Source: Shewanella violacea DSS12
Lineage (GTDB): Bacteria; Pseudomonadota; Gammaproteobacteria; Enterobacterales; Shewanellaceae
Reading direction: 5' to 3'
Assembly: GCF_000091325.1 (NCBI RefSeq)
Contig: NC_014012.1
Coordinates: forward strand, 2,088,823-2,152,822
DNA length: 64,000 bases
Below the pieces are notes generated by a model. The model was given only the letters and a program-made list of their open reading frames with translations, did not search any database and had not been told where the DNA came from. Numbering within the stretch: position 1 is the first letter of the stretch; the number at the start of each line of letters is the position of its first letter. Below, one piece after another: positions 1 through 64,000 of the stretch. The position numbers and the translations under genes were made by a program.

Positions 1-93
1 AGCTCTATTTTCATAATTAGTTTTGAGTATTGCTAGTTTCTTTTGATCTTAGTGGTAGTATTAAATTAGGTCATGTTTGATTGGAGGTGCTAG

Positions 94-516
94 TTGAAAC
101 ATTATGAAAGTCTTGGCTACTTGGTGTCTCACTTGAATATTGAATTGCAAAATGCACTCGATGAGCAGCTCAAAAGATACCAACTGGATATTAAGCTTTG
201 GCCGGTTCTTTTTGCCCTGTGGCAAGAGGAGGGCATAACGCAAACTGAGTTATCTAAGCGTTGTGATGTCGCGAACTACACCATGACTCGATTATTAGAC
301 CAGCTTCAGACTCAAGGTTTGATACATCGTCATCAAGAAGCCGACAATCGTCGTGCTTTTCAGATCTATTTAACCAATAACGGTAAAGCCCTGGAACAAG
401 ATTTAATCTGTGAAGCTGAAAGGGTCAATGACAATTTTCTGGTAAACCTGTCTGAAGATGAGCAAGCGTCTTTTATCCTTATGCTTAATAAGATTAATCG
501 CTTTCCCACCTCATAA
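94..516 (+). CDS. MarR-family transcriptional regulator
   Basis: A 140-residue protein with the size and layout of MarR-family winged-helix repressors. An N-terminal dimerisation helix is followed by a helix-turn-helix around residues 48-75 (TQTELSKRCDVANYTMTRLL) and a wing with the family's D-x-R-R-A signature (EADNRRAFQIYLT, about residues 83-95). The start is a TTG, chosen because a GGAGG ribosome site at 83-87 lies 6 bases upstream and no ATG fits. MarR proteins usually sense small aromatic or lipophilic ligands and repress adjacent genes, but no efflux pump or enzyme gene adjoins it here, so its target cannot be inferred. The next intact gene is on the opposite strand. Confidence 0.88.
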   Translation: MKHYESLGYLVSHLNIELQNALDEQLKRYQLDIKLWPVLFALWQEEGITQTELSKRCDVANYTMTRLLDQLQTQGLIHRHQEADNRRAFQIYLTNNGKALEQDLICEAERVNDNFLVNLSEDEQASFILMLNKINRFPTS

Positions 517-522
517 CTTACG

Positions 523-672
523 CGCCCTTGGTTATTAATCGGCTCAGTTTCAAATATTAACGCCCACTTCAGTTCTCATTCTCTTTTTCATGCTCTGTCA
601 TTATTGGTTGAAAATGGTAGCAATGAACAACTAGAGTCTATTACCACAATTATGGGTGACAGTGGACATGGC
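523..672 (+). pseudogene. possible degraded tyrosine-recombinase C-terminus
   Basis: Just after the MarR gene one forward frame stays open for about 50 codons without a plausible start and ends at a TAA. The translation contains HSLFHALSLLVENGSNEQLE and then IMGDSGHG. This loosely resembles the C-terminal active-site block of phage-type integrases (H-x-L-R-H followed by L/M-G-H-S). If so, the catalytic Arg has become Phe and the second His has become Asp, so it would be dead. The match is short and by eye only. It could equally be chance coding-like sequence. Confidence 0.22.
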
Positions 673-747
673 TAAACTTATCAGCATTCAAGACTCAGCT
701 AGCGTATCGCCGCTGTTTGTCCTGCTGCCTCTTATTGAATACGGTGA

Positions 748-1092
748 TCAGTTTAATAGCAGCAAGAGTAAGCCTGACAATGTGGTGAATATGACTAGGT
801 TTTGCAGCAACTTCCTACTCTTGATCAAGTTTTCTTTCCCCTGATGAATGCAAGTGATCAGGCTGTTACTCTTATAAATTCGACAGATCATCTCTTCAGA
901 TGTTGGGTCGATAAGTAGTTGGAAACGACAGGGTTTTCCATCGTTAAGCTGGATATTATGTTCACTGTTCTGGCCGAAATTGAGTTTCCTCGATACCCGT
1001 TGGCCATTGACAAACACTTGCTCCAAACCACACCAGTTACTGGCCTGAAGTACTATCACATCTTGGTTGAGATCATACCTGAAAGTCACCAT
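748..1092 (-). CDS. hypothetical protein with C-terminal membrane anchor
   Basis: A 114-residue protein I cannot assign to a family. It starts with a soluble, beta-rich stretch containing the phrases VFVNGQRVSRK and CRFQLLIDPTSEE. It ends with one hydrophobic helix (about residues 97-113), preceded by basic residues, so it is probably a tail-anchored inner-membrane protein. An AGGA ribosome site sits 7 bases before the ATG, which favours a real gene over the overlapping forward frame. It stands alone between the MarR gene and leucine dehydrogenase. The function is unknown. Confidence 0.6.
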   Translation of the reverse strand: MVTFRYDLNQDVIVLQASNWCGLEQVFVNGQRVSRKLNFGQNSEHNIQLNDGKPCRFQLLIDPTSEEMICRIYKSNSLITCIHQGKENLIKSRKLLQNLVIFTTLSGLLLLLLN

Positions 1093-1227
1093 AGCATTTT
1101 CCTATGCGAGTAAACGAGCCTCTAAGTTAAGCTGACTAATATGACATTTTCCAGTCGGTTCGATTAAAATTCTGTGTCTGGCTTGTATCTATTTGCCTGT
1201 GTTGAAAATTTATTTTTAGAAATAAAA

Positions 1228-1257
1228 AATGGGATAAAAAATTAATTTTATCCCATT
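1228..1257 (-). terminator. terminator of leucine dehydrogenase gene
   Basis: A perfect 12-base inverted repeat (AATGGGATAAAA) with a 6-base loop lies about 40 bases past the stop codon at 1299. On the minus strand it is followed by a T-rich run, as in intrinsic terminators. The stem is AT-rich, so strength is uncertain. Confidence 0.65.
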
Positions 1258-1298
1258 AATATAGTGACAATATCTGTAGTAATTTTACCGATATTTTA

Positions 1299-2333
1299 CT
1301 ATTTTTTTGCCGCTTCGATGATCTTACGTGCCATCTCATCGGCAATAGACGCTGTGGTGCGATCTTGTTCGTCTGCAGCTTTAAAGATAGTCATCAAGGT
1401 GTTGTAGATCTCTTCGACTTTTTGAGTCGATGCACTGGCATCATAGTCTTTTTCGAAGGATACATTAATGATGCCGCCGGCATTGATCACATAATCCGGT
1501 GCATAGAGTATTTCCAGTTCTTTGAGCTTCTCGCCGTGACGTGCTTCGGCTAACTGATTGTTGGCACAACCGGCCACTATGCTGGCTTTAAGCAGTGGGA
1601 TAGTCGTATCGTTGATTGTTGCGCCCAGGGCACAAGGGGCATAAATATCGACATCTTGATGATAGATGTCTTGTGGGGCAACGACGATGGCACCAAATTC
1701 AGCTGCTGCCTTATCAAGAGATGCCTGATGTATGTCTGTCACTATGAGTTCTGCGCCGTCATTATGAAGGTGACGACACAGGTAATAGCCAACATGACCC
1801 ACACCCTGAACAGATATCTTGAGTCCTTTGAGTGAGTCGACGCCTAGTTTATGTTTTGCTGCGGCTTTTATGCCTAAATAAGTGCCCAGTGCGGTAAAGG
1901 GAGATGGATCGCCACTCTTTCCCTCGAGTCCTGCCATATAAGGTGTTTCTTCATGGGCGATCATGATGTCTTTGGTCGATACTCCGACATCCTCAGCCGA
2001 GTAATATTTACCACCCAGAGCGTCGATGCAACGACCAAAAGCGCGGAATAGGGCTTCACGGTCTTTAAGTTTAGGATCTGCGATGATGACAGACTTACCG
2101 CCACCCATAGTCAGTCCTGCGAGAGCATTCTTATAGGTCATGCCACGTGATAGGCGTAACACATCATTGAGTGCTTCGTCATCTGACTCATAATTCCACA
2201 TCCTACAACCGCCAACAGCCGGTCCAAGATTGGTGTTATGAATAGCAACGATGGCTTTTAAGCCACTTTCCTTGTCTTGACAAAATACGACCTGTTCATG
2301 ATCGTCGAAAGAGATATGATTAAATACAGCCAC
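1299..2333 (-). CDS. ldh: leucine dehydrogenase (Glu/Leu/Phe/Val dehydrogenase family)
   Basis: A 344-residue NAD-dependent amino-acid dehydrogenase that reversibly deaminates leucine and other branched-chain amino acids to 2-oxo acids in the cytoplasm. The N-terminal substrate domain carries GPAVGGCR (residues 37-44) and the catalytic-lysine loop TMGGGKSVI with Lys80, the position known for leucine dehydrogenases. The Rossmann domain has GVGHVG at 178-183. The length matches leucine rather than glutamate dehydrogenases (about 450). The start is a GTG with a GGAG site 8 bases upstream. It is monocistronic, with its own terminator. The exact substrate (Leu versus Val or Phe) is inferred from family likeness. 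Confidence 0.9.
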   Translation of the reverse strand: MAVFNHISFDDHEQVVFCQDKESGLKAIVAIHNTNLGPAVGGCRMWNYESDDEALNDVLRLSRGMTYKNALAGLTMGGGKSVIIADPKLKDREALFRAFGRCIDALGGKYYSAEDVGVSTKDIMIAHEETPYMAGLEGKSGDPSPFTALGTYLGIKAAAKHKLGVDSLKGLKISVQGVGHVGYYLCRHLHNDGAELIVTDIHQASLDKAAAEFGAIVVAPQDIYHQDVDIYAPCALGATINDTTIPLLKASIVAGCANNQLAEARHGEKLKELEILYAPDYVINAGGIINVSFEKDYDASASTQKVEEIYNTLMTIFKAADEQDRTTASIADEMARKIIEAAKK

Positions 2334-2585
2334 GTACTGTTCTCCACTTGGGGATGTAAACGCCAGCGCTCAAAGAGATGCTCTGACGGCTTGTTATATT
2401 TATTGCAGAACGATAGCATTTAGCGATACTCTCAATAAAGTAAAGATTTGGATTAATTGTGATCTATGTGGAATATTTCCTTTCCACTTTACGTCAACGT
2501 AAAGGCGCAGTTGTTTTAATGGCCAAATTTCATTAGCGAGCGAAGCGAAACCAATAAATTTACAATAATAAGATAGGAATTCAGT

Positions 2586-3029
2586 ATGACGGAACAAGCA
2601 GTCGATCAAACTCAAGCGCTAACAGCAGAACAACAAGAGCAGCTAAGGCAGGAGTGGATCAGAGAACATTTTCAAAAGGCGAATAAATTTTTAGCCGAAA
2701 AAGGCATCATCCCTAGTAAGGTTATTGCCGATGAGAGCCGTTATCTAGCCCCTTATGTTGCAGTTTGGAAGATGGAGTCTAAGCAACCTAAGAAGCAGAC
2801 GTTTTGGGTGATGTCAGGTGATCTACCCTCGGATTATGTGGATGTAAAAGTGGCGGCGACTGCCCGTGAGGCCCTGCGTCATTTCTCAATGATGTGGCAA
2901 TTAAAAGCTGAAAACTTGATAAAAACAGGCGCCATAAAAGAACCGACCCAAGCAAAGTTTGCTCAACTTTTGGTCTCGAGAGCCGAAAGTTTGTATCAGA
3001 TCCACAATGATGAAAAGCTCTGGGGCTAG
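2586..3029 (+). CDS. DUF4826 family protein
   Basis: A 147-residue cytoplasmic protein of a conserved but uncharacterised family I recognise as DUF4826. It has a Gln-rich N-terminus, then a conserved core with YLAPYVAVWKMES and FWVMSGDLPSDYV, and a helical C-terminus ending EKLWG. It has no signal peptide, membrane segment or recognisable catalytic motif. An AGGA site precedes the ATG. It is divergent from leucine dehydrogenase and ends in a strong hairpin, so it is probably transcribed alone. The function is unknown. Confidence 0.75.
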   Translation: MTEQAVDQTQALTAEQQEQLRQEWIREHFQKANKFLAEKGIIPSKVIADESRYLAPYVAVWKMESKQPKKQTFWVMSGDLPSDYVDVKVAATAREALRHFSMMWQLKAENLIKTGAIKEPTQAKFAQLLVSRAESLYQIHNDEKLWG

Positions 3030-3106
3030 CATCAAATTGGGGTAGATTATGCTTTGCTCTGAGGCACTCAATCTAGCAAGTGTCTGTTGTTTTAAACGCA
3101 GCACAT

Positions 3107-3137
3107 AAAAATGGCATCTCATTGAGATGCCATTTTT
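3107..3137. terminator. bidirectional terminator between DUF4826 gene and roxA
   Basis: A 15-base perfect inverted repeat (AAAAATGGCATCTCA and its complement) with a single central base. It is flanked by A5 on one side and T5 on the other, between convergent genes ending at 3029 (+) and 3195 (-). The symmetry suits termination in both directions. Confidence 0.85.
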
Positions 3138-3194
3138 GATTCTGCTAGGCTTGAAAAACTCGGTTTAGGTTCACCAAGCGAGCCTTAAATAAGC

Positions 3195-4319
3195 TTAAGC
3201 TAGATAGTAATAGCCCAAGTTAAGCATAGTCAGCACAAACCTTGTCATTTCTGCTGAGCCGGTTAACTCGAGTACTTTATCATTGGTCAGGTTCATCTGA
3301 TTGGCGATATAGGTCAGCTTATCTTGGTCAATGTTTAATTGGAACTCTTCACCGTTGATAAATAAGCGTGATTGAGTATCGCCCTCGAGACAGATAACTT
3401 TTAAGCCACCAATCCTGACTAGCTGCGCACCTTCCGACAGGGCCGAGGTTAAATCTTCCGTCGAGTAATCTTGCTCTGGCTCGCATAAGTCCAGCTCGAA
3501 ACGATTCTGACTCAGCAGTTGACCTAACATCTGCTGGTAATGCTTAGGCTGTGCTAACAAGTCCTTGAGCAGATCCAGTATTCCTGTTTGATGGTCTATG
3601 GACAGACTCGCCGGCATCTCGGGTTCATTTGCAGAGATAAAACGTTGTGAACCTGTATTGGTGTCCAGCAGGTGATCTGCCAGTCCACTCATTAGCTCTT
3701 GTTGACTAGGGGCTCTAAAGCCAATGGAGTAGCTTAGGGCCGTGGTGATTGTTTCTCCTCTATGTGGGTAACCAGGAGGAATATACAGCATGTCACCTTT
3801 TTCCAGTACCACATCGATAATAGGCTCGAAGTCGTCGATGAGTGCGGTATGGGTATCGCCACCACGGGGAGAGTAATTGCCTCTCGCACCCACTTTCCAG
3901 CGGCGTGTACCTTCTCCTTGAAGCAGGAAAACGTCATAGTTATCTATATGAGGTCCGACGCCGCCGCCAGGTGTAGCAAATGACACCATGAGATCGTCGA
4001 AACGCCAATCTGGGATGAATCTGAAGGCTTCGACTAAAGAGACTGAATCTGGGTGCCAGTGATTGACGGCTTGCACTAATAATTGCCAATTATCATCGCC
4101 AAATTGATCATATTCTTCTATGGGGCCCTGAATGATATCCCAACCATCTTCTTTGGTTATGATAACCCGAGAGGAGAGCTCTTCTTCGCAGGCGAGGCCT
4201 GCCAGCTCATCGGCGCTGATAGGGTCGACAAAGTCTGTGAAGGCATTCTTGATGACTAGTGGGCTCTTCTGCCAATGCTGCGTTAAGAAGTTTTGAGTAT
4301 TGAGATTCAGTTTATACAT
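3195..4319 (-). CDS. roxA: ribosomal oxygenase RoxA (50S protein L16 arginine 3-hydroxylase)
   Basis: A 374-residue JmjC/cupin 2-oxoglutarate- and Fe(II)-dependent oxygenase of the YcfD/RoxA type, which hydroxylates an arginine of ribosomal protein L16. The metal triad is visible: His124 and Asp126 in GPHIDNYDVF and His186 in PPGYPHRGE. The spacing is almost identical to the E. coli enzyme (373 residues). After the cupin barrel come a dimerisation region and a winged-helix C-terminal domain. It follows purB on the same strand but is separated from it by a terminator-like hairpin. The ribosome site before the ATG is weak. Confidence 0.9.
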   Translation of the reverse strand: MYKLNLNTQNFLTQHWQKSPLVIKNAFTDFVDPISADELAGLACEEELSSRVIITKEDGWDIIQGPIEEYDQFGDDNWQLLVQAVNHWHPDSVSLVEAFRFIPDWRFDDLMVSFATPGGGVGPHIDNYDVFLLQGEGTRRWKVGARGNYSPRGGDTHTALIDDFEPIIDVVLEKGDMLYIPPGYPHRGETITTALSYSIGFRAPSQQELMSGLADHLLDTNTGSQRFISANEPEMPASLSIDHQTGILDLLKDLLAQPKHYQQMLGQLLSQNRFELDLCEPEQDYSTEDLTSALSEGAQLVRIGGLKVICLEGDTQSRLFINGEEFQLNIDQDKLTYIANQMNLTNDKVLELTGSAEMTRFVLTMLNLGYYYLA

Positions 4320-4341
4320 AGATGCTTATTGATAAGGTCAT

Positions 4342-4373
4342 AAAAAAGGCGGTAAGGATAAGCTTACCGCCTT
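4342..4373 (-). terminator. terminator downstream of purB
   Basis: An 11-base perfect stem (AAGGCGGTAAG) with a 6-base loop lies about 30 bases after the purB stop. Reading the minus strand it is followed by T6. It separates purB from roxA. Confidence 0.85.
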
Positions 4374-4404
4374 CGATTTCAATTGTCTTTAGACTATTGA
4401 AGCG

Positions 4405-5799
<1,395 letters not shown>

Positions 5800-5802
5800 T
5801 TA

Positions 5803-6417
5803 TTATAGGGTGAGGCTTTTTTTAGCTATTTCGACTATTGTTTTTCTGGCGAAGACAAGGTGTCTACGCTTGCCTCCTAATTGGCGCCATAATACAGCGC
5901 TGCGTATAGCAGAGAGTAATAGGGCTCGGATTTTTTCCTGTACCTGAGACTGTTTCAGATATTCAGGGTTACCCGCTATCTGAATCTTAGGACCTAAGGT
6001 ACTGATAATATCGCTGTAGATGCCGGCAAAATTGGCGACTACCTGCTCATCTGTGATGGCGAAGTGGTGCAGTTGACGGTGCACCTGATTGATTCTTTCG
6101 GCCAAGATCCCCATGGCATTGCCTCGGGACAATTTGCGTTCCAGAGCCAAGATGCCGATAAGGTAACGTGTGACTTCCACATCTTTCTCTTTACCGTCGC
6201 CTAACTGATTGACTATCAGTTGATAGCCTTTCCTTAGGGCGATTTTATCTGCGTAGACATCTGATGTGGTCTCAGCTTCAGTCACTAAAACCGTGTTCAG
6301 GCTGGCCGCGAGACTATCAGTATCGGCGTTGCCGTGTCTGGCAATATGTTGCACTTGACCGATAGCCTGCAAGATCCCTGCGAAGGCCATGGTGCGTTCA
6401 TTGAGTTGCTCGTTCAC
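5803..6417 (-). CDS. hflD: high frequency lysogenization protein HflD homologue
   Basis: A 204-residue, mostly helical protein matching HflD in length and in its conserved stretches (MAFAGILQA near the N-terminus, [18 protein letters not shown] in the middle). In E. coli HflD is membrane-associated and affects lambda lysogeny by binding the CII protein. Its housekeeping role is unclear. The chosen GTG lies 3 bases beyond the mnmA stop with no strong ribosome site, suggesting translational coupling. An in-frame ATG about nine codons later (MAFAG) is an alternative start. Confidence 0.9.
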
Positions 6418-6420
6418 GGC

Positions 6421-7551
6421 TTATTCTCTGATTAATGAGTCGATGATGCCGCCGCCTAAGCAGAGCTCACCAGAATAGAAGACGGCTGACTGACCCGGAG
6501 TCACGGCTGCGACTGGTTCATCGAACAGCACTCTTATGGTGTCTTCGCCTTTATCATTGGTTTCAAGGAATAGAGTACAAGCCACATCTCGTTGGCGATA
6601 ACGGGTCTTCACCGTGATTTTGGCTTCATCGACTGGACCTTTTCTGTCGACCCAGTGGAGCTGATCGGCATAGAAGCCTAGGGACATTAATCTTGGGTGA
6701 GTGCCACCTTGGCCGACAACTAAGACATTTCTGTCCATCTCTTTATCGACAACATACCAAGGATCGTCATTGCTGTTCTTCATTCCACCTATGCCCAGAC
6801 CCTTGCGCTGGCCTAAGGTGTGGTACATGAGACCCTGATGCTTACCGATAACTTCACCTTCTGCAGTCTCTATATCGCCGGGCTGTGCAGGTAAGAAGGT
6901 ACTTAAAAAGTCGGTGAACTTGCGTTCGCCGATAAAACAAATTCCGGTACTGTCTTTCTTATCATGGGTGATAAGTCCCATCTCTTTGGCTATTTCTCGA
7001 ACTTCACTCTTTTCGAGTTCGCCAACGGGGAAGAGAGAGCGGGCAATCTGCTCATGACTGAGTGTGTAGAGAAAATAGCTTTGATCTTTATTGCCATCGA
7101 TGCCACGTAACATCCGGCTTTGACCTGTTTCATCGCTACGGCGTACATAATGCCCCATGGCGATAAAATCGGCGTCGAGAATTTCATCGGCAAATTCAAG
7201 GAAAGCTTTGAACTTGATCTCTTTGTTGCAGATGATATCTGGATTGGGTGTTCGACCAGCCTTGTACTCGGCGAGGAAGTATTCGAACACATTGTCCCAA
7301 TATTCCGAGGCGAAGTTGACCGTATGAAGCTTGATCCCAAGCTTGTCACATACAGCTTGGGCATCTTTTAGATCGTCTGCAGCGGCGCAATATTCATCGG
7401 TATCATCTTCTTCCCAATTTTTCATGAAAAGGCCTTCGACTTGATAACCTTGCTTAAGTAGCAAGTAAGCCGAGACGGATGAGTCGACACCGCCGGACAT
7501 GCCGACAATGACTTTTTTATTGTTGAGTGCGGTGGGTTCGATTGCTGCCAT
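6421..7551 (-). CDS. mnmA: tRNA-specific 2-thiouridylase MnmA
   Basis: A 376-residue enzyme that installs the 2-thio group of 5-methylaminomethyl-2-thiouridine at the wobble position of Lys, Glu and Gln tRNAs. The PP-loop SGGVDSS (residues 19-25) binds ATP. The two catalytic cysteines are Cys108 in [13 protein letters not shown] and Cys205 in [10 protein letters not shown]. The C-terminal beta-barrel ends GGGIIDSL. An AGGAT site precedes the ATG. It is first of the mnmA-hflD-purB operon. In E. coli nudJ lies immediately upstream, but here that position holds only degraded sequence. Confidence 0.96.
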
Positions 7552-7687
7552 AGATCCTAAAAACCGTTAATTTGAGTCTCTAGTAGCTTATTTGCTTTGA
7601 GAAGCGGCCTGCCATTAAGTGATATATCCTCAATTGACAGATTTCTAACAAGGAGCGAAAAAGCTACATTTTCGGGGCCGTATTCTA

Positions 7688-7891
7688 TCACGCATTATTG
7701 TTCTGGGCTAACTTGAGATAGCTGTCATTGAGCATGTCCAGCGGATAGTGAGTTTTGTTTTGGAAATCATCTATACAAGAGAGCACTAACTTGCTTATAA
7801 AATGGCTTATTAGTGCCGACATTTCGGCATAGGCCGACCAATGTGGGTCCTGAATGATAGGATCTTGTGCCGTGTAGCTGGGAGCCTTGGA
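7688..7891 (-). pseudogene. decayed C-terminal remnant resembling nudJ
   Basis: The 570 bases between rluE and mnmA contain no intact gene, although E. coli-type order places nudJ (Nudix phosphatase) there. On the minus strand one frame is open for 67 codons from a TAA at 7892-7894 to a TGA at 7688-7690. It contains KLVLSCIDDF and then YPLDMLNDSY, which resembles the end of NudJ (an S-P-L-V...-Y-P-L-like pattern). No Nudix box (GX5EX7REUXEEXGU) was found upstream in any frame I read, and no start codon fits. I read it as the tail of a lost nudJ; the identification is by eye and by position. Confidence 0.4.
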
Positions 7892-8005
7892 TTACCACAT
7901 GAAAGGTGGATCTTCAGAGGGTGAGGGAGGCATTAGCTGAAGATGATAAATGCCTGTTAGACCTTAAGGTATTATTTCGAGTCCAGTCTCTTCCCTGATA
8001 GCTCT

Positions 8006-8048
8006 GGCAGGCTAGGAGCAAACATTATCTTCGCTCCTATTGGCCTGC
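8006..8048. repeat. long imperfect inverted repeat downstream of rluE
   Basis: GGCAGGCTAGGAGC and GCTCCTATTGGCCTGC face each other across a 13-base loop. They pair through TAGGAGC/GCTCCTA and again through the outer CAGG/CCTG. The element lies about 80 bases past the rluE stop without a T-run on either strand. It could be an mRNA-end hairpin or a remnant of the decayed intergenic gene. Confidence 0.4.
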
Positions 8049-8123
8049 TGCTTGGTTATACCCTTGTTGACCAACTAAGCTCTGCGACAATTACCTCAAG
8101 GCCGTGAGGCTAACTTGTTAGAG

Positions 8124-8843
8124 TTAGTCTTTGGCTTTCATATCTAGAATCTGGTATTGACCGATATCGATATCGTCCAGACTCCATTGACCTATTTTAT
8201 AGCGGATCAGTCTAAGAGTGGGAAAACCTATATGGGCTGTCATGCGTCTCACCTGACGATTACGGCCTTCACAGATCTGGATCTCAAGCCAGGTGGTTGG
8301 AATATTTTTACGTTCACGTATTGGGGGCTCTCGGTCCCAAATATTAGGCTCTGATAAGATGGATATCTTAGCAGGCAGCGTCATACCGTCTTTCAGTTTT
8401 ACACCGTTACGCAATGTCTGTAGCGCAGCTTCGTTTGGGGCACCTTCCACTTGAACCCAATAGGTTTTAAAGGTCTTTTTCTTCGGCTCGGTGATTTTTG
8501 ACTGCAATTTTCCGTCATTGGTCAGTAGCAGCAAGCCTTCGCTGTCCCTGTCTAGACGACCGGCGGCGTAGACATCTTTCACGGGAATGAAATCTTTTAG
8601 GGTCTTTCGTCCCTGTTCATCGGTAAATTGGCAGAGTACATCGAAGGGCTTGTTAAACAAAAGGATCACCGGATCTTTAGCCGCGGGCTTACGGCCTGTG
8701 GCTTTTCCAGATTTCCCCCCTGGGGCAGTGTACTTTTTATTCGAGGTAATTTTCTTTTTATCCCCCCAGCCTGAGGCTTTTTTTACCAAGGATTTTGTAC
8801 TGTTTGTTTTTAACTGTTTTTGATGAGGAATAGTATGACTCAC
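8124..8843 (-). CDS. rluE: 23S rRNA pseudouridine synthase RluE
   Basis: A 239-residue RsuA/RluE-family pseudouridine synthase. E. coli RluE modifies U2457 of 23S rRNA. The catalytic aspartate is Asp98 in GRLDRDSEG, and the C-terminal signature [11 protein letters not shown] is present. The first 55 or so residues are a Lys/Gly/Ser-rich basic extension without an S4 domain, likely unstructured and RNA-binding. RluE rather than RluB or RluF is inferred from size, lack of S4 and proximity to mnmA. It is divergent from the isocitrate dehydrogenase gene. Confidence 0.85.
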
Positions 8844-11455
<2,612 letters not shown>

Positions 11456-11554
11456 GTAATAAAATAGCCGAAGTAGGTTATACCGCTTCGGCTTAGTTCT
11501 TACTTACCTTGGTTCGACACCGGCAATCGCTTTATGGTGTGATAATCAGGCAAT

Positions 11555-11584
11555 AAAAAAGGCAGGGTACTCCCTGCCTTTTTT
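11555..11584. terminator. bidirectional terminator between icd and cspD
   Basis: AAAAAAGGCAGGG and CCCTGCCTTTTTT form a perfect 13-base stem with a 4-base loop. It sits between the convergent ends of icd (11455) and cspD (11601), so it can serve both. A weaker hairpin (AGCCGAAG at 11466 with CTTCGGCT at 11486) precedes it without a T-run. Confidence 0.88.
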
Positions 11585-11600
11585 GATCTCGGCCACTAAA

Positions 11601-11807
11601 TTAATTAATTGTTGATATTACTGACGCGTGCATACCTTTTGGACCCGCTTCTACTTCAAATTGAACTGGCTGGCCTGCTTTTAGAGTTCGATAGCCTTCC
11701 ATTTCAATGGTAGAATAGTGTGCAAAAACATCTTCACCGCCAGCATCTGGGCAAATAAACCCGAATCCTTTGGCGTTGTTGAACCATTTAACAGTTCCAT
11801 TTGCCAT
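11601..11807 (-). CDS. cspD: cold-shock-like protein CspD
   Basis: A 68-residue single cold-shock domain protein. The RNA-binding motifs RNP1 (KGFGFI, residues 13-18) and RNP2 (DVFAHY, residues 26-31) are intact. Assignment to CspD rather than another Csp rests on context, since cspD is divergent from clpS-clpA across gammaproteobacteria, and on the longer acidic insert before RNP2 (CPDAGGED). In E. coli CspD inhibits DNA replication in stationary phase by binding single-stranded DNA. Whether that role holds here is unknown. Confidence 0.9.
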
Positions 11808-12050
11808 ACTTCCACTTCCTTCTGTTGTTTACTTACCAGTAAGATAGTAAAACTAAATGTGCGGGCTGATTCACCGCTCGTTGAACAGAATGAAAGCAGT
11901 CTGGTTATAAGTCAAGCGTATTTTAACAAAAAATCAACAAATGAATTAAAACTTGTATCAATTAGTGCGTTAGATATGAGATGTTGACTTAAGGGGTCAA
12001 TTTTCTTATATCGATTGGTACAAGCCATGACTAGAGGCTAATATTGAAAT

Positions 12051-12359
12051 ATGGGTAAAGTAGGGAATCTTGAACACGTAGAAGAGCGTGTTGAATCGGA
12101 ATTAATGCCACCGTCTATGTACAAGGTTGTATTAAATAATGATGATTATACTCCGATGGATTTTGTGATTGAAATATTACAATTTTTTTTCAAGAAGAAT
12201 GAACAGGAAGCCACAGATATCATGTTGGCTATTCATCATCAGGGCAAAGGGATTTGCGGTATTTTTCCATTTGGAATAGCAGAAACTAAGGTTGCTCAGG
12301 TAAATCAATTTGCCAGACAAAACGAACATCCGTTACTGTGTTCTTTAGAGAAAGCCTAA
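12051..12359 (+). CDS. clpS: ATP-dependent Clp protease adaptor ClpS
   Basis: A 102-residue adaptor that binds N-degron residues (Leu, Phe, Trp, Tyr) and delivers such proteins to ClpAP. It has the flexible N-terminal tail, then the conserved core [20 protein letters not shown] (residues 24-43), in which the Asn/Asp residues hold the substrate amino group, and the helix with [13 protein letters not shown]. It lies 36 bases before clpA in the same direction. The nearby aat and bpt genes make the N-degrons it recognises. Confidence 0.96.
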
Positions 12360-12395
12360 ATTAGGTTTGTTATCTTGTATATTTAGGGGGTGCTT

Positions 12396-14654
12396 ATGCT
12401 AAACAAAGATCTCGAAGTCACCTTAAACCTGGCGTTCCAGCAAGCCAGAGATGCGCGTCATGAGTACATGACCGTAGAACATTTATTGCTGGCCTTGATT
12501 GATAATCCAGCCGCTCAAGAGGCACTAGTCGCTTGCGGTTCGAATTTAGACAAGTTGAGAGAGGAGGTATCTGGCTTTATTCAACAAACCACGCCTATCA
12601 TCGCCGATCCAGATGATGATAGAGAGACTCAACCTACATTAGGTTTCCAGAGAGTTCTCCAAAGGGCGGTGTTTCATGTCCAGTCTTCGGGCCGCAACGA
12701 AGTCACTGGCGCCAATGTACTTGTCGCTATTTTTAGTGAGCAGGAGTCTCAAGCGGTCTACCTATTACGCAATGCTGAAGTGACTCGTCTCGATGTGGTG
12801 AATTTTATTTCTCATGGCGTGTCTAAGAGCGAAGGCGACTCGGCCGCGAATCAAGAGCGAATCGAAGATCATAGTGAGCCCGAAGAGGAAAAAAGTAAGC
12901 TTTCTCAGTTTGCCGATAATCTCAATGAACGTGTAGAACAAGGGCATATCGATCCCCTTATTGGACGCAGTGAAGAGATTGAGCGTGCGATTCAGATCCT
13001 CTGTCGCCGAAGAAAGAACAATCCGCTACTGGTGGGTGAAGCCGGGGTGGGTAAGACGGCCATTGCCGAGGGACTTGCTTATCGTATCGTTAAGCATGAA
13101 GTACCGGAAGTGATGAGTGGTGTGACTGTTTACTCTTTGGATCTCGGCGCTTTGCTTGCCGGAACTAAGTACCGTGGTGACTTTGAGAAGCGCTTCAAGA
13201 GTCTGCTTAAAGAACTGGAAAATGATGATAAAGCGATCCTGTTTATCGATGAAATTCATACCATCATAGGAGCTGGCGCCGCATCGGGTGGTGTGATGGA
13301 TGCATCTAACCTATTAAAGCCTTTATTGTCTGGGGGGCGGTTAAAATGCATGGGCTCGACCACGTTCCAGGAATATCAGAGTATTTTTGAGAAAGATCGT
13401 GCCTTAGCGCGACGTTTTCAAAAAATTGATGTGAATGAACCTTCTGTAGCCGAGACAACCAAAATATTACGCGGACTCAAGTCTAAGTATGAAGAGCATC
13501 ATGGGGTGAGATACACCATGGCGGCCTTGAGTGTTGCGGCTAAATTGTCTGATAAACACATTAACGATCGTCATCTTCCCGATAAAGCCATCGATGTTAT
13601 CGATGAAGCTGGTGCCCGAATGGCGATGCAGCCAGCGAGCAAGCGAAAGAAGACTATCGGTCAAAGTGAAATAGAAGCCATTATCGCTAAGATTGCCAGA
13701 ATACCTGAGAAGTCCGTATCGGCCACTGACAAGGATATGCTGAAGAACCTAGAGCGTAACCTTAAGATGGTGGTATTTGGCCAAGATAAGGCGATTGAAA
13801 GCCTTAGCGCTGCGATTCGACTATCTCGAAGTGGGCTTAGTGGTGAAGGTAAGCCAGTTGGTAGCTTCTTGTTCGCCGGTCCCACAGGTGTAGGTAAAAC
13901 CGAAGTGACCAGTCAATTAGCTAAATGCCTCGGGCTTAATCTGATTAGATTCGATATGTCCGAATATATGGAAAGCCATACTGTGTCTCGCCTAATCGGT
14001 GCACCTCCTGGCTATGTTGGCTATGATCAGGGCGGATTACTCACAGATGCTGTGATTAAAAACCCCCATTGTGTGGTGTTACTCGACGAGATTGAGAAGG
14101 CGCATCCCGATGTGTATAACTTGCTGCTGCAGGTGATGGATCACGGTACATTGACCGATAATAACGGTCGTAAAGCCGATTTCAGACATGTGACCTTGGT
14201 AATGACAACCAATGCGGGAGTACAGGAGACTGTGCGTAATTCCATTGGCTTTAAACAGCAAGATCATAGTTTAGATGCTCTGTCTGAGATTAATAAGATT
14301 TTCTCTCCAGAATTTAGAAACCGATTGGATGAGATTATCTGGTTCAATCATCTGGATATGACAGTGATCGCTAAGGTTGTCGATAAGTTCTTAGTGGAAT
14401 TACAGGCTCAACTCGACGATAAATCCGTGACTCTGCATGTCAGTGATGAAGCGAGAACCCTATTGGCTGAGAAGGGCTATGACAAGTCTATGGGGGCAAG
14501 GCCTATGGCAAGGGTAGTGACTGAGGTTATTAAGCGACCGCTTGCGGATCAGATATTGTTCGGTGATCTAGAGAAAGGTGGTGAGGCACATGTCGACGTT
14601 GTTAATAACGAGATTGTGATCACAACCGATAGAGTAGAAAAAGCCTTGAGCTAA
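12396..14654 (+). CDS. clpA: ATP-dependent Clp protease ATP-binding subunit ClpA
   Basis: A 752-residue AAA+ unfoldase that feeds substrates to ClpP. The N-domain (about 1-140) binds ClpS. Two AAA+ modules follow, with Walker A motifs GEAGVGKT (214-221) and GPTGVGKT (495-502). There is no ClpB-type middle coiled coil. The ClpP-docking loop reads SIGFKQQ, an IGF in place of E. coli IGL. I start at the ATG at 12396: an upstream in-frame GTG (12390) overlaps the AGGGGG ribosome site at 12385-12390. It is followed by a strong terminator. Confidence 0.97.
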   Translation: MLNKDLEVTLNLAFQQARDARHEYMTVEHLLLALIDNPAAQEALVACGSNLDKLREEVSGFIQQTTPIIADPDDDRETQPTLGFQRVLQRAVFHVQSSGRNEVTGANVLVAIFSEQESQAVYLLRNAEVTRLDVVNFISHGVSKSEGDSAANQERIEDHSEPEEEKSKLSQFADNLNERVEQGHIDPLIGRSEEIERAIQILCRRRKNNPLLVGEAGVGKTAIAEGLAYRIVKHEVPEVMSGVTVYSLDLGALLAGTKYRGDFEKRFKSLLKELENDDKAILFIDEIHTIIGAGAASGGVMDASNLLKPLLSGGRLKCMGSTTFQEYQSIFEKDRALARRFQKIDVNEPSVAETTKILRGLKSKYEEHHGVRYTMAALSVAAKLSDKHINDRHLPDKAIDVIDEAGARMAMQPASKRKKTIGQSEIEAIIAKIARIPEKSVSATDKDMLKNLERNLKMVVFGQDKAIESLSAAIRLSRSGLSGEGKPVGSFLFAGPTGVGKTEVTSQLAKCLGLNLIRFDMSEYMESHTVSRLIGAPPGYVGYDQGGLLTDAVIKNPHCVVLLDEIEKAHPDVYNLLLQVMDHGTLTDNNGRKADFRHVTLVMTTNAGVQETVRNSIGFKQQDHSLDALSEINKIFSPEFRNRLDEIIWFNHLDMTVIAKVVDKFLVELQAQLDDKSVTLHVSDEARTLLAEKGYDKSMGARPMARVVTEVIKRPLADQILFGDLEKGGEAHVDVVNNEIVITTDRVEKALS

Positions 14655-14680
14655 TCTAATCGGGGGAATCACGCATAAAA

Positions 14681-14704
14681 AAAAGGCTGCTACTGCAGCC
14701 TTTT
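14681..14704 (+). terminator. terminator of clpS-clpA
   Basis: AAAAGGCTGC and GCAGCCTTTT pair around a 4-base loop, 26 bases after the clpA stop. It is preceded by further A residues and followed by T4. Confidence 0.85.
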
Positions 14705-14722
14705 CTAATACGATTATTAACT

Positions 14723-14744
14723 AAAAACCGGTTTAGCCGGTTTT
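14723..14744 (-). terminator. terminator of infA
   Basis: AAAACCGG and CCGGTTTT pair around a 5-base loop, 22 bases past the infA stop. On the minus strand T5 follows the stem. Confidence 0.75.
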
Positions 14745-14766
14745 AAAAATGCTGTGATAAGCTAAC

Positions 14767-14988
<222 letters not shown>

Positions 14989-15125
14989 TCAGTTATCCTG
15001 TTAGCCTTCAAATATTAAAAACGGGCATATCATGCCGCAATTTAACCTAACTGTAAAGAACAGATCAACTTATCGGTGATAAATAATGCTCTCTTTGGCT
15101 ATAGACACCGAAAACCAATAAATTA

Positions 15126-15836
15126 TTACTCATCAGGTGTTTGCAGCCATCCCGATTCGGTTAATATTTGATAGGGAGTGTAGTCTTTCTTATAGTTCAT
15201 CTTTCTTGATTCATCAATTTGATAGCCTAAATAAACGAAATCTTTTTTCATCAATTTAGCCAAACGACATTGAAGCAAAATAAGCAAAGATCCAAGAGAA
15301 CGTTTATGTTCATCGGGATCAAAAAAGCTATAGATTGCGGATAAACTGTTAGGCAGAATGTCGGTGACAGCCACTCCGACCAGCTTGTCTTCGCTCCAGA
15401 GTTCAATAAATACTGGGTCTAACCAAGCTGAGCCAATGAAATGTTGATATTGCTCTTTAGAAGCTGGGTACATGGGGCCATCGCTGTGCCTTTGATTGAT
15501 ATAAGCTTCGTACAGGCCATAGTGATAATCGGCTTGTTTGTCGACTATTTTCCACACCAGATCTCGGTTGTTTTTCAGTGTTCTTTTTTGTCGTCTCGAA
15601 GGCGTGAAGCTAGCACTGGGTATACGTATAGGTAGGCAGGCGTTGCAATGGGGACATTGAGGTTTATAAATGGTGCCGCCACTGCGTCTAAAGCCCAGAG
15701 ATAATAACTGTTCGAACAAGTTTATGTCGATACTCTCTTCCTGAAGCATCAGGAGTTGCTCCATTTGAGTGTCGAGGTAACTACAGGGAAAGGTTTTGGT
15801 TATCCCTACTGAAACTTGTTGTGATTTAGAGCTCAA
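15126..15836 (-). CDS. bpt: aspartate/glutamate leucyltransferase Bpt
   Basis: A 236-residue arginyltransferase-like enzyme that adds leucine from Leu-tRNA to N-terminal Asp or Glu, creating N-degrons for ClpS/ClpAP. Family motifs are FPCSYLD with its Cys, the paired cysteines [11 protein letters not shown], and [19 protein letters not shown] near the end. I start at the TTG at 15836, inside the last codons of aat, because GAGG lies 6 bases upstream and the [13 protein letters not shown] region then begins where family members do. A longer in-frame extension to 15881 lies entirely within aat and is unlikely. The two genes overlap by 11 bases. Confidence 0.93.
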
Positions 15837-16536
15837 TATATACCTCTGTGGGTAGCCAAGTATTGGCAGAAACATCGCCATCTCGGAAACGCTTAAGTAA
15901 GTTGATAAAATCTTTTCTTTTTAATGCACTTGCTCCTAAAGAAACCAAATGAGGATTCATCACCTGTGCATCGATTAACTTGAAACCCTTACTCAATAGG
16001 TGCTGATGCAGCATTAACATGGCCGCTTTAGACGCATTGGTTTGGGTATGAAACATAGATTCACCACAAAAGACCTGTCCTATGGCTACACCGTATAAGC
16101 CTCCTATAAGCATGCCATTATCCCACACTTCTACTGAGTGGACCTTTCCTTGATTATGCAGTGCCAGGTAAGCCTGCTGAATTTCTGTGGTGATCCAGGT
16201 GCCATCTTGCGTCACTCTAGGCTGAGCACAACCTTGTATTACCTCTTCGAAAGCCCGGTTTATGCTATAGGTCCAGGTTTGTTTTTTAAGGTATTTAATT
16301 AAACTTCGACTGACTTTCATGGTTCCAGGGACAAATACAGCTCTTGGGTCCGGTGACCACCACAAGATAGGGTCATCAAGATTAAACCAAGGGAAAATGC
16401 CTTCATAATAAGCTTTGAGTAAGCGCTCCGGTTGCAGATCACCCCCTATGGCTAATAGCCCGTTGGGATCTGTCAGTGCCAGTTCAGGTTCTGGAAACTG
16501 TTCGAATTGATGATTTAAATAGGACAGTGAGTTCAC
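15826..16536 (-). CDS. aat: leucyl/phenylalanyl-tRNA-protein transferase
   Basis: A 236-residue enzyme that transfers Leu or Phe from aminoacyl-tRNA to N-terminal Lys or Arg, making bacterial N-degrons. Family motifs are seen in order: [21 protein letters not shown] (about 15-35), [16 protein letters not shown], and the C-terminal [18 protein letters not shown]. It is the first gene of aat-bpt and is divergent from a small envelope protein gene. Together with clpS and clpA about 2 kb away it forms one N-end-rule block. Confidence 0.96.
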
Positions 16537-16586
16537 AATTGAGTAAGATTATCTTTAATTAGGCCTTACTATAATTTAGCGGAAAA

Positions 16587-17075
16587 ATGACTATGTTGAA
16601 ACCTAGTTTTAATCACTTACTCACTTTATTGATGGCTTTGACGGTAACATTTTCATTGAATGTGGGGGCCGCCTATCAAAGAGATCAAGCCGTTCCCGTA
16701 GAGAAAGTCCTCTATGGTGATCTGGTTTCGGTGAGAAATATCACCGAGAAACAACTCATTGAAGATCAAAATCAAGGATGGAAAACCTTTGGTGGAGCCT
16801 TGATCGGCGGAGTTGTCGGTCATCAATTTGGCGGTGGCAGCGGGCAAGATGTCGCGACTGTATTAGGTGCCTTGATTGGCGCAGGAGTGGGCCACAGATA
16901 TGGTGACAGCCCATATTATCATGAGCTTAAACTCGTGGAACTCATGATTAAGCTGGAAGATGGTCAGCAGGTGATGATCATACAAGATCTTGATTCTGGG
17001 ATGATATTTAATGCCGGAGATGAGGTGAGGCTAGTGTATCTTCAAGGAAGCGTTAGGGTTGATATTGCCATGTGA
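16587..17075 (+). CDS. glycine-zipper (2TM) envelope protein
   Basis: A 162-residue exported protein. The N-terminus (MTMLKPSFNHLLTLLMALTV) is a signal peptide, with cleavage probably after GAA (about residue 29). There is no lipobox Cys. A glycine-zipper double hairpin follows (GGALIGGVVGHQFGGG and VLGALIGAGVGHRYG, about 69-112), then a small beta domain. This architecture is like SlyB/glycine zipper 2TM proteins of the outer membrane, whose exact role is poorly known. A second in-frame ATG two codons in is an alternative start. It is monocistronic, with a terminator. Confidence 0.82.
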   Translation: MTMLKPSFNHLLTLLMALTVTFSLNVGAAYQRDQAVPVEKVLYGDLVSVRNITEKQLIEDQNQGWKTFGGALIGGVVGHQFGGGSGQDVATVLGALIGAGVGHRYGDSPYYHELKLVELMIKLEDGQQVMIIQDLDSGMIFNAGDEVRLVYLQGSVRVDIAM

Positions 17076-17096
17076 TTTACCCTATAGCCATAAAAC

Positions 17097-17121
17097 AAAA
17101 AGGAGCCTCAGGCTCCTTTTT
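17097..17121. terminator. bidirectional terminator after glycine-zipper gene
   Basis: AAAAAGGAGCC and GGCTCCTTTTT form an 11-base stem with a 3-base loop between convergent genes ending at 17075 (+) and 17140 (-). Confidence 0.87.
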
Positions 17122-17139
17122 GTTTTTACAGTATAAAGT

Positions 17140-17499
17140 TTAGAAACCGCGAGGTAACTGACCTTTTCCTGCTAACTTCTCACGCCATAACTCTTTTGGT
17201 GTCTTACCACCTTTTGAGCTTGAACTTGTGATGGCTTTGGCCTTAGTTTTCTTAGCCGGTGCAGCCTTAGGCTTAGCCTTTTTTACATCGGGCTTGGCCT
17301 TGGTTTGAACCACTTCTGCAGAAGCTTTTCCGCCACTTTGCTCAGTAAGCATAGTCTCGAGATCGCTAAAGCGTAATGACTTACCGCCATCGATTTTGTA
17401 CCAGCTTCCTTTCTGTTCAATCGTTACAGTCGAACCTTGCTTGACAGTGAGGGCAGACTCTAACGCGCTGATAACCTCTTCTTTGGTCAGTTTTGACAT
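17140..17499 (-). CDS. hypothetical protein with Lys/Ala-rich linker
   Basis: A 119-residue protein I cannot assign. Residues 1-55 look folded (TVTIEQKGSWYKIDGGKSLRF suggests a small beta domain). Residues 65-95 are a Lys/Ala/Pro low-complexity linker (KKAKPKAAPAKKTKAK), followed by a conserved-looking tail TPKELWREKLAGKGQLPRGF. The basic linker suggests nucleic-acid or ribosome association, but that is inference. It is monocistronic, facing the glycine-zipper gene. Confidence 0.7.
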   Translation of the reverse strand: MSKLTKEEVISALESALTVKQGSTVTIEQKGSWYKIDGGKSLRFSDLETMLTEQSGGKASAEVVQTKAKPDVKKAKPKAAPAKKTKAKAITSSSSKGGKTPKELWREKLAGKGQLPRGF

Positions 17500-17774
17500 A
17501 GTAATAACCTATTTATTTTTTAATGTTAACTTGAAGGTTTGAACTAATTTTATAGGCTAAATGGGTTAGATGTCCAATTTTCACTGAAATTACCCGTATT
17601 TGCTGGTTTTTAAGGCTTGTTGACAGATAATGGATAATTAACTTGATTTTAAATGAGTTAATCAAAGGTTGTAAAAATGTCGGCGGGCTATTTTTTGAAG
17701 TGTAAGCGGGTTAAACCTGTGCCGGGATCGGCACATGAGTTACACTTAAACGGCATTTTTATAAGGGTGGTCCA

Positions 17775-18527
17775 ATGACACGTAACGAGTTAGCTGAATA
17801 TCTTTCGAGTTTTTTACAAGTGGGTAAGTTTAAAGATTATGCGCCTAATGGTCTGCAAGTTGAGGGACGAGAAGAGATAAAAAAAATCGTTACCGGCGTC
17901 ACAGCCTGTCAGGCGTTGATCGATAAAGCCATCGCACTGAATGCCGATGCGCTGTTGGTGCACCACGGATTCTTCTGGAAGGGAGAGAGAGAGGTGATAA
18001 CTGGCATGAAGCAGAGACGGATCAAGGCATTACTCACCCATAATATTAATCTTTTTGGTTACCACCTTCCGCTAGATGCGCACCCTATGCTAGGAAACAA
18101 TGCTGAGCTGGGGCGAAAGTTAGATATATCAGCCGCCGAGTCTGTGGAAGGGATAGCTCAAGGGTTAATTTGGCAAGGACGTCTAGATACGCCTGTCTCT
18201 GCTGGCGATTTTGCTGCCAGTATCAGTGGTGTACTTAACAGAGAGGCACTGCATATTGGCGATTCAGCTGCCCAAATACAGAGTATTGCCTGGTGTACCG
18301 GCGGGGCTCAGGATTATATCGACGATGCGGCGAGCTTAGGTGTCGATGCATTTATTAGTGGTGAAGTGTCGGAGCGCACCTTTCATAGCGCCCTTGAGCT
18401 AGGTATACACTATTTTGCGGCGGGTCATCATGCCACAGAAAGGTATGGTATCCAGGCCCTTGGTGAACACCTTGCGCGGGAATTCGATATCGAACATGTG
18501 TATGTCGATATCGACAATCCTGTTTAG
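17775..18527 (+). CDS. Nif3-like dinuclear metal-centre protein (YbgI family)
   Basis: A 250-residue member of the Nif3/YbgI family, which forms hexameric rings with a two-metal site. The biochemical role is disputed, and the annotation GTP cyclohydrolase I type 2 is carried over from relatives. Metal ligands are visible: LLVHHGFFWKG (two His), then HLPLDAHP (His and Asp), and near the C-terminus AAGHHATERYGIQALG (His, Glu). The length matches E. coli YbgI (247). The ribosome site is AAGGGTGG ahead of the ATG. It is a single-gene unit. Confidence 0.92.
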   Translation: MTRNELAEYLSSFLQVGKFKDYAPNGLQVEGREEIKKIVTGVTACQALIDKAIALNADALLVHHGFFWKGEREVITGMKQRRIKALLTHNINLFGYHLPLDAHPMLGNNAELGRKLDISAAESVEGIAQGLIWQGRLDTPVSAGDFAASISGVLNREALHIGDSAAQIQSIAWCTGGAQDYIDDAASLGVDAFISGEVSERTFHSALELGIHYFAAGHHATERYGIQALGEHLAREFDIEHVYVDIDNPV

Positions 18528-18587
18528 ACTCCATAAGTTTAAACAGGCTAAACAGCTTCAGATTGGCTGTTTAGTCTGTGCTAAATA

Positions 18588-19766
18588 CTATTCGGCGTGA
18601 ACTCTGGTGTCTTTCTTCATGGCAATTTGAGCTTGTTGCTGAATGACGCTATGCCAGAAACTCGCGCCTAATTTTGCTATCACTCTCGACTCGCCATTGA
18701 GTAACATGGCCATGCCGATTTTAAGACGAGGAGAATAGGCGACTTCGGTGACATAACCTGCAACCCAACCTGCATGATATATTAATGTCTCTCCTTCGAA
18801 ATCATACACCCGCCATCCTTTACCGTAATGCGCATCATGGATGTAAGCTTTCCATTCCCGGCGGCGCAGCTCTTTACTCGTGCGCACACCCGGAGTTTGA
18901 ATATCCGCTAATAAACTTGGGGATAACACCTTAGGGCTATTGCCCAGGTTAGCGATTAACCATTTAGAAAGATCGCTAATACTCGCATTAACTCCAGCGG
19001 CGGGCTCGACTTGATAGTAGTTAGGTTTTACTTTGACCTTTCTGAAACCTAAACGTGTCTTGATATGGGGGCTGGCGCGGTTGTCTGTGGCCATAAAGCT
19101 TTCCATACCAATAGAGGCCGTGTCCATATGCAGAGGCTCAAAGATGCGTTTTTCCACCAAATTAGCGTAGCTGTCTCCAGTTTGCTGTTCGATCACAGGT
19201 TGGATAAAAGAAAATGCAATATTCTGGTAGCTATAACAGGTACCCGGTGAGCACATAAGACTGAGTTTTTCGAACTTAGGAATGATCTTCTCAAGTTTAC
19301 CATTGGCATTGAGAATATTGTCATAACTGTTCGGCATCAGGCCAGTGCTTTGTCCTATGAGGTGGCCGAGTTTGACTTGCTCGCTGACCTTAGGATCGGC
19401 GAGGTGAAACTCAGGCATATATTTGCGTAGTGGCTCATTCCACTCAAATTTATGTTCATGGACCAGCATGGTCGCTAAGGTGCCCGCGAAGGTTTTTGAT
19501 ACCGAGGCGAGCCTAAATACTGTGTCTGTGTTGACATTGAGACTGCCGCCTTTTTGACGCTTGCCGTAGGCGCTCATCTTTAATATTTGATCATTGTCGA
19601 CAATAACGAAAGCGCCACCTGGCACCTTGTTTTTCTTCAACAGAGCATGAAATTGCGAGTTAAAACTATCACCGATAGTCTGGTAGTCAGATTGGGCGAA
19701 ACTTGTCGTAGAAAAGAATAAGCTGGCAAGGGGAAGAGTGAGTAAAGGTAAAGACCAGTTGGACAT
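18588..19766 (-). CDS. serine hydrolase, beta-lactamase/class C family, exported
   Basis: A 392-residue penicillin-binding-protein-like hydrolase. The start at 19766 gives a good signal peptide (MSNWSLPLLT to TSFAQS, cleavage near residue 25). A longer in-frame extension to 19862 would add an aromatic-rich segment and has no clear ribosome site. The S-x-x-K nucleophile motif is SVSK (Ser88, Lys91), the second motif is YSYQN, and the third is YHAGW (a K-T-G replacement common in esterases and peptidases of this family). Substrate could be a D-amino-acid peptide, an ester or peptidoglycan. A true beta-lactamase function is not supported. Confidence 0.85.
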   Translation of the reverse strand: MSNWSLPLLTLPLASLFFSTTSFAQSDYQTIGDSFNSQFHALLKKNKVPGGAFVIVDNDQILKMSAYGKRQKGGSLNVNTDTVFRLASVSKTFAGTLATMLVHEHKFEWNEPLRKYMPEFHLADPKVSEQVKLGHLIGQSTGLMPNSYDNILNANGKLEKIIPKFEKLSLMCSPGTCYSYQNIAFSFIQPVIEQQTGDSYANLVEKRIFEPLHMDTASIGMESFMATDNRASPHIKTRLGFRKVKVKPNYYQVEPAAGVNASISDLSKWLIANLGNSPKVLSPSLLADIQTPGVRTSKELRRREWKAYIHDAHYGKGWRVYDFEGETLIYHAGWVAGYVTEVAYSPRLKIGMAMLLNGESRVIAKLGASFWHSVIQQQAQIAMKKDTRVHAE

Positions 19767-19903
19767 GATGAAAAAATCCCAAAAATAAAATCTGAAAAAA
19801 TAGGCGAGATAATCGATTATGTTAGCAATAAATGCGACCAACAAAAAATGCACAAGTAACAAAAATGGATATTAATGAATATTTTGTATAAGAAGTATAC
19901 TTT

Positions 19904-20029
19904 GTAAGACAAGTAAGACAAGTAAGACAAGTAAGACAAGTAAGACAAGTAAGACAAGTAAGACAAGTAAGACAAGTAAGACAAGTAAGACAAGTAAGAC
20001 AAGTAAGACAAGTAAGACAAGTAAGACAA
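19904..20029. repeat. 9-bp tandem repeat, 14 perfect copies
   Basis: The unit GTAAGACAA is repeated 14 times without a mismatch (126 bases). It sits in the 406-base space between the divergent hydrolase gene (start 19766) and pepE (start 20173). Because the unit is a multiple of three with no stop, one minus-strand frame reads (Leu-Ser-Tyr)n, but no gene is evident. Perfect identity suggests recent expansion and probable length variation between strains. Confidence 0.97.
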
Positions 20030-20172
20030 TGAAATCAATATAAATCAGCTACTGAACTGAGAACATCTGTTGTCAGAGGGATGGTGTTATAAAAAGACCG
20101 CACAGATGAACTTGCGACAATGTTGACATGTGATTATTCTGGTCATTATTCCTTAAATAATGAGACCTAGAT

Positions 20173-20814
20173 ATGAAGTTGGCATTAGTTAGCGATCCTA
20201 ATACTGAAAATGGTCTTGGCGGAATAAAATATTTGCTGGATGCAATTGGCTCAAGCCCTAAGCGAGTCGGTTATATAGCGTCACAGCCTGATCCTGCCAG
20301 AGACTACTACATATCGACTCAGCAAATGTACGCCAAGCTGGGCGATAGACTCGATTGTTATCTTGAGCTTGAAGAAGGCTTCAATGAAGCCAGCTTAAAA
20401 CAATTGTTAACCTGTGATGCGATTCACTTATCCGGAGGTGATACCTATCGCTTCCTCAAGTGGCTTAAATTTCGTGATTTACTCCCTTTGCTTAATCAAT
20501 ATGTGACAAATGGTGGAGCACTAATTGGCGTCAGTGCCGGGGCCATGATCATGACGCCATCAATCGATACAGCGATTTTATGTGGCGATACAAATCAAGT
20601 TGGCTTAATGGAGCTGTCGAGCTTATCCCTGGTACCATTTCATTTCGTTCCCCATATAGCGCTAGTTGAAAAAACATCTGCAGTGGCAAGGGAATTAGCC
20701 GTCATTCCTGCTGACTTATCACAAGTGTATTTTTGTGGTGATAATGCCAGCGTGCTCATTATTGATGGAGAGCTAGTTGAAATTGGTGAGCCATTTCATT
20801 GGGAAATGAATTAG
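20173..20814 (+). CDS. pepE: peptidase E-like protein (S51, alpha-aspartyl dipeptidase)
   Basis: A 213-residue S51 peptidase, a relative of class I glutamine amidotransferase folds in which the nucleophile is serine. The nucleophile elbow GVSAGA places Ser121, and His161 in FVPHIA fits the catalytic His. HLSGGDTYRFLKWL is the family's substrate-binding motif. PepE hydrolyses dipeptides with N-terminal aspartate in the cytoplasm. It is slightly shorter than E. coli PepE (229), so a broader S51 assignment remains possible. No strong ribosome site is visible, and the 9-bp repeat array lies upstream. Confidence 0.85.
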   Translation: MKLALVSDPNTENGLGGIKYLLDAIGSSPKRVGYIASQPDPARDYYISTQQMYAKLGDRLDCYLELEEGFNEASLKQLLTCDAIHLSGGDTYRFLKWLKFRDLLPLLNQYVTNGGALIGVSAGAMIMTPSIDTAILCGDTNQVGLMELSSLSLVPFHFVPHIALVEKTSAVARELAVIPADLSQVYFCGDNASVLIIDGELVEIGEPFHWEMN

Positions 20815-20862
20815 TTAAATCGGTTAATACTTGATTTTTGAATACTCAATACAGGGGGCATG

Positions 20863-20885
20863 AAAACCGCCAATCTGGCGGTTTT
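20863..20885. terminator. bidirectional terminator between pepE and the lyase gene
   Basis: AAAACCGCCA and TGGCGGTTTT form a perfect 10-base stem with a 3-base loop between convergent stops at 20814 (+) and 20917 (-). Confidence 0.85.
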
Positions 20886-20916
20886 AAAATATAGACTCTA
20901 TTGATGATAGAGCATG

Positions 20917-22095
20917 TTAGCTGTTAAGCACTGCGTTAAATCGCTCGAAACCCGCTTCAAGATCGGCAATTAAATCATCCGCATTTTCCAGACCTATGTG
21001 CAGTCGAATAAGAGGTTTACTGCTATCCCAGCTGGTGGCTGTTCTGAGCTTGTCGATACCGAAGACGCCTAAGATCAGACTCTCGAATCCGCCCCATGAG
21101 AAACCCATCTTAAAGTGATCCATGTTTTCTACAAAGGCGGTAACAGACTTGAGGTCCCCCTGTTTTAACACGAAAGAGAACAGGCCGTTGGAGCCAGTGA
21201 AATCTCGTTTAAAAAATTCATGACCGGGACAGGTCTCGAATGCTGGGTGTCTTAAGTGATCGACTTCCGGGCGAGTCGCTAGCCAGTTTGCCACTTTCAA
21301 GGCATTTTTTTCATGTTGTTGCATACGAACGCCTAGGGTTCTCAGTCCTCGGCTGGCGAGATAGACATCATCAGGAGAGGTGCACTGTCCCATGAGATAA
21401 CTATTCTCCCTCAGCTGTTCCCAGTGCGTGTCGTTCGACGTCGCAGTGCCTAACATCACATCTGAGTGGCCAACAATATATTTAGTCGCCGCTTGAATGG
21501 ATATATCTACGCCCATCTCGAAAGGGCGAGAATTTATCGGTGAGGCCCAAGTATTATCTAGCATGACAACCAAGTCATGCTGATGCGCTATTGCGCTTAG
21601 AGTCGGCACATCTTGAATTTCCATGGTGACGGAACCTGGTGACTCTAAAAACAAGACTTTGGTGTTAGGTCTGATTAGTTCCGCGATACCTTCGCCAATC
21701 ATGGGATCATAATAAGTGGTTTCTATGCCAAAACCTGCCAGTAGCTTGTTGCACAGATCTCGGGTCGGTTCATAGACATTGTCGACCATCAACAGGTGGT
21801 CGCCAGATTTTAAAAATGATAACAAAGCACCGCTAATGGCCGCTGAGCCAGAAGGGTAGAGTGCCGTACCGCTGCCACCTTCCAGCTCGGCAATCGCCGC
21901 CTGAAAAGCAAAGTGGGTAGGGCCACCACGTCTGCCATAAAACATTGCGCCATTAGCCCGGTTTTTGGTGGCAAAACGCATCTCTTCCATAGTATCGAAG
22001 ATCATGGTCGATGCTCTAAATACAGGCGGATTGATCACACCCTGAGTCCATTTCTTGTCACGTCCAACGCTGATGATCTTGGTTTCTTTTTTCAT
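20917..22095 (-). CDS. metC: cystathionine beta-lyase (MetC-type PLP enzyme)
   Basis: A 392-residue Cys/Met-metabolism PLP enzyme converting cystathionine to homocysteine, pyruvate and ammonia. Motifs are YGRRGGPTHFAFQ, YPSGSAA, and the Schiff-base lysine Lys205 in QAATKYIVGHSD. The sequence style (METC branch, with SWGGFESL near the C-terminus) favours beta-lyase over gamma-synthase or gamma-lyase. I start at 22095 because GGAAG precedes this ATG. The frame continues 29 codons upstream, but homologues begin with a short MKKETK-like segment. It lies downstream of the sortase-system kinase on the same strand, 150 bases away. Confidence 0.9.
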   Translation of the reverse strand: MKKETKIISVGRDKKWTQGVINPPVFRASTMIFDTMEEMRFATKNRANGAMFYGRRGGPTHFAFQAAIAELEGGSGTALYPSGSAAISGALLSFLKSGDHLLMVDNVYEPTRDLCNKLLAGFGIETTYYDPMIGEGIAELIRPNTKVLFLESPGSVTMEIQDVPTLSAIAHQHDLVVMLDNTWASPINSRPFEMGVDISIQAATKYIVGHSDVMLGTATSNDTHWEQLRENSYLMGQCTSPDDVYLASRGLRTLGVRMQQHEKNALKVANWLATRPEVDHLRHPAFETCPGHEFFKRDFTGSNGLFSFVLKQGDLKSVTAFVENMDHFKMGFSWGGFESLILGVFGIDKLRTATSWDSSKPLIRLHIGLENADDLIADLEAGFERFNAVLNS

Positions 22096-22247
22096 AGGGC
22101 ATACTTCCAGATACGAGCAGGAGAAATAATAGGTTTTAGCCATCTTAACATCTAAATGGCTAAAAGGAAGGGTGGGTTCCATTTAGGAATATCTGCTTGG
22201 TGACATGTCTAAAGTTATGACCAAAATTCAGTTATCTATGGTGAATT

Positions 22248-24644
22248 CTATGATTTTATATAAGGCAATGAAACCAAGATCTCTACGCCTGAACTGACTA
22301 ATTCTGCGCCAGATTTACTGTTTGTGGCAGGCGTCTGTAGATCTCTTGCCTTGATGGAACCTTGGTGGAAATCAGTGATAAGCCTAGCGATATAGAGTCC
22401 TAAACCTAAATGAGGCTTATCTTGGGCCTTCTGTCGGCGTACTGAGACCATAGATTCGAATATTTGCTCTGCCATTTTCTCAGGTAATAGAGGACCGAAG
22501 TTCGAAATGGTCAGTTCTGCGTGCCTGTGCTTGGCCGTTAAGGTGACTGTGATGGGGGTATTGTCGGTACTGAATTCTAACGCGTTGGCAATCAGCTTAT
22601 CCATAAGCTGAGCGATATACTCGGGCACACCACTCATGGTTAAGGGGTCTTGTGTGACACAGACTTGAAACTCCTGGTCGGGATAGGTGAGCTGATAACC
22701 TTGCATACAACCCGAAATAACCTTGGACAGAGGAAATATGTCTACTTCCGCTTGAGATAAACTCTCTTCCAGACGTGTGGCTTCGCTCATATTATTGAGG
22801 ATCATATTGAGTCTGCTAACGCCTTCTTCCGCCCGGTCCACATATTTTCGGGTGTCAGGATCTAATTGTTGCAGGCTCAGATGCTCAAGTGAAGAGCGCA
22901 CTACGGCCACTGGGGTTCTCAATTCATGAGATAAGCGTGCAGACATATTCTCCAGATAATGTGTGTATTGGCCCAGACGGCCGACAATGTTGGCGAAACT
23001 TCTAGAGAGATCGCCAATTTCATCTCTGACTTCAGAGCCTTGAATGATTTTTCTAATCCTACCTTGGCTGTCGATGGCTTCTTCGGTTTCATCCCTGAGT
23101 TTTCTTATCCTGCTGGATATACTGGAAGCGAAAAAGAACAGGGCTAAGGTGCCCATGCTCATGATAGTCAAGATGACGTTAAATAATTTCTCCAGCGCCT
23201 TGTTACGCAGGGTTCGGATGCCATGAGTGGTTTCTTCGGCGATGACTACACCCATGACCTTATCGTCAATCCAGATAGGGCTGGCCGCTGCCAATATGAC
23301 GGCTTTATTGTCCGGGGTGAGGCGCCAGGTGGAACCTTGTTTGCCGGCTAGTGCATTTTTTATGTGGCTACCTTCGAGCACTGTTGAGTCCTGCAGGGAG
23401 TCGATAAAATCTTTAGGTGGTGTGGTTAAAATTTTATAATAGAAACGATGCAGGTAGTCCCGCTTAAAATGTCCCCAGAACGAATCATCGGTTTTTTCTT
23501 GGACTGTTTGGGTCCAGACACTTCTACTTGTTCGAATGTCACCGGACTTGGCTAATACTCGTCCATGTTTATCGACCACCCAAATACGCGAACTGTTATG
23601 GCTCATCCCCTTGATGATGCTTTCTATTTCTGGAGAAGGAACCAGCACAGTCCCTAAATTTTTAACATCATCGATAGCGGACGTACCGACAATGGCGTCC
23701 AGAATGCGCGTCTTGTTATCATTGACATCATAGATAGCGAAACCCAGTTTGCTACCAACCATATCCAAGGGCATGCGTATCTCGATGTTGTAACCGACCT
23801 TGGTTTTGACCCACTTTCCCTGAATTTTAAGCTCAGGAGTCACAGGCATCGTTTTTTTAGGGTCTTGGGGCAGCTTATATGAACTCACCCAACCCTCTCT
23901 TTGGGTGGCGATGATATAGCGTTTGAATTCGCCATCGGGGGCCAATGTGGCTATGGTGAGGTGGTCGTTGACATCGATCTTGAGACTGTTAGTGCCACGA
24001 TAGATCACACTTGGATCTGTCACTTCGAAGAAGGCGTAGAGGAAACCTGCATATTTCCCCACCATATGATTGAAACTAATGGTTAATGGGGCGTCGGCTG
24101 AACGTTTAAAGATCTGATGGTTTTCGCCATAACTGATGCTTCTGTGGCGGTAAGAGGCCCAGTCGTTCAGCTTACCATCGAGTTGAATGGCTCCGGCTAA
24201 AGGATATGCATACAGATCGCGTCCCTGTTCTACCTGAGTAAGAAAACTGGCTTGCAAGTCAAAAAGGCTAGGGCGTTCATGTAGCGCAGTAGCCAGTGCC
24301 TGTGTGGTGCCTTCGAGTGTTTTCTCTTGACCGTATCTTAGGTATTTTTCCATCTCCCACACATATTGATAGCATAACCAGGGAAGGCAAAGGAGAAACA
24401 AAGATAAAATAGCGACTTTGGATCTTAGGCCTATGGGTGGATTAAATTTAGATAGCTTGTGTTTCAGGCTCAAAAAAAGGTCGGTCAGCCTGTTAGCTAT
24501 TTTATAGAAGCTGCTCGGGGTTATCTTAGTCAGTTTTTCGGTTAACCAGGCCCAATATCTAGCTATGCCATTTTTAGTCTCGCTAACGATGAGGAAAGCA
24601 TACATAGAGGCTTTAGCTCTTATGTCCAGAAGGCGATATAACAC
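22248..24644 (-). CDS. pdsS: dedicated sortase system histidine kinase PdsS
   Basis: A 798-residue membrane sensor kinase. In order: about 70 cytoplasmic residues, a membrane helix (about 76-94), a large periplasmic region (95-485), a second membrane helix (about 487-508), HAMP, a HisKA domain with His573 in SHELRTP, and a HATPase with N-box ALEFS and G-box HLGLGLY. The periplasmic part begins IQLDGKLNDWASY (154-166), the opening phrase of CBM9/DOMON-like folds, so it may bind a sugar or cell-surface polymer; that is inference. The arrangement matches kinases found with the marine proteobacterial sortase. It is transcribed with the regulator gene, 52 bases upstream. The GTG start is uncertain. 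Confidence 0.9.
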   Translation of the reverse strand: MLYRLLDIRAKASMYAFLIVSETKNGIARYWAWLTEKLTKITPSSFYKIANRLTDLFLSLKHKLSKFNPPIGLRSKVAILSLFLLCLPWLCYQYVWEMEKYLRYGQEKTLEGTTQALATALHERPSLFDLQASFLTQVEQGRDLYAYPLAGAIQLDGKLNDWASYRHRSISYGENHQIFKRSADAPLTISFNHMVGKYAGFLYAFFEVTDPSVIYRGTNSLKIDVNDHLTIATLAPDGEFKRYIIATQREGWVSSYKLPQDPKKTMPVTPELKIQGKWVKTKVGYNIEIRMPLDMVGSKLGFAIYDVNDNKTRILDAIVGTSAIDDVKNLGTVLVPSPEIESIIKGMSHNSSRIWVVDKHGRVLAKSGDIRTSRSVWTQTVQEKTDDSFWGHFKRDYLHRFYYKILTTPPKDFIDSLQDSTVLEGSHIKNALAGKQGSTWRLTPDNKAVILAAASPIWIDDKVMGVVIAEETTHGIRTLRNKALEKLFNVILTIMSMGTLALFFFASSISSRIRKLRDETEEAIDSQGRIRKIIQGSEVRDEIGDLSRSFANIVGRLGQYTHYLENMSARLSHELRTPVAVVRSSLEHLSLQQLDPDTRKYVDRAEEGVSRLNMILNNMSEATRLEESLSQAEVDIFPLSKVISGCMQGYQLTYPDQEFQVCVTQDPLTMSGVPEYIAQLMDKLIANALEFSTDNTPITVTLTAKHRHAELTISNFGPLLPEKMAEQIFESMVSVRRQKAQDKPHLGLGLYIARLITDFHQGSIKARDLQTPATNSKSGAELVSSGVEILVSLPYIKS

Positions 24645-24696
24645 AAGCGATACTCTTTATTTAAACATTATCAGCGGCTTGAATATTCAGCCGAGT

Positions 24697-25389
24697 TTAC
24701 CCCTGTGGGTCCCATCGATATCCCATACCATAAACTGTATCTATGCAGTCGAAATCTGAGTCGAGAGCTAGGAATTTCTTACGGATCCGTTTCACATGGG
24801 AGGTGATGGTGCTGTCATCGACGAAAATCTTCGCTTCCTGCATCAATTCTTGTCGGTTTCTCACATGACCCGGGCGTTTCGCCAGTGCATGCACCATCCA
24901 GAATTCCGTCACTGTGAGTTCGATATGCGTCTTGTTCCAATACACTTGCATGCGGTTGATGTCGATAACCAGTTTATCTCTTTCTAGTAGGTTTTCATCG
25001 GACAGCTCTTTACCTTGCAGCTCTGCACGGCGAAATAGGGCTGCTAGTCTGGCAATTAGGTGTGGGAAGCTGACATCTTTACTCAGGTAATCATCGGCGC
25101 CCAACCTGAGTCCGCAGACGGTATCAAAATCACTGTCTCTGGCGGTTAAAAAGATAATGGGCAGATTACTCGACATGGCCCTGAGGGACTGACAAAGGGT
25201 AAATCCACCGTCAATTTCATCCTCGAGTCCGATATCTATGATTGCCAGATCCGGGAGACGAGTCATAAAAGCCTGCATAGCCGTAGGACGATTAGCATAG
25301 GCTTGGACACTGTAGCCTTGCTGTTGCAGTACTTCTTTATAGTTTTCGCGAATGGCGACTTCATCTTCAACGATGGCGATGCGTTTCAT
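24697..25389 (-). CDS. pdsR: dedicated sortase system response regulator PdsR
   Basis: A 230-residue OmpR/PhoB-type response regulator. The receiver domain has the acidic pocket VEDE near the N-terminus, the phospho-acceptor in LAIIDIGLED, and conserved LTARDSD and SKDV (Lys). The C-terminal winged helix ends with TSHVKRIRKKF and DTVYGMGYRW. I start at the ATG at 25389, with AAAGG 9 bases upstream; a TTG three codons earlier is an alternative. It is the likely partner of the adjacent kinase and is divergent from the OmpA-like, substrate and sortase genes that it presumably controls. Confidence 0.92.
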   Translation of the reverse strand: MKRIAIVEDEVAIRENYKEVLQQQGYSVQAYANRPTAMQAFMTRLPDLAIIDIGLEDEIDGGFTLCQSLRAMSSNLPIIFLTARDSDFDTVCGLRLGADDYLSKDVSFPHLIARLAALFRRAELQGKELSDENLLERDKLVIDINRMQVYWNKTHIELTVTEFWMVHALAKRPGHVRNRQELMQEAKIFVDDSTITSHVKRIRKKFLALDSDFDCIDTVYGMGYRWDPQG

Positions 25390-25398
25390 GACTCTCAA

Positions 25399-25659
25399 CC
25401 TTTAAAATCAATTATCGTAACTGAGTTAATCGATAATCGTTCGGCAACTTACTCTAGTGCCGGTGAACCCTGTGGAGTGTGACTATACAGTAAAACAACA
25501 AGGTAAAAAGCCCACTTAAGCGATTGCCTTTTTGTTGCCACAATTGATACCCGCATTGCCATTTTTTATCCCCGTCAAAGTCATCTCTATGGGTTTTAAT
25601 CTTCATATTGAATTGAAGCGCAGTTAACTCCTCGCTCAGTGAACACCTAAATAAGGTTA
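25399..25659. promoter_or_regulatory. divergent promoter region of the sortase locus
   Basis: This 260-base gap separates the regulator-kinase genes (-) from the OmpA-like, substrate and sortase genes (+), and should hold both promoters. I see no clear direct repeats of the kind bound by OmpR-type regulators, and no small gene with a ribosome site. The role is inferred from position only. Confidence 0.45.
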
Positions 25660-25680
25660 ATGACAGTAGGGATGAATAAA

Positions 25681-26418
25681 ATGAACAAGCAACTGATAGC
25701 CGCATTAGTGATGAGCTCATTAACAGTGTCGAATATGGGCTATGCATCAGAGATTGAAAATCCCAGAGAGCACCAAGAAGAGTTGATCGGCGTGGGCTCT
25801 GGAATATTTCTTGGCGCCGTAGTGGGCGGCCCCATTGGCGCTATCATAGGGGCGTTTACCGGAGGGATTATCGGTAAGTTGGTTGGAGATGATACTGAGA
25901 TGGAATCTCAACAGCTAAAGTTAACCGAGCAAGCATCCACCATTAACCTGCTTAATGAAGATAATCAGTCACTGGCGATCATCTCTAATCAGTATGAGTC
26001 GCTGCAAGATGAACTGACCGAACTCAGATTGGCTAGGCAGCAGAAATTGACCGAATTAGAGCTGGGCTTAAATATTCAATTTAAGACAGGTTCCTCTCAG
26101 TTAGAGACACATTTTCAGCCGCAATTGGATGAACTCGCGAGTGTACTGCGGATATCTAATGACCTTAGATTAGATCTCATGGGATATGCCGATCGACGGG
26201 GAGAGTCGACTTACAATCAGGCTCTGTCAGAGCAGAGAGTTGCCGAGGTAAAGAGCTATCTACTCACTAAGGGAGTGGATGAGAAAAAGTTAGCTGCGAG
26301 TGCCTATGGTGCTAGTGCTCCGCTAACTGCTGAGCAGAGCTTTGAGAATGACTTCTTCGATCGCAGGGTCACGATTAGATTTGTGTCACAAGATACGACC
26401 CTTGCTGCCAATCATTAA
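25681..26418 (+). CDS. pdsO: sortase-associated OmpA-like protein PdsO
   Basis: A 245-residue exported protein. The signal peptide (MNKQLIAALVMSS to GYA) is followed by a glycine zipper (GIFLGAVVGGPIGAIIGAFT, about 40-59). A coiled-coil stretch rich in Gln and Leu follows (about 78-125), then an OmpA C-terminal peptidoglycan-binding domain (LMGYADRRGESTYNQALSEQ, about 160-180). This domain set is that of the OmpA-like member of dedicated sortase loci. In-frame ATGs also occur at 25660 and 25672; I chose 25681 for the signal peptide and the AGGG site 10 bases upstream. It probably tethers the system to peptidoglycan. The next gene starts 29 bases later. Confidence 0.88.
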   Translation: MNKQLIAALVMSSLTVSNMGYASEIENPREHQEELIGVGSGIFLGAVVGGPIGAIIGAFTGGIIGKLVGDDTEMESQQLKLTEQASTINLLNEDNQSLAIISNQYESLQDELTELRLARQQKLTELELGLNIQFKTGSSQLETHFQPQLDELASVLRISNDLRLDLMGYADRRGESTYNQALSEQRVAEVKSYLLTKGVDEKKLAASAYGASAPLTAEQSFENDFFDRRVTIRFVSQDTTLAANH

Positions 26419-26446
26419 TCGGTTTTCATTAAAAAGGAATATAAAG

Positions 26447-28690
26447 ATGAGAACAGGTTCGGGTCTAGATAATGTAAGTGTCCAAGCCCCTCTGATGAGG
26501 AGAGTTCACTTTGCCATATCCGGGATAGCCATAGTGCTGGCATCTTGGATAAATGTGGCACAAGCCTTAGATGCTGTTGAGATAACTCATGGGAGTTTTG
26601 TTTATCATAGCCAAGAAGAAAATAAGCCTCAGGTGGCACAGCCGCTTAACACAGATGTACAGATGAAGGTTTCTGGCTGGATTAATCGGGTCACAGTCAC
26701 CCAGACATTCAGGAATGAGAGTGATTATTGGCTCAATGGCAGCTATTTATTTCCCTTGCCTAATGAGGCTGCCGTGGATCATATGCGCCTGATTGTTGGG
26801 AAAAAGATAATAGAGGGTCAAGTTAGAGAGAGAGAAGAGGCAAGGAAGCAGTTTCAACTGGCTAAGTCTAGAGGTCAAAAAACCAGCCTAGTAGAGCAAT
26901 CTAAGCCTAATATCTTCACCACATCTGTTGCTAACTTAGGCCCAGGTGAAACCTTAGTGGTACAGATAAGCTATCAAGAGCTGGTGAAATATGACAAAGG
27001 TGAGTTTAGCCTCAGATTTCCTATGTTCGTTAAGCCTAGGTACGAGCCAAAAAATCTAGAGGGGAAGGATGATTCCTATCCCTCTACAGAGACAATATTG
27101 GCACAATTTGTTGATTTAAGTTACGGCTATGGAGAGCACAGAGCCCCAGGCTCTAAAGTGAACATAGAGATCGATCTTGATGCTGGCGTAGCGCTCAGTG
27201 AGATAACCAGTGTTTACCATGATATTGATAAGCACTTAGTTACCCATAACCGATATGATCTCAAGTTAGTCAGTGATACGCCAGCCAATAGAGATTTTGT
27301 TCTCAGATGGACACCGGTTTCCGGCAGTGAGCCCGTTGCGGCTATCTATACCCAGCAAGGCCAAACTCATAAGGAAGCAGACAATTCAAAAGAGGCCAGC
27401 GACTATGCACTACTCATGTTGATCCCACCTGAGATCGGGGCGAGCAGCGTAATAGCCAGAGACTTGATACTCGTTATCGACACCTCGGGTTCCATGTCTG
27501 GAGAGGCGATAGTACAAGCTAAGAAGGCCATGGGCTATGCATTAGCCGGATTAGGGGCGCGTGACAGCTTCAATGTGATAGCGTTTAATTCAGATGTACA
27601 CGCCTTATCTGCACAGTCTCTTGCTGCCACGGCAAAAAATATCGGTAGGGCCAATCAGTTTATACGCACCTTAAAGGCCGATGGTGGCACAGAGATGGGC
27701 CCTGCACTGACTCGTGCGCTCGATAATGGCAATCACTCGACTTCTCACCAAGATGAAGAAGATTTTGATTCAGACGGTGTTCGTTTGAAGCAAGTATTGT
27801 TTATGACAGATGGGGCTGTGGCGAATGAGCGAAGTTTGTTCAATCTTATTGAGGATAAAATAGGTCATTCTAGACTGTTCACCATAGGTATTGGCGCGGC
27901 GCCTAACTCTCATTTTATGGAGAGAGCGGCTGAGTTTGGTAAGGGAACTTTCACTTACATTGGCAAGCTAGGTGAGGTGCAGCAGAAAATAGAATCCTTA
28001 CTGTATAAGATTGAGCATCCTCAAGTCACAGATATTGAGCTGCACTATGGCGATGGGACGATTCCCGATCATTGGCCGATCAGTATCCCAGATCTGTATG
28101 CTAATGAACCTCTGTTAGTTGCGATAAAAATGCGCCCCAAGATATACCAGGCTTCGGCCTCTGAGTTAATCGTATCGGGCATGATAGGCGATCAAGATTG
28201 GCATAGCAGCTTGCCCCTTAATGAGCGTAAATCTGCTGCCGGTTTAGATCTTGTTTGGGCCAGAAAGCAGATAGCCGCATTGGAAATGAGTAAAGATGGG
28301 GTTAATCAGGCTAGAGTAAAAAAGCAGGTGACGGCGTTAGGACTCAAATACCATTTGGTGAGTCAGCATACCAGCTTAGTAGCGGTTGAGACCAATTCTG
28401 CCGTGGTGTCAAATTATGCAAGTATGGTGCAAACTACGCCATTTGGCTGGCAAGCCCCAGTGGGCTACTTGCCTCAGACCGGTGGTGAGAGCCGCTTGTT
28501 GATCATGATGGGCATGATTTTACTGGGCTTAGGTTTAGCTTATCTGGCAAGCTTTGGTCTTGATAAGGGAGCAGGCCTTAGACAGGGTATTAGTTTACTT
28601 ATACAGAATAGGTTGAAAAAGGCGTCAATTCAGACAAGAGGCGACTATGGCGACTATGTACATGTGCCAACCAAAGATCTGGAGTCATGA
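26447..28690 (+). CDS. marine proteobacterial sortase target: VIT/vWA protein with LPQTGG signal
   Basis: A 747-residue surface protein, the substrate of the downstream sortase. A hydrophobic N-terminus (to about residue 42) is followed by a VIT domain (about 45-170, with the SVxxxFxN-like VTQTFRNESDYWLNGSYLFP). A von Willebrand A domain has an intact metal site, DTSGSMS (Asp345, Ser347, Ser349). The sorting motif LPQTGG starts at Leu675, followed by a 22-residue membrane helix and an unusually long 42-residue tail. I start at the ATG at 26447, with AGGAAT just upstream; the frame extends 35 codons further into the preceding gene. The vWA/VIT pair suggests metal-dependent adhesion or binding. 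Confidence 0.92.
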   Translation: MRTGSGLDNVSVQAPLMRRVHFAISGIAIVLASWINVAQALDAVEITHGSFVYHSQEENKPQVAQPLNTDVQMKVSGWINRVTVTQTFRNESDYWLNGSYLFPLPNEAAVDHMRLIVGKKIIEGQVREREEARKQFQLAKSRGQKTSLVEQSKPNIFTTSVANLGPGETLVVQISYQELVKYDKGEFSLRFPMFVKPRYEPKNLEGKDDSYPSTETILAQFVDLSYGYGEHRAPGSKVNIEIDLDAGVALSEITSVYHDIDKHLVTHNRYDLKLVSDTPANRDFVLRWTPVSGSEPVAAIYTQQGQTHKEADNSKEASDYALLMLIPPEIGASSVIARDLILVIDTSGSMSGEAIVQAKKAMGYALAGLGARDSFNVIAFNSDVHALSAQSLAATAKNIGRANQFIRTLKADGGTEMGPALTRALDNGNHSTSHQDEEDFDSDGVRLKQVLFMTDGAVANERSLFNLIEDKIGHSRLFTIGIGAAPNSHFMERAAEFGKGTFTYIGKLGEVQQKIESLLYKIEHPQVTDIELHYGDGTIPDHWPISIPDLYANEPLLVAIKMRPKIYQASASELIVSGMIGDQDWHSSLPLNERKSAAGLDLVWARKQIAALEMSKDGVNQARVKKQVTALGLKYHLVSQHTSLVAVETNSAVVSNYASMVQTTPFGWQAPVGYLPQTGGESRLLIMMGMILLGLGLAYLASFGLDKGAGLRQGISLLIQNRLKKASIQTRGDYGDYVHVPTKDLES

Positions 28691-29280
28691 GACGCTCGAG
28701 GGGCTGGCGTATAGGCCTCTGCAGCACTGTCATATTGACCGGAGTGTTACTCTTGGCACAAGGCTCATATATGCAGGCTAAGGCCTATTTCGCACAATAT
28801 CTCATTGAGCAAGCTTGGCGACAAACCTTAGAGGATAAACAACCCCATAAACCTTGGAGTTGGGCCGATACCTATCCTGTGGCAAAAATGACCTTGATGA
28901 CAGCAGATGATCTAGCGCTGGTAGACAGCACATTCTATGTATTGTCTGGTGCATCGGGGAGGAATTTAGCCTTCGGGCCAACTATGGTACAGGGTGGAGG
29001 CTTGCTGACCCAAGGGGGAAACAGGATCATAGCGGGTCATAATGATACGCACTTTTCTGTGCTCAATGGGATTAAACCAGGACGGGTGATAATATTTCAA
29101 GACGCAAATAAACAAAAAAGACAGTACCGAGTATCTTCAACCCAAATAGTACACGAAACTGACAATAGTGCACTTATGCCAAGCTATTATGATCAACTGA
29201 CCCTGATAACTTGTTATCCATTTAATGCGCTACAAACAGGCAGCTCATATCGACTCATAGTGAGGGCGCTGCCTGTATAG
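28687..29280 (+). CDS. class GN sortase (marine proteobacterial type)
   Basis: A 197-residue sortase, a transpeptidase that cleaves between Thr and Gly of an LPxTG-like motif. The N-terminus is a membrane anchor (about residues 8-26). The catalytic residues are in place: His118 in AGHNDTHF, Cys176 in TLITCYPF and Arg189 in SYRLIV. Class GN is the Gram-negative class that typically occurs with one dedicated substrate. The start codon overlaps the stop of the substrate gene (ATGA), so the two are translationally coupled. The stop is only 10 bases from the convergent diguanylate cyclase gene. Confidence 0.94.
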   Translation: MRRSRGWRIGLCSTVILTGVLLLAQGSYMQAKAYFAQYLIEQAWRQTLEDKQPHKPWSWADTYPVAKMTLMTADDLALVDSTFYVLSGASGRNLAFGPTMVQGGGLLTQGGNRIIAGHNDTHFSVLNGIKPGRVIIFQDANKQKRQYRVSSTQIVHETDNSALMPSYYDQLTLITCYPFNALQTGSSYRLIVRALPV

Positions 29281-29290
29281 CGGCTATCTT

Positions 29291-30316
29291 TTAGCTGGGG
29301 ATCGGCATGACCCTGTTTCGGCCTAGGCGTTTTGCCTCGTAGAGAAGTTTGTCCGCTTGCTCTATAAGCTCGGCGCCCTCGAGGTTTTTATTCCATTGTG
29401 CGACGCCGAATGATGCGGTGATCTTATTGATACGAACATCTTTCCTTCTGTCTTTTAGGGTTATTTTTTCCAGCCCACGGCGCATGGCTTCGGCCAAATG
29501 TCGGGAAGAACCAAGTTGGCTCTTAGGTATGATGACAGCAAATTCTTCGCCGCCATATCGATAGAGTTTAGCGCCGTCTCTACAGGATGCCTGTAGTCGC
29601 TTAGCGACCACTTTAAGTACTTGATCGCCTAGCTGATGACCATAGTTATCATTAAATTCTTTGAAATGGTCGATATCCGCGAGTATGAGGCATAAACCGT
29701 CAGGTGATTGGCTCAGGGAGCCTCTAAGATCATTATCGAATGCGCGGCGATTGAATATACCTGTGAGGGCATCGTATAGCATGATTTGTTCAGATTTTTC
29801 TAATTGCTGCTTTAAAGCATTGATCTCTTGTTGGGCTTTACTCAGTTGACCGGTGAAATACTGTGTGCTGGAACGTATGTCGTCGGACTCCTTGACTAAG
29901 CTTCTGACGATACCGAGTACCTTCTCTAAGCTGACGCCTTCCTCTTCGATTCGATTTAATTTATCGAAATTACTGTCGATACGGCGCTGAAATTGTGTGG
30001 CATCAACATTGGTATCTTTGAGAGAGTGAGAGAGCTCAGTGACCATGGCTTCTAGATTCTGTCGCATGTCGAGGACATCGACCTCGATAGGATCTGACAC
30101 GTATTCTCGATATAGCATCTCAGCATTCACGGGCGGGCAGGTATGATGTTGCTCAATAACCGTGTCGAGTCGTTTGTTTAATTCCGGACTTTGTTCTGAG
30201 ACATAGGTATACCAGAGCGCATAATTGGTTGGCGTGGTAGGAATTTGGTGCTTTAACATTAAAGGAACGGCTTTTTTTAAGTTTCTGGCCGCCAGCTTTA
30301 TGATTTCTTTAGACAT
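29291..30316 (-). CDS. GGDEF-domain diguanylate cyclase
   Basis: A 341-residue protein with a C-terminal GGDEF domain whose active site reads RYGGEEF, so cyclic di-GMP synthesis is likely. The usual RxxD product-inhibition site five residues before the motif is absent (RDGA occupies it), implying weaker feedback control. The N-terminal 180 residues are helical and lack membrane segments, with a coiled coil (about 140-175, QQEINALKQQLEKSEQ) leading into the cyclase. The sensory input is unknown. It is transcribed alone and converges on the sortase gene, so a c-di-GMP link to the surface protein is possible but only positional. Confidence 0.9.
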   Translation of the reverse strand: MSKEIIKLAARNLKKAVPLMLKHQIPTTPTNYALWYTYVSEQSPELNKRLDTVIEQHHTCPPVNAEMLYREYVSDPIEVDVLDMRQNLEAMVTELSHSLKDTNVDATQFQRRIDSNFDKLNRIEEEGVSLEKVLGIVRSLVKESDDIRSSTQYFTGQLSKAQQEINALKQQLEKSEQIMLYDALTGIFNRRAFDNDLRGSLSQSPDGLCLILADIDHFKEFNDNYGHQLGDQVLKVVAKRLQASCRDGAKLYRYGGEEFAVIIPKSQLGSSRHLAEAMRRGLEKITLKDRRKDVRINKITASFGVAQWNKNLEGAELIEQADKLLYEAKRLGRNRVMPIPS

Positions 30317-30454
30317 AAACCTTCCTGAATTAATACCAATCTAACTAGGTATAAGCACTAATTTTAGTCGGTAAATGAGAGCTTAGTGAATGAGGGTAAT
30401 TAAACAGCTGCCAGAAGGGGAAATATTATCCTTCCGGCGCCGATTAATCAGTGA

Positions 30455-33082
30455 TTACTTTTGGCTGACTTGGACTGGTGCCCATGTTAGCCATTTAGAT
30501 TCGAGTTTTTGATGTAAGGTAAAGCTAGCACCAGATCCCAGTCGATTACTCGTTCTGGTTTGCTGCTGAGTTACCACCCCAATACCACCCGCAAGTATGG
30601 TTTCTAATGATCCAGTTTCAATCTTAGCCCCTGAAAAAAGCCCTACATCGACTTTTACGCCTGAAAGATCCCAGAATTTACTCGTTTGGTTGACCAGGTG
30701 GCGATATTTGCCATCGACATGGGCGAACATCTGAACTGAATTGCCGGTGTCAGCTAACTGATAAGCATGGATTGCACCAATTTTAATGCCCCTAAAAATA
30801 ATCGGGGTTCCGGCTTTAATTGATCCTAGGTTGCTGTCTTCGAGAGTGAATTGTAACCAATCTCTTTTGGCTTGAACCACTGGAGTCACTTCACCGATAA
30901 ATTGAGTACGCTTCAGAGAACTTACACCAGGTTTTACTCCAATATAGGGGCCAGATAATAAGGTTTCTGGCGCCTGAATCCCTGCGAGGGATATTTGTGC
31001 ATCAACCAGGAAATACTCGGCATCCTCTTGAGTAAAGTGTTGGGCGTAATCTCCATATAGATAGGCATCGACGCTGACACTGACCAGATCTTTATTCAAG
31101 GTGACGCGCTCGACTGCACCCACCTTATGGCCCAAGTAACGTATGGGCGCCTTGGCTGCTAACTTGACGTCGGCTGGGAAGGTGAGGCTAATGGGTTTTG
31201 CCTGAGCCAGTGCCAGAGATTTAGATTCATATAGATAAGTTTGTGAGCCTATATCATCATCGTCGAGCAAGCCCAGTGTGATACTACCTTTTAATGCTCC
31301 CTGAATGGGGGCGACATCTATTTCTATGCCTGAAAGGGCTGCATTGACTGTGATAGCACTGTTGCGCCAAAAAACACTATTGGTTTTGACCAAAGGTTTG
31401 AATTGGTCTCGAATGCTGATGCTAATATCGAAGTTCTCATTAGCAGAGCTCCAGTTAACCTTGTTGACCTGGCCAATTTGCATTTTTTGATAGTAAACAG
31501 GTGATCCAGGTGAAAGGCCTGCACCATCGGGGCTGGTCAGGGACAGTGTAAATTGTGTTAGTTTGTCAAAATAATCATCGGCTGCATTCGTTGAGAGGAA
31601 CAAAGCCAGTTGTGCATGATTTCTTGCCACTGTCTTACTTGGGCCCTGGATCAGACTAATAGCGCCCTTGGTTAAGGTGGATAGATCTCGAGTTTTTACT
31701 GAGATACCCTCTAGGGATGCTTGGATTGACAGGGCCGATTCGGGGATGAAATAACTGTCGGTATTGACCAAGTCAGTAAATTCAGGCCAGATTTCGATCT
31801 GGTATTCTACGCCGGTTAACGCCTGGTTAAGGCTGACAGAGTTGACCTTACCTATGGCCAATTGCTTATAGCGAACTTCTGCTCCGACGCCTACACCTGG
31901 GTTATTATCGGCGATTAAGCTTAAAAGTAATTTAGACTGAGTGTCTTGATCCGGTGCAATATTCAAGAGAGTGTATTGCTGCTTCGGCTCACCGCTTCCT
32001 GGTGAAAAATTAATGACACTGCCTGTGAGTAAGCGTCCCGCATGCTTGATACCTGATAAGGAAATATCGGCGCCCTCAAGCCAGAAATGAGATGTCCCTG
32101 AGAGCAACTGGGCATAGTCTTTATCAATTTTCGCAGTGAACTGAACACCGGTATCGGTTAGATGTGTATCTGTTATACGACCAATATTGATGCCTCTGAA
32201 AACGATGGGGGTGCCGGTAGATGCAGCGTCCGATTGACTGGCCGTCAATGAAAACTCTATGCCACCTTGGGTCAATGCTTGACTGTCGTAGACACGATAA
32301 CTGTGCCCATTTTCGGCTATTTGAGATTCATCGGAAGAGCTAAAGCTTAGACCACCGGCAAGAATGGATGACAAACTTTCGGATTTTATCTCTATGCCAG
32401 AGAGCGAGGCGTTGATATGGAGGCCGGAGACATTCCAGAATTGAGAATCGGTTTTTACCAAGTGGGCATATTGTTTGTTAATAAATGCGCTCAGTAAAAT
32501 TTGCCTCGATCCTTTAAGATGATAACTGATGATTTTTCCAACGGGAATTTGTCGGTAAAAAATCTGTGAACCAACATCCAGAGAACCTAGAGTCTCGGCG
32601 GTTAATTCAATGACTAAACCGTCGCTTCCAGGCATTATCGCCGGGGCATTTGTTTCGGCTTCGAAAAAGGAATGTGACTGACCACCACCGGGTTGAATCG
32701 CGATATAATTTCCCGAGAAGAGCGCATCTAACCCTTCAACCCCAGTGATTGAGGCCTTAGGCGTGACTAACCAGAATTTGGTTTGCTCATTTAAAAAGGG
32801 ATCGGCTCGGTAATCCATCTTGAGATCGACATTTACGCCTTGTAGGTCGTCATCGATACTTATATCGACCACCTTACCTACGGTAAGTCCTTGATAGCGT
32901 ACTAAGGTTTTACCAACATCAATTCCAGTCGCGCTGGGGAAGTGGATTCGCACTTCGATACCGGCTTCTCTTATACTTTTAATCCCTAACCAAGACCCTA
33001 GGGCAATAGCCACTAAAGGTAAAAGCCAGATAGGTGAAAAAAGCTTCTTTTTAACTACTTTCGGTGTTTCAATTTGCGTCAT
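30455..33082 (-). CDS. letB: lipid transport tunnel protein LetB (seven MCE domains)
   Basis: An 875-residue MCE protein of the LetB/YebT type. E. coli LetB (877 residues) stacks seven hexameric MCE rings into a tunnel that carries lipids between inner and outer membrane. One N-terminal membrane helix (LLPLVAIALGSWLGI) is followed by seven MCE repeats, each recognisable from a phrase like GTPIVFRGINIGRI (VRYQGLTVGKV, IFYRQIPVGKI, VRYKQLAIGKV, VYYQKMQIGQV, IRYLGHKVGAV, IIFRGIKIGAI). The start at 33082 overlaps the second LetA-half gene by 14 bases, with GGAA 8 bases upstream. It is the last gene of the let operon. Confidence 0.93.
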   Translation of the reverse strand: MTQIETPKVVKKKLFSPIWLLPLVAIALGSWLGIKSIREAGIEVRIHFPSATGIDVGKTLVRYQGLTVGKVVDISIDDDLQGVNVDLKMDYRADPFLNEQTKFWLVTPKASITGVEGLDALFSGNYIAIQPGGGQSHSFFEAETNAPAIMPGSDGLVIELTAETLGSLDVGSQIFYRQIPVGKIISYHLKGSRQILLSAFINKQYAHLVKTDSQFWNVSGLHINASLSGIEIKSESLSSILAGGLSFSSSDESQIAENGHSYRVYDSQALTQGGIEFSLTASQSDAASTGTPIVFRGINIGRITDTHLTDTGVQFTAKIDKDYAQLLSGTSHFWLEGADISLSGIKHAGRLLTGSVINFSPGSGEPKQQYTLLNIAPDQDTQSKLLLSLIADNNPGVGVGAEVRYKQLAIGKVNSVSLNQALTGVEYQIEIWPEFTDLVNTDSYFIPESALSIQASLEGISVKTRDLSTLTKGAISLIQGPSKTVARNHAQLALFLSTNAADDYFDKLTQFTLSLTSPDGAGLSPGSPVYYQKMQIGQVNKVNWSSANENFDISISIRDQFKPLVKTNSVFWRNSAITVNAALSGIEIDVAPIQGALKGSITLGLLDDDDIGSQTYLYESKSLALAQAKPISLTFPADVKLAAKAPIRYLGHKVGAVERVTLNKDLVSVSVDAYLYGDYAQHFTQEDAEYFLVDAQISLAGIQAPETLLSGPYIGVKPGVSSLKRTQFIGEVTPVVQAKRDWLQFTLEDSNLGSIKAGTPIIFRGIKIGAIHAYQLADTGNSVQMFAHVDGKYRHLVNQTSKFWDLSGVKVDVGLFSGAKIETGSLETILAGGIGVVTQQQTRTSNRLGSGASFTLHQKLESKWLTWAPVQVSQK

Positions 33083-33710
33083 CTTTCGATTCCAATCGAT
33101 CCCAGAGTAAACGAGTATCAAGTACTTTAGCTGCGACTTGTGTCAGTAAAATCACTAAAGCAAATGCGGTTGCGGCAGGTCCAGGCCTTGCATCTAGCAA
33201 CTGCCCCATATTGACCAGCGCTGCGGTAATAGATATGACAAATAGGTCGAGCATCGACCAGCGACCTATCCATTCAATAACATGAAATCCAACCATCAAT
33301 CTTTTCTTGGAGATGGGTAGGCGAAAACTGATGGCAAGCAGATAAATAGTCAGCCCACATATTTTTAGGATCGGCACTAAGATACTAGCGGTAAATAATA
33401 TTACCGCTATAGGTAAGATGTCCAGATCGATGAGGTGAGTAATGCCAGTAAAAATTGTATCGTGGCGTGTATGCCCTTGGCTGGTAAAAATGGTGATGGG
33501 GTAGATATTTGCCGGGATCAGTAAAATTGCGGCAGTAATAAGTAAAGCCCAGCTTTTCTGTAAACTCGAATAATCACGCAGGGCGAGTATCGAGCCACAG
33601 CGTGAACAATGATTTTCCGCGTGAGGCATCAACTGTTTGCATGAAGGACAGAGTGTCAGACCGACATCTTTACCTTGGGTTCTGTGTGCCTGCTCCGAGG
33701 GACTAGTCAT
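33069..33710 (-). CDS. letA2: PqiA-domain membrane protein, C-terminal half of LetA
   Basis: A 213-residue inner-membrane protein equal to the second half of E. coli LetA. An N-terminal zinc ribbon has CPSC and CSRC (about residues 21-38), followed by four membrane helices and the family signature VIEWIGRWSMLDLFVIS. LetA partners LetB and probably loads lipids into its tunnel. Here the gene overlaps the upstream half-gene by 8 bases and letB by 14, so all three are likely coupled in translation. The symbol letA2 is descriptive, used because LetA is normally one protein of about 427 residues. Confidence 0.88.
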   Translation of the reverse strand: MTSPSEQAHRTQGKDVGLTLCPSCKQLMPHAENHCSRCGSILALRDYSSLQKSWALLITAAILLIPANIYPITIFTSQGHTRHDTIFTGITHLIDLDILPIAVILFTASILVPILKICGLTIYLLAISFRLPISKKRLMVGFHVIEWIGRWSMLDLFVISITAALVNMGQLLDARPGPAATAFALVILLTQVAAKVLDTRLLWDRLESKDDAN

Positions 33711-34353
33711 TTAATAGACTCCACATATGTTCCAGATGATATTCACGCTGTAAAAATAGGGTCACCAGAAATAACATTGCGAAACAGAAAGTGCCCATCT
33801 CCAGATGGATATCTGTGTAGTCTCTGAGTTGGAAGACAGATATAAAAATACTGATCATATAAATTTCTAACATGGTGAGCTGTGAGAGCAGACCATGATA
33901 TTTCAATAGGCGCTTCAATATATCCCGAAAAAAAGGCACTTCCAATCGGTATTTGATGATTAAAATTTGTGAGAGGACAGATAAAAGCAATAAACCCGGT
34001 GCTATGACTGCCGAGGTGAGTACGGCAATGGCGACGACCCAATAACCTTGATTGGCAACAGCCATGGCACCTTCGAAGATGGTTGTTGTCCTGATGCTAC
34101 CAAGGAAATGTAACTCAATAACGGGGAGTAAATTTGCCGGAACGAAAAAAATGAGCGCTGTTAGACACAGGGCTAACATGCCGTTTAGGGAACAATAAGG
34201 TGCATCATAAATGGCAGTATGACATCGAGGGCATAAGGCGCGAACCGACGAAGGCAAGGCTCGTTTCCTTATCACAAGATCACAGGAACGACACAGGGTC
34301 ACACTGGTATCTGCACACTTCTCTTCCGTAAGTAATTTCAATCTTTCTAACAC
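33703..34353 (-). CDS. letA1: PqiA-domain membrane protein, N-terminal half of LetA
   Basis: A 216-residue inner-membrane protein matching the first half of E. coli LetA. The zinc ribbon CRSCD/CPRC (about residues 21-45) is followed by four membrane helices, with FVPANLLPVIEL in the first and MLEIYMISIFISV in the third. It is the first gene of letA1-letA2-letB. It is divergent from yebG, and in E. coli the letAB (yebST) genes adjoin yebR, proQ and prc, as they do here. The symbol is descriptive. Confidence 0.88.
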   Translation of the reverse strand: MLERLKLLTEEKCADTSVTLCRSCDLVIRKRALPSSVRALCPRCHTAIYDAPYCSLNGMLALCLTALIFFVPANLLPVIELHFLGSIRTTTIFEGAMAVANQGYWVVAIAVLTSAVIAPGLLLLSVLSQILIIKYRLEVPFFRDILKRLLKYHGLLSQLTMLEIYMISIFISVFQLRDYTDIHLEMGTFCFAMLFLVTLFLQREYHLEHMWSLLND

Positions 34354-34524
34354 ACCCTAATCGTTAATATTTGATTCGACGATACTCGTTAATTCATCCG
34401 AACGTCACGGCATTGAGTCATGCTCAATTGTGAATACCTTGAGGATATTATTATATAATTTGACAAATAATATCAGGTTTTCTGGAATACTTGCATAAGA
34501 AGTTATATTTATGAGACCCTACAA

Positions 34525-34540
34525 CTGTATATAAAAACAG
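34525..34540 (+). promoter_or_regulatory. LexA box of yebG
   Basis: CTGTATATAAAAACAG matches the LexA consensus CTG-N10-CAG exactly and lies 14 bases before the yebG start, where bound LexA would block transcription. yebG is SOS-regulated in E. coli. Confidence 0.88.
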
Positions 34541-34553
34541 TGAGAGGGACGTT

Positions 34554-34859
34554 ATGGCGGTTGTTACTAAATATGTAGTGGTCAGAGAGGGGATCGAGAA
34601 AATGACATTCACATCTAAGAAGGAGGCGGATGCCTACGATAAGATGCTTGATATCGCCGATAATCTAGCCCCATTCTTAGCCGAGTCAGAATTAGAGATA
34701 GATGAAGTAACTTGTGAAAAGTTGAGTTTTTATCTTGCTCAACACAAGGAACTATTGCTCAATTTACTTAAAGGCGTCGTACCTCAGAAGCCAGAGACGA
34801 CTGAAGTGAAAAAAACGTCTAAGAAAGCCGAGGCTAAAAATGTCGGTACAAAAAAATAA
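34554..34859 (+). CDS. yebG: YebG family DNA damage-inducible protein
   Basis: A 101-residue cytoplasmic protein of the YebG family, recognised from its N-terminus (KYVVVREGIEKMTFTSKKEA, almost the same as E. coli YebG) and YDKMLDIAD. The C-terminal 30 residues are Lys/Glu-rich and probably disordered. The biochemical role is unknown, but expression in E. coli is under LexA control, and a perfect LexA box lies just upstream. It precedes msrC by 16 bases, so msrC may share SOS-inducible transcription. Confidence 0.93.
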   Translation: MAVVTKYVVVREGIEKMTFTSKKEADAYDKMLDIADNLAPFLAESELEIDEVTCEKLSFYLAQHKELLLNLLKGVVPQKPETTEVKKTSKKAEAKNVGTKK

Positions 34860-34875
34860 TATCTAGGAAGTTTGT

Positions 34876-35334
34876 ATGAAAACTGAATTTTATCAAATGT
34901 TGAATCGTCAAGCACAAGCGCTTCTACAGGGCGAAAATGACTTAGTGGCCGGGATGGCCAATTTTTCAGCTTTACTCAATGACTCACTCGAAGGGCTTAA
35001 TTGGGTGGGCTTCTATCTGCTAAAAGATGGGCAGCTAGTCTTGGGTCCATTTCAGGGCCGAGTCGCCTGTACGCGTATTCCTCTGGGTAAAGGAGTCTGT
35101 GGTTCGGCAGCAGCAGACAATAACACCCTTAGGGTGGCCGATGTTCATCAATTTTCAGGACATATTGCTTGTGATTCAGCGACAAATTCAGAGATAGTTA
35201 TCCCCATTATCAGGGATAACCGAGTTATAGCCGTTTTAGATATAGACAGTCCTAAGTTAGCTCGATTCGATGAAATTGATCAAATAGGGCTCGAAAACTT
35301 AGTATCAAGCTTCGAAAGTGCGTTATTTGGCTAA
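34876..35334 (+). CDS. msrC: free methionine-R-sulfoxide reductase (GAF domain)
   Basis: A 152-residue GAF-domain enzyme that reduces free methionine-R-sulfoxide. The family cysteines are present in GRVACTRIPLGKGVCG (two Cys) and HIACDSATNSEIVIP (catalytic Cys). GNV-type GAF features include LNWVGFYLL near residue 40. It is equivalent to E. coli YebR. An AGGAAG site precedes the ATG. It sits between yebG and proQ as in other gammaproteobacteria. Confidence 0.93.
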   Translation: MKTEFYQMLNRQAQALLQGENDLVAGMANFSALLNDSLEGLNWVGFYLLKDGQLVLGPFQGRVACTRIPLGKGVCGSAAADNNTLRVADVHQFSGHIACDSATNSEIVIPIIRDNRVIAVLDIDSPKLARFDEIDQIGLENLVSSFESALFG

Positions 35335-35610
35335 ACTATGACCAATATTTCATAATACATGTTCGCAATCGTCAAACTCGGGTTTATAATAGGCGGTTCG
35401 AATACTAAGGACGTTGAGAATATTCCTAGCTTGGAATGAAAGCTTGGCGTTTGTTAATTGTAATTGCTAAAGTATGTCTGCCGTGTTTGCGCTGCGTCTC
35501 GATAATTCTGTTTGGGATTATCTGGTGAAGCCCGCGAAAGACAAATATAAACGACACTGTTTAGCCTACTTATGACTAGTCAGTGCCCCTTTTAAACTGT
35601 GGAAGAAATA

Positions 35611-36243
35611 ATGGAATCAACAGACAAGTTGACCGACACCAACGCAATTCTTGCGTATTTATACGAAACATTTCCTTTGTGCTTTATTGCCGAAGGCGAA
35701 ACTAAACCATTAAAAATTGGATTGTTTCAGGAGTTGGCTGAAAGGTTAGCTGATGATTCTAAAGTCAGTAAGACTCAATTGAGAATTGCTTTGAGACGCT
35801 ATACTAGTAGTTGGCGTTATCTGAAGGGCGTAAAAGCCGGTGCTCAACGAATCGATCTTGAGGGTAATGAGTGCGGTGAGTTAGAGCAAGAGCATATTGA
35901 ACATGCGCAATCAACGCTTAAAGAGAGTCAGGAAAAAGCGAAAGCTAAACGCATTGCTAAAGCTACGGCGGCAAGAAAGGAAGCTCAAGCTGCTAAGCAA
36001 GCCTTGAAGCCTGCACCTAAGCGTGCCAAGCCAGCGCCTAAAAAGCCAGCGAAAGAACCTGCTCCTGTTGTTAATTTGACGCCAGCAGTGTTAAATGAGC
36101 TGAAACAAAATCAGCGTGTTAGTGTCAAACTAGGTAAGTCTCCAGTTTCTGGTGTTATCGTTGATATTAAAAGAAGTGATGTTCAAGTCCAACTGGACTC
36201 AGGCCTAACCATAAAAGTTAGTGTTGAGCACATCATGCTTTAA
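35611..36243 (+). CDS. proQ: RNA chaperone ProQ
   Basis: A 210-residue RNA-binding protein. The N-terminal FinO-like domain (about 1-115, with ETFPLCFI, LKIGLFQEL and SKTQLRIALRRYTSSWRYL) binds structured 3' ends of small RNAs and mRNAs. A Lys/Ala/Pro-rich linker (about 115-160) is followed by a Tudor-like C-terminal domain (GVIVDIKRSDVQVQLDSG). I start at the ATG at 35611 because GGAAGA lies 6 bases upstream; an in-frame GTG 12 bases earlier overlaps that site. It is followed 25 bases later by prc, as in E. coli. Confidence 0.95.
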   Translation: MESTDKLTDTNAILAYLYETFPLCFIAEGETKPLKIGLFQELAERLADDSKVSKTQLRIALRRYTSSWRYLKGVKAGAQRIDLEGNECGELEQEHIEHAQSTLKESQEKAKAKRIAKATAARKEAQAAKQALKPAPKRAKPAPKKPAKEPAPVVNLTPAVLNELKQNQRVSVKLGKSPVSGVIVDIKRSDVQVQLDSGLTIKVSVEHIML

Positions 36244-36268
36244 TTTTAGAGTAAGGAGTAACTTGTTG

Positions 36269-38353
36269 ATGCGAAAAATCACCCTGGCTGTCTCAATCGC
36301 CAGTATTTTTGTCGGATTCTCGGCGTGGGCGTTAACCCCTACAATTCCATTCAGCGAGTTACCCGCTTTAACGCAGGAGCCGCAACATAAAGTTGCGAGC
36401 AAGCGCGTGACAGGCCTTTTCACTCGTTCTCACTATCACAGATTTGATTTAGATGATGCTTTTTCCGAGCGAGTGTTTAAGCGATACTTAAAACAGCTCG
36501 ATTATAGACGTAATGTGCTGCTTCAGAGTGATCTGGATAGCTTCAACGTTTATGCAAAACAATTCGATGACATGCTTAAAAGTGGTGATTTAACACCAGC
36601 TTATAAGATGTACCAACAAGTTCAAAAAAGACGTTACGACCGTTTCACCTACGCACTCTCTTTATTAGACAAAGAGATGGACTTCACGCTTGCTAATGAC
36701 AAGTATCAATATGATCGTGAAGATGCGAGCTGGCCTAAAGATGAAGCGGAAGTGGACGAGCTTTGGCGTCAACGTGTCAAATATGATGCATTGAACCTTA
36801 AACTGACTGGTAAGACATGGGACGAGATCGTTCCTGTGCTTGAAAAACGCTATAACAATGCGATTAAGCGATTGAGTCAGACTAAGAGTGAAGATGTTTT
36901 TCAAGGTGTGATGAATGCCTTCTCTCGTACCGTCGAGCCTCATACTAGTTACCTTTCACCACGCAATGCCGAACGCTTCCAGATGGAAATGAACCTTAGC
37001 CTTGAGGGCATAGGTGCTGTATTACAGATGGATGATGACTACACGGTTATTAAGAGTCTTGTTACTGGTGGTCCGGCCGCAAATAGCGAAAAATTATCTC
37101 CCGAAGATAAAATCATTGGCGTTGGTCAAGAAGGCAAAGATATAGTCGATGTTATCGGCTGGCGTTTAGACGACGTAGTTGAACTGATAAAGGGCCCTAA
37201 AGGCAGCAAGGTAGTGCTGCAAATTTTGCCTAATAAAGGCGGCACTTCGGCGAAGCCTTTTGAACTTGTCATCGTCAGGGATAAGATTCGTCTCGAAGAC
37301 AGAGCGGCAACATCTGAAGTCATTGAACCCGATAATGGCCTCTACGAAAATCGTAAAGTTGGTGTTATTCAGATCCCTGGTTTCTATATGAACCTGTCGA
37401 AAGATGTGTCTAAAGAGCTGGTTAAGCTCAAAGAAGCGAAAGTTGAAGGCATCATCATCGACCTTAGAGGTAATGGTGGTGGCGCATTAACCGAGGCCAC
37501 TTTGCTGACAGGCTTGTTTATTGACCAAGGTCCTGTGGTTCAGATAAGAGATGCTAACGGCCAGGTGTCGCAGAATCGTGACAATGACGGCCGTACTAGC
37601 TATAGCGGTCCATTGACTGTGATAGTGGACAGATACAGCGCATCGGCATCAGAAATTTTTGCTGCAGCATTACAAGATTATGATCGTGCGCTAATTGTAG
37701 GTGAATCTACATTTGGTAAAGGTACTGTGCAGCAGCACAAGAGCCTAGGTCGTATCTATGATATGTATAAAAAACCTATCGGCCATGTGCAATATACTAT
37801 CGCTAAGTTTTACCGCATCAATGGCGGCAGTACTCAGCTTAAAGGCGTGACACCTGATATCTCTTTCCCGAGCGCATTAGAGCCGGGTGAGTACGGGGAG
37901 TCTGATGAAGAAAACGCACTGCCTTGGGACAAGGTACCTGTGGCTCAATACGGCACACTCGGTGATATTAACCCTAGCCTGGTGACTCGCTTAGATGCTA
38001 AACACCAAGAGCGTGTAAAAAGCGATGTAGAGTTTGGTTATATTAATCAAGACATAGTCGAGTTTAAGCTGCATCACAATGAAACCACAGTGTCATTAGT
38101 CGAAATAGAGCGTATTGCCGAGCGTGAAAGCAATGAAAAGAAACAGCTCGAGAGACTCAATGAGCGTCGTGTTAAACAAGGTTTAGAAATCGTCAAAACC
38201 TTGGATGATGAAGATGAAGCCACTAGTGATGACAAGGATGCTAAGTCCGATGAGGAAGAGGTTAAGATCCCAGATGCCTTCCTTGATGAAACTGTCTATA
38301 TCACCTTAGACCTTGTTGACAACGAAAGGCTTGCCAAGAACCAATCAAACTAG
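36269..38353 (+). CDS. prc: carboxy-terminal processing (tail-specific) protease Prc
   Basis: A 694-residue periplasmic S41 protease that degrades proteins with non-polar C-termini, including tagged proteins, and trims lipoproteins and cell-wall hydrolases. The signal peptide (MRKITLAVSIASIFVGFSAWA) is followed by a helical region and a PDZ domain around LEGIGAVLQMDDD to IIGVGQ. The catalytic domain has Ser in DRYSASASEIF and Lys in STFGKGTVQ. The C-terminal part is the Prc-specific extension. I start at the ATG at 36269; in-frame TTGs 3 and 6 bases earlier fit the AAGGAG site slightly better. Confidence 0.95.
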   Translation: MRKITLAVSIASIFVGFSAWALTPTIPFSELPALTQEPQHKVASKRVTGLFTRSHYHRFDLDDAFSERVFKRYLKQLDYRRNVLLQSDLDSFNVYAKQFDDMLKSGDLTPAYKMYQQVQKRRYDRFTYALSLLDKEMDFTLANDKYQYDREDASWPKDEAEVDELWRQRVKYDALNLKLTGKTWDEIVPVLEKRYNNAIKRLSQTKSEDVFQGVMNAFSRTVEPHTSYLSPRNAERFQMEMNLSLEGIGAVLQMDDDYTVIKSLVTGGPAANSEKLSPEDKIIGVGQEGKDIVDVIGWRLDDVVELIKGPKGSKVVLQILPNKGGTSAKPFELVIVRDKIRLEDRAATSEVIEPDNGLYENRKVGVIQIPGFYMNLSKDVSKELVKLKEAKVEGIIIDLRGNGGGALTEATLLTGLFIDQGPVVQIRDANGQVSQNRDNDGRTSYSGPLTVIVDRYSASASEIFAAALQDYDRALIVGESTFGKGTVQQHKSLGRIYDMYKKPIGHVQYTIAKFYRINGGSTQLKGVTPDISFPSALEPGEYGESDEENALPWDKVPVAQYGTLGDINPSLVTRLDAKHQERVKSDVEFGYINQDIVEFKLHHNETTVSLVEIERIAERESNEKKQLERLNERRVKQGLEIVKTLDDEDEATSDDKDAKSDEEEVKIPDAFLDETVYITLDLVDNERLAKNQSN

Positions 38354-38371
38354 ATTTGTATGACTTTGAAA

Positions 38372-38395
38372 AACGCGCTTCGGGCGCGTTTTTTT
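38372..38395 (+). terminator. terminator of proQ-prc
   Basis: AACGCGC and GCGCGTT pair around TTCGG, followed by T7, 18 bases after the prc stop. GC-rich with a TTCG-type loop, it should be strong. Confidence 0.93.
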
Positions 38396-38452
38396 ATATT
38401 TATTATTTAGCTTATGGTGACATGAGCGTTGAAAAGGATTTAAGGTCTGTTT

Positions 38453-41017
38453 ATGACACAAGCACAAGCAAAATACCTAAAAGACTATACCGCACCTAGA
38501 TTCACCATCACACATCTGGATTTAAGCTTTACCTTAGAGGGGAAAGAGACACAGGTTGTTGCTAAGAGTCAGGTAGTTAGACTAGACAGCACAGCGACCT
38601 GTTTGATCCTCGATGGTGATGAGATGAAGATCTTATCGGTGAAGATTAATGGTGAAGATGTTAGCTACAAGCAAGGGTTAACGAACCTATCTATAGATAC
38701 ACAGCTCGATGAGTTCCAACTTGAAATAGTGACTCAGCTAGACCCAGAAGCAAATTTAAGCCTCGAAGGCCTCTACATGTCAGATGGGGCATATTGCACC
38801 CAGTGTGAGGCCGAAGGCTTCAGACGAATCACTTACTTCCTCGATAGACCCGATGTCTTAGCCATATATACGGTGCGCATAGAAGCCGATAAGACCGCTT
38901 TTCCTTACCTGTTAAGTAATGGAAACCCTATTGAAAAGGGATCTCTTGATGGCGACCGTCATTTTGCCAAATGGCATGATCCATTTCCTAAACCTGCTTA
39001 CTTGTTTGCCTTGGTTGCCGGAGACTTTGACTTATTAGAAGATGAGTTTATCACCCGCAGTAATCGCGCCGTAAAATTGCAGGTATTTGTCGATAAAGGC
39101 AATTTAAATAAAGCACACCATGCTATAGCGTCACTTAAGAAGTCTATGGCATGGGATGAGTCTCGCTTTAATCTCGAGTATGATCTTGATATCTACATGA
39201 TAGTTGCGGTGGATTTCTTCAACATGGGCGCTATGGAGAACAAGGGGCTCAACGTATTCAACACTAAATATGTTTTAGCCGATACAAGCTCAGCGACTGA
39301 TGAAGATTACCATGGTATCGAAGCCGTTGTGGGACATGAGTATTTCCATAACTGGACAGGAAACAGGGTAACTTGCAGAGACTGGTTTCAATTAAGCCTC
39401 AAAGAGGGGTTAACGGTTTTCAGAGATCAAGAATTCAGCTCAGATTTAGGCTCGAGGGCTGTAAACCGTATTCATGCCATTAAGGTGATAAAGAATCAGC
39501 AGTTTGCCGAAGACTCTGGCCCTATGTCCCACCCAATACGTCCCGAATCTGTCATCGAGATGAATAACTTCTATACGGTAACTGTGTATAACAAAGGCGC
39601 CGAAGTGATACGCATGTTGCATACCTTACTCGGGGAGCAGAAGTTTCAGGCCGGAATGCAGCTGTATTTCCAGCGTCATGATGGTCAGGCGGTCACTTGT
39701 GATGATTTCGTCGCGGCGATGCAAGATGCCAGTGGCGTAGATCTGGTTCAATTTAAGCTGTGGTACAGTCAGTCTGGTACTCCTGTTGTGACGGTTGAAG
39801 AAGATTATGATGAGGTAAACGCGTGTTACCGTTTAACTATCAAGCAGACCACTCCTGAGTCGGCCGAACAAAAAGACAAACAAGCCCTGCATATTCCCTT
39901 CGACTTGGAGCTATTATCCGGTCAAGGAGAGTCAATGTTGAGTGCAGTTATCGATGTTAAACAGGCAAGCCAAGAGTTTATCTTTAATGATATTACTGAG
40001 AAGCCTGTGCCATCTTTACTGCAGAATTTCTCAGCACCGGTTAAATTAGTGTTTGATTATTCCATTGAGCAATTAGTCCATCTAATGAGATTCGCCAGTA
40101 GTGAAGTCGCCCGTTGGGAGGCGTCAGTGACTCTGGTAAGCCAGTCGATTTGGGACAATGTCGCTAATTTGCAGCTCAATCAAGCCATGCATGTGGATCC
40201 CAGAGTTGTTGATGCTTATCGTGGTGTACTGCTTTCACCAAGTCTAGATCTCGCCTTAGTAGCAGAAATCTTTACTCTGCCGAGTGTTTCTGCACTCATA
40301 GAGCAGGCCGAATCCGTTGAACTCGATGCCTTGGGCACTGCCCGCGACTATGTGGCAGAAGAGATCGCCACCGCCTGTGAAGATGAATTAGTCACTCGTT
40401 ACAGAGAGCTGGCGGGAGTCGATAACGCCGCTGCACGAGCGCTTAAAAATACCTGTTTATTCCTGCTGCAAAAAGTCTCTGATGAATATCAAGAGTACGC
40501 CGAGGATCAGTATGTTCAGGCGGCTAATATGACTGACAGCTTAGGGGCACTACAAGCCTTGAATGGCGAAGCATCATCTGTGAGAACTAGACTCATGGCT
40601 GATTATGAATCTAAATGGAAATCGACACCACTGGTGATGGATAAGTGGCTGACGTTACATGCGACTTGTGGTGATGATAAGTGTTTGGAAACCTTAGTCG
40701 CTTTGACTGATCATGAATCTTTTAGTTATTCCAACCCTAATAGAGTTAGATCTTTAGTCGGTGCTTTCGCTGCTGGTAACTTGATTCAATTTCATGATAT
40801 CGAGGGCAAAGGCTACGACTTCCTGACCGATGCGATTATCAAGCTTAATAAGGTGAATCCTCAAGTCGCTGCGCGTATTATCACGCCTTTGATTCAATTT
40901 AAAAAGTTTGATTCAAGCAGGCAGGCTATGATGAAAGCCTCTCTGGAGCGTATCTTAGGCCTTCCTGACTTATCAAAAGACCTCTATGAGAAAGTGTCCA
41001 AGGCACTTGGCCTTTAA
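38453..41017 (+). CDS. pepN: aminopeptidase N
   Basis: An 854-residue M1 zinc metalloaminopeptidase that removes N-terminal residues from peptides in the cytoplasm. The exopeptidase motif GAMEN lies in NMGAMENKGLN. The zinc site HEYFH is His295, Glu296 and His299, with Glu318 in SLKEGL, at nearly the same positions as in E. coli PepN. The catalytic Tyr lies in NNFYTVTVYNKGAEVIRM. The four-domain length (about 850-870) is complete. It follows the prc terminator and has its own start region, with AAGG upstream of the ATG. Confidence 0.97.
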   Translation: MTQAQAKYLKDYTAPRFTITHLDLSFTLEGKETQVVAKSQVVRLDSTATCLILDGDEMKILSVKINGEDVSYKQGLTNLSIDTQLDEFQLEIVTQLDPEANLSLEGLYMSDGAYCTQCEAEGFRRITYFLDRPDVLAIYTVRIEADKTAFPYLLSNGNPIEKGSLDGDRHFAKWHDPFPKPAYLFALVAGDFDLLEDEFITRSNRAVKLQVFVDKGNLNKAHHAIASLKKSMAWDESRFNLEYDLDIYMIVAVDFFNMGAMENKGLNVFNTKYVLADTSSATDEDYHGIEAVVGHEYFHNWTGNRVTCRDWFQLSLKEGLTVFRDQEFSSDLGSRAVNRIHAIKVIKNQQFAEDSGPMSHPIRPESVIEMNNFYTVTVYNKGAEVIRMLHTLLGEQKFQAGMQLYFQRHDGQAVTCDDFVAAMQDASGVDLVQFKLWYSQSGTPVVTVEEDYDEVNACYRLTIKQTTPESAEQKDKQALHIPFDLELLSGQGESMLSAVIDVKQASQEFIFNDITEKPVPSLLQNFSAPVKLVFDYSIEQLVHLMRFASSEVARWEASVTLVSQSIWDNVANLQLNQAMHVDPRVVDAYRGVLLSPSLDLALVAEIFTLPSVSALIEQAESVELDALGTARDYVAEEIATACEDELVTRYRELAGVDNAAARALKNTCLFLLQKVSDEYQEYAEDQYVQAANMTDSLGALQALNGEASSVRTRLMADYESKWKSTPLVMDKWLTLHATCGDDKCLETLVALTDHESFSYSNPNRVRSLVGAFAAGNLIQFHDIEGKGYDFLTDAIIKLNKVNPQVAARIITPLIQFKKFDSSRQAMMKASLERILGLPDLSKDLYEKVSKALGL

Positions 41018-41043
41018 ATCTGCAGCTGATCGTTAACCATGCC

Positions 41044-41073
41044 AGCCCCTAACAGCTTAAGCTTCTAGGGGCT
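41044..41073 (+). terminator. hairpin between pepN and DUF2835 gene
   Basis: AGCCCCTA and TAGGGGCT pair across 14 bases that include the palindrome AGCTTAAGCT. Only a T-poor sequence follows, so it may be a weak terminator of pepN or a processing hairpin. Confidence 0.5.
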
Positions 41074-41099
41074 TATATCTCATTTCTTGTAGTTGTCTT

Positions 41100-41315
41100 A
41101 TGATCTTTTATTTTTCACTCAATGTCACTTATCACGACTTCCAGCAATTCTATCGGGGGGAGGTGGAAAAGGTCGAAGTCCATGACCACAAAGGTAGAAC
41201 CTTGTGGATACATGGCAGACATTTTCGTCGCTTCTTAACACGCTCAGGTATTCAGGGGCAGTTTAAAATGGAACTCAATGCTCAAGGAGATCTTGTCTCT
41301 CTTAGTAAATGCTAA
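41100..41315 (+). CDS. DUF2835 family protein
   Basis: A 71-residue protein of the DUF2835 family, recognised from its short all-beta look and the core FQQFYRGEVEKVEVHDHKGR followed by IHGRHFRRFLTRSGIQG. It contains several basic residues and no signal peptide or membrane helix. The function is unknown. It lies 82 bases after pepN in the same direction, probably partly read through from it. Confidence 0.8.
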   Translation: MIFYFSLNVTYHDFQQFYRGEVEKVEVHDHKGRTLWIHGRHFRRFLTRSGIQGQFKMELNAQGDLVSLSKC

Positions 41316-41640
41316 ATTAATATAGAGCAATTACTTCAAACGTGTGATTAATTCATTCTCTTATCCTTTCCGGTTCTAAACCAAGTTAATTAACTGTATT
41401 TACAGTTAATTAACTTACTGTTCCTGCAATATCAAATTCCTCCATGTTCGAATTTAAATCAAGTGTTTGAAATATGGATTTAAAATCAGCTAACGTACTT
41501 AATTCTTTGGAAGATTTTATTAAATTCTGCCTTGCTCATCAGATGTAAATACTGTAACAATGGTGTTAGCTGAAGGCTAACAAGATGTTGGCTGTCATTC
41601 CTAATAACAAGAATTCAGCAGGTTACGGAGAAGCGCTAAA
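41316..41640. other. AT-rich control region upstream of the DUF1302 operon
   Basis: A 325-base non-coding stretch, strongly AT-rich. It holds the twin palindromes described separately (41383-41416) and, about 10 bases before the DUF1302 start, a GGAGA ribosome site. No small gene is visible. It probably contains the operon promoter downstream of the palindromes. Confidence 0.55.
41383..41416. promoter_or_regulatory. twin 12-bp palindromes, candidate operator
   Basis: The 12-base palindrome AGTTAATTAACT occurs twice (41384-41395 and 41404-41415), separated by GTATTTAC. The whole is a perfect 16-base inverted repeat with a 2-base centre. Centre-to-centre spacing is 20 bases, about two helical turns, as expected for two repressor dimers on one face of DNA. 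There is no T-run, which argues against a terminator. It lies about 225 bases before the DUF1302 gene. The cognate regulator is not evident. Confidence 0.6.
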
Positions 41641-43689
41641 ATGAAAAAGGTTAATAACGGCTTTACGAAGTCGACACTTGCTTTAGGGATCGTAGCGGCA
41701 CTGAGTATGGGTATCTCATCCAGTGTCAATGCTGTATCTTTTGATTGGGGAGAAGTTGAAGGCACGTTCGATTCGACATGGTCAGCGGGTGCGAGCTGGC
41801 GTGTAGAAGGGCGTGATTGGGACAGCAACATAGGTAAGGTGAATCACCCACAGTTTGATTGGTCTAACTATTCAGCATTTGGTAATACCAAGTATAGCTC
41901 AGCTCAGATCTGGGCTCAGCCTGGTTCTTATTCCAGTAACGGTGACTTAAGTAATCTGCTCTATTCGAAGGGTGACACCACTGCAGTGGTATTCAAGGGA
42001 CTGCATGAGTTATCGCTAAAATATAAAAATTTCGGTGTGTTTGCTCGTGGTATGTATTTCTTCGATCAAAAGGCCAATAACGGCAGCTATGGTTTTAGCG
42101 ACCCCTTGACTGGGAAGGAATACGATCCCTGTGCAGATTCTCAATCTTCTAAGGTGCAATGTAAAGACGTTCGCCTGCTTGATGCCTTCGTCTATGGAGA
42201 TTTCGATTTTAACGATGGTGCCAACCCCCTGACTGTTCGAGTTGGTCAACAGGTCGTTTCTTGGGGAGAAAGTACACTTATTCCCCATGGTATCGGCGTT
42301 ATCAATGCGGTGGATTTGAACATTCTCAATGCCCCAGGCTCCGAGCTCAAGGAAGCCTACAGACCTCAAGGTATGGTTTGGGCATCTTTTGGAGTGACAG
42401 ATCAACTTTCGGTCGAAGCTTTCTATCAGTATGACTGGGAGCCTGTGTGGGTGCCAACACCTGGCTCATACTTCTCCTCTAACGATTTTGCCGGTTACGG
42501 TGGTTATGGCCAGAATGCCCAGCTAGGTTTTCAGTCAAACCCAGACATGAACCTTGAGTTCCTTTTGTCTGAGTATAACGACCTTGTTGCCATGATAGCT
42601 TCGCAGCAATTTACCTCTGAACAATTGGGTGCATTAGCTCTAGCCTATCCAACCAAATCCACCTTAGTTCAAGATCAGGCCAGCGCCAGTGATTCGGGCC
42701 AATATGGTATCAAGCTTGGGTACTATGCTCCTGAACTCGGAGAGACTGAGTTCGGCCTCTATTACATGAATTATCACAGTCGTCGTCCTTTAATCAGCGG
42801 GACAACGGCTAACTTTACTCAAGCAGCCGTTGGACGTGATCTCGTTAAGCTTGGAGAGATTGCCGCAGCTGGCGGCACTGTGGATCGTGATACCTTACTG
42901 GGTCTAGAAACCTTCTCTAAGGCGAAAATTGAGTATCCCGAAGACATTCAACTATATGGTTTTAGTTTCAACACGCTTATCGGTGATACCTCGGTGGCGG
43001 GAGAAATTTCCCACCGTCAAGATGAGCCACTGCAGATCGATGATGTGGAGCTGCTTTTCGCTGCCATGCCGCAACAGCTAGCAAACGCAGGTATCAGACC
43101 CGATCTCGACGGTATTTCTCAAATGGACAATGTCGCTCCAGGTCAGTATGCCGAAGGCTTCATTCGTTTAGATACCACACAGGCACAGGCAACCTTTACC
43201 CATCTGTTTGGTCCGACATTTGGTACCAGTAATCTAGTGATGCTGGCCGAGATAGGCGGCGTTTGGATCCATGATATGCCAGGTTTTGATGAGCTAAGAC
43301 TTAACGGTCCGGGTACGGCTCGTTCTGGTGGTAATCCTGATATGCCGGGAATTATTGAAGCCGTTCACAATGGTCCTGAGACGAACCCGTTTCCGACAGA
43401 TTTTGCCTGGGGTTATCGTTTGGTAGCCAAAGCCGATTACAACAACTTGTTTGCCGGGGTGAACATGTCGCCACGGATAATTTTCTCACATGATGTTGAG
43501 GGTATTACGCCGGATCCTATGTTCCTGTTTACCGAAGGCAAGAAGTCTGTGTCTCTTGGTGTGAACTTCGATTACCAGAGTCGTTGGGGAGCAGATATCT
43601 CCTATAACAGCTTCTTTGGTGGTGTAGGCACGACAAACCAGATGTCTGACCGAGATTACGTGTCATTTAACATTAAATATTCAATCTAG
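41641..43689 (+). CDS. DUF1302 family outer-membrane protein
   Basis: A 682-residue exported protein of the DUF1302 family. The signal peptide (MKKVNNGFTK to SSSVNA, about 31 residues) is followed by long stretches of alternating hydrophobic and polar residues rich in aromatic and Gly residues. It ends FNIKYSI; terminal aromatic-rich strands are typical of outer-membrane barrels. Landmarks include FDWGEVEGTFDSTWSAGASW and VRVGQQVVSWGESTLIPHG. No enzymatic motif is seen. It is first of a four-gene operon with a DUF1329 protein, a YCF48-like propeller and an RND/MMPL pump, suggesting an outer-membrane channel or acceptor for a hydrophobic cargo (inference). Confidence 0.88.
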   Translation: MKKVNNGFTKSTLALGIVAALSMGISSSVNAVSFDWGEVEGTFDSTWSAGASWRVEGRDWDSNIGKVNHPQFDWSNYSAFGNTKYSSAQIWAQPGSYSSNGDLSNLLYSKGDTTAVVFKGLHELSLKYKNFGVFARGMYFFDQKANNGSYGFSDPLTGKEYDPCADSQSSKVQCKDVRLLDAFVYGDFDFNDGANPLTVRVGQQVVSWGESTLIPHGIGVINAVDLNILNAPGSELKEAYRPQGMVWASFGVTDQLSVEAFYQYDWEPVWVPTPGSYFSSNDFAGYGGYGQNAQLGFQSNPDMNLEFLLSEYNDLVAMIASQQFTSEQLGALALAYPTKSTLVQDQASASDSGQYGIKLGYYAPELGETEFGLYYMNYHSRRPLISGTTANFTQAAVGRDLVKLGEIAAAGGTVDRDTLLGLETFSKAKIEYPEDIQLYGFSFNTLIGDTSVAGEISHRQDEPLQIDDVELLFAAMPQQLANAGIRPDLDGISQMDNVAPGQYAEGFIRLDTTQAQATFTHLFGPTFGTSNLVMLAEIGGVWIHDMPGFDELRLNGPGTARSGGNPDMPGIIEAVHNGPETNPFPTDFAWGYRLVAKADYNNLFAGVNMSPRIIFSHDVEGITPDPMFLFTEGKKSVSLGVNFDYQSRWGADISYNSFFGGVGTTNQMSDRDYVSFNIKYSI

Positions 43690-43707
43690 ATCACAAGGAC
43701 AATAATA

Positions 43708-45072
43708 ATGAAGAAACTTGCGATATTGTCGGCGGCTGTGATAGTTGCTTTGAGTGCACCCAGTGCATGGGCGAAGGTTACAGAGGCTGCTGCGAAAAAA
43801 TTAGGCACCGAATTGACGCCTTTGGGTGGAATTAAGGCGGCTAATGCCGACGGTTCCATTCCTGCTTGGGATGGTGGGATCACCACGCCTCCTGCTGGTT
43901 ACAAGAAGGGGATGCATCATCCGGATCCATTTGCCGGTGATAAGATAGAGTTTACTATCACCAACGCCAACAAGGATAAGTATAAAGAGCATCTTTCCGA
44001 AGGCCAGATCAAACTTTTTGAACTGTATCCTGATACTTACAAGATGAATGTCTATCAAACCAGACGTACAGCTTCAGTGCCTCAGTTTGTCTATGACGCC
44101 ACTAAGGCCAATGCAACACGTGCCGAGTTGGTGTCCCAAGGTAATGGTGTAAAAGGAGCATCTATCGGCGTGCCTTTCCCGATCCCTGAAAATGGATTAG
44201 AGGTTATCTGGAACCATGTGCTGCGTTTTCGTGGTGTAGATGTGAAAACATCACGTAGCCAAGCCGCGCCCACAGCAGGCGGCAGCTATACGCTCGTTGA
44301 AACTACCGAAGAGATACGTTTTCAGTATTCACGTCCTGAAATGACCTTGGATAAGCTTGCCGCTTCTAATACCTTGTTCTACTTCAAGCAAGTAGTGACT
44401 CAGCCTGCTCGTCTGGCGGGTACGGCTCTGCTGGTTAAAGAGACCATGGATCAAGAAGCCTTGCCAAGACAAGCCTGGACCTATAACACGGGTCAGCGTC
44501 GAGTGCGTAAGGCACCCAATGTTGCCTTCGATACGCCAGGTTCGGTGTCTGATGGCCTAAGAACAACAGATGATTTCGATATGTTCAACGGTTCGCCAGT
44601 TAGATATAACTGGGAGCTTATTGGGAAGAAAGAAGTTTATATTCCTTATAACGATTATAAACTTCATTCAGATCAGTTGAAGTACGATCAGATCATTAAT
44701 CCAGGTCATATCAACCCTGAGTTTGTCCGTTGGGAAAAGCATCGTGTTTGGGTGGTTAAGGCTCAGCTTAAAGAGGGCATGCGCCATATCTACAAGACTC
44801 GTGTCTTTTATATAGATGAAGATTCATGGCAGGTATCGCTCGCCGATATGTATGATAACCGTGATGAGCTATATCGTGTTGCGGTTGCACATGCAATCAA
44901 CTACTACGAAGTGCCAACACATTGGAGTACCTTAGAGGTCTTCCACGATCTTCAATCTCGACGTTACATCGCCATGGGTCTTGATAATGAAGGTCGCATG
45001 TATGATTTTGATGCCAAGCTCAGTGAAGCTAACTTCACTCCAGCAGCGTTGAGACGTGCAGGTATTCGTTAA
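43708..45072 (+). CDS. DUF1329 family periplasmic protein
   Basis: A 454-residue exported protein of the DUF1329 family. The signal peptide is MKKLAILSAAVIVALSAPSAWA (about 22 residues). The mature part starts with the family's TEAAAKKLGTELTPLGGIKA and contains GSIPAWDGG and FMLDV-like segments (SPVRYNWELIGKKEVYIPYN). I recall the fold as resembling LolA/LolB-type lipoprotein carriers, so a role in shuttling lipid-like molecules is plausible but not shown. It lies 18 bases after the DUF1302 gene with an AAGGA site. These two families almost always occur together. Confidence 0.88.
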   Translation: MKKLAILSAAVIVALSAPSAWAKVTEAAAKKLGTELTPLGGIKAANADGSIPAWDGGITTPPAGYKKGMHHPDPFAGDKIEFTITNANKDKYKEHLSEGQIKLFELYPDTYKMNVYQTRRTASVPQFVYDATKANATRAELVSQGNGVKGASIGVPFPIPENGLEVIWNHVLRFRGVDVKTSRSQAAPTAGGSYTLVETTEEIRFQYSRPEMTLDKLAASNTLFYFKQVVTQPARLAGTALLVKETMDQEALPRQAWTYNTGQRRVRKAPNVAFDTPGSVSDGLRTTDDFDMFNGSPVRYNWELIGKKEVYIPYNDYKLHSDQLKYDQIINPGHINPEFVRWEKHRVWVVKAQLKEGMRHIYKTRVFYIDEDSWQVSLADMYDNRDELYRVAVAHAINYYEVPTHWSTLEVFHDLQSRRYIAMGLDNEGRMYDFDAKLSEANFTPAALRRAGIR

Positions 45073-45085
45073 CCCTCAGTTTCAA

Positions 45086-45108
45086 GGGGCGGGTTACCGC
45101 CCCTCTAT
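45086..45108 (+). other. GC-rich intra-operon hairpin
   Basis: GGGGCGG and CCGCCCC pair around GTTA between the DUF1329 and YCF48-like genes, followed by a T-containing but broken stretch (TCTATTCTTT). It may act as a partial terminator or protect upstream mRNA, making more of the first two proteins than of the pump. Confidence 0.6.
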
Positions 45109-45125
45109 TCTTTAAGGAAGTCTGT

Positions 45126-46151
45126 ATGTTGTTTAGCATGCTTCGATCAGTATCTATCTGTCTGTTTTTAATTATTTCTTTTCAGCCGAGTGCGCTGGAA
45201 ATTGATCCCTCCTATGTCAAAGGTCAAATACAAGCTTTAGCCATTGATTCGATTATTCTCGATATTGCGACTAATGGAGACACGGTTCTGGCCGTTGGCG
45301 AGCGTGGTCATGTATTTATTTTTGATGAGCAGGCAAGCCCTCAGTGGCAGCAGGTATCGAGTCCTACCCGCGCCCATCTCACCAAGGCATTCTTAATCAC
45401 CCCACAGCTCGGGTGGGCCGTTGGCCATGACGCGACCATAATACACACTCGAGATGGGGGAGAAACCTGGCAGTTACAGATGGAGTCCAAGGAAATTGAA
45501 AAACCCCTATTGGATATCCATTTTTTCGATGAACTAAATGGCATCGCCGTCGGTGCTTATGGGCTGTTTTATCGCACCAGCGATGGAGGAGAAAGCTGGA
45601 AAAGTGAGTATCATCAAGAATTATTATTCGAAGAGGATGTCGATTATTTGGCCGAATTAAAGGCCGAGGACGAAGCGCTCTATTTGAGTGAGAGAAGCAC
45701 CTTACTGCCACACTTTAACCGAGTTATTTCGACCATAGATGGTCAATTAGTCATGGTGGGAGAGCTAGGGTTGGTGGCAGTCTCCAATGATCAAGGGCGC
45801 AACTGGCAGAAGCTAGACTTCATCTATGAAGGCTCAATGTTCAACGCTGTTTATGTTAAAGATACATTATTTGTTATGGGCTTAAGGGGACATGTTTTTA
45901 AGACTGATGCCAGTATGACAAACTGGATCGAAATCTCATTACCTGTGACCTCTACCATCAATGGCGTCATGGTAAAAAAAGACGGCAAGCTTCGTCTGGT
46001 GGGTAATGCCGGTGTGGTTATCGATGTCACATTAGCGGGTAAAAGCCAGCTTATTGAGCAGCGCCAAGGTGAGAATTTAGTGTCGATAGCTCAAGATCCC
46101 CAAGGTCATACCTGGATAGCAGGTACCAAAGGCCTCTTCAAACAACAATAA
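45126..46151 (+). CDS. YCF48-like beta-propeller protein, exported
   Basis: A 341-residue periplasmic protein with an N-terminal signal peptide (MLFSMLRSVSICLFLIISFQ to SALE). Repeated BNR/YCF48 motifs with the Asp-box form are present: TRDGGETWQLQ, SDGGESWKSEY and SNDQGRNWQKLD. Further blades carry the VGxxG pattern (AVGERGHVF, AVGHDATIIH, GAYGLFYRT, GNAGVVIDV). The relative in photosynthetic organisms assists photosystem II assembly; here the fold, not that role, is what transfers. It lies 10 bases before the RND pump gene and could be its periplasmic partner. The ribosome site is AAGGAAG. Confidence 0.88.
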   Translation: MLFSMLRSVSICLFLIISFQPSALEIDPSYVKGQIQALAIDSIILDIATNGDTVLAVGERGHVFIFDEQASPQWQQVSSPTRAHLTKAFLITPQLGWAVGHDATIIHTRDGGETWQLQMESKEIEKPLLDIHFFDELNGIAVGAYGLFYRTSDGGESWKSEYHQELLFEEDVDYLAELKAEDEALYLSERSTLLPHFNRVISTIDGQLVMVGELGLVAVSNDQGRNWQKLDFIYEGSMFNAVYVKDTLFVMGLRGHVFKTDASMTNWIEISLPVTSTINGVMVKKDGKLRLVGNAGVVIDVTLAGKSQLIEQRQGENLVSIAQDPQGHTWIAGTKGLFKQQ

Positions 46152-46161
46152 TAGGATCTTT

Positions 46162-48480
46162 ATGATGTTAGAAAAAATAGTTAATGGATTAGAATCCTTT
46201 TTGTTCAGGCGACGGGCCTTCGTCATCTTGCTGTTTATCCTGACCACCATTTTCTTGGCATTTCAGGCCAGTAATCTGAAAATGGATGCGGCCTTTATCA
46301 AGAATATTCCGCTAAACCACAGCTACATGAAAACTTACTTGAAGCACCAAAATGACTTTGGCGGTGCCAATAGCATCATGGTTGCCGTTGAAGACACCAG
46401 TGGTGATATTTTCAATGAAAACTTTTTTGATGCGTTAAAGAATGTCCATGATCAGCTTTTCTTCATTCCAGGTGTTGACAGGGCGCAAGTCAAATCCCTA
46501 TTTTCCCCTTCCACACGTTTTACCGAAGTAGTCGAAGATGGTTTTGCTGGCGGTCCGGTCATTCCGGCAGATTTTTCTACCACAGAGGAAGGCCTGGCAG
46601 TTGTAAGGGATAATATAGAGAAAGCGGGCATAGTCGGTCGCTTAATTGCTGAAGATTACTCCGCCGCCATGGTCAAGGCTCAGTTGATGGACTTCGATCC
46701 CCAAACGGGAGAACCACTGGACACCTTAGCGTTCGCGGCTCAGCTGGAAAAAGAACTACGTACAAAATATGAAAATGACCATATAAAAATCCATATCATA
46801 GGCTTTGCCAAGATGGCAGGGGATGTGGCCGATGGGGCTAAGGGCGTCATGCTCTTCTTCCTGATCGCGATTGTCGTCACAGCTATCATGGTTTACCTCT
46901 TCTCCAAGTCATTTATTCTTACCTTATTGCCCTTAACCTGTAGTTTAATCGCGGTGATCTGGCAGTTGGGCTTATTGACTGTAGTGGGATTTGGGCTAGA
47001 CCCTATGTCGATTCTGATCCCATTCTTAGTGTTTGCCATTGGGGTGAGTCACAGTGTGCAGATGATCAATGCCGTACGGCGTCGAGTGCTCGAAGGGGAA
47101 ACGACTAAGGCAGCTGCAGCACTTGCTTTTAGAAGTTTATTGATCCCAGGGGGCATCGCGCTCCTGTCCGATACAGTAGGGTTCTTAACCTTGCTATCCA
47201 TAGATATCGGTATCATCAGAGAGCTGGCTATCTCAGCCTCTCTGGGGGTGGCTGTGATCATATTAACTAATCTGATCCTATTGCCACTCATCATCTCCTA
47301 TACCCAAGTATTGGCGGTGAAATCCGGTGACGCCTCAATTGAGCGTACCAATCGAATCTGGGAGTTCTTGTCTCGATTTGCGACGACAAAATATGCTATC
47401 TGGGTGTTAGTGGCTACAACGGCGTTATATGCCATAGGTTTACAGCAAGCTAACCAAATGAAAGTAGGCGACTTACAGGGCGGGGCACCCGCACTGCATC
47501 TTGATTCTCGCTATAATCAGGATACGTTTTACATCACAGATAAGTTCTCAATCACCACAGATGTGATGACGATTATCGTCGAAGCCTTCCCTGAAGCTTG
47601 TACTTATCATTCTGTGCTAACACAGATAGATGAATTTGAATGGTTAATGCGTAACACTCCGGGGGTGGAGACCACAGCCAGTTTGGCATCGGTTGCTAAG
47701 CGAGTAAATGCCGGTTTCAATGAAGGTAATCCTAAATGGCAGATTTTACCTAGAACCACTGCTAGCCTGGTACAGGCAGTTGGGCGCGTACCGACAAGCT
47801 CCGGATTGCTCAATAGTGATTGTTCCGTCATGCCTATTTACCTTTTCTTAACCGATCACAAGGCTGAGACCATAGAAGTTGTCATCGATAAAGTGAAAGC
47901 ATTATCTGCGACTATGAATAACGACAAGGTGCAGTATCGACTCGCATCTGGACCCGTTGGCGTCATGGCTGCGACGAACGAAGCTGTGGCTGAGGCTCAA
48001 TTACCTATGATGTTATATGTCTATGGGGCCGTATTCTTCCTTTGTCTGATCAGTTTTAGATCTCTAAAAGCCACAATATCTGTCATCTTGCCATTATATG
48101 TGGTGTCTACATTGGCTCAGGCCTTGATGACACAACTGGATATAGGTTTGGCTGTAAGTACTTTACCTGTGATAGCCCTAGGGGTCGGGATTGGTGTCGA
48201 CTATGGTATCTATATCCTTTCTACGATGGCAGGGAGATTAAGAGAGGGGATGCCGGTGCAACAGGCGTATTACGAGGCCTTAGTTGAGCGGGGCAGTGCG
48301 GTTATTTTTACCGGGCTCACATTAGCTATCGGTGTTAGCACCTGGTTCTTCTCTGAGCTTAAGTTTCAAATGGATATGGGAATACTGCTGACATTTATGT
48401 TTTTAGTAAATATGTTAGGGGCCATAATTATTTTACCGGCCATAGGGGCGGTTATCTGGCGAAAACCCAGAGCGGTATAA
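46162..48480 (+). CDS. MMPL/RND-superfamily transporter
   Basis: A 772-residue inner-membrane pump with the RND two-fold layout: TM1 (about 20-35), a large periplasmic loop, then a bundle of TMs (about 230-385), and the same again (TM near 415, loop, TMs about 620-765). It resembles predicted exporters of the MMPL/HAE3 type that move lipids or hopanoids, rather than drug efflux AcrB (about 1040 residues). Conserved features include PFLVFAIGVSHSVQM and the repeat counterpart ALGVGIGVDYGIYIL, a GxGVDYG motif with the membrane Asp of the proton relay. It is last of the operon and is followed by a terminator. The substrate is unknown. Confidence 0.9.
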   Translation: MMLEKIVNGLESFLFRRRAFVILLFILTTIFLAFQASNLKMDAAFIKNIPLNHSYMKTYLKHQNDFGGANSIMVAVEDTSGDIFNENFFDALKNVHDQLFFIPGVDRAQVKSLFSPSTRFTEVVEDGFAGGPVIPADFSTTEEGLAVVRDNIEKAGIVGRLIAEDYSAAMVKAQLMDFDPQTGEPLDTLAFAAQLEKELRTKYENDHIKIHIIGFAKMAGDVADGAKGVMLFFLIAIVVTAIMVYLFSKSFILTLLPLTCSLIAVIWQLGLLTVVGFGLDPMSILIPFLVFAIGVSHSVQMINAVRRRVLEGETTKAAAALAFRSLLIPGGIALLSDTVGFLTLLSIDIGIIRELAISASLGVAVIILTNLILLPLIISYTQVLAVKSGDASIERTNRIWEFLSRFATTKYAIWVLVATTALYAIGLQQANQMKVGDLQGGAPALHLDSRYNQDTFYITDKFSITTDVMTIIVEAFPEACTYHSVLTQIDEFEWLMRNTPGVETTASLASVAKRVNAGFNEGNPKWQILPRTTASLVQAVGRVPTSSGLLNSDCSVMPIYLFLTDHKAETIEVVIDKVKALSATMNNDKVQYRLASGPVGVMAATNEAVAEAQLPMMLYVYGAVFFLCLISFRSLKATISVILPLYVVSTLAQALMTQLDIGLAVSTLPVIALGVGIGVDYGIYILSTMAGRLREGMPVQQAYYEALVERGSAVIFTGLTLAIGVSTWFFSELKFQMDMGILLTFMFLVNMLGAIIILPAIGAVIWRKPRAV

Positions 48481-48487
48481 GTAAACT

Positions 48488-48508
48488 GGGAGCTTAGGCT
48501 CCCTTTTT
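48488..48508 (+). terminator. terminator of the DUF1302-MMPL operon
   Basis: GGGAGC and GCTCCC pair around TTAG, followed by T5, seven bases after the pump gene's stop codon. Confidence 0.9.
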
Positions 48509-48651
48509 ATTGCTTAAGAAATGCATAGTTACGCTGTAATGCCGATTGATTTCTCATTTTTCGGGTCTAAATATTGCTGTAACTGATTTTAAGGAGGATC
48601 TACCACTAAAATACTTCTCGAAATGTGGCAGCTTTAGTAATAAACTTCGCG

Positions 48652-48681
48652 CATGACATAGATCACACTATTTTGATCTAT
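48652..48681. promoter_or_regulatory. candidate CRP site and inverted repeat upstream of gdhB
   Basis: CATGA-CATAGA-TCACA (48652-48667) matches 8 of 10 CRP consensus positions. It overlaps a second element, ATAGATCA...TGATCTAT (48658-48681), an 8-base inverted repeat with an 8-base spacer. Both lie 65-95 bases before the glutamate dehydrogenase start. Only one may be functional. Confidence 0.4.
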
Positions 48682-48746
48682 CATTTGTAACAAGCATCCA
48701 AAAAATTATAAAAGCGCTGCCATAGACCCTTAAAGGAAACAGCAAC

Positions 48747-51700
48747 ATGGCCTTGAAAGATGCAATGCCTTCAGTACTACTCGAAAACGTAGTCAATCTT
48801 ATTCATTCTAAAGTACCTACTACACAAGTAAAACAGGTTGAGCAGTTTGCTACCTGTTTGTATGCACACATGTCTAAAGACGATCTTAAGTCCCGTAATG
48901 ACAGTGATCTTTATGGTGCCGTATTAAGTCTGTGGAATGCCGCGAATATGACCGCGAAAGGCGAGTCGCATATTCGAGTCTTTAATCCCAGTCAGTCCAA
49001 ACATGGTTGGCAATCAACACATTCCATCATAGAAATCATTCAACCTGATATGCCATTCTTAGTGGACTCTGTGGGCATGGCGCTAAATCGTATCGGCATC
49101 ACTACCCATATGATGTTGCATACACCCTTGTCGATTAAGCGCAGCAAAGATGCGATCACTCAAGTCATCTATGGTGACGACAATGGCAAAGGGAAACTGG
49201 AAAAAGTTGCCGTATTCCTGATTGAGATCGGCCGGCTCAGTAGTAAAGATGATATTAAGCAGATAGAAAAAGAAATAGCATCTGTACTCGGCGATGTTGC
49301 TGCCTCAGTCAATGACTGGGCTGCTATGTCCGTTAAGCTTGATGAAACCATTAAAGATCTTGGTATACGCCCATATCCGGGTGATAAACAAGAGCTTAAA
49401 GAGGCTACTGACTTTCTTAACTATCTGAATAATCATCACTTTACCCTGTTAGGCTATCGTCGTTATGATTTGCGAAAAGTGGAAGGCGATCTAGATCTTA
49501 TTCCTGATACGTCATCAAGCCTGGGCTTGATGACCATTAAGGGTAAACCTCAGCCTGGTACTGGATTATTATTGTCCAATTTTTCGGAAAGTGCCCGCAA
49601 AGAAGCCCTAGATCATAGCTTACTCCTGTTGACTAAGAGCAGCGAAAAAAGTCGAGTTCATCGTCCAGCTTATGTGGATTATGTCGGTGTTAAACGTTTC
49701 GATAAGCAAGGTAATGTGATTGGGGAAGATAGATTCTTAGGCCTTTATGCCTCAAATCTGTATAACCGCAGCCCACGAGAGATCCCATTATTGGCCGAAA
49801 AAGTGCAGCGCGTTCTCGACCGCTCTGGATTAACACCTCGCTCTCATGATTATAAAGCCTTGATGCACATACTCGAGACCTTGCCCAGAGATGAACTGAT
49901 ACAGTGTAATGTCGAAGAGCTAGCTTATGTCGCCCATGGCGTACTCGAGATGCAAGACAGGGACAAGTTAAAGTTGTTCGTGCGTAAAGATGGCTTCGGA
50001 CGCTTCTTCTCTTGTCTAGTGTATGTGTCTAAAGACAGATACAACACTAAGTTACGTGAAGATACTCAACGTATATTAGCCCAGCATTTTAATAGCAATG
50101 CCCAGGTTGAGTTTACGACCTATTTTTCTGAATCAACCCTTGCGCGTACTCACTATATAGTGAAAGTCGACAGCAATACTATGGATGTAGATGTGGCCGC
50201 CATTGAAAATAATTTAACCGAAGCTGCTCGTTCTTGGGAAGATAAGCTTAATGATTCCCTCTGTAGTGCTCGTGGAGAAGAGTCAGGCACGAGTCTAATG
50301 AAGCGTTATGTCACCGCTTTTCCACGCAGTTATCAAGAAGAGGTCTTACCCAGTTCAGCCGTTGTAGATATTTTGCAACTGGAAGCCTTGGATGATGCTC
50401 ATAAACTTGGGATGCTGTTTTATCTCCCCCAGGAAACGGCATTAAATAACAGTAAAGTACGCTTGAAGCTGTTCCACAAGGATGAGCCGATCCATCTTTC
50501 AGATGTCTTGCCCATGCTGGAAAACTTTGGTCTTAGGGTGATCAATGAGCGTCCCTATGAGATAAAAACCTCAGTTGGTGATACTTATTGGATCTTAGAC
50601 TTTCTGATGACAGTTCGGGGTTCTACCACTGAGAATGTTGCAGAGAGTCAAGACAGATTCCAGGACGCGCTTTCTCAAGTCTGGAAAAAGCAGCTTGAAG
50701 ATGATGGCTTTAACCGTTTGGTCTTGGCTACGGGTCTTACCGGCCGTGAAGTCTCTATACTGCGTGCTTATGCTAAATATATGCGTCAAATTGATGCGAC
50801 TTTCAGCCAAGCGTATATCGAAGAGACGTTTACCCGCTACCCTCAGCTCGCCGATTTGCTGGTTAAGATGTTCATTCGTAAGTTTAACCCTAAACTTAAG
50901 ACTCGTACTTTAGGCAAGTTCGTTGAACAGATAGATCTACGTTTAGATGATGTATCTAGCTTAGATGATGACAGAATCATTCGTCGTTATTTGGATCTTA
51001 TTAATGCCACTCTAAGAACTAACTTCTATCAAGTTGCCGATGATGGTGCTAATAAACCTTATTTATCATTTAAATTTTCGCCGGAAGAGATTCCGGAGAT
51101 GCCACGTCCACTACCTAAATTTGAGATATTTGTTTACTCACCAAGAGTAGAAGGCGTACATCTTAGGGGCGGGAAAGTGGCCCGTGGTGGCTTGCGTTGG
51201 TCTGACCGACGTGAAGATTTCAGAACAGAAGTGCTGGGCTTAGTTAAAGCGCAACAAGTTAAAAATACCGTGATTGTTCCCGTTGGAGCGAAAGGTGGAT
51301 TCGTTTGTAAGCAGCTACCAACCGATGGTGGCCGCGAAGCCTTCTTCTCGGAAGGCCAAGCATGTTATCGAATCTTCATTCGTGGTCTGCTCGACATCTC
51401 TGATAACATCATTGAAGGTGAGGTTATTCCGCCAAAGAATGTTGTCCGTCATGATGATGATGACCCATATCTGGTTGTTGCTGCGGATAAAGGTACGGCG
51501 ACTTTCTCTGATATCGCTAACAGTATCTCTGAGGAGTACAACTTCTGGTTAGGTGACGCATTCGCCTCTGGCGGTAGCAATGGCTACGATCATAAGAAGA
51601 TGGGTATCACGGCTCGTGGTGCTTGGGAGTCTGTTAAGCGTCATTTCCGCGAAATTGGTATCGATTGTCAAACAACAGATTTCACCTGTTTAGCCATTGG

Positions 51701-53588
51701 TGATATGGCGGGAGATGTATTTGGCAATGGTATGTTGCTCTCGGAACATATCCGTCTTGTTGCAGCTTTCAACCATCTGCATATCTTCATCGATCCAAAC
51801 CCAGATGCACCATCCAGTTATAAGGAACGTGCTCGCTTATTCGAACTGCCTCGTTCTAGTTGGGATGATTACAACAAGGAACTGATCTCTAAAGGCGGCG
51901 GAATCTTCCTTCGCTCGGCTAAGAAGATCCCTCTGTCTGCAGAGATGAAGCAGATGTTAGATACCAAGAAGACGACGATGACACCGACAGAGCTACTTAA
52001 AGAGCTGCTGAAGATGAATGTCGATCTTATCTGGAATGGTGGTATCGGCACGTATGTGAAGGCATCGACTGAAACTCACGCAGAAGTGGGTGATAGAGCC
52101 AATGACACATTGCGTGTCAATGGTGATGAAGTTAACGCAAGGATCATAGGTGAAGGCGGTAACTTAGGTTGTACTCAGCTTGGTCGAATTGAGTATGCCA
52201 CCCAAGGTGGACGCATTAACACCGATTTCGTTGATAACGTGGGCGGTGTCGATTGTTCCGATAATGAAGTGAATATTAAGATCTTACTCAATGCCTTAGT
52301 TGCCGATGGTGAGATGACGCTTAAGCAACGTAATCGTCTCTTAGTTGAGATGACCGATGAAGTGGGGCGTATTGTCCTTCAAGATTGTAACGATCAAACC
52401 AGGACTATCTCTGTGACTCAGGTTCGTGGAGCTGAGCAGCTTAAAGAGCAGATCCGCTTCATTCATCATCTGGAAAAAGATGGCAAGCTAGATAGAGGTC
52501 TTGAGTTCTTACCTTCGGAAGATGAGCTGGCCGAACGCTTAGCCAATGGTAAGCCGTTAACTCGTCCTGAATTATCTGTGCTGGTTGCATACGCTAAAAT
52601 GGTATTGAAAGAGCAGTTATTGACACCAGAAATCACCGAAGACCCTTTCTTGAGTCAATTATTGATTGCTTATTTCCCTCGACAATTACAAGAGAAGTAC
52701 AGCGATCGTATGGCTGCTCATCCTCTGCGCGGGGAAATTATCGCAACTTCATTGGCAAATGAACTGGTTAATGATCTTGGTCTTAACTTCGTTCAACGTA
52801 TGCAGGATGAGACAGGTGCCTCAGTCGCCGAAGCCGCGATTTGTTATACTATGGCGCGTGAAATATTTGGTCTAGCAGATTTAACGACAGAGATCACTTC
52901 ACTCAACGGTATTATCCCAGCGGTAGTGCAAGGTGAGATGTTGCATCAATTACGCCGTAATATTCGTCGAGCTTGTCGTTGGTTCCTACGTCATCGTAAT
53001 CGTAGTCACAGTATTGAGCAGTCTGTTGCATTTTTCAGTCCTGTTTTCGCCGATTTAAAAGCCAATGTTCACGGCTATATGGTCGAGTCTGAAGCTGAGG
53101 GCATACGTTCGGAAATTGCTGCACTGGTGAAAGAGGGTGTCGATGAACCTATAGCGACAAATGTGGTTAACATGAGTACGCTATTTTCTGCACTGGATAT
53201 TGCTCAAATAGCAGAGTTAGAAAAGAAGCCTATTTCATTGGTCGCTCAGACCTATTTCAAGTTAGGTGCACGTGTCGATCTACATTGGTTCCTCGAACAG
53301 ATCAGTGAGCAACCGGTCGCTAACCACTGGCAAGCACTTGCCAGAGCGGCATTTAGAGAAGAGTTAGATTGGCAACAGCGTTCACTGAGTTCCGTGGTAT
53401 TAAGATCATGTACCTCGACTTGTGATGCTGATACCATAATTAATCAATGGATAGACTCCAACCAGGGCTTGTTGGAGAGATGGTTCCATATGCTCGCAGA
53501 CTTTAAAACTTCGCAAAGCCATGAGTTTGCCAAGTTCTCTGTCGCCTTACGTGAGTTAAATCTTTTGATTCTTCATTGTGAAGGTTAA
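48747..53588 (+). CDS. gdhB: NAD-specific glutamate dehydrogenase, large (180-kDa) type
   Basis: A 1613-residue enzyme that deaminates glutamate to 2-oxoglutarate with NAD, used in amino-acid catabolism. The length is right for the large class (about 1,600), unlike the 450-residue hexameric enzymes. The N-terminal 600-700 residues hold ACT-like regulatory domains. The catalytic core begins near residue 770 with GGKVARGGLRWSDRREDFRTE and the substrate lysine segment VPVGAKGGFVCK. Further on are GDMAGDVFGNGML and the Rossmann part VNARIIGEGGNLG. An AAGGAA site precedes the ATG. It is monocistronic, with a terminator, and has CRP-like sequence upstream. Confidence 0.96.
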   Translation: MALKDAMPSVLLENVVNLIHSKVPTTQVKQVEQFATCLYAHMSKDDLKSRNDSDLYGAVLSLWNAANMTAKGESHIRVFNPSQSKHGWQSTHSIIEIIQPDMPFLVDSVGMALNRIGITTHMMLHTPLSIKRSKDAITQVIYGDDNGKGKLEKVAVFLIEIGRLSSKDDIKQIEKEIASVLGDVAASVNDWAAMSVKLDETIKDLGIRPYPGDKQELKEATDFLNYLNNHHFTLLGYRRYDLRKVEGDLDLIPDTSSSLGLMTIKGKPQPGTGLLLSNFSESARKEALDHSLLLLTKSSEKSRVHRPAYVDYVGVKRFDKQGNVIGEDRFLGLYASNLYNRSPREIPLLAEKVQRVLDRSGLTPRSHDYKALMHILETLPRDELIQCNVEELAYVAHGVLEMQDRDKLKLFVRKDGFGRFFSCLVYVSKDRYNTKLREDTQRILAQHFNSNAQVEFTTYFSESTLARTHYIVKVDSNTMDVDVAAIENNLTEAARSWEDKLNDSLCSARGEESGTSLMKRYVTAFPRSYQEEVLPSSAVVDILQLEALDDAHKLGMLFYLPQETALNNSKVRLKLFHKDEPIHLSDVLPMLENFGLRVINERPYEIKTSVGDTYWILDFLMTVRGSTTENVAESQDRFQDALSQVWKKQLEDDGFNRLVLATGLTGREVSILRAYAKYMRQIDATFSQAYIEETFTRYPQLADLLVKMFIRKFNPKLKTRTLGKFVEQIDLRLDDVSSLDDDRIIRRYLDLINATLRTNFYQVADDGANKPYLSFKFSPEEIPEMPRPLPKFEIFVYSPRVEGVHLRGGKVARGGLRWSDRREDFRTEVLGLVKAQQVKNTVIVPVGAKGGFVCKQLPTDGGREAFFSEGQACYRIFIRGLLDISDNIIEGEVIPPKNVVRHDDDDPYLVVAADKGTATFSDIANSISEEYNFWLGDAFASGGSNGYDHKKMGITARGAWESVKRHFREIGIDCQTTDFTCLAIGDMAGDVFGNGMLLSEHIRLVAAFNHLHIFIDPNPDAPSSYKERARLFELPRSSWDDYNKELISKGGGIFLRSAKKIPLSAEMKQMLDTKKTTMTPTELLKELLKMNVDLIWNGGIGTYVKASTETHAEVGDRANDTLRVNGDEVNARIIGEGGNLGCTQLGRIEYATQGGRINTDFVDNVGGVDCSDNEVNIKILLNALVADGEMTLKQRNRLLVEMTDEVGRIVLQDCNDQTRTISVTQVRGAEQLKEQIRFIHHLEKDGKLDRGLEFLPSEDELAERLANGKPLTRPELSVLVAYAKMVLKEQLLTPEITEDPFLSQLLIAYFPRQLQEKYSDRMAAHPLRGEIIATSLANELVNDLGLNFVQRMQDETGASVAEAAICYTMAREIFGLADLTTEITSLNGIIPAVVQGEMLHQLRRNIRRACRWFLRHRNRSHSIEQSVAFFSPVFADLKANVHGYMVESEAEGIRSEIAALVKEGVDEPIATNVVNMSTLFSALDIAQIAELEKKPISLVAQTYFKLGARVDLHWFLEQISEQPVANHWQALARAAFREELDWQQRSLSSVVLRSCTSTCDADTIINQWIDSNQGLLERWFHMLADFKTSQSHEFAKFSVALRELNLLILHCEG

Positions 53589-53607
53589 GAGTTAATAATA
53601 TTAATCA

Positions 53608-53634
53608 GCCCTGGCATTTGCCGGGGCTTTTTTC
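53608..53634 (+). terminator. terminator of gdhB
   Basis: AGCCCTGGC and GCCGGGGCT pair (one T-G wobble) around ATTT, followed by T5, 20 bases after the gdhB stop. Confidence 0.9.
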
Positions 53635-53649
53635 GGTCTAGGAGAAAGC

Positions 53650-54669
53650 ATGTTTTACAAAATCGCTCAGAAAGTCATGTTCCAGATGGATCCTGAGAGA
53701 GCACATAATTTTGCACTCAGCAGCCTTAAATCCACGGCGAATAGCCCGTTAGATTGTTTCTACGCCCAGACGTTTAAACCTGCACCAGTTGAGTTTATGG
53801 GGATTACATTCCCCAATCCAGTTGGTTTAGCCGCTGGTATGGACAAAGATGGTGAATGTATCGATGGTTTTCATGCCATGGGTTTTGGTCATATCGAAGT
53901 GGGCACAGTGACTCCTAAGCCTCAGTCTGGCAATGACCAGCCCAGGCTATTTAGATTAAAACCTGCGAAAGCCATCATCAATAGAATGGGTTTTAACAAT
54001 AAGGGAGTCGATAATCTTATTGCCAACCTGAAACAAGTAAAGTCAGGTGCGTTAGTAGGTGTCAACATAGGTAAGAATAAAGATACTCCGGTAGAGCAGG
54101 GCAAGGATGATTATCTTATCTGTATGGAGAAGGTGTACCAGTATGCGGCCTATATTACTGTCAATATCTCTTCTCCTAATACACCTGGATTGAGAAGCTT
54201 GCAGTATGGCGATCTGCTTGATGATCTATTGAGATCACTTAAAGATAAGCAGAAAGATCTCGCACAGAAGCATGGTAAGTATGTCCCACTGGCATTAAAA
54301 ATCGCACCAGATTTAACCTCTGATGAGATTGAAAAAATTGCAGATTCGCTCATACGCAACAAATTTGATGGTGCCATTGCGACCAACACTACCCTAATCC
54401 GTGATGGTGTTAGCGGGCTTTTAAATGCAAATGAAGCCGGTGGTCTAAGTGGTAAGCCTCTGAATTCATTGTCAACATCTGTAATAAAACAGCTTTCTGA
54501 ATGTCTTAAAGGTGAGCTGCCGATCATAGGTGTCGGTGGGATTAACTCTGCATCTGATGCACTGGATAAATTCGATGCTGGTGCAAGTATGGTACAAATA
54601 TTCTCAGGCTTTATTTATCAGGGACCTGAACTCGTCAAAGACATAGTCAATGCATATCGAGTTCGTTAA
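53650..54669 (+). CDS. pyrD: dihydroorotate dehydrogenase (quinone), class 2
   Basis: A 339-residue flavoenzyme that oxidises dihydroorotate to orotate in pyrimidine synthesis, passing electrons to membrane quinone. The N-terminal amphipathic segment ([20 protein letters not shown]) is the membrane and quinone-binding part that marks class 2. The catalytic Ser lies in [14 protein letters not shown]-phosphate binding is in [19 protein letters not shown], and substrate binding in NRMGFNNKG. The length equals that of E. coli PyrD (336). It is the first of pyrD-zapC-rlmL-uup. Confidence 0.97.
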
Positions 54670-54675
54670 TTAAAA

Positions 54676-54741
54676 GATCTATTAATGATCTTTTAATGAT
54701 CTTTTAATGATCGCGCGATCTCGGTTTGATCGCGCTTGATC
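54676..54741. promoter_or_regulatory. cluster of seven GATC (Dam) sites before zapC
   Basis: GATC occurs at 54676, 54687, 54698, 54709, 54717, 54728 and 54738, with spacings of 11, 11, 11, 8, 11 and 10 bases. The first part is a direct repeat of AATGATCTTTT; the second part is the inverted pair GCGCGATC/GATCGCGC (54713-54735). It begins seven bases after the pyrD stop and ends about 105 bases before the zapC start. SeqA-type proteins bind such helically phased hemimethylated sites, so replication-linked control of zapC is a hypothesis. The hairpin might also end pyrD transcripts. Confidence 0.6.
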
Positions 54742-54847
54742 GATATAAGATGCTGTTATTTAGGTTGATTTAATTTAATTATCCTTTTGCTGTTGAGTGA
54801 AATTTAATCTATCATTAACTTGTATTCTAATATGATAGGTGAACGTT

Positions 54848-55381
54848 ATGTTACTAATGCCAAAGAGGGATTGGCAATGGAAATATAATGATGCGTATAG
54901 TGTGTTAAGCATCTCATTAGGTTCAGAGATGGAATTTCTGACCCCTTATAAAATGAAAATGTTAATTCCGGATGCTTTGATGGAGTTAGATTTCAGTGTG
55001 GAACACGCAAAGTTCTATATTGAGTTTCTGGAACTGCTGACTAATTTATCATGCATAGCGGACGCTTTTAAGGTTCAGCTAGCGCTCAATGCCACAGCAG
55101 CCCATTTTTTATTAAAGCCGCAAATGCCTAAATCATGGTTTTTCGCTACCAGTAGTATGTGTGTATTTAGCGAGCTTGGGAAAATTTTTAAGCTGTCTTG
55201 CCGAGAGGTTAATGCGCAGGTTTTAGTGGTTGAAACCAGTGTTCAGGCCTCATTAGTGATGTTGTTGGATGAAAAGCTACAGTTAAGTGATAGTAAATCA
55301 TTAGCCCAATTTGAATGTATTAAAGTTATGCACGATAGACTGCATCCAATTTTGGTTAATCGACAGATTGTCGCGGCTTAA
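54848..55381 (+). CDS. zapC: cell division protein ZapC
   Basis: A 177-residue cytoplasmic protein of the ZapC family, which bundles and stabilises FtsZ filaments at the division ring. Recognition rests on the W-x-W-x-Y/Y-N-D-like N-terminus (RDWQWKYNDAYSVL), the central ATAAHFLLKPQMPKSWFF (very close to E. coli LKPQMPKSW), and the C-terminal IKVMHDRLHP. I start at the ATG at 54848 with AGGTGA just upstream; a GTG nine bases earlier overlaps that site. The position between pyrD and rlmL is as in E. coli, except that ycbX is absent. Confidence 0.92.
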   Translation: MLLMPKRDWQWKYNDAYSVLSISLGSEMEFLTPYKMKMLIPDALMELDFSVEHAKFYIEFLELLTNLSCIADAFKVQLALNATAAHFLLKPQMPKSWFFATSSMCVFSELGKIFKLSCREVNAQVLVVETSVQASLVMLLDEKLQLSDSKSLAQFECIKVMHDRLHPILVNRQIVAA

Positions 55382-55905
55382 TTTGCTTGTCCGGTCCTAT
55401 TTCATTATCCATCTTGTTCAGTTCCCATCTCAGTGATTCAGTTTTGTTTGTTTGCACACCAGAAGAGCTTTAACTCTGAATCGGTTGCATGCTTATATGG
55501 ACAGGAAGAAGGTCAAAACGGCGTATCATGTCCTCTCATTTCTTGCTTATTTCGTTCTGATTTCCCTTGAGTTAGTTTGCTGAAAATAACTCTGAGTTAC
55601 TCACTGTCTTATACCGACTAGAATAAGGTTAAACTGGCTTATCATATCCCCTCATTTCATTCTGATTCCCCTCTGATCCCCCTCTGATTTCTGTCTCATT
55701 TCATTCTGTTTTCCCTTGAATTTGTTTGTCAAACGTAACTCTGAATCGGTCGACTTCATATACTTGTTGGCATAAAAGTGCGGTCTTTGTGCAAAACATA
55801 GGGTAAGAACGGGAATAATCTCTCAGGTGCGAATAACTTTTTATCATTTCAGTGCTCATCAAGGTATAATGTCTGATTAATTTTTACTGTGTGTCTATCT
55901 ATACG
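55382..55905. repeat. non-coding region with three imperfect repeats
   Basis: A 524-base gap between zapC and rlmL with no credible gene. Three diverged direct repeats are visible, anchored on TAACTCTGA at 55471, 55587 and 55736 (steps of 116 and 149). Parts shared by two or three copies include CCCTTGA before the anchor, and a downstream segment with CTCATTTC and TTCTGATTTC. In E. coli ycbX occupies this place, but I cannot see its remains. Confidence 0.55.
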
Positions 55906-58041
55906 ATGTTAAATTTTTTTGCTGCGGCTCCTAGGGGCTATGAATATGCGTTATCGCTGGAGTTAGCTGAGCTCGGTGCCTCTGACATTAAAGAAAGTGT
56001 TGCTGGTGTCTACTTTACCGCATCTCTCGAACTAGGTTATCGAATTACGCTTTGGTCACGTTTGGCGAGTCGAATCATTTTCGTTATACATAAAGGACCC
56101 TGTGAGTCACCCGAGCAGCTCTATAATGCAGCTTACGGTATAGATTGGCAGATGCAGTTTTCTAATCGCAGCACATTTAGCATCGATTTTCATGGTCAAG
56201 GTGGTTTCATTAATAACACCATGTACGGTGCACTTAAGATAAAAGATGCCATAGTCGATCGTTTTCGCGACGATGATTTTTCAAGACCTGATGTTTCCCG
56301 CCACGAGGCAGATTTTCGAATCGATGCACACTATCGTCGTGGAGAGATCACCATAGGTTTGAACTTCTCCGGACCTGCTTTGCATAAGCGTGGTTATCGC
56401 TCCACCACAGGTGAGGCCCCTTTAAAAGAGAACCTTGCCGCCAACATGCTGGTTCGTAGTGGCTGGAAGAAAGAGCCCGTTTCACTGCTTGATCCTTTTT
56501 GTGGTAGTGGAACTATCTTGATTGAAGCTGCCATGATGGCCTGTGACATTGCGCCGGGTCTTCATCGTGAGCGCTTTGGTTTTGAGCACTGGCTAAGACA
56601 TAATGATAAACATTGGCAAGAATTGCTCAATGAGGCACGTGCTAGAGCCTCTATTGGCATAACACGCTGTACCACTAAGTTCTATGGCTCAGATATAGAG
56701 CCTCATCTTGTCTCTATAGCTAAACAAAATGCAGAGAATGCTGGTGTTAGTGACTTAATCGAATTTAATGTTAGCGATGTCTTAGAGGTTAAAGCGCCGG
56801 AAGCATCGGGTTACCTTATCAGTAACCCTCCCTACGGTGAGCGTCTTGGTACTGTTACTGAGCTGCTTCAGCTCTATTATCAGCTGGGCGATAGGTTTAA
56901 GTCTGAATTTGGTGGCTGGAAAATAGCCATGTTAAACAGTGATAAAGAGCTGTTATCTGCTTTAAAGCTTAAAGCCGATAAACAGATGAAGATGAGTAAC
57001 GGTCCATTGGATTGTGCATTCAATCTCTATACTGTTCATGCCGAGAATACTCGCCGTGTTGACCCAGAGAATATCAAGATTGAAGGGGATGTTAGCGATA
57101 TCGCCGTGCCTTTCGCTAATCGTATAAAGAAGAATTATAAGCAACTTAAGAAGTGGGCTAAGAAAGAAGGGATCGACAGCTATCGTATCTATGATGCTGA
57201 TTTACCCGATTACAAGGTTGCCGTCGATAAATATCTGGATTATGTCGTTATCCAAGAGTATACCGCGCCAATGGATATTCCCGAGTCGGTGACCAAGCGT
57301 CGCTTGACCGATGTGCTTATCGCTTTACCTAGCGCGATTGGTATCGATCCTAAAAATATCATCTTAAAGAAGCGTGAGCGCCAAAAAGGCACTAATCAGT
57401 ATGAGAAACTTTCAACGTCTAAGCTTGAGCTTATCACTACTGAATATGATGCCAAATTTAAGCTAAATCTTAAAGAGTATCTCGATACTGGTCTGTTCCT
57501 CGATCATCGTCTGACCCGTAAACTCGTGGGTGAAAAGTCTAACAATCGCGATGTCCTCAATCTGTTTGCCTATACGGGCACGGCTTCAGTGCATGCAGCA
57601 CTGGGTGGGGCTAAAACGGTTACGACTATTGATATGTCTAATACCTATATTAGCTGGGCGAAAGAGAACTTCGCGTTAAATGGGTTAAACGACAAAAAGT
57701 ATTCGTTTGTTCAGGCGAACTGTTTAACCTGGATAAAACGTACCCATGATACCTACGACTTTATCTTTATCGATCCGCCGACGTTCTCAAACTCGAAGCG
57801 TATGGAAGACTCTTTCGATGTACTGCGTGATCATGTCGCTTTGCTGACTGATGTAATTAAGATACTTAGGCCAGGCGGTGAGATCATCTTCTCCAATAAT
57901 AAGCGAAAGTTTAAAATGGAGATAGAAGCCCTCGAAGCTGTGGGTATCAAGGTAAAAAATATCGATGATCAAACCTTACCTATGGACTTTAAGCGTAATC
58001 CACAAATCCATAATACTTGGTTGCTAACACATGCCGAGTAA
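55906..58041 (+). CDS. rlmL: bifunctional 23S rRNA methyltransferase RlmL (RlmKL)
   Basis: A 711-residue fusion of two methyltransferases that make m2G2445 (RlmL part) and m7G2069 (RlmK part) in 23S rRNA. A THUMP domain (about 40-160) comes first, then the first Rossmann domain with [16 protein letters not shown] and NPPYGERLG. The second has [16 protein letters not shown] and [17 protein letters not shown] start at the ATG at 55906 ([11 protein letters not shown]); a GTG five codons earlier is in frame but homologues start at MLNFFA. The stop overlaps the next gene by 11 bases. Confidence 0.95.
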
Positions 58042-58264
58042 GACCTATATTTTGTTTCACACAGATGCCTGTCATCTGTGTGAGTTAGCCGAGCAGCTGA
58101 TAACTATGTCTGGTATCTCATACATAAAAACAGACATCTGTGATGATGAAAAGCTCGCTGAACAATATGGTATTCGTATTCCTGTGCTAAAACAGATAGA
58201 TTCTCAAAATGAGCTGAATTGGCCATTTGATGAAGATGTATTAAAGAAATTTTTAGGAGCATAA
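58031..58264 (+). CDS. glutaredoxin-like protein (DUF836 family)
   Basis: A 77-residue thioredoxin-fold protein. The C-x-x-C site reads CHLCE (residues 14-18) at the end of the first strand, followed by the cis-Pro loop RIPVLK. It belongs to the short glutaredoxin-like family often found beside uup. The substrate is unknown. The start lies inside the last codons of rlmL and the stop is two bases before the uup start, so rlmL, this gene and uup are probably translated as a unit. Confidence 0.85.
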
Positions 58265-58265
58265 A

Positions 58266-60185
58266 TTGAGTCTTGTTCGTATTAATAGTGGCTCTCTAGC
58301 CTATGGTTACACCCCACTATTACAAAAAGCTGATTTTACTATTGAACCCGGTGAGCGTGTTTGTATCGTTGGCCGAAATGGTGCCGGTAAGTCCAGCCTA
58401 ATGAAAGTGTTGAGCGGTGATGTTCTGCTCGATGAGGGCGAATTTAATATCGCCAGCAACGTTAAGGTGAGTCGTCTACAGCAAGATCCACCTAAAGCCG
58501 AGCAAGGTTCAGTCTATTCCTATATTTCTGCCGGTCTCAAAGACGTGGGTGAGAAGCTGGAACGTTATCATCAGCTGGCCCATGATTTAGGCACAGCAGA
58601 TCCTGAACAGATGGATCGCATGCTGAAGCAGATGGAGCGACTTCAGGATGACATAGATCACCTAAATGGCTGGCAATTAGATAGTCGAATCAATCAAAAT
58701 TGTGAACTATTGGGTCTAGATCCCGATAGTTCCTTGAATGAGTTGTCGGGTGGTTGGCAACGTAAAGTCGCCTTGGCCAGAGCCTTGGTGAGTGAGCCGG
58801 ACCTGCTATTACTCGATGAGCCCACCAACCATCTGGATATCGACACTATCGAGTGGTTAGAGCAGTTTTTGTTAAGTTACAAAGGCGCCATCGTATTTAT
58901 CAGTCACGATAGGGGATTTATTCAGCGTATGGCGACCCGTATCGTGGATCTCGATCGTGGTGTTATTACCTCTTGGCCCGGCAGCTATCAAGTATATCTC
59001 GACGGAAAAGCCGAGTGGCTGCGCGTCGAAGCCGAGCAAAATGCATTGTTTGATAAGCGGCTTGCGGAAGAGGAAACTTGGATCCGTCAAGGTGTTAAGG
59101 CCAGACGTACACGTAATGAAGGTCGTGTTCGTGCATTAAAGGCTTTGCGAGTCGAACGTATGGCGCGCCTCAATCGACAAGGCGGCGCTAAAATGGCAGT
59201 GGCCGATACCGACCGCTCCGGTAAGCTTGTTTTCGATATCGAAAATCTGAATTACAACTTGCCAGATAAAAATCTGGTGAAGGACTTTACTTCGGCTGTG
59301 ATGCGCGGAGACAGGATCGCGCTTATTGGTCCTAATGGTTGTGGTAAATCGACCTTAGTCAAACTCTTAATTGGTCAGCTTGAAGCCCAATCGGGTTCTG
59401 TAAAGGTTGGTACTAAGCTCGAAATTGCATATTTCGACCAATACAGAGAAGCGCTGGATCCTGAAAAGACGGTTGAAGAGAACGTAGGTGAAGGTAAGAA
59501 AACCGTCACAATTAACGGTCAAGACCGTCATATTTTGAGCTATCTGCAAGATTTCCTCTTCTCTCCTATGAGAGCAAGAACACCAGTAAAAGCACTTTCA
59601 GGTGGAGAGAAAAATCGGTTATTGCTGGCACGTCTGCTTTTAAAACCAGCTAACTTGATTATACTCGATGAGCCAACCAACGATCTCGATATTGAGACCT
59701 TGGAATTGTTAGAGTCTCTGTTAAGTGATTATCCTGGGACACTTCTCTTAGTGAGTCACGATAGAGCCTTTATCGATAACACTGTGACCAGTAGCTGGTG
59801 GTTCACCGGTAATGGTGGTTGGAGTGAATATGTTGGTGGCTATGAAGATGCCGTGTCTCAAGGTGCTAAATTTTATTCTGAGGAACCTAAGGATACTAAG
59901 AGTGTCCAAACTCAGAAGGTTGAGGCTAAAGAGGTAAAACTAGCCGAGAAACCAAAAGTTGAAAAAAAGTTATCTTATAAACTTCAGCGTGAACTCGAAG
60001 GGCTACCAGCTAAAATGGAGCAACTAGAAACGGAAGTTAAAGCTTTGCAAGAGACAGTTGGTGGATCAGATTTTTATGCTCAAGATCAAGATAAAATTAA
60101 TCTCCAACTCGGCCAATTAACCAACAAAGAGAAAGAGTTGGAAGTGTGCTTCGAGCGATGGGAAGAGTTAGAGTCGCTCAAGTAA
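58266..60185 (+). CDS. uup: ABC-F ATPase Uup
   Basis: A 639-residue soluble ABC-F protein with two ATPase modules. The first has Walker A GRNGAGKS and signature LSGGWQRK; the second has GPNGCGKS and LSGGEKNR. Walker B segments (LLLLDEPTNHLD, LIILDEPTNDLD) have catalytic Glu in both. The C-terminal about 90 residues form a Lys/Glu-rich coiled coil, the DNA-binding Uup domain. Uup affects transposon precise excision and ribosome-related processes in E. coli. The TTG start is set by AGGAG (58255-58259) 6 bases upstream. Confidence 0.95.
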   Translation: MSLVRINSGSLAYGYTPLLQKADFTIEPGERVCIVGRNGAGKSSLMKVLSGDVLLDEGEFNIASNVKVSRLQQDPPKAEQGSVYSYISAGLKDVGEKLERYHQLAHDLGTADPEQMDRMLKQMERLQDDIDHLNGWQLDSRINQNCELLGLDPDSSLNELSGGWQRKVALARALVSEPDLLLLDEPTNHLDIDTIEWLEQFLLSYKGAIVFISHDRGFIQRMATRIVDLDRGVITSWPGSYQVYLDGKAEWLRVEAEQNALFDKRLAEEETWIRQGVKARRTRNEGRVRALKALRVERMARLNRQGGAKMAVADTDRSGKLVFDIENLNYNLPDKNLVKDFTSAVMRGDRIALIGPNGCGKSTLVKLLIGQLEAQSGSVKVGTKLEIAYFDQYREALDPEKTVEENVGEGKKTVTINGQDRHILSYLQDFLFSPMRARTPVKALSGGEKNRLLLARLLLKPANLIILDEPTNDLDIETLELLESLLSDYPGTLLLVSHDRAFIDNTVTSSWWFTGNGGWSEYVGGYEDAVSQGAKFYSEEPKDTKSVQTQKVEAKEVKLAEKPKVEKKLSYKLQRELEGLPAKMEQLETEVKALQETVGGSDFYAQDQDKINLQLGQLTNKEKELEVCFERWEELESLK

Positions 60186-60224
60186 TACAAAATTAAAACT
60201 AGAAATAGTATGGGAATAGCGTTA

Positions 60225-62135
60225 ATGAAGTTGAAAATGGATAAAGCACTATCATTAGTTGCAGTCGGTGTAATTAGTGTTTTGCAAGGTGCCAATGCTG
60301 CACCTGTGTATGAAATTAAAAACCTAGACGAAATTTATAGTCAGGCTGACGGCGCTGAATTAATCGGCACACTCAAAGGTACACGCAGTGGCTATGGTAT
60401 GGCGGTTAATGCCAATGGCGAAGCTGTGGGCCTAGCAAAAGGTAAGAAGTACCTCAGTGTATCCGAGGATGATGATGGCGTTATCGATATCGAAGATGGC
60501 ATCGCGCCAGAAGAGAGAATCGTACTTTCCATTAATACACCAATTAAGGCCAATAACTTTACTTTTACTGCTGAAGAAAATGACCAAGCCTCTAAGCCTT
60601 GGTTACCGACATTTGACAGCGTTAATGGAACTACGGATCCGAGTTTAACGGATCCAGTCGTTCCAAGTACGATCAATTCAGTTGATGCATACTTTTACGC
60701 GATAAATGATGCAGGTGTTAAAGTGGGAGCCATGACGGCGCCAGAACAAACAGCGCCTTATACTGGCAGTACACCTGATCAAGAGTTCTGGTACTACAGA
60801 GATTTCGAAGAGCGCGGTTTTGTTAAAAATGCCGATGGTATAGAGACTGCTTTAGTGCCGCCGCTCACCGAATATGACAAAGGTGATGGTACGCCAGCTG
60901 TCAATGTGGGTGGATATTCTGTCGCGGCTAAAGTGAACGCTAATGGGCTTGTTGTCGGTTTCGTTGGCACAGAGTTATCTAAGAATGCGAAAGATCGTAT
61001 AAATGGCTGTATTACAGGTACAAGCTATCCAGTCGATGTCTGTGTGCAGAATTTACAGTTCCCCTACGATAGTTATGACCGTTCATACATAAATTATCAG
61101 GTGCGCGGTTATGTGTGGCAGTTAAATGCAGAAGGGACAGCTGTTGCTTCTGGGACTGAGTTACCATTAGGCTTAACTCCAAGTTCAAGCTCTACGACTA
61201 TTTATACTGCTCAAGGTTTTAGTGCTAATACCCAAGGTACAGTTGTTGGACGTTCTCATGTTTATCGCAAGGGGAATAAAGATAAACTGGCCTACGATGC
61301 GGCATACTGGACTAAGAATGAAGCTACTGGGGACTATGAGTACAACTGGGTTCCTATGATAGATGACCGACGTCAGTCGATCGCCTTTGATATTAACGAT
61401 AACGGTATATTAGTCGGCAGCTATAAACAGTATCTACAAGGATATGAAAGAGATAAATTTTTCTACTTTGATACTAATGGCACTGGTGACCTAGTTACTC
61501 CTTATGATTTTAGTAGCAGCACTGGAATCTCAGACCTAAGCAGTAAGCCAAAAGATATCAACAATAAGGGCCAGGTAGTCGGTTATATCGAAACCACCCA
61601 TGATAAAGAGAAGCCGCGTCCTAAGGCTGGTTTCCTGTTTGATAAGAATACCAATGACTTTAGAAACCTCAACCAGCTATTAACTTGTGAGTCTAAGGGC
61701 TTCAAGAAGGTTGATGACAAGTGGGTCCGTAAAACAGTCGAAGTCATAGATGGTACCGGGAAGAAGCTAGTCTACAATGAAGACCTTGTGGTGGTTGAAG
61801 CTAACAGCATCAATGAAGAGGGGCTAATTGTCGGCACTGTATCTGTGCGTAAACCTCAGTATAAGTTCGATTCTAAAGGTAATTTGGTCATAGGTGACAA
61901 TGGTCTGCCTGTTTTTGAAGTGAACGGAAATGGCGATCCATTGACTTCATACTTGCCTCGCATGTTGGTGTTAAAAACCAACGGAGCCGAAGCGAGTGAT
62001 GACTGGCTTAAGGCCAATGATTGTACCGATGGTAATGAAGAACCTGACGATTATGAACGTAAAGGCGCAGCCAGTTTTGCCTGGTTATTTGCTCTACCTT
62101 TACTTTGGTTCCGTCGTCGTTATTCGGTTAAATAG
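60225..62135 (+). CDS. DUF3466 family protein with GlyGly-CTERM-like tail
   Basis: A 636-residue exported protein of the DUF3466 family. The signal peptide (MKLKMDKALS to GANA) is followed by a repetitive beta region in which AVNANGEAVG-like phrases recur (VNANGLVVGFV, INDNGILVGSY, INNKGQVVGYI, INEEGLIVGTV), suggesting propeller-like repeats. The C-terminus GAASFAWLFALPLLWFRRR is a small-residue motif plus membrane helix plus Arg cluster, the form of GlyGly-CTERM signals cut by rhombosortase. An ATG five codons upstream (60210) is an alternative start. It lies 39 bases after uup. Confidence 0.86.
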   Translation: MKLKMDKALSLVAVGVISVLQGANAAPVYEIKNLDEIYSQADGAELIGTLKGTRSGYGMAVNANGEAVGLAKGKKYLSVSEDDDGVIDIEDGIAPEERIVLSINTPIKANNFTFTAEENDQASKPWLPTFDSVNGTTDPSLTDPVVPSTINSVDAYFYAINDAGVKVGAMTAPEQTAPYTGSTPDQEFWYYRDFEERGFVKNADGIETALVPPLTEYDKGDGTPAVNVGGYSVAAKVNANGLVVGFVGTELSKNAKDRINGCITGTSYPVDVCVQNLQFPYDSYDRSYINYQVRGYVWQLNAEGTAVASGTELPLGLTPSSSSTTIYTAQGFSANTQGTVVGRSHVYRKGNKDKLAYDAAYWTKNEATGDYEYNWVPMIDDRRQSIAFDINDNGILVGSYKQYLQGYERDKFFYFDTNGTGDLVTPYDFSSSTGISDLSSKPKDINNKGQVVGYIETTHDKEKPRPKAGFLFDKNTNDFRNLNQLLTCESKGFKKVDDKWVRKTVEVIDGTGKKLVYNEDLVVVEANSINEEGLIVGTVSVRKPQYKFDSKGNLVIGDNGLPVFEVNGNGDPLTSYLPRMLVLKTNGAEASDDWLKANDCTDGNEEPDDYERKGAASFAWLFALPLLWFRRRYSVK

Positions 62136-62211
62136 GCCGAAACTAGATGCTAATTAGCTAAGGTGAGTGCTTGTTATAGCTAATACTGACTCTGGTAGAA
62201 TAAGTTCATAG

Positions 62212-62242
62212 AAAAATCGAGGCAATTGCCTCGATTTTTTTT
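62212..62242 (+). terminator. terminator of the DUF3466 gene
   Basis: A perfect 28-base palindrome made of two 14-base arms (AAAAATCGAGGCAA and its complement) runs into T8. It lies about 75 bases after the stop. Confidence 0.88.
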
Positions 62243-62374
62243 GTTCAAAAAACTCAACAGCTTAAAAAATACCCACTCAAATTGGTTAAATTTTGATTGA
62301 TCTTGAGTCGAAAAAGATCTATTTCTATCAAGTGAAGCTATTGCTTCTTTGTATGTAAAACAGAGGATGCTTGC

Positions 62375-62551
62375 ATGAAGAGACAAAAAAGAGATCGTTT
62401 AGATAGAGCTTTTTCGAAAGGATTTCAAGCCGGAGTTGGTGGTCGCTCAAAGGAGAAATGTCCGTACTCGACACTTGATTCTAAGTCACAATGGTTAGGG
62501 GGATGGCGCGAAGGCGTAGATGGTCGAGTAACAGGCTTATTTAATAAGTAA
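62375..62551 (+). CDS. rmf: ribosome modulation factor
   Basis: A 58-residue basic protein: MKRQKRDRLDRAFSKGFQAG, then GRSKEKCPY and QWLGGWREGVDGR. It is nearly the same as E. coli RMF through the first 45 residues. RMF binds the 30S subunit in stationary phase and pairs ribosomes into inactive 100S dimers. An AGAGGA site (62362-62367) lies 7 bases before the ATG. It is followed by fabA on the opposite strand, the same neighbour as in E. coli (rmf-fabA), and has its own terminator. Confidence 0.95.
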   Translation: MKRQKRDRLDRAFSKGFQAGVGGRSKEKCPYSTLDSKSQWLGGWREGVDGRVTGLFNK

Positions 62552-62561
62552 CGCAGCATTT

Positions 62562-62605
62562 TGCCCTCCTAGTCACAGAAAACTGTAGCCGAAGAGGGCA
62601 TTTTT
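62562..62605 (+). terminator. terminator of rmf
   Basis: TGCCCTC pairs with GAGGGCA around a 25-base loop that itself contains ACAG-AAAA-CTGT, followed by T5. It begins 11 bases after the rmf stop. Confidence 0.75.
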
Positions 62606-62642
62606 ATACCTGTAGCGCTAGATTACTGGTATAGAATTTAGT

Positions 62643-63158
62643 CTAGAAATTGCTGGTATCCGTGAAGATGCCGACTTTTAAATCTTTAGCGCTGTAGATC
62701 TCTCGTCCATCGACTTCCATGGTGGCATCAGCAATACCCATGGTAAGTTTACGGTAAACTTTACGCTTGATCGTCAGTTTATAGGTGATCTTCTTAGCAT
62801 CGGGAAGCACTTGGCCGGTGAATTTAACCTCTCCCACTCCCAGAGCTCGTCCTTTACCTTCGGCGCCTTCCCATCCAAGGAAGAAACCAACTAGTTGCCA
62901 CATAGCATCTAGACCTAGGCAACCGGGCATAACTGGGTCATTTTCGAAATGACAGCCGAAAAACCATAATTTGGGGTCGATATCCAACTCAGCAACAATC
63001 TCACCTTTTCCGAATTCACCACCATCGGCATTTATCTTGACGATGCGATCGATCATCAACATATTGTCTATGGGCAGACGAGGTGAGTCTTTACCAAATA
63101 ACTCAGCATGACCACAGGCGATAAGTTCTTCTTTACTGAAACTGTTTGCATTACTCAT
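62643..63158 (-). CDS. fabA: beta-hydroxydecanoyl-ACP dehydratase/isomerase FabA
   Basis: A 171-residue hot-dog enzyme that dehydrates 3-hydroxydecanoyl-ACP and isomerises the product to the cis-3 form, the branch point to unsaturated fatty acids. Active-site His70 ([15 protein letters not shown]) and Asp84 (LGLDAMWQ) are at the same numbers as in E. coli, and the length is the same (172). It lies downstream of the Lon-type gene with a 68-base gap that contains a FabR-type operator, so unsaturated lipid level probably regulates it. Confidence 0.97.
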
Positions 63159-63196
63159 TGATTTACTTTACTCCAACAATATGAGGTGCCCAGATT

Positions 63197-63214
63197 AGCG
63201 AACACGTGTACGCT
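63197..63214. promoter_or_regulatory. FabR-type operator upstream of fabA
   Basis: AGCGAACACGTGTACGCT is the reverse complement of the E. coli fabA/fabB FabR site AGCGTACACGTGTTCGCT, an exact 18-base match. It is centred about 47 bases before the fabA start. FabR is a TetR-type repressor that senses unsaturated acyl groups. The fabR gene is not in this window. Confidence 0.85.
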
Positions 63215-63226
63215 AAACAACTCCGA

Positions 63227-64000
63227 TCAGCTAAAAAACTTCATTTTTCGGAGCAACTTCTCAAAAAACGTACTTTCTTCATCAGTATAGCCCGCTAAAT
63301 TTGCCAATCGGCTCTGGACCATGCCATAGAGTGAACCTTTTGGGAAATCATTATTCTCATCGGCAACACCCGCAGTGACCTTCATGAGAAGCTCGACGGC
63401 TTCATCGATATGTTCTATTTGAAATAGACTAAACTGACCAGCCTCAATTGCTGCGACGAGTTTAGTTGAAAGGTTGAGTTGTTGGGTGTTGGATCTTGGG
63501 ATTATGACCCCTTGATTGCCTGTGAGTCCACGACGTTCACATAAGTTAAAGAAGCCTTCAATCTTCTCATTGACGCCCCCTATGGCTTGTACTTGACCGA
63601 ATTGGTCTATGGCGCCAGTTGCCGCAATGCTTTGATTAATCGGCTTCTCTGTAATGGCTGATATCAAACTGCAATATTCTGCAAGGGATGCGCTGTCTCC
63701 ATCGATCTCTTGATAGGATTGCTCGAATACTATATTGGCATTTAAGTGGAGTGGGGCATCTTTACCGAAGATGCGATATAAGCAAGAAGATAAGATCATC
63801 ATCCCCTTCGCATGAATATTTCCTCCTAGTTCAGATTTTCTTTCTATGTCGGCAACTTCTCCATCGCCATAATGAACTGAAGCGGTAATGCGTGCAGGCT
63901 CTCCGTAGGCGTATTCCACAGTCTCGAGTACAGGGAGTCCGTTGATTTGGCCACCCCTTTCCCCTCCTGTGGGTAAGTTTATAAATTTATCATCGAAGTT
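63227..64000 (-). CDS. Lon-type ATP-dependent protease (LonB/YcbZ-like), C-terminal part
   Basis: The reading frame is open from the stop at 63227 to the window edge at 64000, so the gene is truncated at its N-terminal side. The apparent GTG start at 63919 is an internal codon. The 257 residues seen are a Lon proteolytic domain: catalytic Ser in EIDGDSASLAEY and Lys in GGVNEKIEGFF, with NLPTGGERGGQINGLPVLE upstream, as in YcbZ-type proteins beside fabA. The missing part should hold the ATPase domain of this roughly 580-residue family. It is transcribed toward fabA. Confidence 0.88.
   Translation of the reverse strand, partial: NFDDKFINLPTGGERGGQINGLPVLETVEYAYGEPARITASVHYGDGEVADIERKSELGGNIHAKGMMILSSCLYRIFGKDAPLHLNANIVFEQSYQEIDGDSASLAEYCSLISAITEKPINQSIAATGAIDQFGQVQAIGGVNEKIEGFFNLCERRGLTGNQGVIIPRSNTQQLNLSTKLVAAIEAGQFSLFQIEHIDEAVELLMKVTAGVADENNDFPKGSLYGMVQSRLANLAGYTDEESTFFEKLLRKMKFFS

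Follow-up and report, generated by a model that had tools for sequence, protein, structure and literature searches.

Sortases are best known as the enzymes that anchor the surface proteins of Gram-positive bacteria. Our search of the open-licence literature (subscription journals were outside its scope) returned no account of a sortase role inside the Gram-negative envelope and no work recognisable from title or abstract as an experiment with a class GN sortase. A VIT domain also occurs in a protein whose name refers to a different sorting enzyme, the VIT protein of the XrtN system (TIGR04477), XrtN being presumably an exosortase; three relatives of the target protein described below match this family weakly, far under its cut-off (19.7-22.8 vs 250 bits). 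The closest described counterpart of the locus analysed here is the proteobacterial dedicated sortase system, which already has a name and has been described in part (PMC3237569, accessible portion), and the term class GN sortase reportedly occurs in PMC10581121. The available text of PMC3237569 also describes rhombosortase, the GlyGly-CTERM enzyme, which belongs to an enzyme superfamily other than sortase.

The locus lies within a 64,000-nucleotide stretch of the Shewanella violacea DSS12 genome (hereafter the window, to which all coordinates refer unless a contig or locus is named). The initial annotation had reported a complete five-gene dedicated sortase locus in which kinase and regulator genes on the minus strand diverge from genes for an OmpA/glycine-zipper protein (here PdsO), a VIT-vWA protein with an LPQTGG signal (here the target) and a class GN sortase on the plus strand, and the five open frames are indeed located at these positions and strands (22248..29280). 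Profile search, the check proposed there, supports assignment to the proteobacterial dedicated sortase system, with all five proteins exceeding the respective NCBIfam cut-offs and with domains concordant with the families (HisKA/HATPase_c, Response_reg/Trans_reg_C, OmpA with a glycine zipper, VIT with VWA, and Sortase). The locus is thus a well-preserved member of an already named, little-studied system, to which the present analysis adds a modular split, a regulatory box at separated operons, a CBM9 sensor and a second sortase-substrate pair.

The sensor histidine kinase (marine_sort_HK; 22248..24644, minus strand; TIGR03785, 1069.6 bits against a cut-off of 612.2) is encoded by a 798-residue frame, and the OmpR/PhoB-type response regulator (marine_sort_RR; 24697..25398, minus strand; TIGR03787, 412.7 vs 335.7 bits) likely starts at the ATG at 25389. 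After their own families, the two proteins are closest to CreC and CreB, and the Cache part of the kinase resembles the sensors of WalK and CitA. A feature that distinguishes the kinase from CreBC and WalK-type systems is its sensor, modelled as a CBM9-like carbohydrate-binding module inserted in the Cache domain (kinase residues about 139-336; 23637..24230, minus strand), a CBM9 fold having been found in the predicted structure. Because the sensor is modelled as a carbohydrate module of this type, the question of the signal gains a testable answer, and a glycan is plausible as the kinase signal.

The three genes on the plus strand begin with PdsO (25660..26418; TIGR03789, 273.4 vs 152.2 bits; PF00691, PF13441), which combines a signal peptide recognised by eye, a glycine zipper and an OmpA-type domain. 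The target that follows (26447..28690; TIGR03788, 708 vs 551.65 bits) contains VIT (PF08487) and vWA (PF13768, VWA_3) domains and comprises 747 residues from the ATG at 26447, a start that is preceded by AAGGA and is more likely than the TTG at 26342 that opens a 782-residue frame. The D-x-S-x-S part of the vWA metal site, claimed to be intact, is present from residue 380 of the 782-residue frame. The LPQTGG sorting signal (28469..28486, plus strand; residues 710-715 of the same frame) precedes a hydrophobic segment and a long tail, and the assignment of this signal to the VIT-vWA protein holds, the tail passing the LPXTG_anchor model (19.7 vs 15.9 bits). The overlap of the target stop with the sortase start in ATGA (28687..28690, plus strand) was likewise confirmed and is identical in 35 of 97 target-sortase loci, the window included. 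The class GN sortase (28687..29280, plus strand) passes both the general TIGR01076 and the class-specific TIGR03784 (220.3 vs 158.25 bits), in contrast to the class D models, which are its next-best profiles and under whose cut-offs it falls (65.1 vs 140 bits for NF058671; 61.5 vs 165 for NF033746). Its catalytic His118, Cys176 and Arg189 are intact, as the initial annotation had stated, and are invariant in 99 of the 99 class GN sortases aligned, a set in which at least one genome is entered twice (as L075 and L107).

Sorting signals were read by us in 97 target tails (93 distinct), an automatic parse having misplaced a few; a single tail (L024) without a signal represents a broken frame. Among the remaining 96, Ala replaces Pro in eight and Gly replaces Thr in two, and the residue after Thr (or Gly) is Ala in 40, Asp in 33, Gly in 21 and Ser in two. 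Nearly all of the Asp-type tails (31 of 33) come from records titled Pseudoalteromonas. LPQTGG is thus not the commonest signal of the target family, and the signal is wider than LPXTG. In the S. violacea genome, LPXTG_anchor exceeds its cut-off at three places, namely the target, the second substrate discussed below and an internal place in a 1221-residue repeat-rich frame, where the alignment begins only at model position 9 and so does not cover the motif. This short model also exceeds its cut-off in 9 of 14 control genomes, and it may miss other substrates.

Several sub-cutoff relatives of the target carry other C-termini. The GlyGly-CTERM tail of the rhombosortase system exceeds its cut-off in two of five such tails (L119 and L123), the first of which exceeds the Synergist_CTERM cut-off as well, at a better E-value; for L120, L121 and L122 the GlyGly-CTERM assignment was rejected, the tails being below the cut-off or unmatched. 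PEP-CTERM tails that had been noticed by eye in L111 and L114 were also discarded (9.1 vs 16 bits for L114 and no profile match for L111). The swap of GlyGly-CTERM, PEP-CTERM and LPXTG within the target family is already published (PMC3237569, accessible portion). One further target homologue (L117) lacks a sorting signal and ends in an OmpA-type domain, a fusion of the target family that does not appear in the accessible portion of PMC3237569.

These tails bear on what the target might be joined to. The chief rival to a peptidoglycan acceptor is a lipid: the sortase would link the target to an aminolipid, for instance phosphatidylethanolamine, yielding a lipid-anchored protein that might be carried to the cell surface. 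The occurrence of GlyGly-CTERM on the same VIT-vWA family in L119 and L123 and the published swap agree with this reading, as does VesB of Vibrio cholerae, a GlyGly-CTERM rhombosortase substrate that carries glycerophosphoethanolamine (PMC6219818, accessible portion). The L117 relative, in which an OmpA-type domain replaces the signal, points instead to the wall. Moreover, the acceptors of the characterised sortases known to us are amines on wall precursors or on pilins, and we consider lipid attachment unlikely on balance. The amine of diaminopimelate is available in the periplasm. Peptidoglycan is favoured as the acceptor because of the OmpA-type fusion in L117, the OmpA-type PdsO in the regulatory unit and the diaminopimelate amine at hand.

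The distribution of the five families was assessed in 203 genomes sampled from the class (the class sample), with a sortase match defined by an E-value of up to 0.001. Such a match is found in 31 genomes, 27 of them over the cut-off, and every one of the 29 genomes whose target exceeds its cut-off is among these 31. The two sortase genomes without an over-cutoff target (G091 and G236) both have sub-cutoff sortases; no target adjoins the orphan sortase of G091, and that of G236 is located at a contig end, with the upstream neighbour outside view. Target and sortase are therefore a tight pair. The kinase exceeds its cut-off in 24 of the 203 genomes, 10 of which have no sortase match (nine of these 10 are at least 90% complete), and for this reason the kinase, the regulator and PdsO cannot strictly be called dedicated to the sortase. 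As for the 'complete five-gene dedicated locus' of the initial annotation, all five families are present, but as a description of a unit the phrase is too strong, given these kinase genomes without a sortase match. Indeed, in loci L128-L132 kinase, regulator and PdsO genes are found together with no target or sortase in 12-17 kb.

The same separation is seen within the genus, where, among 60 genomes, 58 have an over-cutoff kinase and 56 a sortase match. The kinase is present with no sortase match in G018, G027 and G057, G026 has neither, and G050 lacks such a kinase and has a single sortase of the second type (L006). In G027, the target is reduced to 202 residues and the sortase to 96 residues without the His region, and PdsO, regulator and kinase are not shortened; an assembly fault might have caused this shortening. 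For G018 and G057, the idea that a different anchoring system has taken the place of the sortase was considered and rejected, because the insert between the regulator and PdsO genes of G018, which codes for two large secreted-type proteins (read in G018 only), lacks a sorting signal by eye. Conversely, in L075 and in three Bowmanella loci the target and sortase genes are on their own, the surrounding stretch of about 16 kb containing no kinase, regulator or PdsO gene; in G198, G104 and G199 the target-sortase pair is located away from kinase-regulator-PdsO. The target tail of L107, the sortase locus of G198, is identical to that of L075.

PdsO could itself be a protein acceptor, so that the sortase would make a covalent target-PdsO conjugate, and in those Shewanella and Pseudoalteromonas loci that were retrieved completely its gene does lie between the regulator and target genes. 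Most sortase genomes, however, lack PdsO or match it only weakly: it is over the cut-off in only 4 of 31, with long sub-cutoff matches (E <1e-33) in eight more. Altogether, PdsO exceeds the cut-off in 6 of the 203 class-sample genomes, four with and two without a sortase match (G163 and G257), and none is found near the Bowmanella loci. An obligatory acceptor role of PdsO is rejected on this distribution across genomes and loci, and conjugation to PdsO in general appears very improbable. The Bowmanella arrangement also bears on another alternative, that the sortase is a protease only, with water taking the acyl-enzyme and the VIT-vWA protein being released in soluble form into the periplasm. 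Because target and sortase stand alone in these loci, no linked acceptor gene is obligatory, in keeping with this alternative. The other anchors kept by target relatives (GlyGly-CTERM and the fused OmpA domain) fit anchoring better than release, so that a purely proteolytic role is a rather improbable one.

Regulation was addressed through promoter sequences. A scan of 60 regulator promoters, one of which (L136) belongs to another regulator, yielded no instance of TTCAC-N6-TTCAC, which we take to be the CreB box and which was rejected as the box of the present system, another difference from CreBC. An unbiased count of direct repeats was therefore made in 31 diverse promoters, which we chose from the 60 by thinning near-identical loci, and it found a TGGCA repeat with an 11-bp period in 14 of them, compared with at most two in 20 shuffles. 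When up to two mismatches are allowed, TGGCAA-N5-TGGCAA is present in 20 of the 31 chosen promoters vs 35 of 1550 shuffled ones. In the window, the putative regulator box ATCAATTGTGGCAACAAAAAGGCAATCGC, a direct repeat of (T)GGCAA with the 11-bp period (25520..25548, minus strand), lies in the region from which the regulator and PdsO genes diverge and scores 42.2 with a first matrix (the window is among its training sequences).

A second matrix was trained on 14 linked loci only and replaced this earlier one, whose training had included regulator sites of some separated genomes. It was applied to 11 genomes in which target and sortase are apart from the regulator, mostly on another contig of a draft assembly. 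A box precedes the separated target-sortase operon in five of them, each above all 200 shuffles (p 0.005, the floor), with target promoter scores of 15.4, 20.1 and 18.2 in Bowmanella, 23.0 in G198 and 17.1 in G199, and regulator promoter scores, in the same order, of 35.4, 28.1, 28.1, 32.2 and 10.6. All five boxes share one orientation, lying on the strand directed away from the target. Neither the target nor the regulator promoter exceeds 6.5 in the remaining six genomes (G104, G237, G245, G143, G202 and G161), where the best target p value is 0.05 (G202). The presence of a box at the target thus agrees with its presence at the regulator in 11 of 11 separated genomes, with the dividing score of 10 set after both groups were seen and with the five positive genomes representing three lineages, three of the five being Bowmanella. 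The scan with the earlier matrix covered 15 target promoters and detected no box in G190, G074, G249 and G147, genomes without a full-length kinase match, two of whose target promoters are nearly cut off by the contig start; these four were excluded from scoring with the 14-locus matrix, and G157 was left unscored. A regulator with 67% identity is encoded elsewhere in the Bowmanella genomes and in the genome of L075; in B. denitrificans it may be only about 24 kb from target-sortase, if the contig numbers agree.

Across ten Shewanella genomes, a genome-wide search with up to two mismatches identified seven sites in the S. violacea genome vs one in the reversed control, and only the system's own promoter matches with zero or one mismatch; we propose no wider regulon for S. 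violacea on these counts. Other Shewanella have additional box-like sites, a second exact one in G002 among them, but G053 has fewer than its control (five vs eight). The box common to both promoters supports co-regulation of the sortase operon as real, and provides the best evidence that the two-component system governs this operon, be it by activation or by repression, with the regulator presumably binding there. Together, these observations suggest two separable modules, one regulatory and the other consisting of target and sortase, that would be tied by one DNA switch, a division not part of the description under which the proteobacterial dedicated sortase system was named.

The proposal of one enzyme for one substrate, made in the initial annotation, fits the window sortase, but the S. 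violacea genome contains a further sortase that is paired with a substrate of its own. This second sortase (C1:2486257; 7823-8629 in L003) passes only the general TIGR01076 and falls under every class cut-off, its best profiles being those of class D (129.2 vs 140 bits for NF058671; 115.4 vs 165 for NF033746). Directly after it is encoded a protein of 178 residues that ends in ELPKTA, a helix and RRRG, and that has no match to any NCBIfam or Pfam model. The two are found together in 8 of the 8 second-type loci examined (L003, L004, L006, L007, L018, L022, L032 and L240), and the catalytic His, Cys and Arg are also invariant in the seven second-type sortases aligned. The substrate has 44 homologous clusters, and an alignment of 36 of them shows full conservation of two Cys and of the LPKTA residues P, T and A; some of the homologues are named LPXTG cell wall anchor domain-containing protein. 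In the class sample, the pair is present in one of the 203 genomes, that of S. violacea itself. No box scoring at least 9 was detected near the second sortase in the seven loci scanned, and the substrate model (mean pLDDT 74.6) gave no fold match with E <0.001. For mass spectrometry of the acceptor, the 178-residue substrate would be much easier than the 747-residue target.

The explanation that we prefer, to which we give an even chance as a whole, is wall anchoring by the sortase under a regulatory unit. The target would be exported via a predicted Sec signal, fold in the periplasm and remain anchored to the inner membrane through the helix that follows LPQTGG. The class GN sortase, for which inspection by eye indicates an N-terminal membrane helix, would cut after Thr through Cys176 and pass the target to an amine, most likely the side chain of diaminopimelate in a peptidoglycan precursor, so that the VIT-vWA protein would become fixed to the wall on the periplasmic side. 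The operon, together with the OmpA-type and probably wall-binding PdsO, would be switched by the neighbouring two-component system, in which the CBM9-Cache sensor probably reads a glycan and the regulator would bind the TGGCAA-N5-TGGCAA repeat. Kinase, regulator and PdsO would form a self-standing regulatory unit, and target and sortase an optional anchoring unit under its control. Family membership, catalytic residues, target-sortase pairing, separability of the modules, conservation of the box and its occurrence at some separated operons are observed, and the sensor fold is predicted, whereas export, cleavage, acceptor, ligand, regulator binding and the direction of control are all steps that we infer.

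In a broader and more tentative formulation, to which we give slightly less than an even chance, the system would be an autonomous envelope-glycan switch, in which the CBM9-Cache kinase senses a glycan and, through TGGCAA-N5-TGGCAA, activates a wall-binding PdsO and a lineage-optional sortase that welds a VIT-vWA protein to the envelope; a separated operon could carry its own box, and some Shewanella would possess a second, LPKTA-type pair of an unnamed family. The box permits a direct test of regulation, and the CBM9 sensor gives a class of ligand to try. The 'dedicated sortase' database names of the kinase and regulator mislead in genomes that have no sortase. If the broader formulation is true, the name 'dedicated sortase system' hides a glycan switch, and covalent anchoring in Gram-negative bacteria would be more diverse than catalogued.

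The genome of Shewanella violacea DSS12 (4962103 bases), for which Shewanella benthica is the nearest named relative by sortase, also encodes a second sortase adjoined by a 178-residue LPKTA substrate that belongs to no named family (locus L003, 7823-9202, corresponding to about 2485822-2487201 of contig C1). These two genes occur together in all 8 second-type Shewanella loci examined. The same genome contains a VIT-vWA paralogue (C1, 2434937-2436613; L109, 880-3183), which scores 236.8 bits, below the cut-off, and has a C-terminus that, as judged by eye, lacks a sorting signal. In another VIT-vWA protein, from genome G091 (L117, 1730-4240), a C-terminal OmpA-type domain replaces this signal.

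Class GN sortases scoring below the TIGR03784 cut-off are encoded in G091 (L238, 4898-5542), with no adjoining target gene, and in G236 (L239, 6063-6713), where the gene is located at the point where the contig stops.

Two genomes without any sortase match, G018 (L125, 10935-16259) and G057 (L126), have about 6 kb between the genes for the response regulator and the OmpA-type protein PdsO; as read in G018, this insert contains two large secreted-type genes. In G027, the target and sortase genes are each internally shortened (L127, 5514-6369), in contrast to those for PdsO, the regulator and the kinase, which are unshortened. This shortening represents either an assembly fault or joint loss of the target-sortase pair.
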